This document shows, piece by piece, positions 1-51,795 of a stretch of DNA of 51,795 bases (positions within the stretch are counted from its first letter, which is position 1; every line of letters starts with the position of its first letter). The stretch spans positions 1 through 51,795 of the forward strand of contig JADQBQ010000013.1 in the NCBI GenBank assembly GCA_016278505.1, given 5' to 3'. A program made the translations under genes and the position numbers. The notes under the pieces are model-generated. The model was not told where the DNA came from and ran no database searches. It saw only the letters and a list, made by a program, of their open reading frames with translations. This stretch comes from Clostridiales bacterium. GTDB lineage: Bacteria > Bacillota > Desulfotomaculia > Desulfotomaculales > VENG01.

Positions 1-1
1 C

Positions 2-628
2 TACCTACCAGCCCGCTTCGTTGCCGAAGCGTTGGGGTATATGGTTGAATGGGACAGCGAGCATAATATAGTGCTGGCATACCCCAGGGGCGAAGAGAAG
101 CCGGACATTAGCGAAGTGATTGACTATGTAGATAGGGAAGTGCCGCAGGAACCCGTTGAAGAACAATCCGACAACGAAGAACCAGTGGAATTTAGCGGCA
201 AACCACTTAACCCTAATGAGTATGAAGCTCACGATGGTTGGGCTATCCCATACGAATTCAAGCAACCGGGTGCCAGTAGGATGGATGTAACGGTGGAGGA
301 GTTACGGCAAAATCCGGTTGTAATGGGCAGCAACGGTGGAAAAATTATTTATGATGTAGATGTGCAACAGGACATGGTTTACGTTAAACAATTTGCAACC
401 AGCCATGCACCAGCAGTATTAATCCTTGCCAAAGGCAATAACGTTACAGCACAAAGGGCTAACACATTAAAAAAATACAGCAGCAACACCTTTACCCATG
501 GTTACTACGTCAGCTATGATACTAGGCCCGGCACCGACACCAAAATCGAAGACGTTACCCATATCATGTTACTATACAGCAACCAAGCCCTGGCTGTTGA
601 AAACCCGTTATATAAGGGGGATAATTAA
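2..628 (+). CDS. C-terminal part of a secreted stalk-domain protein (5' end outside window)
   Basis: The reading frame is open to the left edge, so the gene starts upstream. The TTG at 32 is an internal codon, not a start. The first residues (LPARFVAEALGYMVEWD) are the end of a copper-amine-oxidase N-terminal-like stalk repeat, the family whose usual signature is PLRFVAEALGA-V-WD. About 50 acidic, Pro/Glu-rich linker residues follow, then a roughly 140-residue C-terminal domain that I do not recognise. Stalk repeats are known from exported, cell-wall-associated Firmicute proteins, so a surface location is inferred. The stop lies 3 bases before the next secreted-protein gene, so the two probably form an operon. 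Confidence 0.75.
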   Translation, partial: YLPARFVAEALGYMVEWDSEHNIVLAYPRGEEKPDISEVIDYVDREVPQEPVEEQSDNEEPVEFSGKPLNPNEYEAHDGWAIPYEFKQPGASRMDVTVEELRQNPVVMGSNGGKIIYDVDVQQDMVYVKQFATSHAPAVLILAKGNNVTAQRANTLKKYSSNTFTHGYYVSYDTRPGTDTKIEDVTHIMLLYSNQALAVENPLYKGDN

Positions 629-631
629 AAA

Positions 632-2101
632 ATGCGACTAACTAAGTTAATAGTTTTACTTGTGACCCTGCTACTGCTCCCGGGAATGGCGTTTGCCAAT
701 CCCCAGGAGCAGTTTATTTTACATGAAATTAAGCTGGGTAGCTTTGATGTATGGCAGCACACAAATGGAACCTGGCAGGACACCGACGATTGCGGCGAAG
801 TTGATCCATATGGGCTAGAAAATAAAGAAGTACGAGAAACGTACGCTTATCCAGAGTCTGAATATGCAAGCCAGTTTACACCAACCAGGGCAACGATAGA
901 TCATAATTTTACTTTAACGAATGATGAACTTGCAAATGCAGGCCGGTCGGAAGGTTGGGATAATTTTAGGGAAGATTATCTAAGATACCTACCCAGTAGT
1001 TACTCAGCATCCAGAGAGAGTCTAAACTTAGAAGAAGGCACGATTACCGTTCTAAAGAAATTCGACCTGGAGCCAATGTCGCTAGACCTTAAAGACCCTA
1101 CCGTTCGTGCAGAGTTAGGTATGGACGACCAGGACTTTTCTAACCTGGCCCAAGGCTGGCGCTGGTACACACCGGTCCTTGTTACCTGGTACGGAGTACC
1201 CAATAACCCTGAAATTAACCTAGTGGCCTCCAGCATAGACCCCGGCATCCCCGGTAACGAAGCGGAACCCGGCGAAAGATATACCGCAACAGTAAAGTTT
1301 AAATGCTTCGGTACCGGATTGGCAGAGAACGTACCCATAGCCGCTTACAACGGAGAGTACCGAGCCACATTAAAGAAAAACGGTCAACCAATAACCATCG
1401 ACAACTTCGCCCCCGGTGATATTAAGACCTATACCTTTAACTGGACCGCCGGTTCAAGCGATACCGAATTGAAAGGAGTAATCGATACTCCACCATTAGA
1501 AGGCAAATACGACGAGACAACCGAGGAAGACAACACAGTACGAGTAACCGCACTAGTAAGACAACCAACCCCGGTACCGAGTAATGGTAACCTAACCTTC
1601 CTAGCAGTAAGCCAGGACGGAGCTATAACGAGGCCAGCCGGTACAGCCAAATGGACCGACCGGGTAACAGCAACCTTACAGCCCGAGAGACCGTCGCCGC
1701 CGAGAGGTAGTCTTGACTGGTGGGAAGTCACCAATGCGAGCTTAACTTATCCCAAAAAGAACCCAAACTTTTCATTCGGCACCCCCTACGGACCGAGCGG
1801 CACCCGTACAATTAGCATGAACGCAAGCGGCCACACAGCCCAAGTAACCTTTGAAGAAGACTGGGCAATGGACGGAGCCCGTATACACTCCATGATCGAG
1901 AGACGGATGATGGCCGAACATCCCAAGAATTACACGTTAACCGCCGACTATACAATCAAGTACCAGTACAGCTACTACGTTTGGCGTGGTAGCGGAGAAG
2001 ACCGGCACAAGGTAAAAAGGACAAGGACAGGTACGAATACCGGCGGTGCTTCGGGACAGTTGTTAGTTAACGGCACTGGTGTGGATAGTAGGGCACAGTA
2101 G
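632..2101 (+). CDS. Secreted protein with a CARDB-like adhesion domain
   Basis: The 489-residue protein begins with a clear signal peptide: basic MRLTK, a leucine-rich core, and a cleavage site near AFA-NP around residue 24. Residues about 190-310 match the CARDB pattern (an Ig-like fold of surface proteins): a GERYTATVKF strand, a GTG turn, then a PGDIKTYTFNW strand and an EEDNT end. The rest is rich in Thr, Tyr and Asn and is unrecognised. A GGGGG ribosome site precedes the ATG. It follows the stalk-domain gene by 3 bases, suggesting a shared envelope role. The last ~87 bases recur at 3496-3582 and the last 33 at 5787-5819, which points to lost paralogues or local rearrangement. Confidence 0.75.
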   Translation: MRLTKLIVLLVTLLLLPGMAFANPQEQFILHEIKLGSFDVWQHTNGTWQDTDDCGEVDPYGLENKEVRETYAYPESEYASQFTPTRATIDHNFTLTNDELANAGRSEGWDNFREDYLRYLPSSYSASRESLNLEEGTITVLKKFDLEPMSLDLKDPTVRAELGMDDQDFSNLAQGWRWYTPVLVTWYGVPNNPEINLVASSIDPGIPGNEAEPGERYTATVKFKCFGTGLAENVPIAAYNGEYRATLKKNGQPITIDNFAPGDIKTYTFNWTAGSSDTELKGVIDTPPLEGKYDETTEEDNTVRVTALVRQPTPVPSNGNLTFLAVSQDGAITRPAGTAKWTDRVTATLQPERPSPPRGSLDWWEVTNASLTYPKKNPNFSFGTPYGPSGTRTISMNASGHTAQVTFEEDWAMDGARIHSMIERRMMAEHPKNYTLTADYTIKYQYSYYVWRGSGEDRHKVKRTRTGTNTGGASGQLLVNGTGVDSRAQ

Positions 2102-2126
2102 GGGCTTAACTACTTTTACCATCTTC

Positions 2127-2166
2127 TCCTGAGCCTCCCCACGTCTAGCCATGGGGAGGCTCAGGA
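2127..2166 (+). terminator. Strong hairpin, likely terminator
   Basis: A 14-base perfect inverted repeat (TCCTGAGCCTCCCC and its complement) with a 12-base loop starts 25 bases after the CARDB gene stop. AAATTATTTT follows instead of a clean T-run. It could stop transcription from both sides. Confidence 0.65.
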
Positions 2167-2216
2167 GGAAATTATTTTCAATTACACCTTTCATAAAGTG
2201 GGTTAAGAGTCATAGA

Positions 2217-2237
2217 CCCCACGGCTAAAGCCGGGGG
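2217..2237 (-). mobile_element. IS200/IS605-type right-end hairpin relic
   Basis: The hairpin CCCCACGGCTAAAGCCGGGGG is nearly identical to the right-end hairpin of the complete IS200/IS605 element at 3597. The flanking bases differ, as expected for a separate insertion. No transposase is attached, so this is a solo end. Confidence 0.5.
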
Positions 2238-2241
2238 TTTC

Positions 2242-2466
2242 TCGCGGCGTTTCGGTGACATAAAGGATAAGAACAGAAGTAGAAGGCATAAGAAAGGAAG
2301 TCCGGTCAATCCTCCAGCTCCACCAAGGGAAACAGACTATGATGTTGAGGATGTATTTCAAGAACTTGAATTATCATCGCAAACTAACACCGGCAGCAAA
2401 CTGGGAAAACAGGGCGGAAAAAGAAGTATACATAGTGGACAGGCTTGGAGTGCAATTAGAGGCTGA
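2242..2466 (+). pseudogene. 3' fragment of an unrecognised gene
   Basis: This frame is open with no start codon and encodes about 74 residues, lysine/arginine-rich first, then a Pro-rich hinge (VNPPAPP), an acidic stretch (YDVEDVFQELEL) and a Ser/Gly/Lys-rich tail. Composition looks protein-like rather than random. Its 5' side runs straight into the IS right-end hairpin, so it is probably the tail of a gene cut by the insertion. I do not recognise the family. Confidence 0.4.
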
Positions 2467-2498
2467 GAAAAATTGTGCATTTAATCTTTTCTCATTTA

Positions 2499-2528
2499 TT
2501 GATTATCTGAATCTTAATAGGGTATACT
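2499..2528 (+). promoter_or_regulatory. Candidate sigma-A promoter for the toxin-antitoxin pair
   Basis: A -35-like TTGATT at 2499 and a -10-like TATACT at 2523 are separated by 18 bases. They lie 34 bases upstream of the antitoxin start. Confidence 0.4.
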
Positions 2529-2562
2529 ACTGTTAATAGAAAATTAAAAAGGAGTTATTAAG

Positions 2563-2820
2563 ATGGCTCTAAAACTAAAGGATAAGTCTCGGAAGGAAAG
2601 GAAAGTATGGATAGACTTAAAAACTTCTGCAGAAAAAATTATAGGTCGACGTTATAAAATAAGTTGTGACTTTAACAATCGGAAATGCCTAAAATCTCCT
2701 TTGGAGAAAATTAAGAAAGCTAGAGAGATTGGAAAAATTTCCTCTACGGAGGAAACTTCTGCAATTGCTAAGCATTTTCTTAAAAAATACGATAAGACGT
2801 TTAGGAATCTTGCTAAGTAA
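2563..2820 (+). CDS. Probable antitoxin of a Doc-type pair
   Basis: This 85-residue basic protein is encoded 12 bases upstream of a Doc/Fic toxin, in the position where Phd-type antitoxins are found. An AAGGAG ribosome site precedes the ATG. The C-terminus (AIAKHFLKKYDKTFRNLAK) resembles the helix by which Phd-like proteins bind and block Doc. The N-terminal ~50 residues, rich in Lys and Arg, may bind DNA. The family call comes mainly from position; no Phd DNA-binding signature is obvious. Such antitoxins usually autoregulate, and a candidate promoter lies just upstream. Confidence 0.55.
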   Translation: MALKLKDKSRKERKVWIDLKTSAEKIIGRRYKISCDFNNRKCLKSPLEKIKKAREIGKISSTEETSAIAKHFLKKYDKTFRNLAK

Positions 2821-2832
2821 GTAGGGATCACC

Positions 2833-3249
2833 TTGAGGTATCTAACTGTTGATGATTTATTGGAATTGCATATAGAAGCATTAAAATCCCACGGTGGACG
2901 CGACGGAATGCTGCAAAGTGGGCTTAATCACCTAGAGTATGTTATAGATAGTCAATATCCGATTTTTGGTCAAGATCAATACCCCGGGATGTTCCTTAAA
3001 GCAGCAAATATATTTTTCCTTATTAATAAGGACCACGCTTTCATTGATGGAAATAAACGAACCGCCTTACTTGCCATTATGGTAATGCTAGCCAAAAATG
3101 GATATGAGTTTGTAGCTGACATAGATTCCGCCGAAAATTTCACCAAAGAAGTAGCATCAATTGATACACATTCTGAGGATTTTAACAAGGATACATTTAT
3201 TAGTTATATTGCCGACTGGTTGAGAAAAAATACAAGAAAAATTAGGTGA
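2833..3249 (+). CDS. doc: Death-on-curing (Doc) family toxin
   Basis: This 138-residue Fic/Doc-fold protein carries the motif H68-AFIDGNKRTA, matching the family's catalytic HxFx(D/N)GNKR loop. Classical Doc phosphorylates elongation factor Tu and blocks translation, and all key loop residues are present here. The length is typical for Doc. The start is TTG, giving MRYLTVDDLLELH; this N-terminus is standard for the family, and AGTAGGG lies upstream. It sits directly behind its likely antitoxin and ends in a GC-rich terminator. Such modules are common on mobile DNA, in keeping with the IS-rich surroundings. Confidence 0.85.
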   Translation: MRYLTVDDLLELHIEALKSHGGRDGMLQSGLNHLEYVIDSQYPIFGQDQYPGMFLKAANIFFLINKDHAFIDGNKRTALLAIMVMLAKNGYEFVADIDSAENFTKEVASIDTHSEDFNKDTFISYIADWLRKNTRKIR

Positions 3250-3256
3250 GGATTAG

Positions 3257-3290
3257 ACCTCGGGTCATAGGACCCGGGGTTGCTTATTTT
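3257..3290 (+). terminator. Terminator after doc
   Basis: ACCTCGGGTC pairs with GACCCGGGGT across a 4-base loop and is followed by TGCTTATTTT. It starts 7 bases after the doc stop. Confidence 0.6.
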
Positions 3291-3298
3291 AAGGGGGA

Positions 3299-3453
3299 TT
3301 AGATTGAACCTCTCCACGATTTTGCATTAGATAATGCATCTTTTGTATTTTTGTATAGTACTGATTGGTTGGTAACCACCCATGCTTCGTCGCACACATA
3401 TACTTTTTGACCGCGTATAATCTCTTCGACAGCTTTAACACCAATATTTTTAC
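3299..3453 (-). pseudogene. Fragment of a Mrr-type restriction endonuclease
   Basis: Read on the minus strand, the fragment encodes KNIGVKAVEEIIRG, then KVYVCDEAWVVTNQ and TKDALSNAKS. This matches the C-terminal part of the Mrr catalytic domain, whose usual form is VG-KAVQEVIAGK-YY-CDKAMVVTN--FTK-A-ELA. The catalytic core that should precede it is missing: the fragment is cut at 3453 by a TTTAC followed by an IS left-end sequence, and it stops early at 3299. Mrr-like enzymes cut modified or foreign DNA; this remnant cannot do so. Confidence 0.6.
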
Positions 3454-3477
3454 CGGAACGCGCCGTAAAGCCCCCGG
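3454..3477 (+). mobile_element. Solo left end of the IS200/IS605 element
   Basis: CGGAACGCGCCGTAAAGCCCCCGG is the reverse complement of bases in the left end of the complete element near 5754-5779. Both copies are preceded by TTTAC in the element's own orientation, fitting a target-specific insertion after TTTAC. Here the end is broken after 24 bases and joined to a copy of the CARDB gene tail. Confidence 0.6.
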
Positions 3478-3495
3478 AGAAGACATACGCCGTTA

Positions 3496-3582
3496 GAAAG
3501 GACAAGGACTTGTACGAATACCGGCGGTGCTTCGGGTCAGTTGTTAGTTAACGGCACCGGTGTGGATAGTAGGGCACAGTAG
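3496..3582 (+). repeat. Second copy of the CARDB gene 3' tail
   Basis: These 87 bases match 2015-2101 with about four substitutions, including the in-frame TAG stop. Similarity extends weakly upstream to the GGAGAAGAC at about 3476. No upstream coding part remains. Confidence 0.8.
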
Positions 3583-3596
3583 ATACAACTGAATCT

Positions 3597-3861
3597 CCCC
3601 ACGGCTAAAGCCGGGGGGTTCCCAGGCTTTAGTGGATGAGTATCCGCCTGTCAGCCTGCCTCTCTCTATTGAACGAATCTAATAGAGTCTTAGCATGTTG
3701 CATCATCCAGACGGCTTTTGCGATCGACTCGCTCTGACCAGTCGTAGGTGCTCCACCCCTAAAAAGGGCTTCACTCGCAGGTTTGGCATAAGGCCCATCT
3801 TCGATCGCCGGGATGATTCCATCCCGCCTTTATACAAGAAAGATGAGCCCGTGATGAAAGG
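3597..3861 (-). ncRNA. Probable omega RNA / right end of the IS element
   Basis: The 265 bases between the tnpB stop and the right-end hairpin hold no gene. In this family the omega RNA that guides TnpB covers the tnpB 3' end and the right end, with the guide read from DNA just outside. Here the guide would begin with the minus-strand bases AGATTCAGTTGTATCT. The call rests on position and the end hairpin only. Confidence 0.4.
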
Positions 3862-5268
3862 TTATATCCCAAAACTTGCAGGTTTTTTATAATGGTATTT
3901 ATCTAAAGTTGTAGTTATCGCAGACTTTAAAAATGGTTTAATAACAGGCCATTCGGCAGCTGTAGAATCCGTATCAAGATAGTATTTACCACCATCATCT
4001 TTTACGTGCCTTGCTAAAAAGGCAGAGTACAGGTCTCTTTGTGCTGAGACGCCGCATTTGCATCTGTGCCACCGGATAGATAATGTCTTTTTAGATTTCC
4101 GACCACATTGGCACATTTGCGATAAGGCCGTGCTGGTTGTTGGAAACTCGATTACACTACCACCGGCAGCTTCGGCTTTACGCACAAGCTCGGTCACAAA
4201 CATACTTGGAGCACGGTAGTTGATTGACTTGCCAAATATCTTCTGCCAGCCTTTATATGATACTTTTTCCAGGTAGATAGTGGTACCGCGTCTTAGAATA
4301 TCGTTAACTAACTTACCGTGTAGCGATTTCCGGTACGCCGCCTGCTTACGATGAAGATTAGCAAACTGTGATTTGGTTTTCAGGTACCGCCGGGAGTTAA
4401 TCCACTTCTTCTTACCTTTTTTAACGGTACCGTTAGGGTTATAGTTATCCGGGTTATTGGCCCGGCGCTGGCGGTCTAACTTACGCTGAAGCAGCCGAAT
4501 TTCTTGTTGAATGGTATCCAGCTCATGACAGAATAGATCTAGTTTAGCTCCGGCATTGCTTACTTCCGCTATAGTGGAAGGACCCAGATCAAGCCCGATT
4601 TTACCTTTAATAACCTTATTCTTTTCTTTTTGAAATGGTATGCCTTCACAAACCAGCTGGACGTAGTATCTAATCTTTCCACGGATAACTTTGCGCTTTA
4701 TTCGCACGTACTTAACCCGGTGGAATAAACCATGAGTAATCACTTTATCTTTAGAGTTAATTAAAGCCCCAAGTTTAAGGCCGGTCCATTCTACTTTATC
4801 GTCACGCCAGCGGATACCGGAAGCGTTGTTTTTTCCCTCTAGGGAGTTAAGTTCGCCGTAGCGTTTAAAATAAACCCTTTCGGCATCGCCGATAACGGTC
4901 TTGTTAACGGCTTTAAACGCCCTGGTTGCTATCTTCTGGCCTGTATGGGAGTCGATATGCTTACCTAACCATGATTTACGAATCCTTTTAACGTAGTCGT
5001 GCAGGGCATATTCGGAGAAACCGAATTTAGCCCTGGCGAGGCCAAACTCTTTTGAACGGGCGTTACGTTCTTCACTAGTAGAAGAAGGCATACCTAATGC
5101 CGCCCGGTAGATTTTCGAGCGTTGCATCAAGTCCCGTCTCTTTATTGCTTCGCCCAAACAGGCGTTATATATTTGCCGACCGGCTTCAAAACGCGAGTTT
5201 AAGGTATGTCGTAACTCTGAGTTTGTCACCAGCGGCAGTTCGACTATAAATGAAGGTGTTTTAGCCAT
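3862..5268 (-). CDS. tnpB: TnpB, RNA-guided nuclease of the IS200/IS605 element
   Basis: The protein is 468 residues. The RuvC-like catalytic residues are in place: D227 in KIGLDLG, E334 in IYLEKVS, and D412 in AQRDLYSAF. A zinc-binding segment lies between the last two, with cysteines at 386, 388, 403 and 405. The spacing is Cys-x-Cys rather than the common Cys-x2-Cys. TnpB proteins use an omega RNA to cut the excised donor site, which helps the element persist. The start is ATG, 3 bases after the tnpA stop. With all three acidic residues kept and no frameshift, the nuclease may be active. Confidence 0.9.
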   Translation of the reverse strand: MAKTPSFIVELPLVTNSELRHTLNSRFEAGRQIYNACLGEAIKRRDLMQRSKIYRAALGMPSSTSEERNARSKEFGLARAKFGFSEYALHDYVKRIRKSWLGKHIDSHTGQKIATRAFKAVNKTVIGDAERVYFKRYGELNSLEGKNNASGIRWRDDKVEWTGLKLGALINSKDKVITHGLFHRVKYVRIKRKVIRGKIRYYVQLVCEGIPFQKEKNKVIKGKIGLDLGPSTIAEVSNAGAKLDLFCHELDTIQQEIRLLQRKLDRQRRANNPDNYNPNGTVKKGKKKWINSRRYLKTKSQFANLHRKQAAYRKSLHGKLVNDILRRGTTIYLEKVSYKGWQKIFGKSINYRAPSMFVTELVRKAEAAGGSVIEFPTTSTALSQMCQCGRKSKKTLSIRWHRCKCGVSAQRDLYSAFLARHVKDDGGKYYLDTDSTAAEWPVIKPFLKSAITTTLDKYHYKKPASFGI

Positions 5269-5271
5269 GAA

Positions 5272-5664
5272 TCACACATCCTTTTGCTGTTCAATGTATT
5301 GTTTAATTATTTCCAAAGGTGCGCCGCCTACTGTAGCCACGAAATAGCTGTTTGTCCACAGAGTAGGGATGCGGCTTTTGAGCCAGGGAAATTCCGAGCG
5401 CAGTATCCTGGATGAAGTACCCTTTAGCCGTTTAACCAGCCGATGGATACCAAACTGCGGGTCAACCTCTACCAATAGATGAACATGATCCGGCATTATC
5501 TCAAGCTCAATAACTTCTGCCTTGAATTCAGTGGCTATTTGATGAATTAATTTTTTCAGCCGGTCGGCCACATCATCTACAAGCACTTTACGCCGGTATT
5601 TAGGGCACCAGATTACATGGTATTTGCATGAGTAGACGACATTACGGTTAGATTTGTATTGCAT
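5272..5664 (-). CDS. tnpA: TnpA, HUH single-strand transposase
   Basis: This Y1 transposase of the IS200 family has the HUH motif at PDHVHLL (H66 and H68 counted from the upstream ATG at 5682) and its catalytic tyrosine in IIKQYIEQQ (Y129, same count). I prefer the ATG at 5664 because MQYKSNRNVVYSCKYHVIW matches the usual N-terminus; 5682 is the alternative. It cuts and rejoins single-stranded DNA at the hairpin ends of the element. tnpB follows after 3 bases. The gene is intact, so the element could still move. Confidence 0.9.
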   Translation of the reverse strand: MQYKSNRNVVYSCKYHVIWCPKYRRKVLVDDVADRLKKLIHQIATEFKAEVIELEIMPDHVHLLVEVDPQFGIHRLVKRLKGTSSRILRSEFPWLKSRIPTLWTNSYFVATVGGAPLEIIKQYIEQQKDV

Positions 5665-5786
5665 GGCTATATTATGCAGCATAAACCTGTATAATTAAAG
5701 TACATTTGTTCGCCTTTCAAAAATGAATTACCGGGCTTCGCCCGGTGCGCCGTAAAGCCGGGGGCTTTACGGCGCGTTCCGGGGTA

Positions 5787-5819
5787 AACGGCACCGGTGT
5801 GGATAGTAGGGCACAGTAG
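5787..5819 (+). repeat. Third copy of the CARDB gene 3' tail
   Basis: These 33 bases are identical to 3550-3582 and nearly identical to 2069-2101. The copy abuts the left end of the IS element, so the insertion separated this tail from any coding part. Confidence 0.8.
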
Positions 5820-5838
5820 GATATCCGAGAAATATGAG

Positions 5839-5882
5839 AAGCCTGGTCATTAGTTTAGACAACTAAAGGCCAGGCTTTCTTC
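5839..5882 (+). terminator. Rho-independent terminator
   Basis: AAGCCTGG and CCAGGCTT enclose an inner TTAGTT/AACTAA stem and are followed by a T-rich tract. It would end transcripts entering from the left. Confidence 0.75.
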
Positions 5883-5919
5883 TTCTTAATAATACATATA
5901 ACGGATGGAGGGTCAAAAA

Positions 5920-6237
5920 ATGCAAATAAACGAAAAAAACAGAGATGAATGTAACGAGAACATTATGCGATTCATTAAAAAAAGCATCGTAGGAATAACA
6001 CACTGGTCCGAGTGCTGGGCTAAACACGCAGTCAAAGTCCAACGAGAAGGTTTTTACATAGCAATCGATTCGCGGCTTGACCACGATATTTCACTTGAAT
6101 TTTTAGGCCGGGCAAAAGGATTATGCGATGCGTTAGAGGATATTTTGTTAATCCAGGAAGGGTCTTATGGCCAATTAAGGATAAAAGAAAATATTACCTT
6201 AATTGAAGAGCTAAAAGCTCTTTGGGGCGATTCTTAA
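5920..6237 (+). CDS. Hypothetical protein, 105 residues
   Basis: I place the start at the ATG following GGAGGGT; the earlier ATG at 5905 lies inside the ribosome site. The protein is mostly helical, with a conserved-looking middle (HWSECWAKHAVKVQREGFYIAID) and no signal peptide or cysteine motif. It is the first gene after the terminator at 5839, thus the likely first gene of the long + strand module. No family recognised. Confidence 0.6.
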   Translation: MQINEKNRDECNENIMRFIKKSIVGITHWSECWAKHAVKVQREGFYIAIDSRLDHDISLEFLGRAKGLCDALEDILLIQEGSYGQLRIKENITLIEELKALWGDS

Positions 6238-6252
6238 GGGGGGTATATTCTT

Positions 6253-6891
6253 ATGGATACTATGTCACCGTTTTCAGTATTAAACAGATACAAAGTCAAA
6301 GACTTAAACAAAACAAGAAAAGTAATCAATTCTGTAAACACACCCAGGGAAATAATCATCCGAAGCATTTTAAATTCAGTAGGTACAGTATGCAGTTTTC
6401 ATTTAGAATTATTATGGCCGCAAAAACACAGCAAACAAAAAATTAAAAAACTTAGCCGTCAAAGGTTTTTTTTAACCTTTCAACTAGAAGGAACCCATAA
6501 ACTTAACGTATATACATTAAACCCTGACTTTACATTAGACAAAGCCCTGCGTGAGCTTGCTTTTGCCCAGTTTTACATGAAAGTTCGTGGAATTATTCCA
6601 TGCAGTGCATCGGTAAAATGTCCTTACCCATTTACGGGGATAATAAACCTTAACAATAAACCGTTCCCAGTATTAGTAATAAGACGTGGAGACAGTACTT
6701 CGCTCCTTCGTCATTTTCTTAAAGACGTCGATAATGTACTTATAATCGCCGAGGAATTTAAAGAGTTAAATATTAAAGTACCTTACAGGATAACCACGGA
6801 CGACAGGTTATTAAATAAACCTATTCACAAAGCATTTATGACCCCTGATGGCATTGTTGAAGAAATTCCGTACCTGTCATACCCTGGATAA
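6253..6891 (+). CDS. Hypothetical protein, 212 residues
   Basis: A GGGGGG ribosome site lies 9 bases before the ATG, 15 bases after the previous stop, so the two genes are probably cotranscribed. The N-terminal 75 residues are very basic and may bind nucleic acid. The C-terminal half alternates strands and helices (PVLVIRRGDST, DNVLIIAEEF, VPYRITTDDRLL), which loosely recalls the replication-relaxation family of plasmids and integrative elements. That resemblance is too weak for a name. A leader-like noncoding region follows. Confidence 0.55.
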   Translation: MDTMSPFSVLNRYKVKDLNKTRKVINSVNTPREIIIRSILNSVGTVCSFHLELLWPQKHSKQKIKKLSRQRFFLTFQLEGTHKLNVYTLNPDFTLDKALRELAFAQFYMKVRGIIPCSASVKCPYPFTGIINLNNKPFPVLVIRRGDSTSLLRHFLKDVDNVLIIAEEFKELNIKVPYRITTDDRLLNKPIHKAFMTPDGIVEEIPYLSYPG

Positions 6892-7009
6892 TTGTACGCG
6901 CGTACCATTAATGATTAGAAAAATTTCATGTAGAATATTGACAAGGGATTTTCACTTAATGTAGAATTAAGGTAACATCATAAATATAATCATTAACCTT
7001 AATTTTTAT

Positions 7010-7090
7010 ATGCTATCACTTACCGGATCTTTTAAGAACCGGGAACAAATTATCATTTTCAGTTTCTTTCAAGAAAACTGATACAAATAT
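7010..7090 (+). ncRNA. Two-hairpin leader motif, copy 1
   Basis: Hairpin 1 is CCGGATCTT-TT-AAGAACCGG-like (7023-7042) and hairpin 2 is TCAGTTTCTT paired with AAGAAAACTGA (7059-7081). The same motif occurs at 23367-23447 with about 85% identity. In hairpin 2 a C-G pair here is a T-A pair there, so base pairing is kept although the bases change. It lies in a 322-base gene-free stretch, upstream of a terminator-like hairpin and the gene at 7214. A cis-acting RNA is inferred; the class is unknown. Confidence 0.5.
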
Positions 7091-7106
7091 ATTTAACAAA
7101 GACTAA

Positions 7107-7152
7107 AAGCTCTTATTTTATCCTTAAAGAGGATACAATGGGGCTTTTTTTG
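7107..7152 (+). terminator. Terminator or attenuator before the gene at 7214
   Basis: AAGCTC and GGGCTT enclose an inner ATCCT/AGGAT stem and are followed by seven T residues. It could end the upstream operon or act with the leader motif to control the gene at 7214. Apart from this and the leader motif, 6892-7213 shows no gene. Confidence 0.6.
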
Positions 7153-7213
7153 TTTTTTATGGAGTACCATATATTTACAAGCGTCTAAAATAATAAAGAG
7201 GGAAGGTGTTTAA

Positions 7214-7576
7214 ATGACTGCAGTTAAGGAAACCGAAAGCTTTGCCCGTGCAGTAGTTGCACAGCAAGAGATCAACCGTATTACACACGGGGACGAGGAA
7301 TCGGACGAGAAAAGGCTCCCCATGGAATGGGGAGTAATCGCATCAGAGCACATGGGCCACCTTTTGGGTGCCCTGCGTACAGACGATGACCAGGCTATTG
7401 AGAAAGAACTGCTACACGTAGCTGGTCCACTGGTTGAACTATGGAACTCAATCAAAAATCAGACCAGAGAAACTTACTTGTATACTTGTGGTAGTTGTCA
7501 CCGTAAGCTATCTCTACAGCCAGGTGTATTAAGGTGTCCTCTTTGCGAGGGTATGCTTACCTCTGAGGGCCAGTAA
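7214..7576 (+). CDS. Small zinc-ribbon protein, possibly MazG-like
   Basis: The 120-residue protein has an N-terminal all-helical part (about residues 20-85) and a C-terminal zinc ribbon with two Cys-x2-Cys pairs (YTCGSCHRKL and LRCPLCEGML). The helical part (WGVIASEHMGHLLGALRTDDDQAIEKELLHVAGPL) has the spacing of MazG-like nucleotide pyrophosphohydrolases, but most of the metal-binding acids are replaced, so enzymatic activity is doubtful. GAGGGAAGG precedes the ATG. A leader motif and an attenuator-like hairpin upstream suggest regulated expression. Confidence 0.55.
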   Translation: MTAVKETESFARAVVAQQEINRITHGDEESDEKRLPMEWGVIASEHMGHLLGALRTDDDQAIEKELLHVAGPLVELWNSIKNQTRETYLYTCGSCHRKLSLQPGVLRCPLCEGMLTSEGQ

Positions 7577-7623
7577 GAAATAGGTAAGTATGTTGATAAG
7601 ATTTATCTTTAACCGCCAGAAGA

Positions 7624-7652
7624 CCCCCGCCTCTAAGGCGGGAGTAGTTCAA
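7624..7652 (+). mobile_element. IS200/IS605-type right-end relic
   Basis: The hairpin CCCCCGCCTCTAAGGCGGGAG is followed by TAGTTCAA. A TCAA just outside an end hairpin is the classic right cleavage site of this family. No transposase is next to it. A sister copy lies at 8582-8611, so the MazF toxin pair is bracketed by two such ends in the same orientation. Confidence 0.55.
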
Positions 7653-7722
7653 AAAGAGCTCTACCACGCAAATTAATGACAACAGTTTATACAGGATGTA
7701 TAATTGCCTTGAGGTGGTAAGC

Positions 7723-7947
7723 ATGAATATACGGCAAAGAGCCATTAAAATCATTGAAAAGCTTCCGGAAAAAAAGTTACCAGCGGCATTATATATCCTG
7801 GAACAATTATCATTAGGCGATAAAGGAGCGGATGAAATGAGTGAAATATTACACGAAAGCCTTGAGCTTCTGGGGGCGTTAAGAGTTGCTGAAACAGCAT
7901 TCTCTGACTGGGATAACGAAGAAGACAGTGTTTATGACGATGTATAA
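7723..7947 (+). CDS. Antitoxin of the MazF-type pair
   Basis: The 74-residue acidic protein starts at the ATG preceded by TTGAGGTGG; an upstream ATG at 7696 lacks a ribosome site. The N-terminus (MNIRQRAIKIIEKLPEKKLPAALYILEQL) forms a helix pair seen in several small Firmicute antitoxins, and the C-terminal tail is acidic and probably disordered (SDWDNEEDSVYDDV), as needed to mask the RNA site of a MazF toxin. Its stop overlaps the toxin start by 8 bases, so translation is coupled. Confidence 0.7.
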   Translation: MNIRQRAIKIIEKLPEKKLPAALYILEQLSLGDKGADEMSEILHESLELLGALRVAETAFSDWDNEEDSVYDDV

Positions 7948-8275
7948 GCCTGGAGATATAGTTGTAATACCTTTTCCATTCAGCGACTTGACAGGTACGA
8001 AAAAACGGCCTGCACTGGTTCTGGCGAATATCACTTCAAAGCAAGAGATAATTTGTATGATGTTGACATCAATACAAAAAGGCTCTAAGTATGAGTACAG
8101 CATTTCCTACTGGAAAAACGCGGGATTATTAAAACCAACTTCAGCTAAGCTCCACAGGATTTTTACCATAAGCTATCACATGGTATACAAAAAGATTGGC
8201 AGATTAAACCAAGATGAATATATAACAATACTTACTAAAGCCGTGGATTTATTAAAAAGGGGTATTACTGAATAG
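7940..8275 (+). CDS. PemK/MazF-family toxin endoribonuclease
   Basis: MYKPGDIVVIPFPFSDLTGTKKRPALVL is the standard MazF/PemK N-terminus: a beta-barrel start followed by the KRPALVL strand that carries the catalytic arginine. Such toxins cut mRNA at short sequences and halt growth when the antitoxin is lost. Length (111 residues) is normal. The start at 7940 overlaps the antitoxin; 7934 is a possible alternative, and no separate ribosome site is needed if translation is coupled. The pair likely stabilises the element. Confidence 0.9.
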   Translation: MYKPGDIVVIPFPFSDLTGTKKRPALVLANITSKQEIICMMLTSIQKGSKYEYSISYWKNAGLLKPTSAKLHRIFTISYHMVYKKIGRLNQDEYITILTKAVDLLKRGITE

Positions 8276-8317
8276 TATTATTAACCGATTTTAAAAAAAC
8301 AAAAAGTTTACCTTAGA

Positions 8318-8346
8318 AACTGCTATATATTAGGCAGTTTTTTATT
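8318..8346 (+). terminator. Terminator after the toxin gene
   Basis: AACTGC and GCAGTT with a 10-base loop are followed by TTTTTATT. Confidence 0.7.
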
Positions 8347-8389
8347 ATGTATTACTGGCAGCTTATTAACGGTCAAAGTGCGTGGTCAT

Positions 8390-8611
8390 AACCGGAGGAT
8401 TGTGAGCGTATCCGACCGGGCGCAATAATATGCCCGCCCTGCTTACCTTTTGAGGATGGATTCTCTGGCCAGGTCTTGCTTGTGCGGACCAATACCATCG
8501 GTGCTGTCGTTGGTATATAGGGACAGGAAACCCAACTCAAATTGTACCCAGTTGAACGGGATTTCTTGGAAAACCTGGAATCTCCCGCCTCTAAGGCGAG
8601 AGTAGTTCAAT
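8390..8611 (+). mobile_element. Degenerate IS200/IS605 right end
   Basis: The last 30 bases (TCTCCCGCCTCTAAGGCGAG then AGTAGTTCAA) repeat the end hairpin and TTCAA of 7624-7652. The 190 bases before it look like the tnpB-3'/omega-RNA part of such an element but have no open frame. Together with the terminator at 8318 this accounts for most of the gap 8276-8680. Confidence 0.5.
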
Positions 8612-8637
8612 TTCCCACGCCGGGGATAAACGGCGGT

Positions 8638-8667
8638 CACTTACTGGCCGCCGAAGGCCGGTGAGTG
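8638..8667 (+). promoter_or_regulatory. Long hairpin just upstream of a ribosome site
   Basis: CACTTACTGGCC pairs with GGCCGGTGAGTG over 12 base pairs (two G-T) around a 6-base loop and ends 3 bases before AAAGGAGG of the next gene. It could set translation or protect the mRNA 5' end. Confidence 0.5.
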
Positions 8668-8680
8668 GGAAAGGAGGCAA

Positions 8681-9589
8681 ATGCCTAAAAAATCTATTAA
8701 AGCGGTTTTAAGGGAACGAATTAAAGACAAAGAATTAGTAACCAGAAACGATCTTGAAACCGTTGCACAAAAAACAGGTGCTCACTACCATACAGTGTTA
8801 AGCACCTGGGGCGCAATGATGGCAAAAGGGGAACATGATGTTAGAAATCAATGGGGTAGAGCCCAGATAGCTGCTGCATTATATAGGAATGGTTTCAAAA
8901 AGAACTCAATAGCAGACCTCCTAAACACAGCTCGCTCATCCGTAGTTACTTATATCAAAGCATATGAAGCATTCCCTGAAGAACAAGACCGTTCGCCGTC
9001 ACTATCCTTTTCTCATCATGTGGCAGCCGCCGGGACCGATAACCCCAAGGCATTCCTCCAGAAAGCTGAAAAGGAAGGATGGACCCTTATCAAATTAAAA
9101 AAACATATTAAAAACCATAATCAAGAACAAAAAGAAACCGTGAACTCTGCAGATCAAGAGAAAAAAGCTGTAAGCGCCATAGCAGAGAGCCACGCAAAAG
9201 GTTGGCAAAAAATTGAGGACATAGACAAACTGGTCAAGAGAGTGTCCAAAGAAACCGGGTTAAGGGAAAAAAGAGTCAACTCTCTTATCGGCGATATCTT
9301 TTCCCGGTGGGAATACCGGGTATGGGCACAGACAATGAAGATCCAAAGGACAGAAATAAGACAATTAAAGAATGAACTGCAAAAGCGGGATATTGAAAAC
9401 TGCGAAATAAACTACTTGACCAACTTAACCGAAGAAAATGCTAAACTCCAGGAAGAATTAAGTGAGACTAAGAAACAACTGGAAGCATCGCGTAAGTTTT
9501 CAATGTCAATTTTAAAAATGCTTTACAGAAGAAATTCATTACTGGTCAATAAAATGTCACAACCCGAAAAGATAAAGATAGCAAAATAA
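8681..9589 (+). CDS. Helix-turn-helix / coiled-coil DNA-binding protein
   Basis: Residues about 1-50 suit a DNA-binding domain (NDLETVAQKTGAHYHTVLSTWG reads as a helix-turn-helix). Residues 60-150 contain a second one (GFKKNSIADLLNTARSSVVTYIKAYEAFP) and a block typical of plasmid ParB-related or replication regulators: SFSHHVAAAG... then FLQKAEKEGWTLIKLKKHI. Residues 215-275 form a coiled coil. PRTRC cassettes by definition contain a ParB-related protein; this gene could fill that role, although no ParB nuclease motif is present. It stands alone between a leader hairpin and a strong terminator, as a regulator or partition protein might. Confidence 0.55.
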   Translation: MPKKSIKAVLRERIKDKELVTRNDLETVAQKTGAHYHTVLSTWGAMMAKGEHDVRNQWGRAQIAAALYRNGFKKNSIADLLNTARSSVVTYIKAYEAFPEEQDRSPSLSFSHHVAAAGTDNPKAFLQKAEKEGWTLIKLKKHIKNHNQEQKETVNSADQEKKAVSAIAESHAKGWQKIEDIDKLVKRVSKETGLREKRVNSLIGDIFSRWEYRVWAQTMKIQRTEIRQLKNELQKRDIENCEINYLTNLTEENAKLQEELSETKKQLEASRKFSMSILKMLYRRNSLLVNKMSQPEKIKIAK

Positions 9590-9626
9590 AACCCTTCCGG
9601 CCCGAATATGCCGGGGTGCTTTTCCA

Positions 9627-9657
9627 AAAACCCCCGGTCCAAATCGGGGGTTTTTTA
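9627..9657 (+). terminator. Rho-independent terminator
   Basis: AAACCCCCG and CGGGGGTTTTTT with an 8-base loop. Confidence 0.85.
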
Positions 9658-9686
9658 ATCCAAAATTACCGTGGAAGGAGAAAAAA

Positions 9687-9953
9687 ATGACATTAAACAC
9701 TTACGTTCACACCGGTGCAGGAAGAGAAAACACCGTTGCTGACCGCATCAAAAAAGCAGCCAAACGATGTAAGGAAATCGTTTCCGCAGCTGTAACACCA
9801 TGGCCCGGCTATGTACGGGTAGAAGTCAAAGCAGGCGATAATGCTGAAGTCAAGTCCACCAAACTAGACTTACCCCAAAATACCCGAATGATAATCGAGA
9901 TGGTACCAGGGGTAGTCAAAGTTCTTGGACCAGAAGACAAGACGCATGCATAA
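9687..9953 (+). CDS. Mini NusG-like protein (NGN domain only)
   Basis: The 88-residue protein aligns with the NusG N-terminal domain: TYVHTGAGRENTVADRI corresponds to NusG WYVVHTYSGYENKVKANL, WPGYVRVEV to FPGYVLVEI, and VPGVVKVLGP to TPGVTGFVGS. NGN domains bind the RNA polymerase clamp and control pausing or antitermination. The C-terminal KOW domain that binds ribosomal protein S10 or Rho in normal NusG is absent, and the protein is shorter than a normal NGN. Such a protein could favour elongation across the long operon. GGAAGGAG precedes the ATG. Confidence 0.6.
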   Translation: MTLNTYVHTGAGRENTVADRIKKAAKRCKEIVSAAVTPWPGYVRVEVKAGDNAEVKSTKLDLPQNTRMIIEMVPGVVKVLGPEDKTHA

Positions 9954-9981
9954 TAAGTCTACCGAGAAGGAGTTCGGTATA

Positions 9982-10149
9982 ATGCAAACCAAGTGCAAAG
10001 AGTGTGGCAAAGAAGTATCTGAAGGAAATTTTTGTAAAAAGTGTGGTACTAAGGTATCCCAAACTTGCGTTAAGTGCTGGAGAAATAATTTTCAACCGCA
10101 CAATTGTGGATACATTAACTGCCACGCAATGGAGTTAAAACTGAATTAA
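9982..10149 (+). CDS. Small zinc-ribbon protein, 55 residues
   Basis: The start is the ATG following GAGAAGGAG. MQTKCKECGKEV and NFCKKCGTKV form a double Cys-x2-Cys zinc ribbon, and further cysteines occur in TCVKCW and HNCGYINC. It lies 28 bases after the mini NusG gene and before a terminator, so the two are probably cotranscribed. Role unknown; zinc ribbons of this type often contact nucleic acid or RNA polymerase. Confidence 0.65.
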   Translation: MQTKCKECGKEVSEGNFCKKCGTKVSQTCVKCWRNNFQPHNCGYINCHAMELKLN

Positions 10150-10161
10150 TCAGTTGTCTCA

Positions 10162-10189
10162 AAACCCTAAATTCATAAGGGTTTTTTTT
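10162..10189 (+). terminator. Rho-independent terminator
   Basis: AAACCCT and AGGGTTT are followed by a run of T between the zinc-ribbon gene and ssb. Confidence 0.8.
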
Positions 10190-10216
10190 AATATCCAAAA
10201 ACAAGGGGGAAGTAAA

Positions 10217-10666
10217 TTGTTTAACAAAGTAATTTTAATCGGACGATTGGTATGGGACCCGGAACTAAAGCATACGCCGGACGGTACAGCGGTAACCAAG
10301 ATCCGCCTTGCCGTTGACCGCGACTTTAAGAACGCCCAGGGTGAAACTGAAGCAGATTTTATCGATGTAGTTTGCTGGAGGAAAACAGCCGAGAACGTGG
10401 CTCAACATCTATCCAAAGGCCGACTAACAGCGGTAGAAGGCAGGCTCCAGATCCGCTCCTACGACGACAGTAACGGTATCCGTCGTATTGCCGCAGAGGT
10501 AGTTAGCAGCCGGGTAAAGTTTCTCCCGGACGGCAAGAAAAACGGGGTTGAAGCTCCTCCACTTCCTGATGATGCTCCTCCCGCACCTAGCGGCAATTCC
10601 GGTAGTGATTTTCCCAGTGACTTCGGGTCTGAAATATCGTTCAATGAAAATGATGTACCGTTTTAA
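10217..10666 (+). CDS. ssb: Single-stranded DNA-binding protein
   Basis: FNKVILIGRLVWDPELKHTPDGTAVTKIRLAV is a textbook SSB OB-fold start, DFIDVVCWRKTAENVAQHLSKGRLTAVEGRLQ its core, and the last residues (ENDVPF) form the acidic tip that recruits partner proteins. The length of 149 residues is normal. The start is TTG at 10217 behind AAGGGGGAAG; extension upstream would run through a terminator. As the first gene of a recombination set (RecT-like, ATPase, nuclease), it likely coats element DNA during replication or transfer. A terminator follows, so it is largely monocistronic. Confidence 0.95.
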   Translation: MFNKVILIGRLVWDPELKHTPDGTAVTKIRLAVDRDFKNAQGETEADFIDVVCWRKTAENVAQHLSKGRLTAVEGRLQIRSYDDSNGIRRIAAEVVSSRVKFLPDGKKNGVEAPPLPDDAPPAPSGNSGSDFPSDFGSEISFNENDVPF

Positions 10667-10674
10667 AAGTCAAA

Positions 10675-10703
10675 AAGGAGCAGGTAATTCTGCTCCTTTT
10701 TTT
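10675..10703 (+). terminator. Rho-independent terminator after ssb
   Basis: AAGGAGCAG and CTGCTCCTT with a 6-base loop, then a T-run. Confidence 0.85.
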
Positions 10704-10740
10704 GCATTCAAAGAATCGACTAACCAAGGGAGGTAAACAA

Positions 10741-12024
10741 ATGGCTAAAGGAAAAGATACGTTCGGTTTTTCAGCCGAACAAGTAAAATTAATTAAAGAA
10801 ACAGTTGGTAAAGACGCCGTGAACGAAGCGGAACTGCACAAATACCTGTACAGAGCTTCTAAGTTAGGGCTCGATCCCATCGACGGTGGAATCCACCTTC
10901 TTACCCGTAACCAGAAAAATTACGACACGGGTAAATGGGAGAAAAAGAATGTAATCGTCATCGGTATAGACGGTTTTCGTGCCGTTGCCGATATGTCCGG
11001 AAAATTAACAGGTATCAAGAGGGGTACCATGTATAACGAAAAAGGGCAGCTTACGCGAGCATGGGCTGAGGTTTTTCGTAATGACTGGGACCACCCGGCA
11101 TACGAAGAAGCCCCATTCAGGGAATTCTGCCAGGCAAAGGACGGCAGGGCAACTGGCCTCTGGGCCAGCAAGCCCGAGACAATGCTGAAAAAATGTGCCG
11201 AAGCAGCTGCACACCGTATGGCGTTTGCCAGTATGCTCGCAGGTGTATACGTAGAAGAAGAGATCACAGAAGAAATCGAAAAGCCTGCAGAAACTCCTGC
11301 TGACCGGAAAGATAAAAAAGCTAATGGTTCAAAACCGGATTCCGGTAAATCACAACAAACTGGCCAACCCTCCGATTCAAAACCTTCGGAAACTCAGCAA
11401 ACCACTACTTCTAAAGCAAAAGAGGATAACCAGCAACCCTCCCAAGAGGATAAGTCACAACAGGAAAACAAAGCATCCGCTACTAAAAACTCACAGGAAA
11501 TTGACCAATCCGGAGGTTCAGATGCCAAACCGTTTAATGGTGAACTGGTTGCCCTTCAGGACAGCATGAAAAAAGAAGACGCTGAAGTTTGGGGAGTTAC
11601 TGCCTTCGATGTAAAGTCAGATAACACATACCTCGTTGTTTCCCAAAAAGAAATTTCAGTAAAAGCAAACGATCAGATAAAAGTTGAAGGCCAGTTAAAA
11701 GACAACCGTATCTATGCTACTTTAATTGAAAACCTTGGCAAGAAAGAAGAAACCAAGGAAGAAAATAAAGAAGCATCAGACGGGACCAGTCTTGAAATTG
11801 TCCTGGCATCTATCCCAACAGCAGGCACACGTCAGGGTCAGAACCTGGTGTGGGCACGAGGTCAAAAAGGTGAAGAAAGTGTTATTATCGCCGCATACGA
11901 TGAAAATATTGAAGCCTTCCAAAAGTTAAATGAAGGCGACAATATCAAGGTTACCGGTGAAATTGAAGAAACCCAAAACGGTAACATTGTTCATATAAAA
12001 ACACTAGAAAAAGCAGCGGCTTAG
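10741..12024 (+). CDS. RecT/Bet-type single-strand annealing protein with OB-like C-terminal domains
   Basis: Residues 1-190 match the phage Bet family: KLGLDPIDGGIHLLTRNQ, VIGIDGFRAVADMSGKLTG, WASKPETMLKKCAEAAAHRMAF. These proteins anneal complementary single strands during recombination. The usual protein ends near residue 200-270. Here a Lys/Gln/Ser-rich linker (190-275) leads to two further segments of about 55-65 residues (VKANDQIKVEGQLKDNRIYATLIEN; LNEGDNIKVTGEIEETQNGNIVHI) that look like OB folds. The start is the ATG behind GGGAGG. It follows ssb and precedes the ATPase, nuclease and primase, fitting an element recombination system. Confidence 0.85.
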   Translation: MAKGKDTFGFSAEQVKLIKETVGKDAVNEAELHKYLYRASKLGLDPIDGGIHLLTRNQKNYDTGKWEKKNVIVIGIDGFRAVADMSGKLTGIKRGTMYNEKGQLTRAWAEVFRNDWDHPAYEEAPFREFCQAKDGRATGLWASKPETMLKKCAEAAAHRMAFASMLAGVYVEEEITEEIEKPAETPADRKDKKANGSKPDSGKSQQTGQPSDSKPSETQQTTTSKAKEDNQQPSQEDKSQQENKASATKNSQEIDQSGGSDAKPFNGELVALQDSMKKEDAEVWGVTAFDVKSDNTYLVVSQKEISVKANDQIKVEGQLKDNRIYATLIENLGKKEETKEENKEASDGTSLEIVLASIPTAGTRQGQNLVWARGQKGEESVIIAAYDENIEAFQKLNEGDNIKVTGEIEETQNGNIVHIKTLEKAAA

Positions 12025-12030
12025 ACTAAA

Positions 12031-12062
12031 AAAAGGGGGGAGCCATTGGCTGCCCCCTTTCA
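12031..12062 (+). terminator. Terminator after the RecT-like gene
   Basis: AAAGGGGGGAGCC and GGCTGCCCCCTTT with a 3-base loop. It is close to the next start codon and may be partial. Confidence 0.65.
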
Positions 12063-12092
12063 TGTTTTCAAAAGGGAGGTTGAAAAACGTAC

Positions 12093-13508
12093 ATGAAAAT
12101 ATATCCTAAGAACCGAAAAACTGCCTTGGATCACGATCACGAAAGTTTAATTAAAGGCTTCGGTTTAGGACGTGACGGTAAGATTTATATGGAATACCAA
12201 TTCTCTTCAAATACAGATAAGAGAACAATAATAGCAGTCACTAAAACACGACCCCAAACAGTGTTTCATACTTGTCCTGCCGTACAAAACGAAAAACCAT
12301 GCTGGCACTTGGGTGCCATTTCCCTTGCTTTAACCAACTCCTTACCAATTGAGGTAGAGATTCAAGAGCAAGAGGTAACCCCGAGTGTAATAATAAAAGA
12401 CATGACCCAAGACATCCTTGACAAACAAGGAGATTTTGAAATCCTCGAAGTGATCGAGGAAGATGTTCCTGAAGAAGATGCAGAAATAATAGACTTACCG
12501 GAAAACGCAACATGGTTGGAACAGTATGGTTTTCCATCAGCGGTATTAAAGAAAATACTTGCATTCAGGGATAAGCAGGAAAACTCTTTAACAGACGAAC
12601 AAAAAGCACGTATCCCGAACCCGGAATACATTCAGTCGGGTACAGAACTTATAAACGCTGTCTCTCCTATGCTTTACGGCAAACAAGGAGAAGCCTGGGA
12701 AGCACCACTCTTGATAGGCCCGAAGGGATCAGGGAAGAGCACCATGGCAGAAACCTTGGCCGCTATACTCATGTTACCAGTAAATAAAATAATGGGCGGT
12801 ATCGACATAAACAAGGACTCTCTTTTAGGCAGTAAAACTCTGGTTCCCGCCGAGGAACTGGATATCATTACGGAAGCTAAACTAAGAGAGGGATGTAAAA
12901 GAGCCGGGATAGAACCGGATGTTATGATCCAACGCTTACGAAGCTCACAGATGAGAGTTGGCTTCGACCCCGGGATTCTAGTACAAGCGGTTGAAAAAGG
13001 AGAATTGCTAGTTATAGATGAGGTAAATATGCTCATTCCTGAAGTAACTTCTCTACTCCACGGGCTCCTCGATTGGCAAAAAACGCTGCCGGTATCTGAA
13101 TATAAAACTATCGAAGCACCAGCCAGCTTCCGGCTTGTCGGGTGCATGAACTTTGGTTATTCAGGAACAAAGGCACTCAATGAGGCTTTTAAAGACCGGT
13201 TCCGTCCCGTTAAAGTTCCCCACCTAAAAGAAACCCTTCTTGCTGAATTAATCAGCGAAAAAACTAAATGCAATGAAAGCGTAGCTGAAAAACTTGCAAT
13301 TCTTTTCAAAGCTCTTGCAGAGGGTGTAGAAAACGGAGACTTGCCTGAAGCCGTACTATCCGTGCGGTCTCTATTCAGGATAGCACGGGAAGAAGTAGAC
13401 GGCTGCGGCACATTAAAAAGCATTGCTACCTCGGTATTAACCGAAGGGCTGGAAGATGACTTTGAAGCCAAACAAACCTCGGATGTCATAGAAGCTCATT
13501 TGGGTTAA
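12093..13508 (+). CDS. MoxR/CobS-type AAA+ ATPase with SWIM-like N-terminus
   Basis: Walker A GPKGSGKST is at about residue 209, and Walker B LLVIDEVNML at about 305-312. VGCMNFGYSGTKALNEAFKDRF is the sensor/arginine-finger region typical of the MoxR clade. The N-terminal ~80 residues contain C60 and C70-W-H72, a possible degenerate SWIM zinc finger of the kind used for DNA or protein contact. An acidic linker joins the two. The VWA gene follows after 13 bases; MoxR and VWA proteins are known to work as pairs (RavA-ViaA, CobS-CobT), remodelling a target with ATP. Target unknown. Confidence 0.85.
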   Translation: MKIYPKNRKTALDHDHESLIKGFGLGRDGKIYMEYQFSSNTDKRTIIAVTKTRPQTVFHTCPAVQNEKPCWHLGAISLALTNSLPIEVEIQEQEVTPSVIIKDMTQDILDKQGDFEILEVIEEDVPEEDAEIIDLPENATWLEQYGFPSAVLKKILAFRDKQENSLTDEQKARIPNPEYIQSGTELINAVSPMLYGKQGEAWEAPLLIGPKGSGKSTMAETLAAILMLPVNKIMGGIDINKDSLLGSKTLVPAEELDIITEAKLREGCKRAGIEPDVMIQRLRSSQMRVGFDPGILVQAVEKGELLVIDEVNMLIPEVTSLLHGLLDWQKTLPVSEYKTIEAPASFRLVGCMNFGYSGTKALNEAFKDRFRPVKVPHLKETLLAELISEKTKCNESVAEKLAILFKALAEGVENGDLPEAVLSVRSLFRIAREEVDGCGTLKSIATSVLTEGLEDDFEAKQTSDVIEAHLG

Positions 13509-13521
13509 GGGGGAATTTACC

Positions 13522-15810
13522 ATGATTCTTGAGCTAAAACGAATCAGGCTCCAAACCCTGGCCCGTATTTTATCAGGCAAGAAACTTTATCTAAGATTCG
13601 GCAATTCATCGTACACAGATTTAAAAACAATCACACTAAATTCCTTTGAAAAAGAAATAGTACCCGGGGTTAAAGCGAGTAAAGCAGAATGTTGGATAAG
13701 TCAAAAAGCTGTCTGTGCTCATGAAGCCGGGCATATTCGTTTCACAGCACAAAAATACATTGAAAAAGCATCAAGCTATAATCGTTTAATGCCATTCCTA
13801 TTAAATATAGTGGAGGACAGCCGTATTGAACGGTGTATGTCTAACACTTATTCCGGATGTTTTGCCTGGTTTCGGTTTTTAAATGACTACATATTTAAAA
13901 ACCGGCCCAATTGGGGTACAGGCCCCCAGGCATTATTGAATGGACTTATCACATACGCAGTAGTTGGCCGCCTGCCGGACGACATTATAAAACAACCAGA
14001 AATAATTGATTTAATAGAAAAATGCAGCCCACATATTGATACGGGTCGTGAAGCAAACCATACAGAAGGGGCATGGCAAGAAACCTTAAAAATATGGGAA
14101 ATAATCGAAAAGTATGTAGGTTCTTTTATACCTTCTGATCAACCACCAATAGTAGGCACAACAACACCTGAAGAAGCCGCCATAGGCCCGATAGATCCCC
14201 GCAGAAAACCTAAACTCCCGAAAGTAGAAACTAAACCGGAAGATCATGATACATCCGAGGAACCAGAGAATGATGATCCTCTGGATAAGCCAGGCGACAT
14301 TCCCCCAGAGGATTCTGATGATCCCCCGGAGGAAGCAATCGCCTCGGAAACACCTCCAGAGGAACCGGAGAATCCTGATGATTCCCATGATGAACCAGAG
14401 AGTTCCGATAACTCCCCGGAAGAACAGGAGAACCTTGAAGATCCCCTGGATGAACCAGGCGATTCCGATAATCCCCCGGAGGATTACTTTGGGGAGGAAC
14501 CAAGTAATCCCGATAATCCCCCGGAGGAACCGGATGGTTTCGACGATTCTCCCGAAGAATCAAGCGATTTGGAAATCCCGGAGGAACTGGAGAATTTCGA
14601 TGATTCCCCGGAGGAACTAAGTGATCCCGATATTCCTCCGGAAGAACCAAACGGTTTCGATGGTCCCTCGGAGGAACCAGGTGATCCCGATACTCCTCCG
14701 GAAGAAACAGACGGTTTCGATGGTCTCCCGGAAGAATTAAGTGATTCGGAAATACTTTCGGGGAAACCGGAAGGTTCCGATAGTCCCCCGGAAAAACCAA
14801 AGGAACTTGATGATTTTTCGGATGAACCAGGTGATGCAGACTACGACGGTCTACTAGACGAAGCCCATGATGAACTTTCAGATATGGAATCATCAGCTGA
14901 CAGGTCAGTAAAATCAAAACCTGAGTCCGAACCAGTTCCGGTTACTGAAGAAGAGTTAATGGAAGAATTATCAAAGGGGATTCACAAGGGTGTAGTATTC
15001 AAAACAAGATCAAGCCGAAGCAGTAAAGACCAAAAAAGAAGATATCAAGAATTACATTCAAGAGTTAAGCCGTTTATTGGTAAAACAGTAACCGAAGTGA
15101 AGCGAATTCTTGAATACAAAGCAAGTATTAAAGAGGCTAATCTACAAAAAGGGCGCTTGAACACTAATTCCCTTTGGAAGCTCGGAGTTAAAGACACGAG
15201 GCTATTCTATAGAATACAAGAGCCCGGAAACATCCCTAAAATTGCAGTTTACTTACTTGTAGATTGCAGTGGAAGTATGGTTACCGGTAACAAGATTCCA
15301 CGTACCCAAGAAGCCGCGTGTCTTTTATATGAAACCTGTACTGCCTTAAACATTCCAATTAAAATAACAGGTTTCACCGGGGCCATGAGAGGGGCCGCCG
15401 ATTCTGACGTAACTCATATCAACTTTGTTGATTTTGAGGAAAAGGATACAAAGCAGAACATCACGCTTATAAATGCCCTAAATGAAAACCGGGACGGCTA
15501 CTCTATTAGAGTGGCCACGAAAGAATTAGAATCCCGGTTGGAAGAACAAAAAGTATTGATAGTCCTGTCTGACGGAATGCCGCTGATGCCGTACAACGAA
15601 TATATCGGCAAACGGGCTGATAAAGACACAGCCCTTGCTGTCCGTGAAGCACAAAAAAAAGGTTTAGGAGTCATCGGCCTGTACTTTGGGGACGAGAGAT
15701 TTTTAAGCCAGGCACAGCTAATATACAACGACATGGTGTTCGTAAAACAAGTAGAAACTCTGCCGCAGCAGGTGGCCAGGGTACTCAAAAAAACAACCGC
15801 AAGGTTGTAG
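13522..15810 (+). CDS. VWA-domain partner protein with HExxH motif and long acidic repeat
   Basis: The 762-residue protein has three parts. Residues 1-230 include CAHEAGHIRFT (HExxH at 67-71), a zinc-site pattern also seen in CobT-like VWA proteins; whether it is a peptidase is unclear. Residues about 235-455 are a low-complexity acidic region of imperfect 20-residue repeats (PEEPNGFDGPSEEPGDPDTP). Residues 570-760 form a VWA domain with its metal-dependent site, D-C-S-G-S at about 581, and VLSDGMPLMP later. It is cotranscribed with the upstream MoxR ATPase, to which the VWA domain should bind. The next gene starts 19 bases after the stop. Confidence 0.85.
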   Translation: MILELKRIRLQTLARILSGKKLYLRFGNSSYTDLKTITLNSFEKEIVPGVKASKAECWISQKAVCAHEAGHIRFTAQKYIEKASSYNRLMPFLLNIVEDSRIERCMSNTYSGCFAWFRFLNDYIFKNRPNWGTGPQALLNGLITYAVVGRLPDDIIKQPEIIDLIEKCSPHIDTGREANHTEGAWQETLKIWEIIEKYVGSFIPSDQPPIVGTTTPEEAAIGPIDPRRKPKLPKVETKPEDHDTSEEPENDDPLDKPGDIPPEDSDDPPEEAIASETPPEEPENPDDSHDEPESSDNSPEEQENLEDPLDEPGDSDNPPEDYFGEEPSNPDNPPEEPDGFDDSPEESSDLEIPEELENFDDSPEELSDPDIPPEEPNGFDGPSEEPGDPDTPPEETDGFDGLPEELSDSEILSGKPEGSDSPPEKPKELDDFSDEPGDADYDGLLDEAHDELSDMESSADRSVKSKPESEPVPVTEEELMEELSKGIHKGVVFKTRSSRSSKDQKRRYQELHSRVKPFIGKTVTEVKRILEYKASIKEANLQKGRLNTNSLWKLGVKDTRLFYRIQEPGNIPKIAVYLLVDCSGSMVTGNKIPRTQEAACLLYETCTALNIPIKITGFTGAMRGAADSDVTHINFVDFEEKDTKQNITLINALNENRDGYSIRVATKELESRLEEQKVLIVLSDGMPLMPYNEYIGKRADKDTALAVREAQKKGLGVIGLYFGDERFLSQAQLIYNDMVFVKQVETLPQQVARVLKKTTARL
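14240..14880 (+). repeat. Degenerate 60-base tandem repeats inside the VWA gene
   Basis: The unit, clearest at 14510-14760, is about 60 bases (20 codons) and encodes Pro-Glu-Glu-Pro, Gly-Phe-Asp and Asp-Pro-Asp patterns. Units differ at many third positions, so the array is old or under selection for the protein's acidity. Repeat number could vary among relatives. Confidence 0.75.
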
Positions 15811-15828
15811 TTGGGGGTGTAGCAAGAA

Positions 15829-16917
15829 ATGGAAGTTTTTTCTTTCAGTAGATTAACGAAATTTGAAAACTGCCCATGCTCTTTATACTGTAAGTACGTA
15901 CTGGGCATTGAAGAAGAAACAGGGGAACCAGCGGTTTTCGGTAAAGCGTCTCATAGTGCAATCGAGACAGCATTAGTGCTAAACCGAAACGACGAAGAAT
16001 TTTTCAATGCAATTTCCAAAGCAGTAGCCGATGTAGCACCGGTTAAAATCGACCCCGAAGAAGTTTTCAAAGTTACGTTCCAGGATATAGTTCTGGAACA
16101 TTTCAAACCGGGGAACGTCATTGAAGACCATTTCCAGATACCTCTTTCAGATGAACCATTTTCTCCAAAAATCCAAGGCTACATTGACCTCTGGAGGGAC
16201 GAAGGTGACCATATCCTTTTAAATGACTGGAAGACTAACAGAAAATCCTACGATCCTTTAGAGAATCACCAGCTGGCCCTGTACGCATGGTACTTAAACC
16301 GGCAATACAAAAAACCGGTAAAAGGACAACTGGCTTTCCTACGCCACAGACAAAACACCGAACCTCATATTTTTACTCCCGAGGAGATGGAAACCGCGCG
16401 AAAATGGGCCTTTGACAAGGCAACGGAAATCCTAAACAAATTGGTTAGATGCAAAAACAGCGATTATACCAAATGGTTCCCTGCAACCCCCGGAGAACAC
16501 TGCGAATACTGCGGCTACGCATTTAGGTGTTTGGGTTACGGGCCGCTTCCTGATCCGGAAGAAGGCCAGGACTATCAGCAAATGCAGGCATTTGCCAGGG
16601 AAACCCTACGGGTAGAAGCCGCCTTAAAGCAGATGAAAGACCGTATCAAGGAATACGTTCAACTCTGCGGCTCGGTAGAACTGGATAAAAAGCAATACGT
16701 TGTAGAGAAACCAGCGTATTGGAAATGGGATAAGAATAGTTTATCCCATGCATTTTCAAAAATGTTACAAGAAGGCAGGAATCCCTTCGAGCTTATCTCT
16801 TTAAATGCAACAAACCTTAAAAAACTACCATGGACTCAAAGAGATATTCATAACCTGGGCGCATTTGAACGAAACGCAAGCCCGAGACTAAAGCTGCTAT
16901 CAAAACAGACTAAATAA
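15829..16917 (+). CDS. Cas4/RecB-type PD-(D/E)XK nuclease
   Basis: The 362-residue protein has the family's parts in order: FSRLTKFENCPCSLYC with the first cysteine near 15; GKASHSAIE; GYIDLW with the catalytic Asp near 119; NDWKTN with D133 and K135; QLALYAWYL; and a C-terminal three-Cys group HCEYCGYAFRC at 225-234. One N-terminal plus three C-terminal cysteines is the iron-sulphur arrangement of Cas4 and AddB. It probably trims DNA ends to feed the RecT-like annealing protein encoded upstream. No cas genes or CRISPR are nearby. Confidence 0.85.
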   Translation: MEVFSFSRLTKFENCPCSLYCKYVLGIEEETGEPAVFGKASHSAIETALVLNRNDEEFFNAISKAVADVAPVKIDPEEVFKVTFQDIVLEHFKPGNVIEDHFQIPLSDEPFSPKIQGYIDLWRDEGDHILLNDWKTNRKSYDPLENHQLALYAWYLNRQYKKPVKGQLAFLRHRQNTEPHIFTPEEMETARKWAFDKATEILNKLVRCKNSDYTKWFPATPGEHCEYCGYAFRCLGYGPLPDPEEGQDYQQMQAFARETLRVEAALKQMKDRIKEYVQLCGSVELDKKQYVVEKPAYWKWDKNSLSHAFSKMLQEGRNPFELISLNATNLKKLPWTQRDIHNLGAFERNASPRLKLLSKQTK

Positions 16918-16970
16918 TACAAAGGAAGGGTTTATAAACCCTTCCTTCATTTCTTCAGGAGGTGCAGCTC

Positions 16971-17738
16971 TTGGAATACAAAGAGTTCGACATTATTGAG
17001 GTATCCCAAAAACTCGGGCTTAAATTCGTTAAACCAGGCCCCGGGAACGAAATAATTTACCGGTGCCCTTTTTGCGGTGATTCCCAGAAGAACCCAAACA
17101 AAGGACACCTGTATATCAATAAACGAGCCAACCAATTCAAATGTCAGCGTTGTGGCCAAACTGGTAACACAGTAAGTCTATGGGCTCAATACAAACGGAT
17201 AGATAATAAGCAGGCATACGAAGAATTGCGTAATAATGTCAGTGCCGGTCCCAGACATGTTCCCACCCAAAGCCCGAAGACGAAACCCAAAGAAGCAGAT
17301 ATAAGAGACCGCAACCGTACCTACACAGCCCTTTTAAAAATTCTTAAGTTAAGGCCGGACCACAAAGAAGACATTTTAAGACGCGGCCTTAAAGAAATTC
17401 AAATTCATCAAAATCTGTATAAGACAATTCCGCAAAACGCCCAATTTAGATGGAAAGTCACTCGGTTTCTTAAAGAAAAAGGGTTTCAGTTAGAAGGAGT
17501 GCCCGGTTTTTTTACCCGTAAAGGAAAATACGGTGTCTTTTGGGACTTTGTTTCACCCCCAGGGTATTTAATCCCCGCACGGGATAACAAGGGCTGGATA
17601 CAGGCCATGCAGGTAAAGCTAGATGACGGAAAATATATCTGGTTTTCCTCACACGGTATGCCAAACGGTACTTCCAGCCACGCCCCTGCACACTTTACGG
17701 GCGGCGAAGGAAAAATATGGATAACGGAGGGGCCGCTA
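16971..17738 (+). CDS. DNA primase, exon 1 (zinc finger and start of TOPRIM)
   Basis: The TTG start lies 8 bases behind AGGAGG. The first 65 residues are a CHC2-like zinc ribbon: C32-PFC35-GDS and C58-QRC61-GQTG. The exon ends in ITEGPL, the first motif of a TOPRIM catalytic domain (Glu plus Gly), and is then interrupted by a group II intron. Without splicing, translation adds 10 foreign residues and stops at 17771, leaving no TOPRIM active site. Spliced to exon 2 it gives a 376-residue primase. It probably primes the element's own replication. Confidence 0.8.
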
Positions 17739-20393
17739 GTGTGCGTTGTTCCTAGACAACCTGAATCGTAAGGTTCAACAAAACTAGGCAGTTGTATATT
17801 TTCAACTGAACTCTATGTCCAAAAAGACGGGGGAAGTTCCCGTCCGGATGGAAGGTTGGCCATCCAGCCCGGAGACTCCGACATGCACCTGAATACTATC
17901 GTTCTGGTGTATGAAGCTCGGTAGAGAGGCGGAACGAAACCTAAAGGGAGCAATCCCCATGGCAACAAGTACGTCCTGGGGCCATAAAACAGCTATGCCT
18001 ACTCACCAGGAACCATCGTATGTACGGCTCGAAACCTTCACGGCATCGAAAGATGCTGGCTTGCCATTGGCAGGTTCAGTCATAGCTATATGTTATTAAC
18101 GGAACAATAGCTATCCCAATCGCATAAACGATTGGAGTCCTTCGCCCTCCAACCAGGGGCAAAAGGACGACTGACGGGTCATAGATGGGGGCTAAAGCTG
18201 CTATGCAAGGCTAGGACATAGGGAACAACGGAACCCTGGTAGTGGATGTTAAGGAAGATAGAGTCCAATGCCACTCGATGGTAGGAAATGACCATCTAAA
18301 CTGGGGGGCAGCAGCCCGTAGTAGTGATGAATCTCCTGTAATGGGAGTGGAGCGAAGGGGCATAGTCATGCAAAATTATGCAATCAATCCAACTGTCCAG
18401 GAAGCCGCTGTGCTCACCTGACTAACGCCAAAAGCATATCTCCGAAAGGAGGTGATGCCATTGGCTCACAAATTGGACTATCCGAAGTCGGAAAGCGAAT
18501 TCCGGAAACTACAAGACGAGATGTTCCGGCTGTCCAAGGAAGCTCGGGAAAAGAATGATATCCCACGCTTCAAAGGTCTATTGGAAGTCATCTCATCCGA
18601 AACGGTAATCTTGACTGCAATACACAAAATCAAGACCAACCATGGGAGTCAGACACCTGGAAGTGATGGCGAAACCATGAGAGAAAATATTCTGGAAAAA
18701 GATTATCCAGAAGTTATTTCTCGTGTCCAGGAGTCTCTAAAGGACTACCACCCAGCACCGGTGCGAAGGGTATTCATCCCTAAGCCAGGTAAAACTGAGA
18801 AGCGTCCGCTAGGCATTCCAGCCGTCATTGACAGGGTAATCCAAGAGTGCGTAAGACTGGTAATTGAGCCAATACTCGAAGCACAGTTCTTTGCCCACTC
18901 CTATGGATTCCGTCCTATGCGGGACGCTCACATGGCACTCGGGAGGATAACAGACTTAACACACAAAACAGGCTATCACTGGATAATCGAAGGTGACATT
19001 AGCAAGTTCTTTGATGACGTAAACCATACCAAGCTTGTTAAAAAGCTTTGGCATATGGGAATTCGTGATAGAAGAGTCCTGATGATCATCAAGGCAATGC
19101 TGAAGGCCGGCATCATGGACGAACTAAGTGTAAATCCTAAAGGAACTCCGCAGGGCGGAATTATTTCGCCCTTGCTGGCAAATGCATACCTGAACACCTT
19201 AGACCAGTGGATAATCAGGGAATGGGAAAGCAAAGAAACTAAGACTAGCTATTCAAGGAAATGCCACAAAATACGGGCACTAAAGAAGTCCAGCAAACTC
19301 AAACCAGCCTACCTGATTAGATATGCCGATGATTGGTGCTTGGTTACATCGTCCAAAAGTAATGCAGAAAAGTGGAAATGGCGAATTGCAAAATATCTGA
19401 ACTGTTTACCTTTAAGGTGGTTAAAGGAAAGAGCAGAACAGGTTATATAACGAGAACGAAACCCGACCCAGATAGGTTAAAAGCAAAAATAACTGAAATA
19501 CGCCACGAAATCAAAGGGTTGAAAAAGTTTAAACCAAAAACTAAAGGCGGGAAAGAACGCCTAATAGACAATATAAACAAAATCAACTCAAAAATACGAG
19601 GCGTAATTCAATATTACGAAGCGGCAACATGGGTATATGTGGTACTAAAAAAATACGCCATGTCAATGAAATACACATCATATAAAGCACTCAAGGGGCA
19701 TGGTGGAAAATGGGTAACAGCAGATGAGGTAAGTAATCTGACCTCAGTTCACTCCAACTATAAAACTAAAATACCAGCAATAAAACACTATGATCAAATG
19801 ATTGGTATTACTTCGCTGGAATTTTGTAGCTGGAAAGAAATCAAACTTAAAAGCCCAAAAGAAACTCCATTTACCCATGTAGGACGGGAAATATACAGAA
19901 AACGTACTTGTAAAAAACCACTGGCATGTAGAGCAGACGAACTGCTCACTGTATCATTATCCCAAATGATTGCCAGGAGTCTCACTAATAAAATGTACAA
20001 CTTCGAATACTATCTCAACCGCCCATATGCTTTTAACCGAGATAAAGGCAAATGCAGGATATGTGATGAAATATTATGGCCCAAAATAGTCCATATTCAT
20101 CACATCAATCCCAAGCTTCCTCTTAATCTGGTCAATCGTGTACCTAATCTGGCTAGCATTTGTAAAACATGTCACGACAGAATACACAATAACAGGAACT
20201 ATTCGTTTCTCAATAAAAAGACCTGGAATAAAATCCAAAACTTCAGAAAAAAGTTGGATATGGTTAAATAAGGCAGGTGGCACTGCCAGCGCATGATGGA
20301 ACGCCGGATGAGGTGAAAGTCTCATGTCCGGTGTGAAGTGGGGGAAAAGAGCACCTACGGGTAATGCTGAGGTTGTCTCTTACCTATCACTAT
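17739..20393 (+). mobile_element. Group II intron inserted in the primase gene
   Basis: The 5' end begins GTGTGCG, matching the GUGYG consensus, and the 3' end is CACTAT, matching the AY rule. Cutting at 17738/17739 and 20393/20394 rejoins CCG CTA with AAA GCA GAC in frame (EGPL-KADVAS), which fixes both borders. A domain V-like hairpin lies at about 20299-20336 (GCCGGATGAGGTGAAAGTC, then its partner), with a domain VI-like stem after it. Bases 17772-18450 carry the ribozyme domains and no gene; the encoded reverse transcriptase is in domain IV. It inserts at the TOPRIM active-site codons, a sequence that varies little among primases. Confidence 0.9.
18455..20271 (+). pseudogene. ltrA: Group II intron reverse transcriptase/maturase/HNH endonuclease, frame broken
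   Basis: The first frame (to 19450) carries RT motifs: RRVFIPKPGKTEKRPLGIP, EGDISKFFDDV, GTPQGGIISPLLAN and catalytic YADD at 19323. The second frame (19400-20271) carries the maturase domain (IRGVIQYYEAATWV) and an HNH endonuclease (CRICDE..., HIHHINP, CKTCHDRIHN). Between YADD and the maturase thumb about 25-35 residues expected in this family are missing and the frame shifts, so a deletion near 19390-19410 is likely. The start is ATG 18455 or TTG 18461, behind AAAGGAGG. The product is probably inactive, so splicing may depend on a maturase acting in trans. Confidence 0.85.
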
Positions 20394-20756
20394 AAAGCAG
20401 ACGTAGCATCTACCTTAATGAACAACACTCCATTTGTTGGTATCCCCGGAGTAAACGCCTGGGAAGAAGCCGGCAGGATATTAAACTCCCTGGGAACCAA
20501 AGACTTCATAGTAGCCTTCGATTCTGATGCAAAGGAAAACCCACGAGTGGCCGATGCACTGCAAAAATTCCTGCAACACCTAAAAACCAATGGCTTTAAC
20601 CCACAGAACGCATCCTGGCCGAAATCATTCGGCAAGGGTATAGACGACGCCTTATTAAAACTTCACAAAAAAGAGGTAAACTCTATAACCTTTCTGGTTA
20701 ACGGGGTACCCGTAACAATAAAAAGAACCGTTACGACAACGGTTTCTGTGGGTTAA
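20394..20756 (+). CDS. DNA primase, exon 2 (rest of TOPRIM)
   Basis: The exon starts at AAA (K of EGPL-KADVASTL) and continues with FVGIPGVNAWEEA and FIVAFDSDAKENPRV. The D-x-D of FDSD is the second TOPRIM metal-binding motif. It has no start codon or ribosome site of its own, so the domain is made only from spliced RNA. The last residues are followed, after 16 bases including a GGAGG ribosome site, by the gene at 20773. Confidence 0.8.
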   Translation, partial: KADVASTLMNNTPFVGIPGVNAWEEAGRILNSLGTKDFIVAFDSDAKENPRVADALQKFLQHLKTNGFNPQNASWPKSFGKGIDDALLKLHKKEVNSITFLVNGVPVTIKRTVTTTVSVG

Positions 20757-20772
20757 AAGGAGGGTCTTAATC

Positions 20773-21033
20773 GTGGAAAGATGTTTGGACTGCAATTACG
20801 CACGAAAGGCATGTGCCGGTAAACCATATATTCTTTGCAGCTACTGGACAAACAACAGAAACGTTCAGTTAATGTTTGAATCAGGTTTAGTCGAAGTATT
20901 TACAGGTTGGGGCTATTGGGGACAACGCCCCGACTACGAGTTTAATGGAAACGAGACTACTGATTCACACATAGTAACTAACCAGTGCATCATAGTCCAT
21001 GAAGACGACAATTGTGGCAAGTTTACCACTTAA
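20773..21033 (+). CDS. Hypothetical Cys-containing protein, 86 residues
   Basis: A GTG start follows AAGGAGGGTC, 16 bases after the primase stop. The N-terminus has MERCLDCNYARKACAGKPYILCSYW, which may bind zinc; the rest is rich in aromatic residues and Asn/Glu. Similar short cysteine proteins are common in phage and plasmid early regions. No family recognised. Confidence 0.6.
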   Translation: MERCLDCNYARKACAGKPYILCSYWTNNRNVQLMFESGLVEVFTGWGYWGQRPDYEFNGNETTDSHIVTNQCIIVHEDDNCGKFTT

Positions 21034-21053
21034 ATTATAGAGGAGGATGCCCA

Positions 21054-21659
21054 ATGAGAGAAATCACCATTCAACTAACCGAACAGCAAGAAAAATTCCT
21101 GAAGATGTTTGCCGCAAATCACTACCCTGGTGCTAAGGACAACCTGGCAACTCATCAACCTATACACGTTGTTCAGACTCAAAGAGTCAACCATATCCCT
21201 TATAGCCCCGATATCGCTGATTTTTACGAACACCTTCCGCTGGCTTTTTGCTTTGATCCAAGCTACCAGTCGTGGTACAAAAGCGAAACCGAGCTCGTTG
21301 AGCAGTATTACGAGTACAGGGGCGAAGATCCGCCGGTTCCCGTTAAACCGTTCGAGGAGATGAAATACACCGAGGTACACACCAAAGACGGAGATGATAT
21401 TTGGGTTCAAGATTACGGGGATTACTTTGCAGCCTACGATGTTGAGTCGGTGGCAATTGCCTGGGAAGAAGAAGAATATGAAGATGTTGCCTTCTTCTTC
21501 ATTCTTGAAGAAGCCCGGAAGTATATGGAATACCAGGGTCATAACCTTAAAGAGCCGAGAACTTTTAGTTACAGCTCTGGTTATGGTAATGAAGGCGAAT
21601 ATCATCACTTTTGGGAGCTGCTATACAGGCTTGGTGAAAAGCTTAATAACCTTGGCTAA
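21054..21659 (+). CDS. Hypothetical acidic protein, 201 residues
   Basis: The ATG follows AGAGGAGGAT. The protein is strongly acidic and aromatic (AWEEEEYEDVAFFF, EQYYEYRGEDPPVPV) with no membrane segment, signal peptide or cysteine motif. Overall charge resembles DNA-mimic or antirestriction proteins, but I see no signature, so this is only a thought. It sits in a run of small hypothetical genes between primase and radC. Confidence 0.6.
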   Translation: MREITIQLTEQQEKFLKMFAANHYPGAKDNLATHQPIHVVQTQRVNHIPYSPDIADFYEHLPLAFCFDPSYQSWYKSETELVEQYYEYRGEDPPVPVKPFEEMKYTEVHTKDGDDIWVQDYGDYFAAYDVESVAIAWEEEEYEDVAFFFILEEARKYMEYQGHNLKEPRTFSYSSGYGNEGEYHHFWELLYRLGEKLNNLG

Positions 21660-21683
21660 AAAATGCGAAGGAGGATTTGTTAA

Positions 21684-21944
21684 ATGCCTAGATTAGAAAA
21701 TTGGTCTGTTGTTGTTAACAATAAACCATTTACAGCACCTGAATTATTGAATAAAAGGCTCAATGGGGAAATACACGATGATGAAAAAAATAGATTTGAA
21801 AATGGCACAAAAATTACCACATCCCCTATAATCAAATTTGACTTAAAGAATAAAACAGCACAAACACATAATACCCAGTATGTTTTGGGTATACCGTCAG
21901 AAGATTATTTAAAGTGGATGAAAGATAATAATATAGAACTATAA
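21684..21944 (+). CDS. Hypothetical protein, 86 residues
   Basis: The ATG follows GAAGGAGG. The sequence LENWSVVVNNKPFTAPELLNKRLNGEI, then FENGTKITTSPI and YVLGIPSEDYLKWM, is a pattern found in small uncharacterised Firmicute proteins; no function is known to me. It is probably cotranscribed with its neighbours, with 24 bases upstream and 54 downstream. Confidence 0.6.
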   Translation: MPRLENWSVVVNNKPFTAPELLNKRLNGEIHDDEKNRFENGTKITTSPIIKFDLKNKTAQTHNTQYVLGIPSEDYLKWMKDNNIEL

Positions 21945-21998
21945 GGTTTAGTATAGTTACACATTCCAAAGAAATTGCGAAGAAAGGAATGAGTTAAA

Positions 21999-22496
21999 TT
22001 GGCAATGTTTACGACTAGGGCTATTAAAGACGACAGGTTAGAATTTAATATCGACGACGGTTTAGACCAAGATCTGTTGAGATATTGCAATGAAATTTGC
22101 CAAGAAAGGTGCGGTACTTATTTTGACCCAACTTGCGGCGACTGTCATGTAACTCGACTATATTACGCGATGGTGCGTCTGGCCGAGTACGAAGATATTG
22201 GTTTGACGCCGGAAGAGGTTACTGACCATAAATCTAAGCTTGCCGAAGCCCAGCATGCAACGGGTGCACGCATCATGAAATACGATAAGCTTCCCACGAG
22301 GGGCAAGGTTGCATCTGATGGAGAAAAGACAAGGAATTGTGCTTGTGGTGGTCGCTGTTATGTGTTTTATGACGAGGATAGAACATACAGAGTAGACTGC
22401 GAACACTGTGGAACAATTGTTATTTTCAAATCATCAAGTCAAGATAGGGCTATAAAGATATGGAATGACATTATGCCCACGGCGATAGGGACATAA
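21999..22496 (+). CDS. Phage-type protein with Lar-like C-terminal zinc ribbon
   Basis: The start is TTG behind AAAGGA. The middle (YYAMVRLAEYEDIGLTPEEV) is a stock phrase of phage and prophage proteins. The last ~50 residues (NCACGGRCYVF, DCEHCGTIVIF, RAIKIWNDI) follow the restriction-alleviation protein Lar pattern, in which two cysteine pairs are followed by an A-x-x-x-WN motif. Lar modifies host restriction enzyme activity. That the protein does so here is an inference; the N-terminal Cys cluster (CNEICQERCGTYFDPTCGDC) is extra. Confidence 0.65.
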   Translation: MAMFTTRAIKDDRLEFNIDDGLDQDLLRYCNEICQERCGTYFDPTCGDCHVTRLYYAMVRLAEYEDIGLTPEEVTDHKSKLAEAQHATGARIMKYDKLPTRGKVASDGEKTRNCACGGRCYVFYDEDRTYRVDCEHCGTIVIFKSSSQDRAIKIWNDIMPTAIGT

Positions 22497-22563
22497 TGCA
22501 CATTCCAACCAATACATTAGCAAACGAAAATAACTAATCAACCAATCGGGTTATGCCCGTATA

Positions 22564-22612
22564 CCAATCACCCCGAAAGGAGGGATTGGATGCGGGCCTG
22601 TAGCCCGCATCC
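22564..22612 (+). promoter_or_regulatory. Structured radC leader with a hairpin between SD and ATG
   Basis: The ribosome site AAGGAGGG (22577-22584) is separated from the ATG (22621) by a hairpin of 10 base pairs, GGATGCGGGC/GCCCGCATCC (22588-22612). Removing the hairpin leaves 11 bases of spacing. No other in-frame ATG, GTG or TTG fits. In an alternative fold, CCAATC (22564) pairs with GATTGG (22584) and CCCC pairs with the SD, hiding it. A matching leader occurs at 23468. Confidence 0.55.
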
Positions 22613-22620
22613 GAGTAACT

Positions 22621-23307
22621 ATGTTATGGAGCCAAAAGTACCTTAAAAAGTATTGTATTGAAACACAACCGACTATGGCCGTAAAAGCCAAAGAAGAAGC
22701 AATCCAGTACGGGGTTAGGAATTCAGAATTGACCGGAGTCTTTGCTTCTATTTTGGGAAATATTCCGGATGAAACAATGACATTTCTGTTAAAGCAAGGG
22801 TTGCGAAAATTAGCAGAAATGTCACCGGAGGAATTAACAAAACTACCTGGTATCAGCCAAGAGAAAGCGCTACGCCTTACAGCATCCTTTGACTTAGCAC
22901 GGCGTATGGCAGGTTTAATGCCCGATGACAAAGTATCGATCTGGATGCCGGAAGATGTTGCAGAAATGCTCATGGAAGAGATGTGCTATTTGGATAAAGA
23001 ACATTTTGTGGCACTTCTGCTAAACACTAAAAACCAGTTAATCGAAAAAGAACTAATTTCCATCGGAACTCTTGACAGCTCAATTGCAAAACCACGAGAG
23101 ATTTTTAAGCTAGCCATTCGCAGAAGTGCTGCCGGGGTTGTACTAGTTCACAACCATCCCAGTGGGAGTTGTGAACCAAGTGGTGAAGACGAAAAAGTGA
23201 CCAATAGATTAGTTGAGGCCAGTGAGATAATCGGTATCCCGATACTGGATCACATCATTATTGGTTATAAGAAATTCGTCAGTTTTAAAGTCGAAGGCTT
23301 AATATAA
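22621..23307 (+). CDS. radC: RadC-family JAB/MPN+ protein
   Basis: The 228-residue protein has helix-hairpin-helix motifs at about residues 60-90 (KLPGISQEKALRLTASF) and a C-terminal JAMM metal site: VLVHNHPSGSCEPSGED, giving His-x-His and Asp. RadC-like proteins are common on phages and integrative elements; their precise role is unsettled. The JAB fold is also that of deubiquitinases, and JAB proteins are partners in bacterial ubiquitin-like operons such as the one at 29.9-31.6 kb. A link between them is inference. Expression is controlled by an unusual hairpin leader. Confidence 0.85.
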   Translation: MLWSQKYLKKYCIETQPTMAVKAKEEAIQYGVRNSELTGVFASILGNIPDETMTFLLKQGLRKLAEMSPEELTKLPGISQEKALRLTASFDLARRMAGLMPDDKVSIWMPEDVAEMLMEEMCYLDKEHFVALLLNTKNQLIEKELISIGTLDSSIAKPREIFKLAIRRSAAGVVLVHNHPSGSCEPSGEDEKVTNRLVEASEIIGIPILDHIIIGYKKFVSFKVEGLI

Positions 23308-23366
23308 AAATTAAGTTGCTAAGCTGCCCATCTTACACAGGTGGGTAGACTGGAACTTAGTTTTCC

Positions 23367-23447
23367 ATGTTATCATTTGCCGGATCTTTTAAGAACCGGA
23401 AACAAATTATTCTTTTTAGTTTCTTTTAAGAAACTAATACAAAATAT
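23367..23447 (+). ncRNA. Two-hairpin leader motif, copy 2
   Basis: The first hairpin (23380-23399) has the same paired bases as copy 1 at 7010; the second (23416-23437) is a perfect 10-base-pair stem, TTAGTTTCTT/AAGAAACTAA. One pair changed from C-G in copy 1 to T-A here while pairing is kept. It lies between radC and the leader of the gene at 23529. Confidence 0.5.
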
Positions 23448-23467
23448 AATTTTATAATCTAGGCGGT

Positions 23468-23522
23468 GTTAACCGTCCAAAATTCCTTTTGAAAGGAGGG
23501 ATTGGGACGGTTAACCCGTCCC
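23468..23522 (+). promoter_or_regulatory. Two-state leader with a hairpin between SD and ATG
   Basis: AAGGAGGG (23493-23500) is followed by ATT and a 7-base-pair hairpin GGGACGG/CCGTCCC with a 5-base loop, then 6 bases and ATG 23529. In a competing fold, GTTAACCGTCC (23468-23478) pairs perfectly with GGACGGTTAAC (23505-23515), and TCCTTT pairs with AAAGGA, hiding the SD. The two folds exclude each other, which suggests a translational switch. SD and next bases (GAAAGGAGGGATTGG) are identical to the radC leader. Confidence 0.55.
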
Positions 23523-23528
23523 TGTATT

Positions 23529-23783
23529 ATGACTAAAAGATTATCTCAAAGAGAAAAGCTCGACCAAATGGTGAAGTGTTATGCAGTTGAAGAAAAAATT
23601 AATGGTATGAGGTTTTCCCACTTCAGAGATCAAATTGAAATCTGTTTTGAGAGCCCTACGGGTAAAAAACACGCGGTTATCCCTCAACAAGACGTTAACA
23701 TGGTAAGTCTTCCGTATAGGGACAACAGTAATCGCTATAACTGGTTCGTGAATATTAACCAGTCAAAAGTTAAGCTGGCGTAG
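23529..23783 (+). CDS. Hypothetical protein, 84 residues
   Basis: I choose the ATG at 23529; the in-frame TTG at 23502 is only 2 bases from the SD and would sit in a hairpin. The protein (MTKRLSQREKLDQMVKCYAVEEKING, then IEICFESPTGKKHAVIP) is small and basic, without signal peptide or metal motif. No family recognised. Its elaborate leader and its own terminator suggest separate regulation. Confidence 0.6.
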   Translation: MTKRLSQREKLDQMVKCYAVEEKINGMRFSHFRDQIEICFESPTGKKHAVIPQQDVNMVSLPYRDNSNRYNWFVNINQSKVKLA

Positions 23784-23788
23784 TCGAA

Positions 23789-23820
23789 AAAGACCATTCA
23801 ATTATGAAATGGTTTTTTTA
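23789..23820 (+). terminator. Rho-independent terminator
   Basis: ACCATT and AATGGT with a 9-base loop are followed by TTTTTTA. Confidence 0.8.
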
Positions 23821-23852
23821 TTTGCAAAAAATTATTGAGGGGAGTTGAATTT

Positions 23853-24950
23853 ATGCAAATCACAGTTCAAAAGAAAGCCCTTGAAAAAATGCTTAACGCG
23901 AGCACCCAGTCAGTCAACCCCAAGTCTCCAATTAACGCTATCCAAGGGGTTCTGTTAACAGCTAAGGGTGACACAATTAAAATGACCGGTACCGACCTTG
24001 ATATTACTATCACCAGTATCGGTGAAGCTGAAGTTATCGACGAAGGAGATGTACTTATCCCGGCGAAAAGATTGAGCGACCTGGTTAAAAACCTTCCTGA
24101 CGGCTCCATTAACATGGAATCTAAAGAAGAATCCGTTGAAATTCACTATGGTAAAAAACAAAAAAGTACAATTAAAACCTTTCCAGTAGAGGAATTTCCA
24201 GCAACCGAACAACCAGATTCTTTAATATCAGCTAAATTTAATACAGGGGAGTTTTTAAGTGCAGTTAGTAAAGTATATTTTGCTGCAGCTGACGAAGAAA
24301 GCCGTCCGGTATTAATGGGTGTGTTATTTAATTTTACACCCTTCGGGTTAGATATCATAGCAACGGACACACACAGGTTAAATATCATCTCAACACCTTC
24401 CGAAACAGATGAAAAACAAGTCGTCGTCCCCAAAAGAACAATCGAAAAAATAATCCGGCTGTGTAAAGATGAAGAGATAACTGTCTCAGTAGGTGAATCC
24501 ATTGTGCAGTTTGCAGCCGGTAATGTAATTATAAGTACCCGCCAAATTGCAGGGAAATTCCCACCTCATAACACAATCATCCCAAAAGAATTTTCAACTG
24601 AATGCGAGATTGATACAAAAGAAATTCTGGGTAGCCTTAACCGTGCAGTTTTTATGGTTCCACTCACAAAACAAATTCCTGTAGTTAACCTTTCTATTGC
24701 TGATAACACATTTACAGTAAACGCCCAGGATGATAACTCGGAACTAAATGAGTCATATGATTGCAATCAAACCGGTGACGAACTAAATATTTCATTCAGT
24801 ACTAAATATCTACACGACCTTCTAAGCGTAATAAACTCAAATAAAGTTACACTGAAATTTAATGGCAACCTCTGCTACGTCCAACATGATAATTTTTGTT
24901 CCGTTGTTGTAGCCGTGGTACCAGTCAGTGCAGTCAAAGAATCTGCGTAA
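23853..24950 (+). CDS. dnaN: DNA polymerase III beta subunit (sliding clamp)
   Basis: The 365-residue length is standard for a beta clamp. Signatures include MQITVQKKALEKMLNASTQSVN, the GTDLDITI strand, VLIPAKRLSDLVKNLP, VKVYFAAADEESRPVLMGVLF-like middle domain, IIATDTHRLNII, and a C-terminal NSNKVTLKFNG. The start at the ATG follows GAGGGGAG; the ORF opens 18 bases earlier without need. A chromosome needs only one dnaN next to dnaA, so this copy belongs to the element and would give its replisome a private clamp. Two nearby proteins carry clamp-binding-like motifs (30529 and 26019). Confidence 0.93.
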   Translation: MQITVQKKALEKMLNASTQSVNPKSPINAIQGVLLTAKGDTIKMTGTDLDITITSIGEAEVIDEGDVLIPAKRLSDLVKNLPDGSINMESKEESVEIHYGKKQKSTIKTFPVEEFPATEQPDSLISAKFNTGEFLSAVSKVYFAAADEESRPVLMGVLFNFTPFGLDIIATDTHRLNIISTPSETDEKQVVVPKRTIEKIIRLCKDEEITVSVGESIVQFAAGNVIISTRQIAGKFPPHNTIIPKEFSTECEIDTKEILGSLNRAVFMVPLTKQIPVVNLSIADNTFTVNAQDDNSELNESYDCNQTGDELNISFSTKYLHDLLSVINSNKVTLKFNGNLCYVQHDNFCSVVVAVVPVSAVKESA

Positions 24951-24963
24951 AAGGAGTGTTTAA

Positions 24964-26001
24964 ATGGCCAGGCAGGAATCTAAAGCCAAGGGTGGGTTTT
25001 ACCCTACCCCTGACGACGAAATGAACTTGGTATGCCAAAAATTTTCTATTGACCTAGCTACCCGTGCTTTTTTAATCGACCCGTGTGCCGGAAACGGTAG
25101 TGCCCTGAAAATGTTAAGTGACCACTTAAAAAGAAAGGGCGGCCTACCCGAGACATACGGGATCGAACTGGAAGAAACACGGGCTCAAGAAGCCAAAGAA
25201 GTTTTAGATCATGCCGTTAAGTGTGACTACAACCAGGCTCGGACAAGCACGAAAGCCTTCTCTGTACTTTGGCTGAATCCACCATATGACCACCATGACG
25301 GTGACCGGGTAGAGGTTACATTCTTACGTGACCTTACAGACCCTGTAAGCGGCAAGCTAATGGTAGGAGGGGTCTTGGGCTACTGCATCCCGCAGAAAGT
25401 TCTAAAAGACGCCGCACCTATATTGGCCGCCAGGTTCGATCACCTGTCAGTCTTTAGGTTTACGGATAAAAGCTACCCCACATTTAAACAGGTAGTTGTC
25501 TTCGGTATACGCCGGGGCACCGTAAACCGTGGCAAGGAAGCCAAAAAAGTACGGACATGGTTAAAATTCTTAGGAGAACAAGGCCCGGATGCAGTAAAAT
25601 CTTTAGATACACCAACGGCTCCATACAACGTACCACCGGCCCCGGACAAAAAAATCATCTTTAAAGGCTCTCTTACAGATATTAAAGAGATAGCCGATAG
25701 CCTCGAAGATTCACCGGTTTGGGATGAGATCAACTATCTGCTATTACCTTACAAAAAAGCTGCAATCATGCAGCCGCCGGTACTGCCGCTGAAACCAACC
25801 CACGACGCCATTGCTATATCAGCAGGCGTTATAGGCGGCAACATGGGAAGCCACCTCTTAACCGGTCGTTCCAAAAAAGTTTCGGACAAAGAATTCATAC
25901 CACCGGACGAAAAAGGGAAGGGTGAGAAGATCATCGAGAAGGAACGGTATATCACAACCGTCCGTGTTTTCTCGCCCACCGGAGTATACGATCTTGAATA
26001 A
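24964..26001 (+). CDS. N6-adenine-type DNA methyltransferase (DUF6094-like)
   Basis: The 345-residue protein opens with KGGFYPTPDDEM, has the SAM-binding DPCAGNGSAL at about residues 39-48 and the catalytic LWLNPPYD at 103-109, as in N6-adenine methyltransferases. The later half (QVVVFGIRR) continues the Rossmann fold. No separate target-recognition domain or restriction gene is apparent. Such orphan enzymes on elements can protect DNA from host restriction or mark replicated DNA. It is 14 bases downstream of dnaN and 18 bases upstream of the helicase gene, so the three form an operon. Confidence 0.85.
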   Translation: MARQESKAKGGFYPTPDDEMNLVCQKFSIDLATRAFLIDPCAGNGSALKMLSDHLKRKGGLPETYGIELEETRAQEAKEVLDHAVKCDYNQARTSTKAFSVLWLNPPYDHHDGDRVEVTFLRDLTDPVSGKLMVGGVLGYCIPQKVLKDAAPILAARFDHLSVFRFTDKSYPTFKQVVVFGIRRGTVNRGKEAKKVRTWLKFLGEQGPDAVKSLDTPTAPYNVPPAPDKKIIFKGSLTDIKEIADSLEDSPVWDEINYLLLPYKKAAIMQPPVLPLKPTHDAIAISAGVIGGNMGSHLLTGRSKKVSDKEFIPPDEKGKGEKIIEKERYITTVRVFSPTGVYDLE

Positions 26002-26018
26002 GGGGGTTTGTCAAAAAA

Positions 26019-28949
26019 TTGAAAATCAAAGTGGATGATATAGGGCGCACTTTCGAGTGCGCCCTACACTTTGCAGCCTACAGCGGGTTAAATCTGTTAA
26101 TAGTCAGTTTCGCAGGACCGGGTACCGCCGTTCAAGCAGTAAAGTCAAATATTGCGGCCGGCAGAAAAACTCGAATTTTTAATGAGGATGATGAAGAAAT
26201 CGGATTCTTTGATCCCCCCCGGGGGATGTACCGGTCCATGGAGAGAAAGTCCGGTGATGTATTCCACGCAATAGTACTCCACAAATCAGCAGTCTTTAAT
26301 GAAAACCCAACAAACCCGACTATAATAGCCCCGGACGGGGATATACGAACTGCAGTTGGACGGTTTATAACGTCAAAATTCGCTGTACCGTCCGAGTGGG
26401 AGACACAATACCTGGACCTTTTAGAATACCAGGAAGCAACTACAATATGCAGTCCGCACATTAAAGCCTGGCAGAACGCCAGAGTAATTGAAATAACCGG
26501 AGTTAAAGGCTCGTCAACTGACCAGGTAACCGACGAAACTCTGGTTGAAAGCATTGAATCTGCTTTACACACTGGCCAACTAAAAATCCCAGAATCGGAA
26601 GTTAAAGGCCGGTTTGACCCGGAGTGGACGATGAAAGAATACCTCCGGGAAAACGCCAAGATTCTCGCGGATCAAGTCAAAAAAATTAAGCCAAGACACA
26701 ATTTCGGGAACCTTGACCGTGCAATCGGGGAAATGGAACGTATCCCGTTCCCGGCCCAGGGCCATGTTATTCAGGGTATGGTTAACACCTTAAAAGAACA
26801 GGACATGGCAATCGCCTCCTGCGACATGGGTACGGGGAAAAGTATTATGTCTCTCGGTGTAGTGAATATACTGCACCACCAAAGAGGAAAAGGCCCCATG
26901 TCAGTCCTTTTAACGGCACCATCAAATACTATACCTAAATGGGCCACGGGAGAAATTCAAAGCACACTGCCTGATGCCAAAGTCCGTATAATTAAAACCT
27001 TTAAAGACGCAATACGATACGCAGAAAAAGTTAAACAAGGTTACCAACCAAAAGGCTTGGAATTTGTACTATTAAGCCTCGACCGGGCAAAGCTGGGACC
27101 TGAACCTTGGTGCGCAGCTACCTGGAAACGGGTATCATCTACTAACGAATACGCCTGGCACTGTCCCGATTGTGGGGAACCACTCCCCGACCCGGACCAC
27201 AAAAAGGAAGATTTCCTCCGGTGGCACGGATTCGCCTGTGGCACCCCTCCCATCAAAAAAACAAATCTCCTTCCCAACGGTTTACCTAAAGGCTTTATTC
27301 CAAAATGGATTTTCCCGTCCAAGACAAGGAAATGCCCCTACTGTGAAACCCCCCTATGGCGACCGGCATTAAAACAGCGGGGTGAGACAAACAACAAACC
27401 CCGGTGGTATATCAGCTTCATCTTCAGGCAATTAAAAAAGCACTTTGACCTTTACATTGCAGATGAAGTTCACCAGGCCAAAGCAGCCGACTCCGGTCGT
27501 GGCGATGCTTTTGTTCAACTACTAAAAGCTAGCAAGAAAGTGCTGTGCCTGACCGGCACCCTGGTAAACGGTATGTCCACAAGCGTAAAAGAACTACTAT
27601 GGCGGACAGACCCCAAATCATTAATCAGGGAAGGGTTTGACTTCTCTTCGGGTACTATCAAATGGGCTCAGGAATATGGGGTGCTGGAAAGAGTAACCCG
27701 GCTTGACGACGGTTACGACGAAGGCGTGGTAACCCGTCGAAAGAAGAACGTGACCACCAAAGAAAAACCCGGTATTGCCCCCGAGTTAGTGGTCACGCAC
27801 TTACTACACCGGGCAGCATTTTTAGAACTAAAAGACCTGGAACTCCCACTGCCCGAATTGAACGAAGTCCCGGTAATAATCACCCCAGACGATGACCACC
27901 TTGATGCCTATAAAACATTCCACACCGAACTTCGTAAGGCTTGTGGCAGAGCATACGCCGCAGGGGTACCCGGAGCCTATTCACGGTTTCTACCCGAAAC
28001 ACTGGGGTATGCAAATACACCGCATCTTGGTGCAGAAGTAACGCTGCGAGAAGGGTCAGAGGAAGAGGAGCTTATCTACGCGCCCGCCTTCCCGGAGGAT
28101 TATTATAACGCTAAAGAACGGGAAATGGTGCGAATCGTTCAGGATAACCTCGCCCAAGACCGTGGATGTATTATCTACTGCTACCATACTCAACAGCGTA
28201 AAAGCCACCATAGAATTAGACAGGTATTAGAAGACCACAGTATTGAGAGCCATGTTTTAGAATCCGGTGTAAGCCCGGAAAAGCGGATCGAATGGCTGGC
28301 CCGAAAGGAAGAAGAAGGGGCAAAAGTCATTATCTGTAACAATAAATTAGTAGAACACGGGTTAGATTTATTAGCCTGGCCCACTATTATCAACATGGAA
28401 CTCTCGGACGACATTAACACTCTCCGGCAGGCCAATAGAAGAAACTGGCGTTATGGTGCCACAAGAGAATGCCGCATCTATTACCTGGTGAACAACCAAA
28501 CCCAGGAAATGATCCAGTTTAAAAGATGTATGTTGAAACGCGCCCATGCACTAATGACCGAAGGCCGGTTAGACCGGTCGGAACTTGCAAGCTACGGGCG
28601 TGACGAAAGAACGTCTCTAGCCGCCGACCTTGCTGACTGTCTTGCCGAAGAAGGCATGGAAGACCGCTGGAAAGAGCTTGCGGCCAAGGACGTGGAAGAC
28701 GTGGAAACAGTTAAAGAAAAAGATTTCATGAGTGTTTTGAATGAAACAAAGCACCAACTGGCCCTAAAAACACTCAAATTATGCGGTTTCTCCGAAGAAG
28801 AAATAAATGAAGCATTAGGGGAACCAGAAGACGCAGAAACATTTACACGACCAACAATGCTAGAACTTGCCGCATTCCTGCCTAAAAAGAAAAAGAAACC
28901 TCGGAAAAAAACATTGCCGGAAGGTTATGTCCAGCCGGCTTTGTTTTAA
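26019..28949 (+). CDS. Large SNF2/DEAH-like helicase with zinc ribbons and a C-terminal clamp-like motif
   Basis: The 976-residue superfamily 2 protein has motif I MGTGKS at about 270, motif II DEVH at about 482-485, LCLTGTLVNG as motif III, and a C-terminal RecA lobe with NKLVEHGLDLLAWP and RQANRRNWRYG. Two cysteine pairs (CPDCGEPLPDP near 382 and CPYCETPLW near 438) form an inserted zinc domain. The last residues are VQPALF, close to the beta-clamp-binding consensus QxxLF. The start is TTG after AAGGGGG. SNF2-like enzymes move along duplex DNA; here it probably works with the adjacent methyltransferase and clamp. Confidence 0.85.
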   Translation: MKIKVDDIGRTFECALHFAAYSGLNLLIVSFAGPGTAVQAVKSNIAAGRKTRIFNEDDEEIGFFDPPRGMYRSMERKSGDVFHAIVLHKSAVFNENPTNPTIIAPDGDIRTAVGRFITSKFAVPSEWETQYLDLLEYQEATTICSPHIKAWQNARVIEITGVKGSSTDQVTDETLVESIESALHTGQLKIPESEVKGRFDPEWTMKEYLRENAKILADQVKKIKPRHNFGNLDRAIGEMERIPFPAQGHVIQGMVNTLKEQDMAIASCDMGTGKSIMSLGVVNILHHQRGKGPMSVLLTAPSNTIPKWATGEIQSTLPDAKVRIIKTFKDAIRYAEKVKQGYQPKGLEFVLLSLDRAKLGPEPWCAATWKRVSSTNEYAWHCPDCGEPLPDPDHKKEDFLRWHGFACGTPPIKKTNLLPNGLPKGFIPKWIFPSKTRKCPYCETPLWRPALKQRGETNNKPRWYISFIFRQLKKHFDLYIADEVHQAKAADSGRGDAFVQLLKASKKVLCLTGTLVNGMSTSVKELLWRTDPKSLIREGFDFSSGTIKWAQEYGVLERVTRLDDGYDEGVVTRRKKNVTTKEKPGIAPELVVTHLLHRAAFLELKDLELPLPELNEVPVIITPDDDHLDAYKTFHTELRKACGRAYAAGVPGAYSRFLPETLGYANTPHLGAEVTLREGSEEEELIYAPAFPEDYYNAKEREMVRIVQDNLAQDRGCIIYCYHTQQRKSHHRIRQVLEDHSIESHVLESGVSPEKRIEWLARKEEEGAKVIICNNKLVEHGLDLLAWPTIINMELSDDINTLRQANRRNWRYGATRECRIYYLVNNQTQEMIQFKRCMLKRAHALMTEGRLDRSELASYGRDERTSLAADLADCLAEEGMEDRWKELAAKDVEDVETVKEKDFMSVLNETKHQLALKTLKLCGFSEEEINEALGEPEDAETFTRPTMLELAAFLPKKKKKPRKKTLPEGYVQPALF

Positions 28950-28952
28950 GAC

Positions 28953-28990
28953 CACAATGGCCCTTTCTAATAAGGGTCATTGTGCCTTTT
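28953..28990 (+). terminator. Hairpin after the helicase gene
   Basis: CACAATG and CATTGTG enclose a CCCT/AGGG stem; GCCTTTT follows. It may be a terminator that separates the helicase operon from the ubiquitin-like cassette. Confidence 0.6.
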
Positions 28991-29090
28991 AAGGAGGGAC
29001 TAGTATTTTACAATTCCTTTGCAAAAGCTGGCCGCATATTTTAACCTTTGCCATACTTTATTTAATTACTGCCTTTATGGGGGTTTTACG

Positions 29091-29408
29091 ATGAAGATAA
29101 ACATCCCTAATCTAATTAACACCCTGACCCAACACGAAACATCTGAAGAAGCTATTATCACAGCAAAGGTTAACCCAATTCTGGATATATTAGCTCGATT
29201 CAATTCCAGCAATTCTGTGGATTTTAGTCAATTTACAGACGAGGATATCAGAGACACCATGGATGCTATTTGGAGTTATGACCCCGAGGAAGGGTGTCAA
29301 GAAAACGATCCTAACAACCCGATAGTGGTATTCATGGACACCGCTAATATACGGGAAAAAATTGTTAAGTTAAAACCCAAAGGTAGTGATACAAGTGATT
29401 TCATATGA
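29091..29408 (+). CDS. Hypothetical protein, first gene of the PRTRC-like cassette
   Basis: The start is the ATG after GGGGG; the ORF extends 72 bases upstream without a good site. The 105-residue acidic protein (NLINTLTQHETSEEAIITAKVNPILDILARF, ending DTANIREKIVKLKPKG) has no recognised domain. Its 3' end overlaps the next gene by 23 bases, so it is part of the operon leading to the E2-like, ubiquitin-like and E1-like genes. PRTRC cassettes often begin with small unassigned proteins (protein E and others); equivalence cannot be shown here. Confidence 0.55.
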   Translation: MKINIPNLINTLTQHETSEEAIITAKVNPILDILARFNSSNSVDFSQFTDEDIRDTMDAIWSYDPEEGCQENDPNNPIVVFMDTANIREKIVKLKPKGSDTSDFI

Positions 29409-29868
29409 AGAACAAAACGAATTCCAGACTAAGCTAGACCACCTGCGATGTTTAAAAGCTATGTATGACGCCGGGTTCGATGTGAGGGATATAATATTTG
29501 CCCCTGACTATCCAATGTATACGGAAACACACTTTTTCATGGCAGTTTTAAAGAAGTTGTTTAAAACCCAAACGATTTTAGAATCAGAAGAACCAAAATT
29601 CGGTATACCCTACATGGAAATATTTCTGGAACAAGACATTCCTGATCCGGAAGTTGTAGAAAAACCACTCAAAGAAATGGTCAATCTTGAAGAAGACATC
29701 GAAAGTGGTTTCTTTCGGGAATTCCCTTCGGTCCATAATTTCGGTTTTGTATTTAACCACAAGGGAAACTGTATTGGGTTAGTGTTAGAAATATACGACC
29801 AAAACCTTACATTTTACCCGGAAGTTAAAAAATTAATTGAGTTAAAATCTAAAATTAGAGGTGGTTAA
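29386..29868 (+). CDS. Hypothetical protein, second gene of the PRTRC-like cassette
   Basis: The start is GTG (29386 or 29395) within the previous gene. The 160-residue protein is acidic and mostly helical, with a repeated-looking middle (FFMAVLKKLFKTQ, PYMEIFLEQDIPDP) and a strand-rich end (FGFVFNHKGNCIGLVLEIYD). Overlap upstream and the 4-base gap to the E2-like gene indicate translational coupling. I do not recognise the family; a cassette-specific function is inferred from position only. Confidence 0.55.
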   Translation: MIQVISYEEQNEFQTKLDHLRCLKAMYDAGFDVRDIIFAPDYPMYTETHFFMAVLKKLFKTQTILESEEPKFGIPYMEIFLEQDIPDPEVVEKPLKEMVNLEEDIESGFFREFPSVHNFGFVFNHKGNCIGLVLEIYDQNLTFYPEVKKLIELKSKIRGG

Positions 29869-29872
29869 AAAT

Positions 29873-30529
29873 ATGGAAAACCACGATTTATTCATCCGGC
29901 TACGAGATAACGAAACGATTACCGTCTGGCAAACCGGTCCGGTAAAAACTCCGGCGAAACCCGTACTGCCTCAAGAACTAGCAAAAATATTTTTCGATAA
30001 CGTACACGATTTTGAACTTGAAACTCCCGTTTTACCCAAAGGTTGTATCTATTACGGGAAACAGGTTAACGGCAATACTTTTGTTGTTTTAGAAAGGGAA
30101 AAGCAACAGAGTAACGTCTACTATGAAACCACTGAATTGAAAAACGTCGGGTTTCCTAAATTGATCCTAGGCGTGGAAGTTAATGAAGGGAAAATCCAAA
30201 AAACACTCCTGGCAGCGGTAAAAGATATTGTCATCACCAAAAACACTGAACTGTACTATTACCCGTTCAGCAATGTACATCACAATTTCCACATTTGTTG
30301 GGGCAATTATATGATGCACCAGATCGAAGAATTATTTCAACTCGGCAGCCTGGTGGACGTGTTTTTAAGCCTTAAAATGAACGACAGTCTGTATCGTCAT
30401 GCTGCTAAAAAACCGTACCGGCAACTATTAACCGAACTTCAGGGCAAAGAATTTCCTGACGACTTACTTGACCCCGTACATTATACTTTTCAGGAATTTA
30501 TAAACCAATTAACCAAGGAGGCGTTTTAA
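29873..30529 (+). CDS. PRTRC system protein B (E2-like)
   Basis: The 218-residue protein contains TLLAAVKDIVITKNTELYYYPF, then NVHHNFHICWGNYMM, a pattern of the Prok-E2 family D/PRTRC protein B, in which a strand-turn with Y-x-P-F-x-N-V is followed by G/N-x-I-C-x-G-N. These proteins share the fold of ubiquitin-conjugating enzymes. The Cys of HICWGN, near residue 139, could be the thioester residue; I cannot verify this. It is directly upstream of the ubiquitin-like gene with a TAATG overlap, so the products are made together. Confidence 0.7.
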   Translation: MENHDLFIRLRDNETITVWQTGPVKTPAKPVLPQELAKIFFDNVHDFELETPVLPKGCIYYGKQVNGNTFVVLEREKQQSNVYYETTELKNVGFPKLILGVEVNEGKIQKTLLAAVKDIVITKNTELYYYPFSNVHHNFHICWGNYMMHQIEELFQLGSLVDVFLSLKMNDSLYRHAAKKPYRQLLTELQGKEFPDDLLDPVHYTFQEFINQLTKEAF

Positions 30530-30855
30530 TGAAAGATCAACAGTTATCACTCTTTGGAGAAGAAAAAGAAGAAACTTGTAAAGCTTCATGTGACGCTGAA
30601 ATATCCGCAGAAGACGTTGGCATTGAAACTAAAACCTCAAAAGAACCCAAAGACAAGCTTCCTGATTACCCCCGGGTGGTATGCTACGTAGGAAGACAAA
30701 AAACATTTCCGCCCGAAATGAGCCTGGAACAGATCAGGAAAGAACTTCAAAAAGTATATCCTGAACTACGCAAAGGGAAGACCGATATGCAGTATGAGAC
30801 AAAAAGTAAAACTGTCATGGTGTATCCAGTAGTAAAAGCAGCAAAGGCGGGGTAA
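30529..30855 (+). CDS. PRTRC system protein C: ubiquitin-like protein with clamp-binding motif
   Basis: The C-terminal 65 residues (YPRVVCYVGRQKTFPPEMSLEQIRKELQKVYPELRKGKT, quoted in pieces: PRVVCYVGRQKTF and LEQIRKELQKVYPELRKG) fit the prokaryotic ubiquitin-like family called PRTRC C. The protein is 108 residues, longer than most members because of a roughly 45-residue N-terminal arm. That arm begins MKDQQLSLFGEE: QLSLF is the exact consensus pentapeptide for binding the beta sliding clamp, and the element encodes its own clamp. The C-terminus ends in A-K-A-G rather than Gly-Gly. Its start overlaps the E2-like stop by one base. Confidence 0.7.
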   Translation: MKDQQLSLFGEEKEETCKASCDAEISAEDVGIETKTSKEPKDKLPDYPRVVCYVGRQKTFPPEMSLEQIRKELQKVYPELRKGKTDMQYETKSKTVMVYPVVKAAKAG

Positions 30856-30860
30856 CCATA

Positions 30861-31580
30861 ATGATCGATATAAGTCAATACAAAGACTATATTATCGTCC
30901 AGGCAGGAGCCGGGGGGAACGGGAGTTTAATAGCCCTTTTACTGTCCCGGCTAATTGCCGGCCTGAATATTAATCCACAGTACACCATACTTGACGGTGA
31001 CACCGTGGAAAAGAAAAACCTTACAAGGCAACATTTCGCAATTAACGATATAGACCGCAACAAAGCTGAAGTCCTGGCAGAAAGATACAGCACGCATTTC
31101 AACATTAACATTCAGTACATGGACAGCTACATTGAATCCGTTGAATCACTATATCCTGTACTCGGGCACAACTTTGGCACCCTACCGATCCTGATAGGTG
31201 CAGTAGACAACCACAAAGCCCGGAAAATCCTGCACGAAGCCTATAGCAAACTTAACACAGCTTGTTATATTGACTGCGGTTGCGAAGAGACTTACGGCCA
31301 GGCGGTCATTGGCTACAAAAAACTCGGGCAGGAATACCTGAAACCTGCGGCCTACTATTATCCAGAGATGCTAGAAGACACAGCCCCGCCACAGGTTGGA
31401 TGCGCGGAAGCACCGGTACAGGACATTTCAGCTAACATTTTTTCAGCAGCAGCCGTATTTTTTTATCTCAACAATATTCTTGCATTTAAGGCAATACCAG
31501 CCCAAAAGGTGACTTTCGACGCACAAACGATGGTAATGCGACCCGATTATATTCAGGAAAGAGGGGTTCAAAGTGCTTAA
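30861..31580 (+). CDS. PRTRC system ThiF/E1-like protein
   Basis: The 239-residue protein has the ThiF/E1 nucleotide-binding core: IIVQAGAGGNGSLIA (Gly-rich loop at 11-20), ILDGDTVEKKNLTRQHF with the acid and Arg that contact ATP and the modifier's C-terminus, and LIGAVDNHKARKIL. Cys candidates for a thioester are in YIDCGCEETYGQ and VGCAEAP. E1-like enzymes adenylate the C-terminus of a ubiquitin-like protein; the partner is encoded 6 bases upstream. A GGCGGGG ribosome site precedes the ATG. Its 3' end overlaps the next gene by 8 bases. Confidence 0.85.
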   Translation: MIDISQYKDYIIVQAGAGGNGSLIALLLSRLIAGLNINPQYTILDGDTVEKKNLTRQHFAINDIDRNKAEVLAERYSTHFNINIQYMDSYIESVESLYPVLGHNFGTLPILIGAVDNHKARKILHEAYSKLNTACYIDCGCEETYGQAVIGYKKLGQEYLKPAAYYYPEMLEDTAPPQVGCAEAPVQDISANIFSAAAVFFYLNNILAFKAIPAQKVTFDAQTMVMRPDYIQERGVQSA

Positions 31581-32004
31581 ACTACCAAGAGTGTTTTTAA
31601 CTAAAAATTATAAGCTATGTCAGGAAAACCAGGAAAAGTTTTTTCAGTACCTCACTTTAGCTGCTCAAGATAAGCTGGCCGTCGATAAAACCTTCAAAAA
31701 AGACATGAAAAAAATGACCAAACAGGTTTTAGCCCGGCAGGAGGAAAACCTCGAAGGATGCGTCAACAAGGGTTTCAGACCATTTGGTAACAGCCCCTTC
31801 GACGGAGGGATTCAGTGGTTTCTCTTTAAGGGCAACGATGAAACAAACTTAGCGAAAGAAGTGGAAAAAGTTCTGGAAATGGAAGATTCAAGCCCTCCAA
31901 TGGAGCCCGACTGTTCAGGAAAACCTGTAATCAGCAAGCCCTTCATTCGCAAGGTGGCCAAAGATAGGATTTTAGTGACACAGACTCAAATAATTGATTG
32001 CTAA
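31573..32004 (+). CDS. Hypothetical protein, last gene of the PRTRC-like cassette
   Basis: The GTG start, behind GAAAGAGGGG, overlaps the E1-like stop by 8 bases, indicating translational coupling. The 143-residue protein is lysine-rich with a repeated helix-forming N-terminal half (QKFFQYL-like, KDMKKMTKQVLARQEENLEG) and a Gly/Pro-rich middle (GFRPFGNSPFDGGIQWFLF). No domain recognised. Its conserved place after the ThiF gene suggests it is a substrate or adaptor of the cassette. Confidence 0.6.
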   Translation: MLKLPRVFLTKNYKLCQENQEKFFQYLTLAAQDKLAVDKTFKKDMKKMTKQVLARQEENLEGCVNKGFRPFGNSPFDGGIQWFLFKGNDETNLAKEVEKVLEMEDSSPPMEPDCSGKPVISKPFIRKVAKDRILVTQTQIIDC

Positions 32005-32083
32005 GTCCAAATTTATATTATCGAAAGTCCGGCAATTTTAATGCTTCCGTGATTAATTGATTATATCTGTGGCCGTTCTCGCT

Positions 32084-32248
32084 TTATTTCTTTTTGTTGC
32101 TAAAGAAACCTACAACAAAATAACTAATAGTTCCTCCAATTAACATTGAGACCCATAATGACCAGTTAAATTCCCCTTTTATAAAACCATAAATCGCAGA
32201 GGCTGTAGTAAATCCAAATAAAATTGCAAGTAAAAAGCTTAGCTTCAA
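32084..32248 (-). CDS. Small membrane protein, 54 residues
   Basis: The reading frame starts at a TTG with AGGAG 8 bases upstream on the minus strand. Two hydrophobic stretches (LSFLLAILFGFTTASAIYGF and WVSMLIGGTISYFVVGFF) with a short hydrophilic loop (IKGEFN) and a Lys tail (SNKKK) indicate two membrane segments. It is the only gene on the minus strand in the long module and fills most of the gap 32005-32447. Function unknown; possibly an unrelated gene or a small holin-like or immunity protein. Confidence 0.55.
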   Translation of the reverse strand: MKLSFLLAILFGFTTASAIYGFIKGEFNWSLWVSMLIGGTISYFVVGFFSNKKK

Positions 32249-32381
32249 TGAATTCGCTCCTAATTTTTTATTCCTATTTTATCATATACTGTCTTTTCTC
32301 TTAAATTAATCTACTTAATCTTATTGTACATTCCAACCATAATACTCCTTAACTTTTAAAGTCTAAACAGCCCAAATAAAT

Positions 32382-32415
32382 TTCACCCTGTTGGGGGATT
32401 CACCGACAGGGTGAA
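32382..32415 (+). promoter_or_regulatory. Hairpin upstream of the gene at 32448
   Basis: TTCACCCTGT pairs perfectly with ACAGGGTGAA around a 14-base loop (TGGGGGATTCACCG). No T-run follows, so it is more likely an operator or mRNA structure than a terminator. It lies 33 bases before the ATG. Confidence 0.4.
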
Positions 32416-32447
32416 TACTCTTGACAGCTAAGCTAAGGAGGAAAAGC

Positions 32448-32726
32448 ATGTCTCAACAAATGGAAACGACAAAAACTACCATTAGTGATATTTATAGTTG
32501 GCTTATTAAATATCAGATAACAGGAAAATACCTAGCTAACTTGCATATAATCGTCAAAATTCACATCAATGTTCTTGATGCAGGTTTTTTAAACGGTGAT
32601 ATTTGTCGTGTCTTAGGTGAAACCCCAGGCGAGAAACTTCTCGTTAAAAGGTTAGAAGATAAGAAAATAGGAATTGTCAGCAAAGATCAAGTCAGTATTC
32701 CTAAATGGGCCCCTTATGACTTATAG
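32448..32726 (+). CDS. Hypothetical protein, 92 residues
   Basis: The ATG follows TAAGGAGGAAAAGC. The mixed protein (ISDIYSWLIKYQITGKYLANLHIIVKIHINVLDAGFLNGDICRVLG, then EKLLVKRLEDKKIGIVSKDQVSIP) has a strand-rich end that resembles a small beta-barrel/SH3-like domain. No family recognised. It follows a hairpin and the small membrane gene. Confidence 0.55.
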   Translation: MSQQMETTKTTISDIYSWLIKYQITGKYLANLHIIVKIHINVLDAGFLNGDICRVLGETPGEKLLVKRLEDKKIGIVSKDQVSIPKWAPYDL

Positions 32727-32852
32727 AATCACGTCTGGCGGTGAGGGAAAAGATACCACTAAACCAAATGTTGAAATTAATTGGGATTAAGGTTCCGAGT
32801 AAGGGCCGGCAGTTTGCCGGCTCTTTAACTTTTTGGGGGAGGTGTAAATGAA

Positions 32853-33251
32853 TTGGCATGGGTAAAAGTTAGATTGTATGAATTAAACCCAGGAGATGTT
32901 TTTTCCCGAAGCAATATGATGTTTCTTATGCTTGGAAATTGCGGAGGAAGGGGTAGAATGGTATGTGCCCACCTTTTGGAGCCCTTTGACATTAGTAGAT
33001 ATGAAGATGCTGGATTACCTGACGAAGAAATTAATGAGATAAAACCAGATACTGTTGTAGATGGTAAAGAATATATGCGTGCTTGGTGGTGGCCTTGTGA
33101 ACAAGACGAAGAAGACATGGATGAATGGGATTGCAGCGAACCAATCATATCATATCGAAAACGTTCGAGTGAATACCGAATGTGGGTACTAAAATATGTA
33201 CTGGAAAAAGATAAAACCCCTAAAAAAAGCCTTACCGAATTTACTCGGTAG
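32853..33251 (+). CDS. Hypothetical protein, 132 residues
   Basis: The TTG start lies behind GGGGGAGG. The first ATG in the ribosome region (32848) opens a 5-codon frame and is rejected. The protein begins VKVRLYELNPGDVFSRSNMMFLML and is acidic and Trp-rich in its second half (MRAWWWPCEQDEEDMDEWDCSEP). It resembles small phage proteins without a known role. A terminator overlaps its end. It is the last gene of the long module. Confidence 0.55.
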   Translation: MAWVKVRLYELNPGDVFSRSNMMFLMLGNCGGRGRMVCAHLLEPFDISRYEDAGLPDEEINEIKPDTVVDGKEYMRAWWWPCEQDEEDMDEWDCSEPIISYRKRSSEYRMWVLKYVLEKDKTPKKSLTEFTR

Positions 33252-33262
33252 GGCTTTTTTTA
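33223..33262 (+). terminator. Rho-independent terminator
   Basis: AAAAAGCC and GGGCTTTTTT enclose ACCG/CGGT. It overlaps the last codons of the gene at 32853 and marks the end of the long + strand module. Confidence 0.8.
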
Positions 33263-33308
33263 TTAACAAAATTCCTAAAACCAAATTATTTTTAGGAGGG
33301 ATGGAGCT

Positions 33309-33614
33309 ATGATTTACCTCATATCCTTTTTCATGTCGGTTATGGATCATTTGATTACTGTTTATTTCATAGGCCACGGTGCCCAGGAATGCAACCCGAT
33401 TATGAAACCTGTCATGGACCTTCCTTTTTGGACCTCTTTTTTTATTAAGAATGGTTGGACAGGCGGATTGTTAGCAATTTTATTTTTTATCGAGAGAAAT
33501 GTTCCCCGCGTATATAATATAGTTCATGTTGGTAAATTCACGATCTTAACGTTATACTCATTGTTAATGGTATATCATTTATATGGATTTTTGTGTGTTA
33601 GAAGTGTCCTTTGA
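33309..33614 (+). CDS. DUF5658-like membrane protein, 101 residues
   Basis: The protein has three membrane segments and the family pattern: an Asp in the first helix (MDHLITVYFIG), then QECNPIMKP (E-x-NP-xM) in the loop, then hydrophobic helices. GGAGGGATGGAG precedes the ATG. DUF5658 proteins have no assigned function. A terminator follows the stop. Confidence 0.65.
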   Translation: MIYLISFFMSVMDHLITVYFIGHGAQECNPIMKPVMDLPFWTSFFIKNGWTGGLLAILFFIERNVPRVYNIVHVGKFTILTLYSLLMVYHLYGFLCVRSVL

Positions 33615-33637
33615 TAGTTCCAAAAACGGTCGTTTAT

Positions 33638-33677
33638 GAAACCGCTTGGGGTCGATTAAAACCAAAGCGGTTTTTTA
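33638..33677 (+). terminator. Rho-independent terminator
   Basis: AAACCGCTT and AAGCGGTTTTTT after the DUF5658-like gene. Confidence 0.8.
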
Positions 33678-33700
33678 ATGTTTATTGGGTTCCAAAACTC

Positions 33701-33749
33701 GTACCAAAAACAAAGTTTGTAAAATACCATGCAAATACGTTTTTGGTAC
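33701..33749 (+). promoter_or_regulatory. Inverted repeat upstream of the recombinase, candidate res or operator
   Basis: GTACCAAAAAC (33701) and GTTTTTGGTAC (33739) are perfect 11-base inverted repeats separated by 27 bases, ending 23 bases before the recombinase start. Serine recombinases bind dimers at sites of about 28 bases with inverted arms. This may be their crossover site or a control site for the gene. Confidence 0.45.
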
Positions 33750-33772
33750 AATTTAAATAGGAGGGGGAAGAA

Positions 33773-34336
33773 ATGATATTCGGTTACGCCAGGGTCAGCA
33801 CCCAGGACCAAAATCTTAATCTTCAGGTAGATGAGCTCCAAAAGTACGGGGCCGAGAGAATATTTCAGGAAAAAATAACCGGTACTCGAAAAGACCGGCC
33901 CGAACTTGAGAATATGATTCAAATGCTAAGGGAAGGAGATACAGTAATCGTATGGAAGCTTGACCGTATTGGCCGCAGCATAAAACACCTCATTGATCTG
34001 ATAGAAGAATTCAAAAACAGGAAAGTTAATTTCGTGTCCATAAAAGAAAATATAGATACTTCCACGGCTACCGGAAAACTAATATTCAATATTTTTGCTT
34101 CCCTGGCCGAATTTGAACGGGACATAATTGCTGAAAGAACCAAGGCCGGATTAACGGCAGCCAGGGCACGGGGGAAAAGAGGCGGAAGACCATCGAAGAA
34201 AAAAGACAAGGTGGCACTGGCCTTAAAAATGTACGATAGCAAGCAGTACACTGTTAACGAAATAGTAGAAGCAACTTCATTAAGTAGAACGACTCTGTAT
34301 AGGTACCTTAACCAATCTCAAAGGGACAAATTATGA
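33773..34336 (+). CDS. Serine recombinase/resolvase of Pin/Tn3 type
   Basis: FGYARVSTQDQN has the catalytic serine S9. KLDRIGRSIKHL, TATGKLIFNIFASLAEFERDIIAERTKAG is the conserved helix E/arm region, and a C-terminal helix-turn-helix (YTVNEIVEATSLSRTTLYRYL) binds the site. The length of 187 residues matches small resolvases and invertases rather than large integrases. GGAGGGGG precedes the ATG. It could resolve cointegrates, invert a segment or maintain an element. It marks the right edge of the one-directional module. A terminator follows. Confidence 0.9.
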   Translation: MIFGYARVSTQDQNLNLQVDELQKYGAERIFQEKITGTRKDRPELENMIQMLREGDTVIVWKLDRIGRSIKHLIDLIEEFKNRKVNFVSIKENIDTSTATGKLIFNIFASLAEFERDIIAERTKAGLTAARARGKRGGRPSKKKDKVALALKMYDSKQYTVNEIVEATSLSRTTLYRYLNQSQRDKL

Positions 34337-34353
34337 TTTGCCTGATCTTATTC

Positions 34354-34392
34354 AAAGGTGCTTAGGAAAACTATTCCAAGCACCTTTTTTTC
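34354..34392 (+). terminator. Terminator after the recombinase
   Basis: AAGGTGCTT and AAGCACCTTTTTTT with a 14-base loop. Confidence 0.8.
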
Positions 34393-34483
34393 TTTCTCAC
34401 AGCCATTGAAAAACCGACCATTGTATTTTTACCAAGGACGGGGAATCGGGAATCCATCGGCAATAGTAAAAAATGTGAGAGGT

Positions 34484-35470
34484 TTAGTTCTGCTGCCTAC
34501 GTATATAGGTTGCATCTCCGGCGGCGTCACTTGCCTTGTTATAGGAATCATGGCCCCACCGTGCGGCAGACTTGCCGCTATAAATCGTCCTATTTGCTGC
34601 TTTTTCTGCATCAGTATGCGCGGCACTCGCAGAAAATTTTGCAGCGTTTGCGGCATCTCTGGCTGCATCCGCGGCTAATTTTGCATCTTGAGCCTTTAAT
34701 TTAGCGGCCACTGCTTCATTCTTTGCGTCTGTAGCATCGCTAGGAATCTTTACACTTTTTGTTATTGGTGGTCCAGCAGGATTATCCATTTGAAATCCAT
34801 AATAGAGCGAGTAATGATAGTATTTTTCTGGATCTACATTATCATCTTTATTGCCATTGTAATACTTATTACGTGATTTATTATAATCTTTAGGGCTACG
34901 AGTTATAACATATCGCATACCATTGACAGGAGTATCCTGGATAACTGACAGAAGGACATGTCTATCGTAAGTAATTGTTGATTCGAATCCATCTACAGTA
35001 TATTGCCGATACTTTATATGTGTTACCGTTATATCATAGTATTCGTCATCATCTTCTCCACTATGATAGAAGCCCAAACCGTTATATCCTTGATTAGGGA
35101 TACTGATTGTTGCCGTCACAACATCATTACGCCCATGTCCTGATATTGAAGCTACATAATTTCCGCTTGGGATTGAACCAGACACACCTTTCCACCGTCC
35201 AGCTCCATAGACCCTCAACGTCCAATCCTCACTATAACCAACAGAGGTGCACTGTGCAGTAATTGTGACTTCAGTTAGTGAACCATTGTCACGTTCAGCA
35301 GAATTTACTGGTAATTCCAAGTCACAGTATACATAGCTAAAATCGTCTACTTCATCATAATAATGCCAATTACCATTTTTGGAATGACTTGTATATGACC
35401 CCCAAGCCGAACTAGTAACTACAAGACTAGTAAAAATGAATATTGTTAAGAAAAATAAAAATCGCTTCAT
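34484..35470 (-). CDS. Secreted protein with Ala-rich coiled-coil C-terminus
   Basis: The 328-residue protein starts with a signal peptide (MKRFLFFLTIFIFTSLVVTSSAWG). The following ~200 residues are rich in Tyr, Asp and Ser with beta-rich patterns (TEVTITAQCTSVGYSEDWTLRVYGAG), perhaps an Ig-like domain. Residues about 245-310 form an Ala/Lys coiled coil (VAAKLKAQDAKLAADAARDAANAAKFSASAAHTDAEKAANR). An extracellular or wall-associated role is inferred, but I recognise no family. GGAGG precedes the ATG. It is convergent with the recombinase gene. Confidence 0.6.
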   Translation of the reverse strand: MKRFLFFLTIFIFTSLVVTSSAWGSYTSHSKNGNWHYYDEVDDFSYVYCDLELPVNSAERDNGSLTEVTITAQCTSVGYSEDWTLRVYGAGRWKGVSGSIPSGNYVASISGHGRNDVVTATISIPNQGYNGLGFYHSGEDDDEYYDITVTHIKYRQYTVDGFESTITYDRHVLLSVIQDTPVNGMRYVITRSPKDYNKSRNKYYNGNKDDNVDPEKYYHYSLYYGFQMDNPAGPPITKSVKIPSDATDAKNEAVAAKLKAQDAKLAADAARDAANAAKFSASAAHTDAEKAANRTIYSGKSAARWGHDSYNKASDAAGDATYIRRQQN

Positions 35471-35502
35471 CTTCCATTACCTCCACTTTTCTCTTAAAAT
35501 TA

Positions 35503-35625
35503 TTGTATTGCAACCATTGCATTTAAGCCAAATCAACTACACTCCTGCATTAACCTCACCCCCTATAAAATAAGAAAAACCTCGAGCGGATAAACTCGAA
35601 GTTAAATAACACCTGGATTTCTTCT
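35503..35625. repeat. Dispersed intergenic repeat, copy A
   Basis: The core is TCACCCCCTATAAAATAAGAAAAAC, then a CTCGAG...CTCGAAG hairpin. Similar segments occur at 37589, 39652 and 41257. It occupies much of the gap 35471-35773, which holds no gene; a TATAAT-like -10 lies at about 35737 before the DUF3795 gene. Confidence 0.6.
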
Positions 35626-35773
35626 TTTACCATGAATATAGTTTAACTGCCCCGGATCCTATCCCGGCAATAAGTTACATAGTTAATCATGACAAAATAT
35701 GACAGACAAACCTATATAACCAACATATAAATGGTGATATAATTTTCGAAAATAAAAAGGAGGTTGGGATAAA

Positions 35774-36109
35774 ATGATAGCCTTCTGTGGTTTAGTTTGT
35801 TCTGAATGCCCTGTTTTTTCGGCAACCCAAAAAGATGACGCCCAACACAAAACTGAAATCGCTAAATCATGGTCCAAGTATTACGGTTTTGAACTTGAAT
35901 CTAAAGATATAAATTGTGATGGATGTTTAACTGAGAATGGCCGGCTATTTAAACATTGCAAAGTTTGCAATATAAGAGCGTGTTGTCAAGAGCGGCAAAT
36001 AGAAAACTGCGCACATTGTTCTGATTTTGCCTGCAATGAGCTAAATGAAATATTCAAGGCCGTACCTAAAGCAAAGATAAAGCTTCATCAAATTAAGGAT
36101 AACCTTTAG
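35774..36109 (+). CDS. DUF3795-family Cys-rich protein
   Basis: The 111-residue protein opens MIAFCGLVCSECPVF and carries CDGCL, HCKVCNIRACC and CAHCSDFAC, the cysteine pattern of DUF3795 (a presumed zinc-binding domain). AAAAGGAGG precedes the ATG. The function is unknown. It is convergent with the radical SAM gene. Confidence 0.8.
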   Translation: MIAFCGLVCSECPVFSATQKDDAQHKTEIAKSWSKYYGFELESKDINCDGCLTENGRLFKHCKVCNIRACCQERQIENCAHCSDFACNELNEIFKAVPKAKIKLHQIKDNL

Positions 36110-36181
36110 TGCCTGAACCTTCCTGAAAAATTTCTTGTTGGCTCATAATACCGGAAAGTGCCTTAAGCTGTTTTTGGCAGC

Positions 36182-37477
36182 CTATGGAAATGTTTCGTAT
36201 TTCCGTCCATAAAGTTTGTATGAAAAGTAATATGAGAGATTTAATGGAAGAGTCCACCATAAGCCTGCTGTTGATTTGCTTAATCTTTTTCCAATGCTTT
36301 TTAGAGAATAGAACTGACTGTTTATCCAATTAAAACCTTCCAATAATTCGTCAGAAGTCATATTTTTAGGTTTAAAAACAACATCTCTTCTCCCATTGTA
36401 TTTACTCCAATCATAGGTCAATATTCTGCCCTCTTTTTCAAGACGCTTGAATAGAGGAGTACCTGGATATGGGGTAAGCACATTAAAGGTAGCGTTTTGA
36501 ACTCCAGCAGTTTCAAGAAAATTGATCGTTTTACTGAATATACTTTTGTCATCTTCGTCGAAGCCGAAGATAATCCCTACTTGTACAGATATCCCATATG
36601 AATGGATTCTATTAATAATGTTATAGTAATCTTCAACTTTGTTGAAAGATTTATTGGCATGATCCAGGCTAATTTGAGATACTGACTCCAATCCTAGGAA
36701 CAGTTGCTTGCAGCCACTTTTTGCTGCTAGTTCCAACAGATCATCATTCCATCCTGCGTGAATACTGGTCTGACTGCTCCACCATTTTCTATAAGGGGTT
36801 ATCGCCTTGAAAAGTTCTTTGGCATACTGTGGATCAGCTGCAATATTGTCATCCCAGAATACAATGACTTTCCCCTTAAAAGAACCGTATTCTTTTGCAA
36901 CTTCTGCAACTGGCCTTTTTCTAAAGTTGCTATTATACATTACTGCTAAAGCACAGAACTCACATTTGTTAGGACATCCGCGGGTTGCAAACATAATACC
37001 ACCGGAATGATCCCTTCTGTGAAATAAATCTTTTCGAGCCATTGGAAGATTAACAAGGGATGAGGGATGTTTTTGTTCATATCTTTTCTTAAACCGTTTA
37101 TTTTCAAAGTCAGTTAGGAATTCTTTCCATGCATCTTCTGCTTCGCCTATAAATATGACATCTGAATATTTTTCGGCTTCATCAGGTAGCAGTGACACAT
37201 GTGGGCCACCCATTACCACTGGTATACCTCTTTTTCTAAACTCTGCAGCTATTTTATAAACATAGTTGGCACTGGGAGTATGAAAGGTTATACCGACCAA
37301 ATCTACTTTTTTATTAAAATCGATCTTTTGCTGACCTTCATCTATATGCTCAACTTCCCAATTAGGTGGGGTTAGTGCTGCCAGATACGGCATTGTAACC
37401 TGCTGAAAGTTTATAACCCTCGTTTTTCTGATTTGTCTTATTTCATTGGATGAAGCTGTAATAAGCAATAATTTCAT
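36182..37477 (-). CDS. B12-binding-domain radical SAM protein
   Basis: Residues about 10-130 form a cobalamin-binding-like domain (VDLVGITFHTPSANYVYKIA, VVMGGPHVSLLPDEA, DVIFIGEAED). The radical SAM core has C168-x3-C172-x2-C175 in RGCPNKCEFC and later TPYPGTPLFKRL. This is the MiaB/HpnR-like class whose members methylate or rearrange diverse substrates; the substrate here is unknown. At 431 residues the length is typical. The start is the ATG after GAGGTTTCCC. It stands alone between noncoding repeat-bearing gaps. Confidence 0.9.
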   Translation of the reverse strand: MKLLLITASSNEIRQIRKTRVINFQQVTMPYLAALTPPNWEVEHIDEGQQKIDFNKKVDLVGITFHTPSANYVYKIAAEFRKRGIPVVMGGPHVSLLPDEAEKYSDVIFIGEAEDAWKEFLTDFENKRFKKRYEQKHPSSLVNLPMARKDLFHRRDHSGGIMFATRGCPNKCEFCALAVMYNSNFRKRPVAEVAKEYGSFKGKVIVFWDDNIAADPQYAKELFKAITPYRKWWSSQTSIHAGWNDDLLELAAKSGCKQLFLGLESVSQISLDHANKSFNKVEDYYNIINRIHSYGISVQVGIIFGFDEDDKSIFSKTINFLETAGVQNATFNVLTPYPGTPLFKRLEKEGRILTYDWSKYNGRRDVVFKPKNMTSDELLEGFNWINSQFYSLKSIGKRLSKSTAGLWWTLPLNLSYYFSYKLYGRKYETFP

Positions 37478-37588
37478 AGGGAAACCTCATAGTTAGCAAT
37501 TTATGTTAACATATACCATATCCTAAAGAAAAGCCTGTCAACTACATCGACGCATTTCCAAACTAATATTCAGTATACCATCTTCTAG

Positions 37589-37770
37589 ACTATGACGCAT
37601 TTTACCTAAACAAAGCGCAGCCGTAAGAGTCTTGTTTATCGCAGCCCAGTATTGCAACCTATGCATGTAAGCCATATTAACCACCCTCTTTCATTAGCCA
37701 TCACCCCCATAAAATGCAGAAAACTTCGAGCGTATACCCGAAGCAAATAACTTGGATTCTCTTTTTTTTA
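37589..37770. repeat. Dispersed intergenic repeat, copy B
   Basis: The copy shares the blocks GCATTTTACCTAAACAAAGCGCA, ATTGCAACCTATGCATGTAAGCC, TCACCCCCATAAAATGCAGAAAACTTCGAGCGTATACCCGAAG (in parts) with copies C and A. It lies in the gap 37478-37957, which has no other evident gene. Confidence 0.65.
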
Positions 37771-37957
37771 AAACCCACAAGGCAAGTTTTTGAACTGCCT
37801 AGCCCAATGATCGTATCTATCCCGAAAATAAGTTACTTAGCACTCCAGACAAAAAGTCCCTTACTTAACATCATTAGCTTATTTCTAAATTACTACATTG
37901 AATCTTCCTTTTGGGAAATAATAAATTCAGTTTCGAAATAAAAAGGAAGTGTTACTG

Positions 37958-38407
37958 ATGTCACCAGACAGGTTCACCAGGGGTTTTATTGGAGGTGCTA
38001 TTGCTGGAGTTGCAATGGTAATACCCAATTATTTACTATATTTGCTTAATTTCAACCGTTTACGTTATTTAGACTGGGCAGCAGTTTTAATTTACGGCAG
38101 CAAACCTAACACAATTTGGGAAACTATTTTTGCTGAAATTGGACACATCTTTTTTGCCGGGTTACTGGGTATCATTTTTGTTTACTTAATACCGAAACTG
38201 ATTTCAAGTAGCAACCTTTACATAAAGGGTTTAATATTTTCCATTTTTGTTTGGTTTGGAGTTTATTCACTGTCAATAATATTCCAGATACCTTTTCTAA
38301 CCAAAATCACTCTTGGTTCTGCTATTTCAAACCTTTTTGGCACAATAACTTATGGTTTAGTAATAGCTTGGAGTATAAATGCTTTATTAAACAAGGAAAA
38401 ATCATAA
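37958..38407 (+). CDS. Small integral membrane protein, 149 residues
   Basis: The start is ATG 37958 behind AAGGAAG. Four hydrophobic segments are visible (FIGGAIAGVAMVIPNYLLYLLNF; IFFAGLLGIIFVYLI; GLIFSIFVWFGVYSLSIIF; ITYGLVIAWSINALL). The pattern resembles YqhR/DUF6789-type proteins of sporulating Firmicutes. No function known. Its 3' end is followed by IS21-like debris. Confidence 0.6.
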   Translation: MSPDRFTRGFIGGAIAGVAMVIPNYLLYLLNFNRLRYLDWAAVLIYGSKPNTIWETIFAEIGHIFFAGLLGIIFVYLIPKLISSSNLYIKGLIFSIFVWFGVYSLSIIFQIPFLTKITLGSAISNLFGTITYGLVIAWSINALLNKEKS

Positions 38408-38645
38408 GATGTGGACAGTGCCGCCCTATGGACAACCCTACGGGTTGACACACAGGGCTTGGATAACGCTTCGCGTTAACCACACTGACCACAGCCACGG
38501 CTATTCTCTAACAATAACCACACAACTATTAAAAATGAATATAAAAAGTGGCTCAATATTTTCTCAGCGCTTTTCCAAAAGTGGCTCACTTTTTTATCAG
38601 CGTTAGTGGCTCAATATTTTCCTGGCGAGTGGCTCACAATTCTCT
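38408..38645. mobile_element. IS21-type end relic
   Basis: Four imperfect copies of GTGGCTCA-TTTT sequences, spaced by 20-35 bases (38549, 38580, 38606, 38630), resemble the repeated transposase-binding sites at IS21-family ends. No istA or istB gene is present. Confidence 0.4.
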
Positions 38646-38899
38646 TGACAATCGCAATCACATGGGCATTTATGTTTTCAATTTTTTTATATCTGCTACC
38701 TGTAAGAAAAGTATATTTGATTCCTTATATACTAGCATTTACAGCACTAACTGGAGGCGTTGCCATTACCATGTCAAATTTTGGTTTATTTGCATACACA
38801 ACGCTAATTAATCAATATATCGGTTTGACTGCAACCTTAGCTTGGCTTATTGTTACAGCATGGGCATTTGTAACAAATGAAAAAGTCGAGTTAAAATAA
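38630..38899 (+). pseudogene. 5'-truncated membrane protein gene
   Basis: About 90 codons remain, with three hydrophobic segments (ILLTIAITWAFMFSIFLYLL; LIPYILAFTALTGGVAITM; GLTATLAWLIVTAWAFV). The frame enters directly from the IS21-like repeats, and no ribosome site precedes it, so the original start was lost through the insertion. Not recognised further. Confidence 0.5.
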
Positions 38900-38980
38900 A
38901 AGTGAGACCTTTAGTGTTTAACGATAAAATTCTTCAAAAATGAGCTGGTTCAAATTTCTATGGACACGTATTTTACCTAT

Positions 38981-39087
38981 GATGTGTCCCAACTTCAACT
39001 ACGGATTATGCTCATAATCTCATAGACAAATTGGAATTTAGCAAGCATCACGCAGTCAATCGTTGATTGCCTCAATGCCGAGCCGTT
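38981..39087. repeat. 105-bp direct repeat spanning the arr 3' end, copy 1
   Basis: Bases GTGTCCCAACTTCAACTACGG to GCCGAGCCGTT recur at 41385-41488 with about 95% identity. The right third (39056-39087) encodes the last residues of Arr (RLGIEAIND). Confidence 0.8.
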
Positions 39088-39490
39088 TGAGCTTGTCAAG
39101 GTGATCCCGCATGTTTTTGAGCTCCTCCGGAGAGTGCCCCTCCCAGTCCAAAACCTCGCATACTACTAGCAGTGGGTGTTTGCTTCGGTAGGACCTCGTT
39201 GGATTCCCTGGAAACTTCTTGTCCGTCAGATTGGGATCATCCTCAATGGGACCTGTGGGCTCTACACGATAAATTCGACCGGGTCCGTCGCCCACTGCTA
39301 GTTCCGCTCCCCACGTTGCCGCATCCAATGTAGCAGTCAGGTAGACGTAATTGGCCTTCTTTCTCTCGCCATAGTTAGAGCTATAGCCAGGTTCCAACAT
39401 GTCCCCCGCCTTCAAGTAGACTTTTGTGCCGTGGTAGAAAGGTCCGGGGTCCAATGTTCTGGACGGTGTCCGTTCGTTCTTCATATTCAT
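39056..39490 (-). CDS. arr: Rifampin ADP-ribosyltransferase
   Basis: PGPFYHGTKVYLKAGDMLEPGYSSNYGERKKANYVY (quoted in pieces: PFYHGTKVYL; GYSSNYGERKKANYVYLT), GRIYRVEPTGPIEDDPNLTDKKFPGNPT and SYRSKHPLLVV are diagnostic for Arr. Catalytic residues correspond to H20, Y50 and D84. The enzyme transfers ADP-ribose from NAD to rifamycins and inactivates them. At 144 residues it is full length. GGAAGGATAGGAA precedes the ATG. It stands alone beside IS relics, which fits acquisition by horizontal transfer, but Arr is also found in environmental chromosomes. Confidence 0.93.
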   Translation of the reverse strand: MNMKNERTPSRTLDPGPFYHGTKVYLKAGDMLEPGYSSNYGERKKANYVYLTATLDAATWGAELAVGDGPGRIYRVEPTGPIEDDPNLTDKKFPGNPTRSYRSKHPLLVVCEVLDWEGHSPEELKNMRDHLDKLKRLGIEAIND

Positions 39491-39651
39491 TTCCTATCCT
39501 TCCTCTTCCTCGTAGGAAACTGATTATTGCCATTACCTACTCCTCACAAATTCCTGATTATCTATACTTACAACATTCTACTAATATTCATTATAACTGA
39601 TTTTTCAGGTGCTGCACAAAATAACAATGCCTACAGCAAACCCCAAACGGT

Positions 39652-39825
39652 CCACTGCACAAGATACCTAAATAGCGCATTACTTAGGTTCTCTTCTCAT
39701 TCGCTTATTGCAGCATATGCATGTAAGCCACATGAACTACCCTCTCACAATGAAAATCACCCCCCATAAAATACAGAAAACTTCGAGCGTATACTCGAAG
39801 TTTAAAAAAACTGGATATATTTTTT
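39652..39825. repeat. Dispersed intergenic repeat, copy C
   Basis: The clearest copy: ACTGCAC...TACCTAAATAGCGCA, ATTGCAGCATATGCATGTAAGCC, CATAAAATACAGAAAA and the hairpin CTTCGAGCGTATACTCGAAG. It lies in the 536-base gap 39491-40026, in which I see no gene. Confidence 0.7.
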
Positions 39826-40026
39826 TATACCCGGGGACTTATTTATTAAGCCCGGCCCACTAATCTAGGTCTTACTAAAATAACTAAGCCACATCGCAGT
39901 CCAGACAGAATGTTCATCAAACTCTTTTTTTTGAAAAAAGAGTTTTGCTTTCCATTCATTTACATACATTCTTCCGCAAGATACGATAGATACTAATATT
40001 GGCTGATCTTTAAAGGAGTGGGCTTA

Positions 40027-41010
40027 TTGGTATTTAAATTATTAGGAAGTAAAGCAAAAAAGTCACAATCTCTTATCAATATAGCTGAGGTATATTCATT
40101 ATGGGATATCCTAAAAGCAGAATATAGCTTAGTCGAGAAATATGAGATATTAGAAAACTTTATTCACGATCCCGAACTCCTAATAATTATTAAATCCCGC
40201 ATAAAAGCAATGAAGCAAAATATAAGATTATTAGAAAAACTACATGAAAAATATGCAATAAAAGGTCCAGACAGTCATTTGCCGGCTATGAATTCAGCTG
40301 TGAATGCGGAAATCATGAGAGATCAGATTATAGGACTTGAATTACTTACCAATGCCCAGGAGATTATTGAGATGTTAGTATCAGGCGTTAGAGATTCTAC
40401 TACGAATGACGGTATACGTAAGGTGTTAATTGATATGGTAAAAGACGCAATTAATAGGCTGGATATTATTATTAAGTACGTGAAATTAAAGGGTTATATT
40501 GACAGTCCACCGCTTTTTCCACATTTACCGTCTAATATTAAGGAGAAAATAGATAATTCTGAAGCTTTCCATCTCTGGCACCACCTTTCTTTCCGTTATG
40601 ATAATGTTCAGTTAAATGAAATTTATTATAGCTTTGCTAATGACGGCGATTTCAAATTAGTATTAAAAGAGGGAGGAAAAGTCCTTAATGACCAGGCTAA
40701 TATATTGAAAAAGGAACTACAACATTTTGGTATTCCCTTACCAATCAGGCCACCCAGTGTTATGCCACCGGCAAAAACTACAGAGCTATTAGAAGATGAT
40801 AGTATGTTTAGAACAGTTTTGTCCGGAACACAAGGAGCCTTATCAATGCACACTCGTGCAGTAAAACTGTCAGTAACAAATGATAGAATACGAAAGTTTT
40901 TTGAACACTTATTATTAAGTGAAATAGAGATTGTAGATAAAATGATTAAATATGGTAAGACAAAAGGTTGGCTCAATCCAACTCCCAGATACGGGATAAT
41001 TAGGTCTTAA
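40027..41010 (+). CDS. DUF3231 protein with two tandem ferritin-like domains
   Basis: The start is TTG 40027, 8 bases after AAAGGAG. The protein has two related halves of about 160 residues, each an all-helical unit: SLWDILKAEYSLVEKYEILENFI in the first and HLWHHLSFRYDNVQLNEIYYSFANDGDFKLVL in the second, followed by FGIPLPIRPPSV, a hallmark of DUF3231. Such proteins are typical of spore-forming Firmicutes, but their role is unknown; the fold resembles ferritin-like four-helix bundles. The first half is more divergent. Confidence 0.85.
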   Translation: MVFKLLGSKAKKSQSLINIAEVYSLWDILKAEYSLVEKYEILENFIHDPELLIIIKSRIKAMKQNIRLLEKLHEKYAIKGPDSHLPAMNSAVNAEIMRDQIIGLELLTNAQEIIEMLVSGVRDSTTNDGIRKVLIDMVKDAINRLDIIIKYVKLKGYIDSPPLFPHLPSNIKEKIDNSEAFHLWHHLSFRYDNVQLNEIYYSFANDGDFKLVLKEGGKVLNDQANILKKELQHFGIPLPIRPPSVMPPAKTTELLEDDSMFRTVLSGTQGALSMHTRAVKLSVTNDRIRKFFEHLLLSEIEIVDKMIKYGKTKGWLNPTPRYGIIRS

Positions 41011-41256
41011 ATAGTTTGTTTCTTGCATTATCCTTGAGGTGGCATTTTATGGATAGAACTTTTAGAGGTGTGATAGCCGAAATTGTTGACAGGACCAAAT
41101 ACACAGTTTTCTCATTCTATCGGAGCTATAATATTTAGTACAACAGCATTTACTCTTCGCTGGTTAGACAAGGTAACTGGAGCCAAGGTTTAATTACCCT
41201 TTACTCTACGACACACCATAAAAAGTAGAACCGCAGCAAGTCAAGGAAATGGCTTT

Positions 41257-41331
41257 ACTGCACACTTTACCTACAAAACGCAACATTAGGCGTCTTCTCT
41301 TGGCTCTTTTTATTGCAGCATATGCATGTAA
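41257..41331. repeat. Dispersed intergenic repeat, partial copy D
   Basis: ACTGCACACTTTACCTACAAAACGCA and ATTGCAGCATATGCATGTAA match copy C; the hairpin half is missing. The rest of the gap 41011-41472 holds copy 2 of the arr-tail repeat and no intact gene. Confidence 0.6.
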
Positions 41332-41384
41332 TGTGCAATGAGGCCGGAATTAGTTCCGTTCTTGTTATGCCACTTAATTATAAT

Positions 41385-41488
41385 GACGTGTCCCAACTTC
41401 AACTACGGTATGTCATAATCTCATAAACGAATTGGAATTTAGCAACCATCACGCAGTCAATCGTTGATTGCCTCAATGCCGAGCCGTT
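41385..41488. repeat. Direct repeat of the arr 3' end, copy 2
   Basis: This copy matches 38981-39087 and breaks at GCCGAGCCGTT, directly joined to a truncated tnpB. Only the last residues of Arr are encoded, so no second arr gene is present. Confidence 0.8.
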
Positions 41489-41848
41489 GGGTAGGTAAAT
41501 ATAGCTAGGTTCTTGAAATGGTTCTGCTTGTTCGCCTGCGGGTAAGTGAAAGAACGGTAACGTTCCCGCCCCTTGTACCGAGGATACCCGGCCAGGCCCT
41601 TGAAAAACCGATCAAAGGCGTTATCCAGCCTCTGCAAACAGTCCTGCAAAACCTGGGCGGTGACCTGCCTAAATTCGGGCAATACTTTTTCAGCAATGGA
41701 AGTTCATTCTTCTGTGCGGTGCTGGAAGTCGATTTACCCCTTTGCCGGTAACAAATTTCTCTTTGTTTCACGGAAGCGTTTGGAAAAGTTTTTGCTCTTG
41801 CTCTTTAGTCGGTTCAATGTGGAACCGGTGGACTATAATTATTTCTTT
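41473..41848 (-). pseudogene. tnpB: Truncated, frameshifted tnpB of an IS200/IS605 relic
   Basis: The start region (IIIVHRFHIEPTKEQEQKLFQTL) and the segment VLPEFRQVTAQVLQDCLQRLDNAFDRFFKGLAGYPRYKGRERYRSFTYPQ (in parts) are classic TnpB N-terminal sequences. The frame breaks near 41772 and again near 41680, and the gene is cut at 41473, where it meets the arr-tail repeat. About 300 residues including all catalytic parts are missing. Not functional. Confidence 0.8.
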
Positions 41849-42240
41849 TCACCCTGAGACTCAATGTATTTCTCAATCACTTTAATCGGCGCTCCCCCGG
41901 TGGTCAAAAGATTAAAAACTGCGGGACCAGAAATACTCTTTCCACAAGTATTTCTTAACTTCCGGAAACTCTTTTTTAATTAGCCGGGATGAAGCACTTT
42001 TAAAGGCGTTGATGTATTTGGATAATGCACTGTTGGGATGAGCACTGAAAAGTATGTGCACGTGATCACGGTCGTGGTTAAATTCGTGGAATGTAATATT
42101 ATAGTTCGGCGCTATATATTCACCTATTTCCCTAATTCGTTCTGCAACTGGCTCGTTAATTATTCTACGGCGATACTTGACTACAAGAACAAGGTATAAG
42201 TAAGTTTAAATACCGAATGTAAATTGGTATCAAGTTTCAT
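41839..42240 (-). pseudogene. tnpA: Frameshifted tnpA of the IS200/IS605 relic
   Basis: The start MKLDTNLHSVFKLTYTLFLV breaks after about 19 codons. The shifted frame continues VVKYRRRIINEP, then HDRDHVHILF with the HUH motif, ALSKYINAFKSASSRLIKKEFP and YFWSRSF, and after a second break LLTTGGAPIKVIEKYIESQ with the catalytic Tyr. Two frameshifts make it inactive. It overlaps the tnpB remnant slightly, as in intact relatives. Confidence 0.8.
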
Positions 42241-42332
42241 GGTTACACCAATACTTTCATTGATTCGTTACTGATTAACTTTTACAGCACTTTTTGGTAA
42301 TTTGCAATAAAATTACCGGTCTTTCGCCCGGT

Positions 42333-42376
42333 CGCCCATTCACCACCCACCTATAGAGGTGGGCGTCCTCTGGGCG
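42333..42376 (-). mobile_element. Left-end hairpin of the IS200/IS605 relic
   Basis: CCCACCT/AGGTGGG with a 4-base loop is nested in CGCCCA/TGGGCG. It lies upstream of the tnpA relic in the right place for the left end. Confidence 0.55.
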
Positions 42377-42459
42377 AGTTCTGATAGAACAGTACTTTAA
42401 GGGCTTGGCTGCGGGAACGGATTACCTTTTAAAAAAAATCGTGAATGTACGGTATTAAA

Positions 42460-42473
42460 CGAACATATGTTTA
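42460..42473. promoter_or_regulatory. SOS box (LexA operator) before lexA
   Basis: CGAACATATGTTTA agrees with the Firmicute consensus CGAACRNRYGTTYC at 13 of 14 positions and lies 57 bases upstream of lexA. Autoregulation of lexA through such a box is standard. Confidence 0.85.
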
Positions 42474-42530
42474 CTTCACCCTTTTGTCGTGGTAATATTT
42501 CCCTGAATAAATACAAAAGGGTGTGTTACC

Positions 42531-43148
42531 GTGTCTGACGGCCTATTATCATCCCGGGAACAAGCTATTTTGGATGTTATTAAAGAATCTGTTTCTGAAA
42601 AAGGATATCCACCTTCCGTTAGGGAGATAGGGAAAAAGACGGGTTTGAGTTCTAGTTCCACAGTGCATGGGTACCTGTGTAGACTGGAGGAAAAGCAGTA
42701 CATAAGGCGTGACCCAACGAAGCCCAGGGCTATTGAGGTACTGGGAATGGATCACAGCATTCGGCACCAAAATATCAACTGGGTACCTGTTTTGGGAAAG
42801 GTAGCAGCAGGATTGCCTGTACTTGCCTCGGAAAACCGGGAATCGTACTTTCCATTACCTACTGATTTCACGGGGGATGACGGAGAATTTTATATGTTAT
42901 CCATTAAAGGTGATAGCATGATAGAAGCGGGGATTTTTGAAGACAACCTGGTGATTGTTAAAAAGGCACAAACGGCCAACAACGGGGATATAGTGGTTGC
43001 ACTAATAGAGGATGAAGCTACTTTAAAGCGATTTATCAGAGAAAAAAACCATATCCAACTGCAGCCTGAAAACAGCAGTATGGAGCCCATAATTACCAGG
43101 GATGTAACTATTTTAGGTAAAGTTATTGGGCTTTTAAGGCAAATTTGA
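42531..43148 (+). CDS. lexA: LexA repressor
   Basis: The 205-residue protein has the N-terminal winged helix ([34 protein letters not shown], in parts), the self-cleavage site VAAGLP with A93-G94, the catalytic S129 in KGDSMIEAG and K166 in EATLKRF, all as in LexA. It represses SOS genes until RecA filaments induce cleavage. The start is GTG with a GGGTG site upstream, and a good SOS box precedes it. Divergent IS debris lies upstream. Confidence 0.95.
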
Positions 43149-43156
43149 ATTATAAC

Positions 43157-43190
43157 TGACACCACTTGTGACATTGGGCAAGTGGTGTCA
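43157..43190 (+). terminator. Hairpin after lexA
   Basis: TGACACCACTTG and CAAGTGGTGTCA form a perfect 12-base stem with a 10-base loop, followed by TTCCTCTGTG. The T-run is weak, so termination is probable but not certain. Confidence 0.6.
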
Positions 43191-43637
43191 TTCCTCTGTG
43201 GTATATGTTATCCGTTACATAGGTTCCACCCGTCAAAAACACATTCCCTAATATTGTTTTCTGCCCCCATAGTGTATTTGATTTTGCACTTAATTCCTTT
43301 CTTTATAAGCACCGTATCTTTAACCCGGTTGACTTCAATCTCCGGCAACAAACTTATTATTGCATCTCTGTCGGCAGGGGGACCGAAATGGAAAAAACGC
43401 ATGTGCATTATAGTTAACCAAGTGTTTATGTCTATAACTAAGAGATATGTTACTCCTTTAGATTATGACTTGCAAAGAGCGGTTGAGAGGATGGCCTGGG
43501 AATAATTTTCGTCGAATCACGTCGAATGTTTGAAAATTAAAACATATTGCTAAATAAAAGGGATGATATGTCGAACCTAGTATAAGTACGTAGGAAGTGT
43601 TGATTAGCTGATATATCCAAATTTTATATTTATTAAC
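43191..43637. other. Gap between lexA and the riboswitch
   Basis: No convincing gene. A minus-strand frame 43208-43408 (66 residues, MHMRFFHFGPPADRDAIISLLPEIEVNRVKD...) has protein-like composition but no clear ribosome site, and a plus-strand frame overlaps it; I call neither. Near 43514 the GTCGAAT word is directly repeated (CGTCGAATCACGTCGAATG). Confidence 0.4.
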
Positions 43638-43714
43638 AATGGGCAAACCTATCGAAAGGTGGGGACGCAAAGTACTGGGCCTAAAACAACGATGTTATGG
43701 TTGCCAGACTGCTA
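43638..43714 (+). ncRNA. Cyclic-di-GMP-I (GEMM) riboswitch aptamer
   Basis: The stretch reads GGGCAAACCTATCGAAAGG, then TGGGGACGCAAAGTACTGGGCCTAA, matching the GEMM-I core: GCAAACC, GAAA tetraloop stem, GGGGACGCAAAG and the GGGCCTAA segment. The last part TTGCCAGACTGC pairs with the ACTGGGC side. It senses cyclic-di-GMP. A terminator starts 16 bases later, so the switch acts on transcription of the chemotaxis/HD-GYP genes downstream. Confidence 0.9.
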
Positions 43715-43730
43715 ACTGTTCTGATTTTAT

Positions 43731-43763
43731 AGCGGTCATTTTTGTGGCCGCTTTTTATTTTTT
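43731..43763 (+). terminator. Terminator of the riboswitch
   Basis: GCGGTCA pairs with TGGCCGC, followed by a long T-run. It is the likely expression platform of the cyclic-di-GMP aptamer. Confidence 0.85.
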
Positions 43764-43799
43764 AAGGGAAGGGTGTGTCAATTAATATGCAATGAAAAA

Positions 43800-44368
43800 A
43801 CAATATCTCATAGTTTAGGGGTCGCTTTTTACGCAATGTAAGTAGTGGATGATTGCCCGAAATGTCCACAGCACAATATGCTTTTGTGGCCGCTTTGTTA
43901 CATGATATAGGGAAAGTTTACATTCCAACCGCTATCCTAAACAAAAAGTCCAAGCTCACGGAAGAAGAATTCAGAATTATTCGGTTTCACCCACTGATCG
44001 GGGCAGAATTGTTAAATGAAATGAATTACAGTTATGACATTGTTGAATCGGTGCTTCACCACCACGAAAGGTGGGACGGTAAAGGGTATCCTTTTGGACT
44101 TAAAGGGCAGGAAATACCATTTTACAGCCGGGTTTTATCCGTGGCTGATGCTTTCGATGCTATGATTTCCAATAGGCCATATAAAAAAGCGATCCCGCAT
44201 AATTTGGCTTTAGCTGAGCTAAAAGCCAACGCGGGAACCCAATTTGACCCCTATATCATAGAATCTTTTGTGGGGAAGGTACAACCGGAACTTAGTTTAA
44301 GTATCGATGTTTTTACAAGGAGGAAGTCAATTGGGCACAGACAACCAGATAGTAGTTATGGGTCTTAA
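43800..44368 (+). pseudogene. HD-GYP cyclic-di-GMP phosphodiesterase, 5' part decayed
   Basis: From 43862 the frame is intact and carries ALLHDIGKV, HPLIGAELL and HHERWDGKGYP, the HD-GYP signature, plus DAFDAMISNRPYKKA. HD-GYP enzymes hydrolyse cyclic-di-GMP. The first helix with its metal His is encoded just upstream as ISHSLGVAFYAM but is cut off by a TAA at 43835 and a frameshift before 43853. A shortened protein from TTG 43853 or ATG 43862 would lack that metal ligand and has no good ribosome site. The tail overlaps cheW. Confidence 0.75.
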
Positions 44369-44750
44369 TGACCAAAAATATGCCTTACCGATTAACAGTG
44401 TATCAGAAATCATAAGGGTAATGGAAGTGACTCAAGTCCCAAATATGCAGGACTACTGCACTGGCATAATAAACTTAAGGGGTTCTGTTGTGCCTGTTAT
44501 AAGTATGGGACTGCGCCTTGGTTTGGGAGAAAGTGAAGAAACCAGGGATTCACGCATTATTGTGGTTGAGCAGAACAACCAGAAGCTGGGACTAACCGTG
44601 GACAGTGTTTATTCAGTAAGCGAGTTTTCACAGGAGCAAATTGAAGAACCACAAGCGCTGGGAGATAGAGAACAATTTATAAAAGGGGTTATTCATCAAG
44701 GGAACGACATGGTATTACTTTTGGACTTGGACAAACTAGCTGCCAATTAG
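44331..44750 (+). CDS. cheW: CheW chemotaxis coupling protein
   Basis: The TTG start follows AAGGAGGAAG, inside the end of the HD-GYP frame. DNQIVVMGLNDQKYALPINSVSEIIRVMEVTQVPN, then GIINLRGSVVPVISM and RIIVVEQNNQKLGLTVDSV are standard CheW strands. CheW links chemoreceptors to the kinase CheA; neither cheA nor cheR occurs in the window. The next gene, a chemoreceptor, starts 27 bases downstream. The operon lies behind a cyclic-di-GMP riboswitch. Confidence 0.93.
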   Translation: MGTDNQIVVMGLNDQKYALPINSVSEIIRVMEVTQVPNMQDYCTGIINLRGSVVPVISMGLRLGLGESEETRDSRIIVVEQNNQKLGLTVDSVYSVSEFSQEQIEEPQALGDREQFIKGVIHQGNDMVLLLDLDKLAAN

Positions 44751-44777
44751 CACTATAATAGGGGAGGATCACAAGCA

Positions 44778-46748
44778 ATGAAAGGCATTAGACTGGGACT
44801 TAAATTAAACAGCTTAAAAGCAAAGCTGGTATTAATCATTGTTATTGCCACCGGACTCACTTTGGGAGCGGTATCTTACTTAAACTATAATAAAGCGTCC
44901 GGAATTCTTGAAGAGCAGCTATTCAATGCCGCTACCAACAGCGCCAACCAGAACGCGCAAAAAGTGGACCAGTGGCTGCAGGGAATTAAAAATGAAGTCA
45001 ATACACTGGCATTGGATGCGCGTATAATTAACGCAGGTGAAGACAGCTTACCCGTTTTAAAGGCGATTGCCCAGGAGCACAACGATTATGAACTGGCCTA
45101 CGTTTCCGATGCCGATGGAAATTGCATAGGCAGCAATGACACTACCTTTACTATTACAGACCGGGGTTACTTCCAGGAAGTAATGCAGACAGGTAATACC
45201 GTTATTTCCGACCCGCTGAAAAGTAAGGCCACCGGGAAACAAATTATAGTCATTGTAGCCCCCACCTATAAGGAAGGCTCAACAACCCCTACAGGTTTAG
45301 TCGGGGTTACTCCTACGCTGGATTACCTGAAAGAAGTAGTTTCAGAGATGAACATTAACGGTTACGGGTACGGGTTTATACAAAATTCAGACATGATGAC
45401 CATCGCCCACCCCGACGACCAGTGGATTGGCAACAGCAAGATTGCCAACGCCGGTGACAATCGTTTAAATCAACTGGTTAACGACATGACCACAAAAGAA
45501 AACGGAGCCGGAGCTTATTCTTATCAAGGTGTGGAGAAAATGCTTGCTTACGGGCAGGTTGAAAGTACCGGTTGGGCGGTTGCCCAATCGGCAGACATGG
45601 CTGACGTAATGGCTCCATTACAAGATATTCGCAGTACTAACGTTAGCGTGGCCGGTATTGCTATCCTTGTTATGATTGGTATTGCCCTTCTCATTGCCGG
45701 CTTTATAGCCAAGCCGTTGGTAAAACTAAGCCAGACAGCCGAAGCCATTGCAGGCGGCGACCTGACTGTAAAAGTTGATACAGGTAGAGACAGCAATGAT
45801 GAAATCGGGGTATTGGCAAAATCCTTCGGTAAAATGGTCCATAACCTAAAGTCCATAATATCCAGCGTGCAGGATACGTCTGAAAAGTTGGCTTCACACA
45901 GCCAGCAAATGGCCTCGTCCAGTGAAGAGGTAAGCGCCACCGTGGAAGAAGTAGCCAGCACTACCAATGAAGTGGCAGCAACTTCAGGGCAGGGTGCTGA
46001 AAATGCTGAAGAGGCAGCAAAGGATTCTGAACAGGTGCAGCATGTAGCGGAAGAAGGAAACAAGGCTGTGCAGGAAACGGTAGAGAAAATGCAGTCCATA
46101 TCTGGTTCCTCACAAAATGTTGCTACTGCTGTTAAAAACCTGGGCGAGCAATCAAATCAAATAGGTGAAATAATCAGCACTATTACAAATATTGCAGACC
46201 AAACCAATCTTCTTGCCCTAAACGCGGCTATTGAGGCTGCCCGGGCAGGTGAACACGGGCGGGGATTTGCAGTAGTAGCCGAAGAAGTACGCAAGTTAGC
46301 TGAGCAGTCTGCCGGTGCCGCCAGCGAAATTACAGGCTTAATTGAAAAAATACAGGTAGGTGTTGGTGAGGCAGTTACAGCCATTGATGGTAGTGTGAGA
46401 GAAGTAGACGATGGGGTTCAGGTAGCAAATAATGCCGGTGCCTCATTAGAACAAATTATCAAAGCCATAGAAAAGAATACCACAGTAATACAGGATGTTG
46501 CAGCCGGTTCGAACCAGGCCAATGAGGGTATGCAGCAGCTGTCGGCTTCAAACGAACAGATAACATCTACTGTACAGCAAATTTCCAGCGCGGCTCAGGA
46601 ACTGGCCAATATTGCAGGAGAATTACAAAATGAAGTTATCAAGTTTAAACTGGACGGGGCCGGTAGTATAGGCGCTGGGCAAAACTATAAGACCCAAAAG
46701 GAACAGGACATTGAAAAATATGGTGAAGATGATGAACAGAACAATTAG
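44778..46748 (+). CDS. Methyl-accepting chemotaxis protein with dCache sensor domain
   Basis: The 656-residue receptor has an N-terminal membrane helix ([19 protein letters not shown]), an extracellular dCache domain ([35 protein letters not shown], in parts), a second membrane helix near 285-305, a HAMP domain ([19 protein letters not shown]) and the signalling hairpin [39 protein letters not shown]. The ligand is likely a small organic molecule but cannot be read off. GGGGAGGATC precedes the ATG. A strong terminator follows. Confidence 0.95.
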
Positions 46749-46776
46749 TACTTAAACTATCCATTAAAGATACAAC

Positions 46777-46822
46777 AAGGCCCCTGAGATTTTTCTTCTG
46801 GGATTGTCTCAGGGGCCTTCTT
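46777..46822 (+). terminator. Strong terminator after the first receptor gene
   Basis: AAGGCCCCTGAGA and TCTCAGGGGCCTT form a perfect 13-base stem with a 17-base loop, followed by CTTAAC. Confidence 0.8.
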
Positions 46823-46900
46823 AACATAATGTTTTCGACTTTTTTTGACAAATATTTAGTAACGTTAGGTCTTTTCAAAACCTTTAGGAGGATAATGTAA

Positions 46901-48076
46901 ATGGCACTTATTGCTGCGTTTGAGAAAATATCAATCTGGCGGTCACTTAAATTTAAGATTGTGATAGCTATTGTAATTTCACTGTTAATCAGTTCACCAA
47001 TAGCTGCATTTATCAACAACTTCTTACACGGTCTAAGTATAATCGAAAGTCTTTATATTGGCGTGTATATTAATACGATTATAAACATAGCCGTTGTCAC
47101 TTCTCTAATAATGTTTCTTCTAAATAGGCTGGTTTTGAAACCGTTATCACTAATTACCGGTTCTATTAGGGAAATAAGCAATGGTAATCTGAAGGCCGGT
47201 ATTCCGGATAACTACCATGGGGAAATTGGGATAGTCTTTTCTGAGCTCTCAAAAATGTCCGGTAACCTAAGTTGTCTAATATCCAATGTGCAGCAGGAGA
47301 CCGGTAAGGTTGATGATTTCAGTTCGACATTAATGGAAATAACCAACGAGTCAAAAGAATCTGGTCAAAACCTTAATGAGGCGGTGCTTAGTGTAAACGA
47401 TAGTATCAGTGAAACAGCCTCCCAAACAGATGAGATAACGCAGGTTTTTGAGGAGTTAAATAACCTTTCCGAAACTGGTCAAGAGCGGCTGAAGGGTATA
47501 AGAGATCAGATGAAGTCCATGATGGATGCTGCGCAGCAAGTTACAACTTCCATAGATAAACTAACCGAGACATCCAATCATATCGGACAAGTAACCAATA
47601 CCATTGATAATATCTCAGAACAAGTAAATCTTCTGGCCTTAAATGCCTCCATTGAAGCAGCAAGGGCTGGGGAGCACGGTAAAGGGTTTGCCGTAGTAGC
47701 AGGTGAGGTTCAAAAACTGGCTGAAGAGTCAGCAACTGCAACAAAGGAAATCAAGAAATTAATAAGTGAGATTGAGAAAGGGATTCAGGATGCAAACAGT
47801 CAAATGGCCGAGGGAAATCAAGAAGTCTCTGAAGGAAGCAGATACATTGAAGATTCCGCTGAGACAATCCAAAAAATGACGTTAATGGTTAATGACCTAA
47901 CCGGTAAAGTCCAAAGCATTTCAGCAGCGACACAAGAAGTTGCCTCGGCCAGTGATCAAATAAATGCCTCGGCGGAAAAGGATATCCAAATTGTTGAAAA
48001 AGCAAATACTTTAGCGGAAAGACTTAGTGGAATGTCTAAAGATTTAAAGGGTTTAGTTGGCACTTTTAAAGTTTAA
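46901..48076 (+). CDS. Methyl-accepting chemotaxis protein without a large sensor domain
   Basis: The 391-residue protein has two adjacent membrane helices ([38 protein letters not shown]) with only a short loop between, a HAMP domain ([22 protein letters not shown]) and the signalling core [50 protein letters not shown]. With no extracellular ligand domain it may sense membrane state, energy or a partner protein. AGGAGGATAATG precedes it. cheY and cheX follow closely. Confidence 0.93.
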
Positions 48077-48111
48077 TTTATATATACAACAGGATTAGGA
48101 GGAGTTTTTTT

Positions 48112-48462
48112 ATGCTTATTCTTACTGCTGACGATGCTAAATTCATGCGTGTGAATTTGGGTAATATCTTAAAAAAGCTGGGTCACGAGACATTAGAAGC
48201 AGAAAACGGGCAGGATGCCGTTGAGAAGTACCAGGAAAACAAGCCGGATCTGGTAACTATGGATATAACCATGCCGGAAATGGACGGGCTGGAGGCCGTT
48301 AAAGAAATCAAGAAAATCGACCCCAATGCAAAAATTGTGATGGTTAGTGCCATGGGCCAGAAAGAGATGGTTTTGGAAGCTATCCAAAGCGGAGCGATGG
48401 ATTTTGTTGTAAAACCTTTCCAGGAAGACCGAATTCGTGAAGTACTTGATAAAGTCAATTAG
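48112..48462 (+). CDS. cheY: CheY-type response regulator
   Basis: The stand-alone 116-residue receiver has D7 and D8, phosphorylation site D51 in TMDITMPEMDG, S79 and K101 (VVKPF), the full CheY set. It has no output domain. The upstream AGGAGGAG and the 14-base gap to cheX suggest one operon. It likely carries the phosphoryl signal from CheA to the flagellar motor, with CheX removing it. Confidence 0.93.
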   Translation: MLILTADDAKFMRVNLGNILKKLGHETLEAENGQDAVEKYQENKPDLVTMDITMPEMDGLEAVKEIKKIDPNAKIVMVSAMGQKEMVLEAIQSGAMDFVVKPFQEDRIREVLDKVN

Positions 48463-48476
48463 GAAGGAAGATAGAT

Positions 48477-48935
48477 ATGGATGCAAACCATATTAAATCA
48501 TTCGTTAAAGGCACTGAAGAGATTATGTCAACAATGCTGGGTGAGAGTCTTGAGACAGATAGACCATACAAGAAAGAAACTCCATTTTTGACCGAGTCTA
48601 TGGTGGCAGTAGTGGGCTTTAACGGGGATGTAAGAGGACAAGTTGTATATTCTTTTGACACTGACTATGCAAAGAAAGTGGTATCTCTAATGTGCGGTAT
48701 TGAAATAGACGATTTTGATGAAATGTCTTCATCGGCCCTGTCTGAATTATGCAATATGATTTCAGGCCGCTCAGCTACATGTTTTAGCGAAACAACTGAT
48801 AAACGTGTGGATATTACGCCCCCCACAGTTCTTTCAGGAAATGACATTAAAGTTTCTGCCAAGCCACCGGTATTGTGCATTCCGTTTAAGGAAGGTGAAG
48901 ATATTGTTTTAGAAATAAATTATTCATTAAATTAA
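48477..48935 (+). CDS. cheX: CheX-type CheY-P phosphatase
   Basis: The 152-residue protein has the E-x2-N phosphatase motif (SSALSELCNMISG, E90 and N93) and the CheX fold (SMVAVVGFNGDVRGQVVYSF; SAKPPVLCIPF). CheX and CheC dephosphorylate CheY-P in many Firmicutes. It follows cheY by 14 bases behind GGAAGGAAG. The one motif copy fits CheX rather than CheC, which has two. Confidence 0.88.
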   Translation: MDANHIKSFVKGTEEIMSTMLGESLETDRPYKKETPFLTESMVAVVGFNGDVRGQVVYSFDTDYAKKVVSLMCGIEIDDFDEMSSSALSELCNMISGRSATCFSETTDKRVDITPPTVLSGNDIKVSAKPPVLCIPFKEGEDIVLEINYSLN

Positions 48936-49055
48936 CTATCCTGCTCGATAAGATTACGAAGTTTAGGTCAAGTTATTATGTTAGGGGCCAGCAAATCATT
49001 AAGATCGATAATGTCCCATTACTGGACAAAAATGAAATACGTGAGGATTGAAAAA

Positions 49056-49590
49056 ATGGACAATGCTGAATTTGAACAATACCTAAATAACTTATACCGG
49101 TTTAATAATCCACCATGCAAAACTATTCGGTATTTATCAGTTGGTGGAGCTTGACGATATTCTTCAGGAAGGTTATATAGTGCTGTGGCAGGCTTGAATG
49201 GCTTTTAACGGTACAGGTGATTTTCTTGCCTACTACTGTATGAAGTTGCGCTCACGGTTTATCACCATATGAAAAAGCCACAACCGAAAAAAGGTTAAAG
49301 GAAGAAAGCCAATATCCCTTGATGCTAAAGCATGGGTGGACGGGGATGTAACAATATACGACACGATAGAAGCGCCATTCCCGGGTTTTGAAGAAGTTTA
49401 TTTCAATGACTTTGTGGAACGCCTCTTTAAAGAGGGAAATTTTAGTCAATCAGAGAGTGATATTTTTGCAGGGATTATTAGTCAAAGAACATGCGGGCAA
49501 TATCATAAAGTATATACAAAACTAGAAAGCGCCTTTAACATAAAACACAAGACAATAGATAACGCCCTATGCAGAATAAGAAGAAAGTAA
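49056..49590 (+). pseudogene. Decayed sigma-70-like (sigma factor / phage regulator) gene
   Basis: ATG 49056 follows GTGAGGATTG and begins MDNAEFEQYLNNLYRF. Further on, LELDDILQEGYIVLWQA reads like sigma region 2, with a stop after it, and the intact 3' frame (49336-49590) ends in SQSESDIFAGIISQRTCGQYHKVYTKLESAFNIKHKTIDNALCRIRRK (quoted in parts: GQYHKVYTKLESAFNIKHKTI), like a region 4 helix-turn-helix. At least two frameshifts and two stops (about 49149 and 49196) disrupt it. It once was probably a sigma-like regulator. Confidence 0.6.
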
Positions 49591-49683
49591 AAAAACACCC
49601 GCTGTTTTTCGAAATAGTAACCTAAAGGAGTATGCTGTAACCCTATTTAGGCTTAAAGCCATATTGGAGACTCAAGAATCTCG

Positions 49684-49861
49684 TTTAGGAAGGTGCTTTT
49701 GCTATCTGATATTTATATATTAATTCATCCAATTCCTGACTTTGCCTGATTAGTTTTTCGGTATTCCAGGGTTCTTGTTCGGATACTTCATACAGTTTGC
49801 GCCTCTCGGTTTCAATGGCAATGAGAAGATTTGGCCAATTCTTGGAATCCAATTTGATCAC
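49684..49861 (-). CDS. Spo0E-family aspartyl-phosphate phosphatase, about 58 residues
   Basis: The short minus-strand frame encodes IAIETERRKLYEVSEQEP, then LIRQSQELDELIYKYQ, which contains the Spo0E signature SQELD with the conserved helix pair. Such proteins remove phosphate from Spo0A-P and delay sporulation. I use the GTG at 49861; TTG 49852 is the alternative, with a weak GGTG site. The rest of the gap 49591-50092 shows no other gene. Confidence 0.75.
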
Positions 49862-50092
49862 CCAAGTATAAGCACATTCTGAGTGTATCCGTCTAATCCT
49901 TCCGTTTCCTCAAAAAAAACCGCGAAAAATTTTCTCATAATCTGTCGAACAAATATTAAAGGAACACCTTTCAAAACGTCTAATGGTTATTATAACCAAT
50001 GCTGACTTTTCCCGTCGGCCCTTGGAATATATTGTATTTCTCGGGATAACCATGTCAAAAGGCATAGGAATCCATTTTGGGAGGCGGTTTCA

Positions 50093-51502
50093 TTGAGGCG
50101 GCGAGGTTATGTTTTGTTGTTGACTGCGGCAATGCTATTTCTGTTTGCTCTACCGGCCACGGCAGCGCAGGTGTTTGTTGACGGCGACCAGCTGGATGTT
50201 TCAACAGCTACGGAAGATGGTACTACTCTTGTGCCACTCCGAGCGATATTTCAAGCATTAGGGGCCGGTGTTAATTGGGATGGGGCTAACCAAACCGTCA
50301 CTGCTGCTAAAGACGGTACGCGCGTACAACTACAGATAGGACAGAATACGGCATACAAAAATGACAAACCCGTTTCTCTGGCAGTACCGGGGAAAATCAT
50401 ACAGGGAAGCACAATGGTACCGCTTCGATTTGTGAGTGAATCCATGGGAGCATCCGTCGATTGGGACGGTGCTACTCAAACCATTACTATTACCTCAACT
50501 GCCCAAACTCCCACGGGACCAGTAACCACACAGACAACGGTTCACTACATTGATGTGGGCCAAGGGGATGCCATCTACATAGAGCTGGACGGAAATAATG
50601 ATATCCTTATCGATGCCGGTGATAATGGCTACGGCAATACAGTAGTTAACTACCTAAAAAGCAAGGATGTTGATGACATAGAAATTCTTATTGCCACGCA
50701 CCCTCACGCTGATCATATAGGTGGCCTGCCAGCTGTATTTAATGCCTACGACGTTCAAACCGTTATTGATTCCGGAGTAGCGCATACTAGCCAAACATAT
50801 GAAAGGTATTGGACCGCTGTAAAGGCCGAAGGAGCCAAGAATCAGGAAGCCGAAGGACAAGCCTGGAATTTTGGCAGCTGTTCATTCGAGGTATTAGGAC
50901 CAACAAATACTTACCAGAACCTGAATGATAACTCGGTAGTTACCAAACTCTCCTGCCCTGGGGCTTCATTTATGTTTACCGGTGACGCTGAGGCAGAAGC
51001 TGAAAGCGCGATTCTCAATAATAACCTTAACGCTGACATACTAAAAGTTGGCCACCATGGCAGTAAGACATCTACTTCCGACAGTTTCCTTTCCAGCGTG
51101 AGCCCTGAAACAGCGGTCATTTGTGTGGGTGAAGGTAACCGGTATGAACACCCGGCTGATGAAACGCTTCGGTACCTCCAAAATGTCGGGGTGGAAATAT
51201 ACAGAACTGATTTGAATGGGAACATCATGGTGACTTCCAGCGGGAACGGATATGACGTTAATGTTAATAAGCAAGGAGTAGCACCACAGCCAGGGCCTGC
51301 ACCGTTACCTGAACCTGAGCCGGAGCCAAAACAAGCTGTATCGACCGAAGGTAAATACGTTGGCAGTTCGGAATCGGATAAGTATCATTACCCCGACTGC
51401 CGATACGCGGAGAGTATAAGCACGGAAAACTTGATAGGGTTTGAGGACGCCGATGACGCTACAGCACAGGGTTATGTGCCTTGTGGCGTGTGTAAGCCGT
51501 AA
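50093..51502 (+). CDS. Secreted protein: two stalk repeats plus metallo-beta-lactamase (ComEC-like) domain
   Basis: The 469-residue protein has a signal peptide (MRRRGYVLLLTAAMLFLFALPATA), two copper-amine-oxidase N-like stalk repeats (LVPLRAIFQALGAGVNWDG; MVPLRFVSESMGASVDWDG), then a metallo-beta-lactamase fold with ATHPHADHIGG at about 201-211 (H203, H205, D207, H208) and KVGHHGSKTSTSD, as in extracellular ComEC-type hydrolases. A Pro/Glu linker leads to a short C-terminal unit with HYPDCRYAESI and YVPCGVCKP, like Ada-type metal-binding tails. The TTG start lies behind GGGAGG. A hydrolase anchored to the wall is inferred. Confidence 0.85.
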   Translation: MRRRGYVLLLTAAMLFLFALPATAAQVFVDGDQLDVSTATEDGTTLVPLRAIFQALGAGVNWDGANQTVTAAKDGTRVQLQIGQNTAYKNDKPVSLAVPGKIIQGSTMVPLRFVSESMGASVDWDGATQTITITSTAQTPTGPVTTQTTVHYIDVGQGDAIYIELDGNNDILIDAGDNGYGNTVVNYLKSKDVDDIEILIATHPHADHIGGLPAVFNAYDVQTVIDSGVAHTSQTYERYWTAVKAEGAKNQEAEGQAWNFGSCSFEVLGPTNTYQNLNDNSVVTKLSCPGASFMFTGDAEAEAESAILNNNLNADILKVGHHGSKTSTSDSFLSSVSPETAVICVGEGNRYEHPADETLRYLQNVGVEIYRTDLNGNIMVTSSGNGYDVNVNKQGVAPQPGPAPLPEPEPEPKQAVSTEGKYVGSSESDKYHYPDCRYAESISTENLIGFEDADDATAQGYVPCGVCKP

Positions 51503-51510
51503 AAAATATA

Positions 51511-51552
51511 CCCGGGGTATCCAGCAAACATGCCTGGAGAATGTGCCCCGGG
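51511..51552 (+). terminator. Terminator after the stalk/MBL gene
   Basis: CCCGGGG pairs with CCCCGGG across a 28-base loop; GATTGTCTTATTTT follows. Confidence 0.6.
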
Positions 51553-51559
51553 ATTGTCT

Positions 51560-51795
51560 TATTTTCACACCATATGAGTGTTTTTGAACTTCTAGATGAT
51601 TATAAAGTTATATGAGATTACTTGTTAATCTCACTACATAAAAATCTTTATTTAGCATGCAACTTTACGACTCAAACGTTTTCACATTCGTATTAATGTT
51701 ATGTTCTTTACGATGTTTGGAATGTGCATTATGTCTATAATGCGAGTGCGACGAGAAGCGGCTTCTTCTCGAAAGATTAGTGCAGACTTAGTCTG
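51560..51795. other. Noncoding right edge
   Basis: I see no gene. The stretch has two small hairpins (GAGATT/AATCTC near 51611; CGAGAAG with CTTCTCG near 51751) and is AT-rich. It may be the leader of a gene beyond the window. Confidence 0.3.

Follow-up and report, generated by a model that had tools for sequence, protein, structure and literature searches.

A ubiquitin-like protein with a candidate sliding-clamp-binding peptide on its N-terminal arm, encoded on the same element as dnaN

The window (the whole stretch of 51,795 nucleotides that was analysed) encodes a ubiquitin-like protein with a consensus sliding-clamp-binding pentapeptide close to its N terminus, and the majority of the homologous arms that we collected carry a motif of the same form. 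We consider it likely, with a probability of roughly 0.75, that this protein is a ubiquitin-like modifier that doubles as a client of the sliding clamp. Judging from the motif and the clamp sequence, the arm probably binds the hydrophobic pocket of the element's own DnaN, and possibly that of the host as well. The features discussed are collected in Table 1.

The modifier is a protein of 108 aa encoded at 30529–30855 on the forward strand (encoded product MKDQQLSLFGEEKEE...), and its N-terminal residues are MKDQQLSLFGEE. The start codon is secure, since a strong ribosome-binding site (AAGGAGG) lies a few bases 5' of the ATG, which shares bases with the stop codon of the E2-like gene before it (TAATG) and is the sole start codon of the open frame 5' of the domain. 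The first-pass annotation had reported QLSLF at residues 5–9, which is correct, but the range it gave, 30538–30555, translates as QQLSLF; the pentapeptide itself begins at 30541. Among the likely genes of the window, Qx[SDNTA][LIM]F is found in the modifier and at the C-terminal end of the helicase (QPALF) only, and the remaining matches fall in minus-strand open reading frames without supporting evidence.

About 45 residues precede the domain in the window modifier, which bears out the earlier description of an arm longer than is typical of the family: the PRTRC_C model has 66 positions, and the PRTRC_C protein of Cupriavidus is 74 residues long and has no arm. Mean pLDDT over residues 1–40 is about 43–52 in the structure prediction, an indirect sign that the arm is probably disordered. 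The domain is predicted to fold as strand-strand-helix-strand-strand with a pLDDT of about 85, and its fold matches are mostly ubiquitin, SUMO and ISG15, at modest scores (Z 5–6; Foldseek E 0.0095 at best). No sequence relative of the domain was found in the PDB. Against TIGR03738 (PRTRC_C) it scores 15.2 bits (E 0.018), under the curated cut-off of 45.95 bits; by comparison, a Bacillus homologue scores 13.4 bits and the Cupriavidus control 117.7 bits. A profile-profile comparison of the domain with PRTRC_C is weak, covering 23 columns with just three sequences on one side. On these scores the window modifier is a distant relative of PRTRC_C, and not a PRTRC_C by the curated cut-off. The glycine G108 is invariant among the homologues; it is the final residue of the window modifier and precedes the JAB domain in fusions.

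Table 1. Positions of the modifier, its parts and the neighbouring features of interest in the window
Feature	Position	Strand	Evidence or remark
RadC-family JAB-domain protein	22621..23307	+	Only JAB domain among the window proteins scanned
Element-encoded sliding clamp DnaN	23853..24950	+	TIGR00663, 216.8 bits; peptide-pocket residues largely kept
DUF6094 DNA methyltransferase-like protein, same gene block	24964..26001	+	PF19587; homologues on cluster-bearing plasmids
Helicase with C-terminal QPALF, second candidate clamp client	26019..28949	+	Tail at 28932-28949, after a basic linker
Partner protein X, small and conserved, with an acidic-hydrophobic tail at the C terminus	29019..29408	+	Homologues at the equivalent place of other plasmids
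Conserved partner protein Y	29386..29868	+	Homologues in the same position
E2-like protein (Prok-E2_D / PRTRC_B-like), with Cys146 as candidate catalytic residue	29861..30529	+	PRTRC_B, E 1e-6; Cys unchanged across 10 homologues
N-terminal arm of the ubiquitin-like protein, probably disordered	30529..30663	+	Low pLDDT; unalignable among homologues except for the motif
QLSLF, consensus sliding-clamp-binding pentapeptide, residues 5-9	30541..30555	+	Translation; same as the B. subtilis PolC motif (PMC12309361)
Ubiquitin-like (predicted beta-grasp) domain, last residue conserved glycine G108, then stop	30664..30855	+	Weak PRTRC_C match; predicted structure
E1-like ThiF-family adenylyltransferase (PRTRC_ThiF-like), candidate Cys181	30861..31580	+	PRTRC_ThiF, E 2e-23

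The genes for E1-like and E2-like proteins adjoin that of the modifier. Both proteins score under their NCBI curated PRTRC cut-offs, and the clamp motif is absent from both. In the E1-like protein the glycine-rich loop, D45, D47, N53, K68 and C181 are invariant from the window to Cupriavidus. The wider neighbourhood consists of replication and recombination genes, including dnaN, Rad52, the helicase and the methyltransferase. In many Bacillales and Paenibacillales homologues a JAB protease domain is fused to the modifier after a conserved ...KKG, the point where the free-standing versions stop. One homologue is annotated as a MoaD/ThiS family protein.

Some further observations concern the same stretch. 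The C-terminal tails of partner protein X (SDFI, DDFI, DEDFF, DIFI and DDLFI, in the window and in loci L011, L012, L015, L016, L029 and L038) recall the C-terminal tip of SSB; the window's own SSB ends in NDVPF. At 16962–20756 a primase/Toprim-like gene is apparently split by a group II intron, and the reverse transcriptase gene within the intron is itself interrupted (18452–20271).

Homologues of the modifier were found by tblastn on large plasmids of Bacillus, Paenibacillus and Thermobacillus, and a search with the E2-like protein gave 48 plasmid records, mostly from Bacillota. Queries in these first rounds were the full-length protein, a modifier-JAB alignment or the neighbouring genes. 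For the genome sampling, the query was a profile built on the ubiquitin-like domain alone, therefore the arm played no part in finding those homologues. The gene between E2 and E1 was then taken from the plasmids, from 18 genome-contig loci and from the sampled genomes, which gave 48 arms, 45 of them nonredundant. No homologue was found among viral contigs and phage records, and of 398 sampled genomes of the window's own phylum only the window itself matched.

Clamp-binding peptides have been described by the consensus QL[S/D]LF, or more generally QxxLF, and the QLSLF of B. subtilis PolC binds DnaN with a KD of 3.8 uM (PMC12309361). Using this definition, and 5000 shuffles of each arm as expectation, QL[SD]LF was found in 3 of the 45 arms (shuffled mean 0.00) and QxxLF in 17 (0.31 expected). 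The form Qxx[LI]F, in which the widening to [LI] at position 4 was chosen after the arms were seen, occurs in 31 of 45 arms against 0.52 expected, with a maximum of 5 in any shuffle. Register controls remained at background (Qxxx[LIM]F in 2/45, Qx[LIM]F in 1/45). The 45 arms are evolutionarily non-independent; clustering of the ubiquitin-like domains at 50% identity gave 13 clusters, 10 of which include the motif. The motif starts anywhere from residue 2 to residue 66, and the arms are otherwise unalignable. Exact QLSLF is also present in two Paenibacillales arms, and QLNLF and QLALF occur too. Scoring homologous arms for the motif, as had been proposed from the window alone, thus gave a strongly positive outcome, and the most similar homologue found (43% in the domain) carries QLALF in its arm. 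The two further QLSLF copies lie deep in the arms (residues 66 and 53) of divergent ubiquitin-like proteins from Paenibacillales genomes (L075 and L076).

The motif is not universal, as 14 of the 45 arms (about 30%) have no Qxx[LI]F. Several Paenibacillus arms and that of Planococcus keep just [DN][LIM]F, and most of their plasmids carry dnaN. The Q is absent from the clostridial members outside the window (Thermoanaerobacterium, Clostridioides and Subdoligranulum). Furthermore, the full peptide may exceed the standard clamp motif, because in many Bacillales and Paenibacillales arms the conserved stretch runs on to D[LI]FSxF. Three loci (L011, L030 and L034) only seemed to have lost the motif: group II introns are inserted just after the motif, and the 5' exons of these split modifiers read MTKVEQTDIFS, MTIEQTDIFS or MKDAKQTDIF. 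The introns, located right after the clamp-motif codons, span about 6527–9419 in L011, about 7203–9890 in L030 and about 7202–9890 in L034. A motif serving the JAB part is disfavoured, because free-standing modifiers (those of this window, B. licheniformis and C. oceanisediminis YPW-V2) also carry it.

The first-pass annotation had placed dnaN on the same element, and the gene is confirmed there, with its ATG at 23853. It is the second of two dnaN genes in the window's genome. The encoded protein is 23% identical overall to E. coli DnaN, with which it shares L155, T172, H175, R176, L177, P242 and P363 (E. coli numbering), while V247 is conservatively replaced by Ile, the C-terminal pocket positions V360 and M362 by Ala and Val (both still nonpolar), and G174 by Thr. 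The assignment of residues to the peptide pocket follows what is generally known of the E. coli clamp. By this comparison the window DnaN retains most of the pocket.

Using a DnaN profile, dnaN was detected on 18 of 20 cluster-bearing plasmids, compared with 190–523 of 72,556 plasmids by tblastn, a method less sensitive than the profile, whose count varied with the query. The two plasmids without it are P. lautus pAZOPL1 and B. laterosporus pAZOBL1. Two or more dnaN genes are present in each of the 12 cluster-bearing genomes examined. In a Bacillales sample, at least two dnaN genes were present in 9 of 11 domain-positive and 50 of 288 domain-negative genomes (Fisher p = 1e-5), and in 7 of 8 positives (p = 5e-5) after removal of the two seed genomes and one doubtful match. 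On seven annotated Bacillaceae and Planococcaceae plasmids the gene order is dnaN, X, Y, E2, modifier(-JAB), E1, with 1.6–1.75 kb from the end of dnaN to the modifier, and in 14 of 18 genome loci dnaN lies upstream of the modifier on the same strand. The association of dnaN with the modifier cluster is statistical as well as positional. The motif in homologous arms, the retained pocket and this association together lend good inferential support to the original suggestion that the modifier is tethered to the clamp. They suggest a bacterial ubiquitin-type system at the replication fork of large Bacillota plasmids, usually with a clamp gene of their own.

The helicase may be a second clamp client. 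Nearly all of its complete homologues on cluster-bearing plasmids (L024, L027 and L081–L110) have a basic linker followed by a Q-x-x-F/L-type tail, such as QLAFDF, QLTFDF, QLMFDF, QYAFNF, QLAFELF or QLSLFDLF, and several carry an additional QLDLF, QINLF or QVSLF. These tails suggest that the helicase of the element also seeks the clamp.

In the PRTRC cluster proteins of Cupriavidus and Deinococcus, no terminal clamp motif was seen. Clamp binding is thus not general in the PRTRC family, because the canonical PRTRC_C proteins of these two genera have no arm, and a claim covering all PRTRC systems was rejected. On a plasmid of Nostoc sp. C052, the protein encoded just 5' of an arm-less PRTRC_C-like protein ends in QLSLF (L043:1761-2255); dnaN is located about 4 kb downstream of the E1 gene, and a nearby methyltransferase begins with MQLSLL. 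In cyanobacteria the clamp motif may thus reside on another subunit, as seen in this single sequence. A Rhodoferax plasmid (NC_007901.1) has a PRTRC E1 gene and dnaN together, and Pseudomonas megaplasmids match the dnaN query as well as the PRTRC E1 query.

Other explanations of the arm have to be weighed. A chance origin of QLSLF in a low-complexity arm is so improbable that we reject it: about 10 of 288 other open reading frames of the same plasmid loci do have Qxx[LI]F among their first 70 residues, but both the shuffles and the register controls stand against chance, and the domain clusters argue against the arms being one recent, unselected lineage. The motif could instead be real, as Q-x-[DNS]-[LI]-F, but dock another partner, such as E1, E2, the JAB protease, the helicase or the clamp loader, for instance so that the modifier is oriented for its transfer or cleavage. 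All of these partners are co-encoded, the D[LI]FSxF stretch of Bacillales and Paenibacillales is longer than a clamp pentapeptide, and several arms have D[LI]F without Q. We nevertheless find this unlikely, since Q1, [LI]4, F5 and the strict register agree with the published clamp motif, exact QLSLF, QLNLF and QLALF are found, linkage to dnaN is beyond chance, and the helicase, an unrelated family on the same elements, has a similar terminal motif.

About as unlikely is that the modifier remains unconjugated and that its arm is a competitor or decoy that keeps host polymerases or repair proteins from the pocket. Competition for the pocket would be expected of a free clamp peptide carried by a small soluble protein, and the small protein SocB, which blocks elongation when bound to the clamp, is a precedent (PMC9690074). 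However, the genes for E1-like and E2-like proteins with invariant cysteines closely flank that of the modifier, and the invariant C-terminal glycine, joined to a JAB domain in many homologues, is the layout of a conjugation system. We regard it as very improbable that the protein is a sulfur carrier of the ThiS/MoaD kind, with a clamp motif incidental to its chemistry. ThiF-type E1 proteins commonly serve sulfur carriers, and the MoaD/ThiS annotation of one homologue would fit, but ThiS and MoaD end in GG whereas the modifiers here have a single-glycine KKG end. A conserved-cysteine E2-like protein, often with a JAB domain, in plasmid clusters and a neighbourhood of replication genes also speak against a sulfur carrier.

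For the modifier as a clamp client, it had further been proposed that it modifies proteins at the clamp. This is plausible, given the retained cysteines of E1 and E2 and the conserved C-terminal glycine. We think it close to an even chance, though somewhat short of it, that the peptide serves to direct the charged or conjugated modifier to the clamp where the DNA of the element is being replicated. This role is proposed because it is the modifier that has the motif, whereas E1, E2 and the JAB domain lack it, and because unfused modifiers keep it. The activated modifier would be recruited to the clamp and then attached to the clamp itself or to clamp-bound proteins such as the polymerase or the helicase. 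Alternatively, the modifier would be a handle that gives any modified protein a tether to the clamp. In the Bacillales fusions, the JAB protease would release the modifier at ...KKG and could later remove it. Ubiquitination of PCNA in eukaryotes leads to a polymerase swap at stalled forks. One could speculate that the purpose here is to favour the replisome of the element, or, by analogy, to swap polymerases at stalled forks. Slightly less probable than the recruitment role itself is that the system is a ubiquitin-type conjugation dedicated to the clamp of a mobile element, and an independently evolved counterpart of PCNA ubiquitination and SUMOylation.

The motif and the linked clamp give PRTRC-type systems a concrete and cheaply testable address, the clamp of large-plasmid replication. 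If the reading is true, control of sliding clamps by the ubiquitin family has arisen at least twice, and large Bacillota plasmids have a private replisome with their own clamp, a clamp-seeking helicase and a clamp-seeking modifier.

Among known systems, the cluster is related in gene order and sequence to the PRTRC system (TIGR03735–TIGR03738: ubiquitin-like C, E2-like B, ThiF E1 and JAB A). It differs in that the window scores are all below the NCBI curated cut-offs, no gene for PRTRC ParB or protein F was recognised nearby with the models applied, the window modifier has a long arm with the clamp motif, dnaN is linked, and many Bacillales versions fuse JAB to the modifier. Searches of the open-licence literature gave neither a functional study of PRTRC systems nor a report of a bacterial ubiquitin-like protein at the clamp. 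Bacterial E1, E2 and JAB proteins are also encoded together with a ubiquitin-like or ubiquitinated protein in CBASS Cap2/Cap3 and Bil systems, whereas here the neighbourhood is one of replication and recombination on large plasmids, with no nucleotide cyclase or effector among the annotated neighbours.

The modifier has its peptide consensus in common with bacterial clamp clients (PolC, DnaE, Pol IV/V, MutS and others). The position of the motif differs, being N-terminal on a probably disordered arm here, C-terminal in PolC and internal in DnaE. The system is near two known kinds, PRTRC-type clusters and clamp-motif clients, yet it is of no client type known to us; we know of no clamp client that is a ubiquitin-like modifier.

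The modification of eukaryotic PCNA by ubiquitin and SUMO is conceptually alike, as members of the ubiquitin family act there at a sliding clamp; in the present system conjugation is a candidate activity. The modifier of PCNA has no clamp-binding peptide, and E3 ligases give specificity. A further parallel is human SDE2, whose ubiquitin-like domain contains a PCNA-interacting PIP box and is cleaved behind its diglycine when bound to PCNA (PMC5131917). SDE2 is eukaryotic and its likeness is conceptual rather than by sequence; its motif is located inside the ubiquitin fold, it has no dedicated E1 or E2, and it is cut by a cellular deubiquitinase. It nevertheless combines a ubiquitin-like unit, clamp binding via a short motif and cleavage from a downstream part after a terminal glycine, and its PIP box has no first Q, like the Q-less arms described here. 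Of the systems compared, SDE2 is the closest conceptual parallel.
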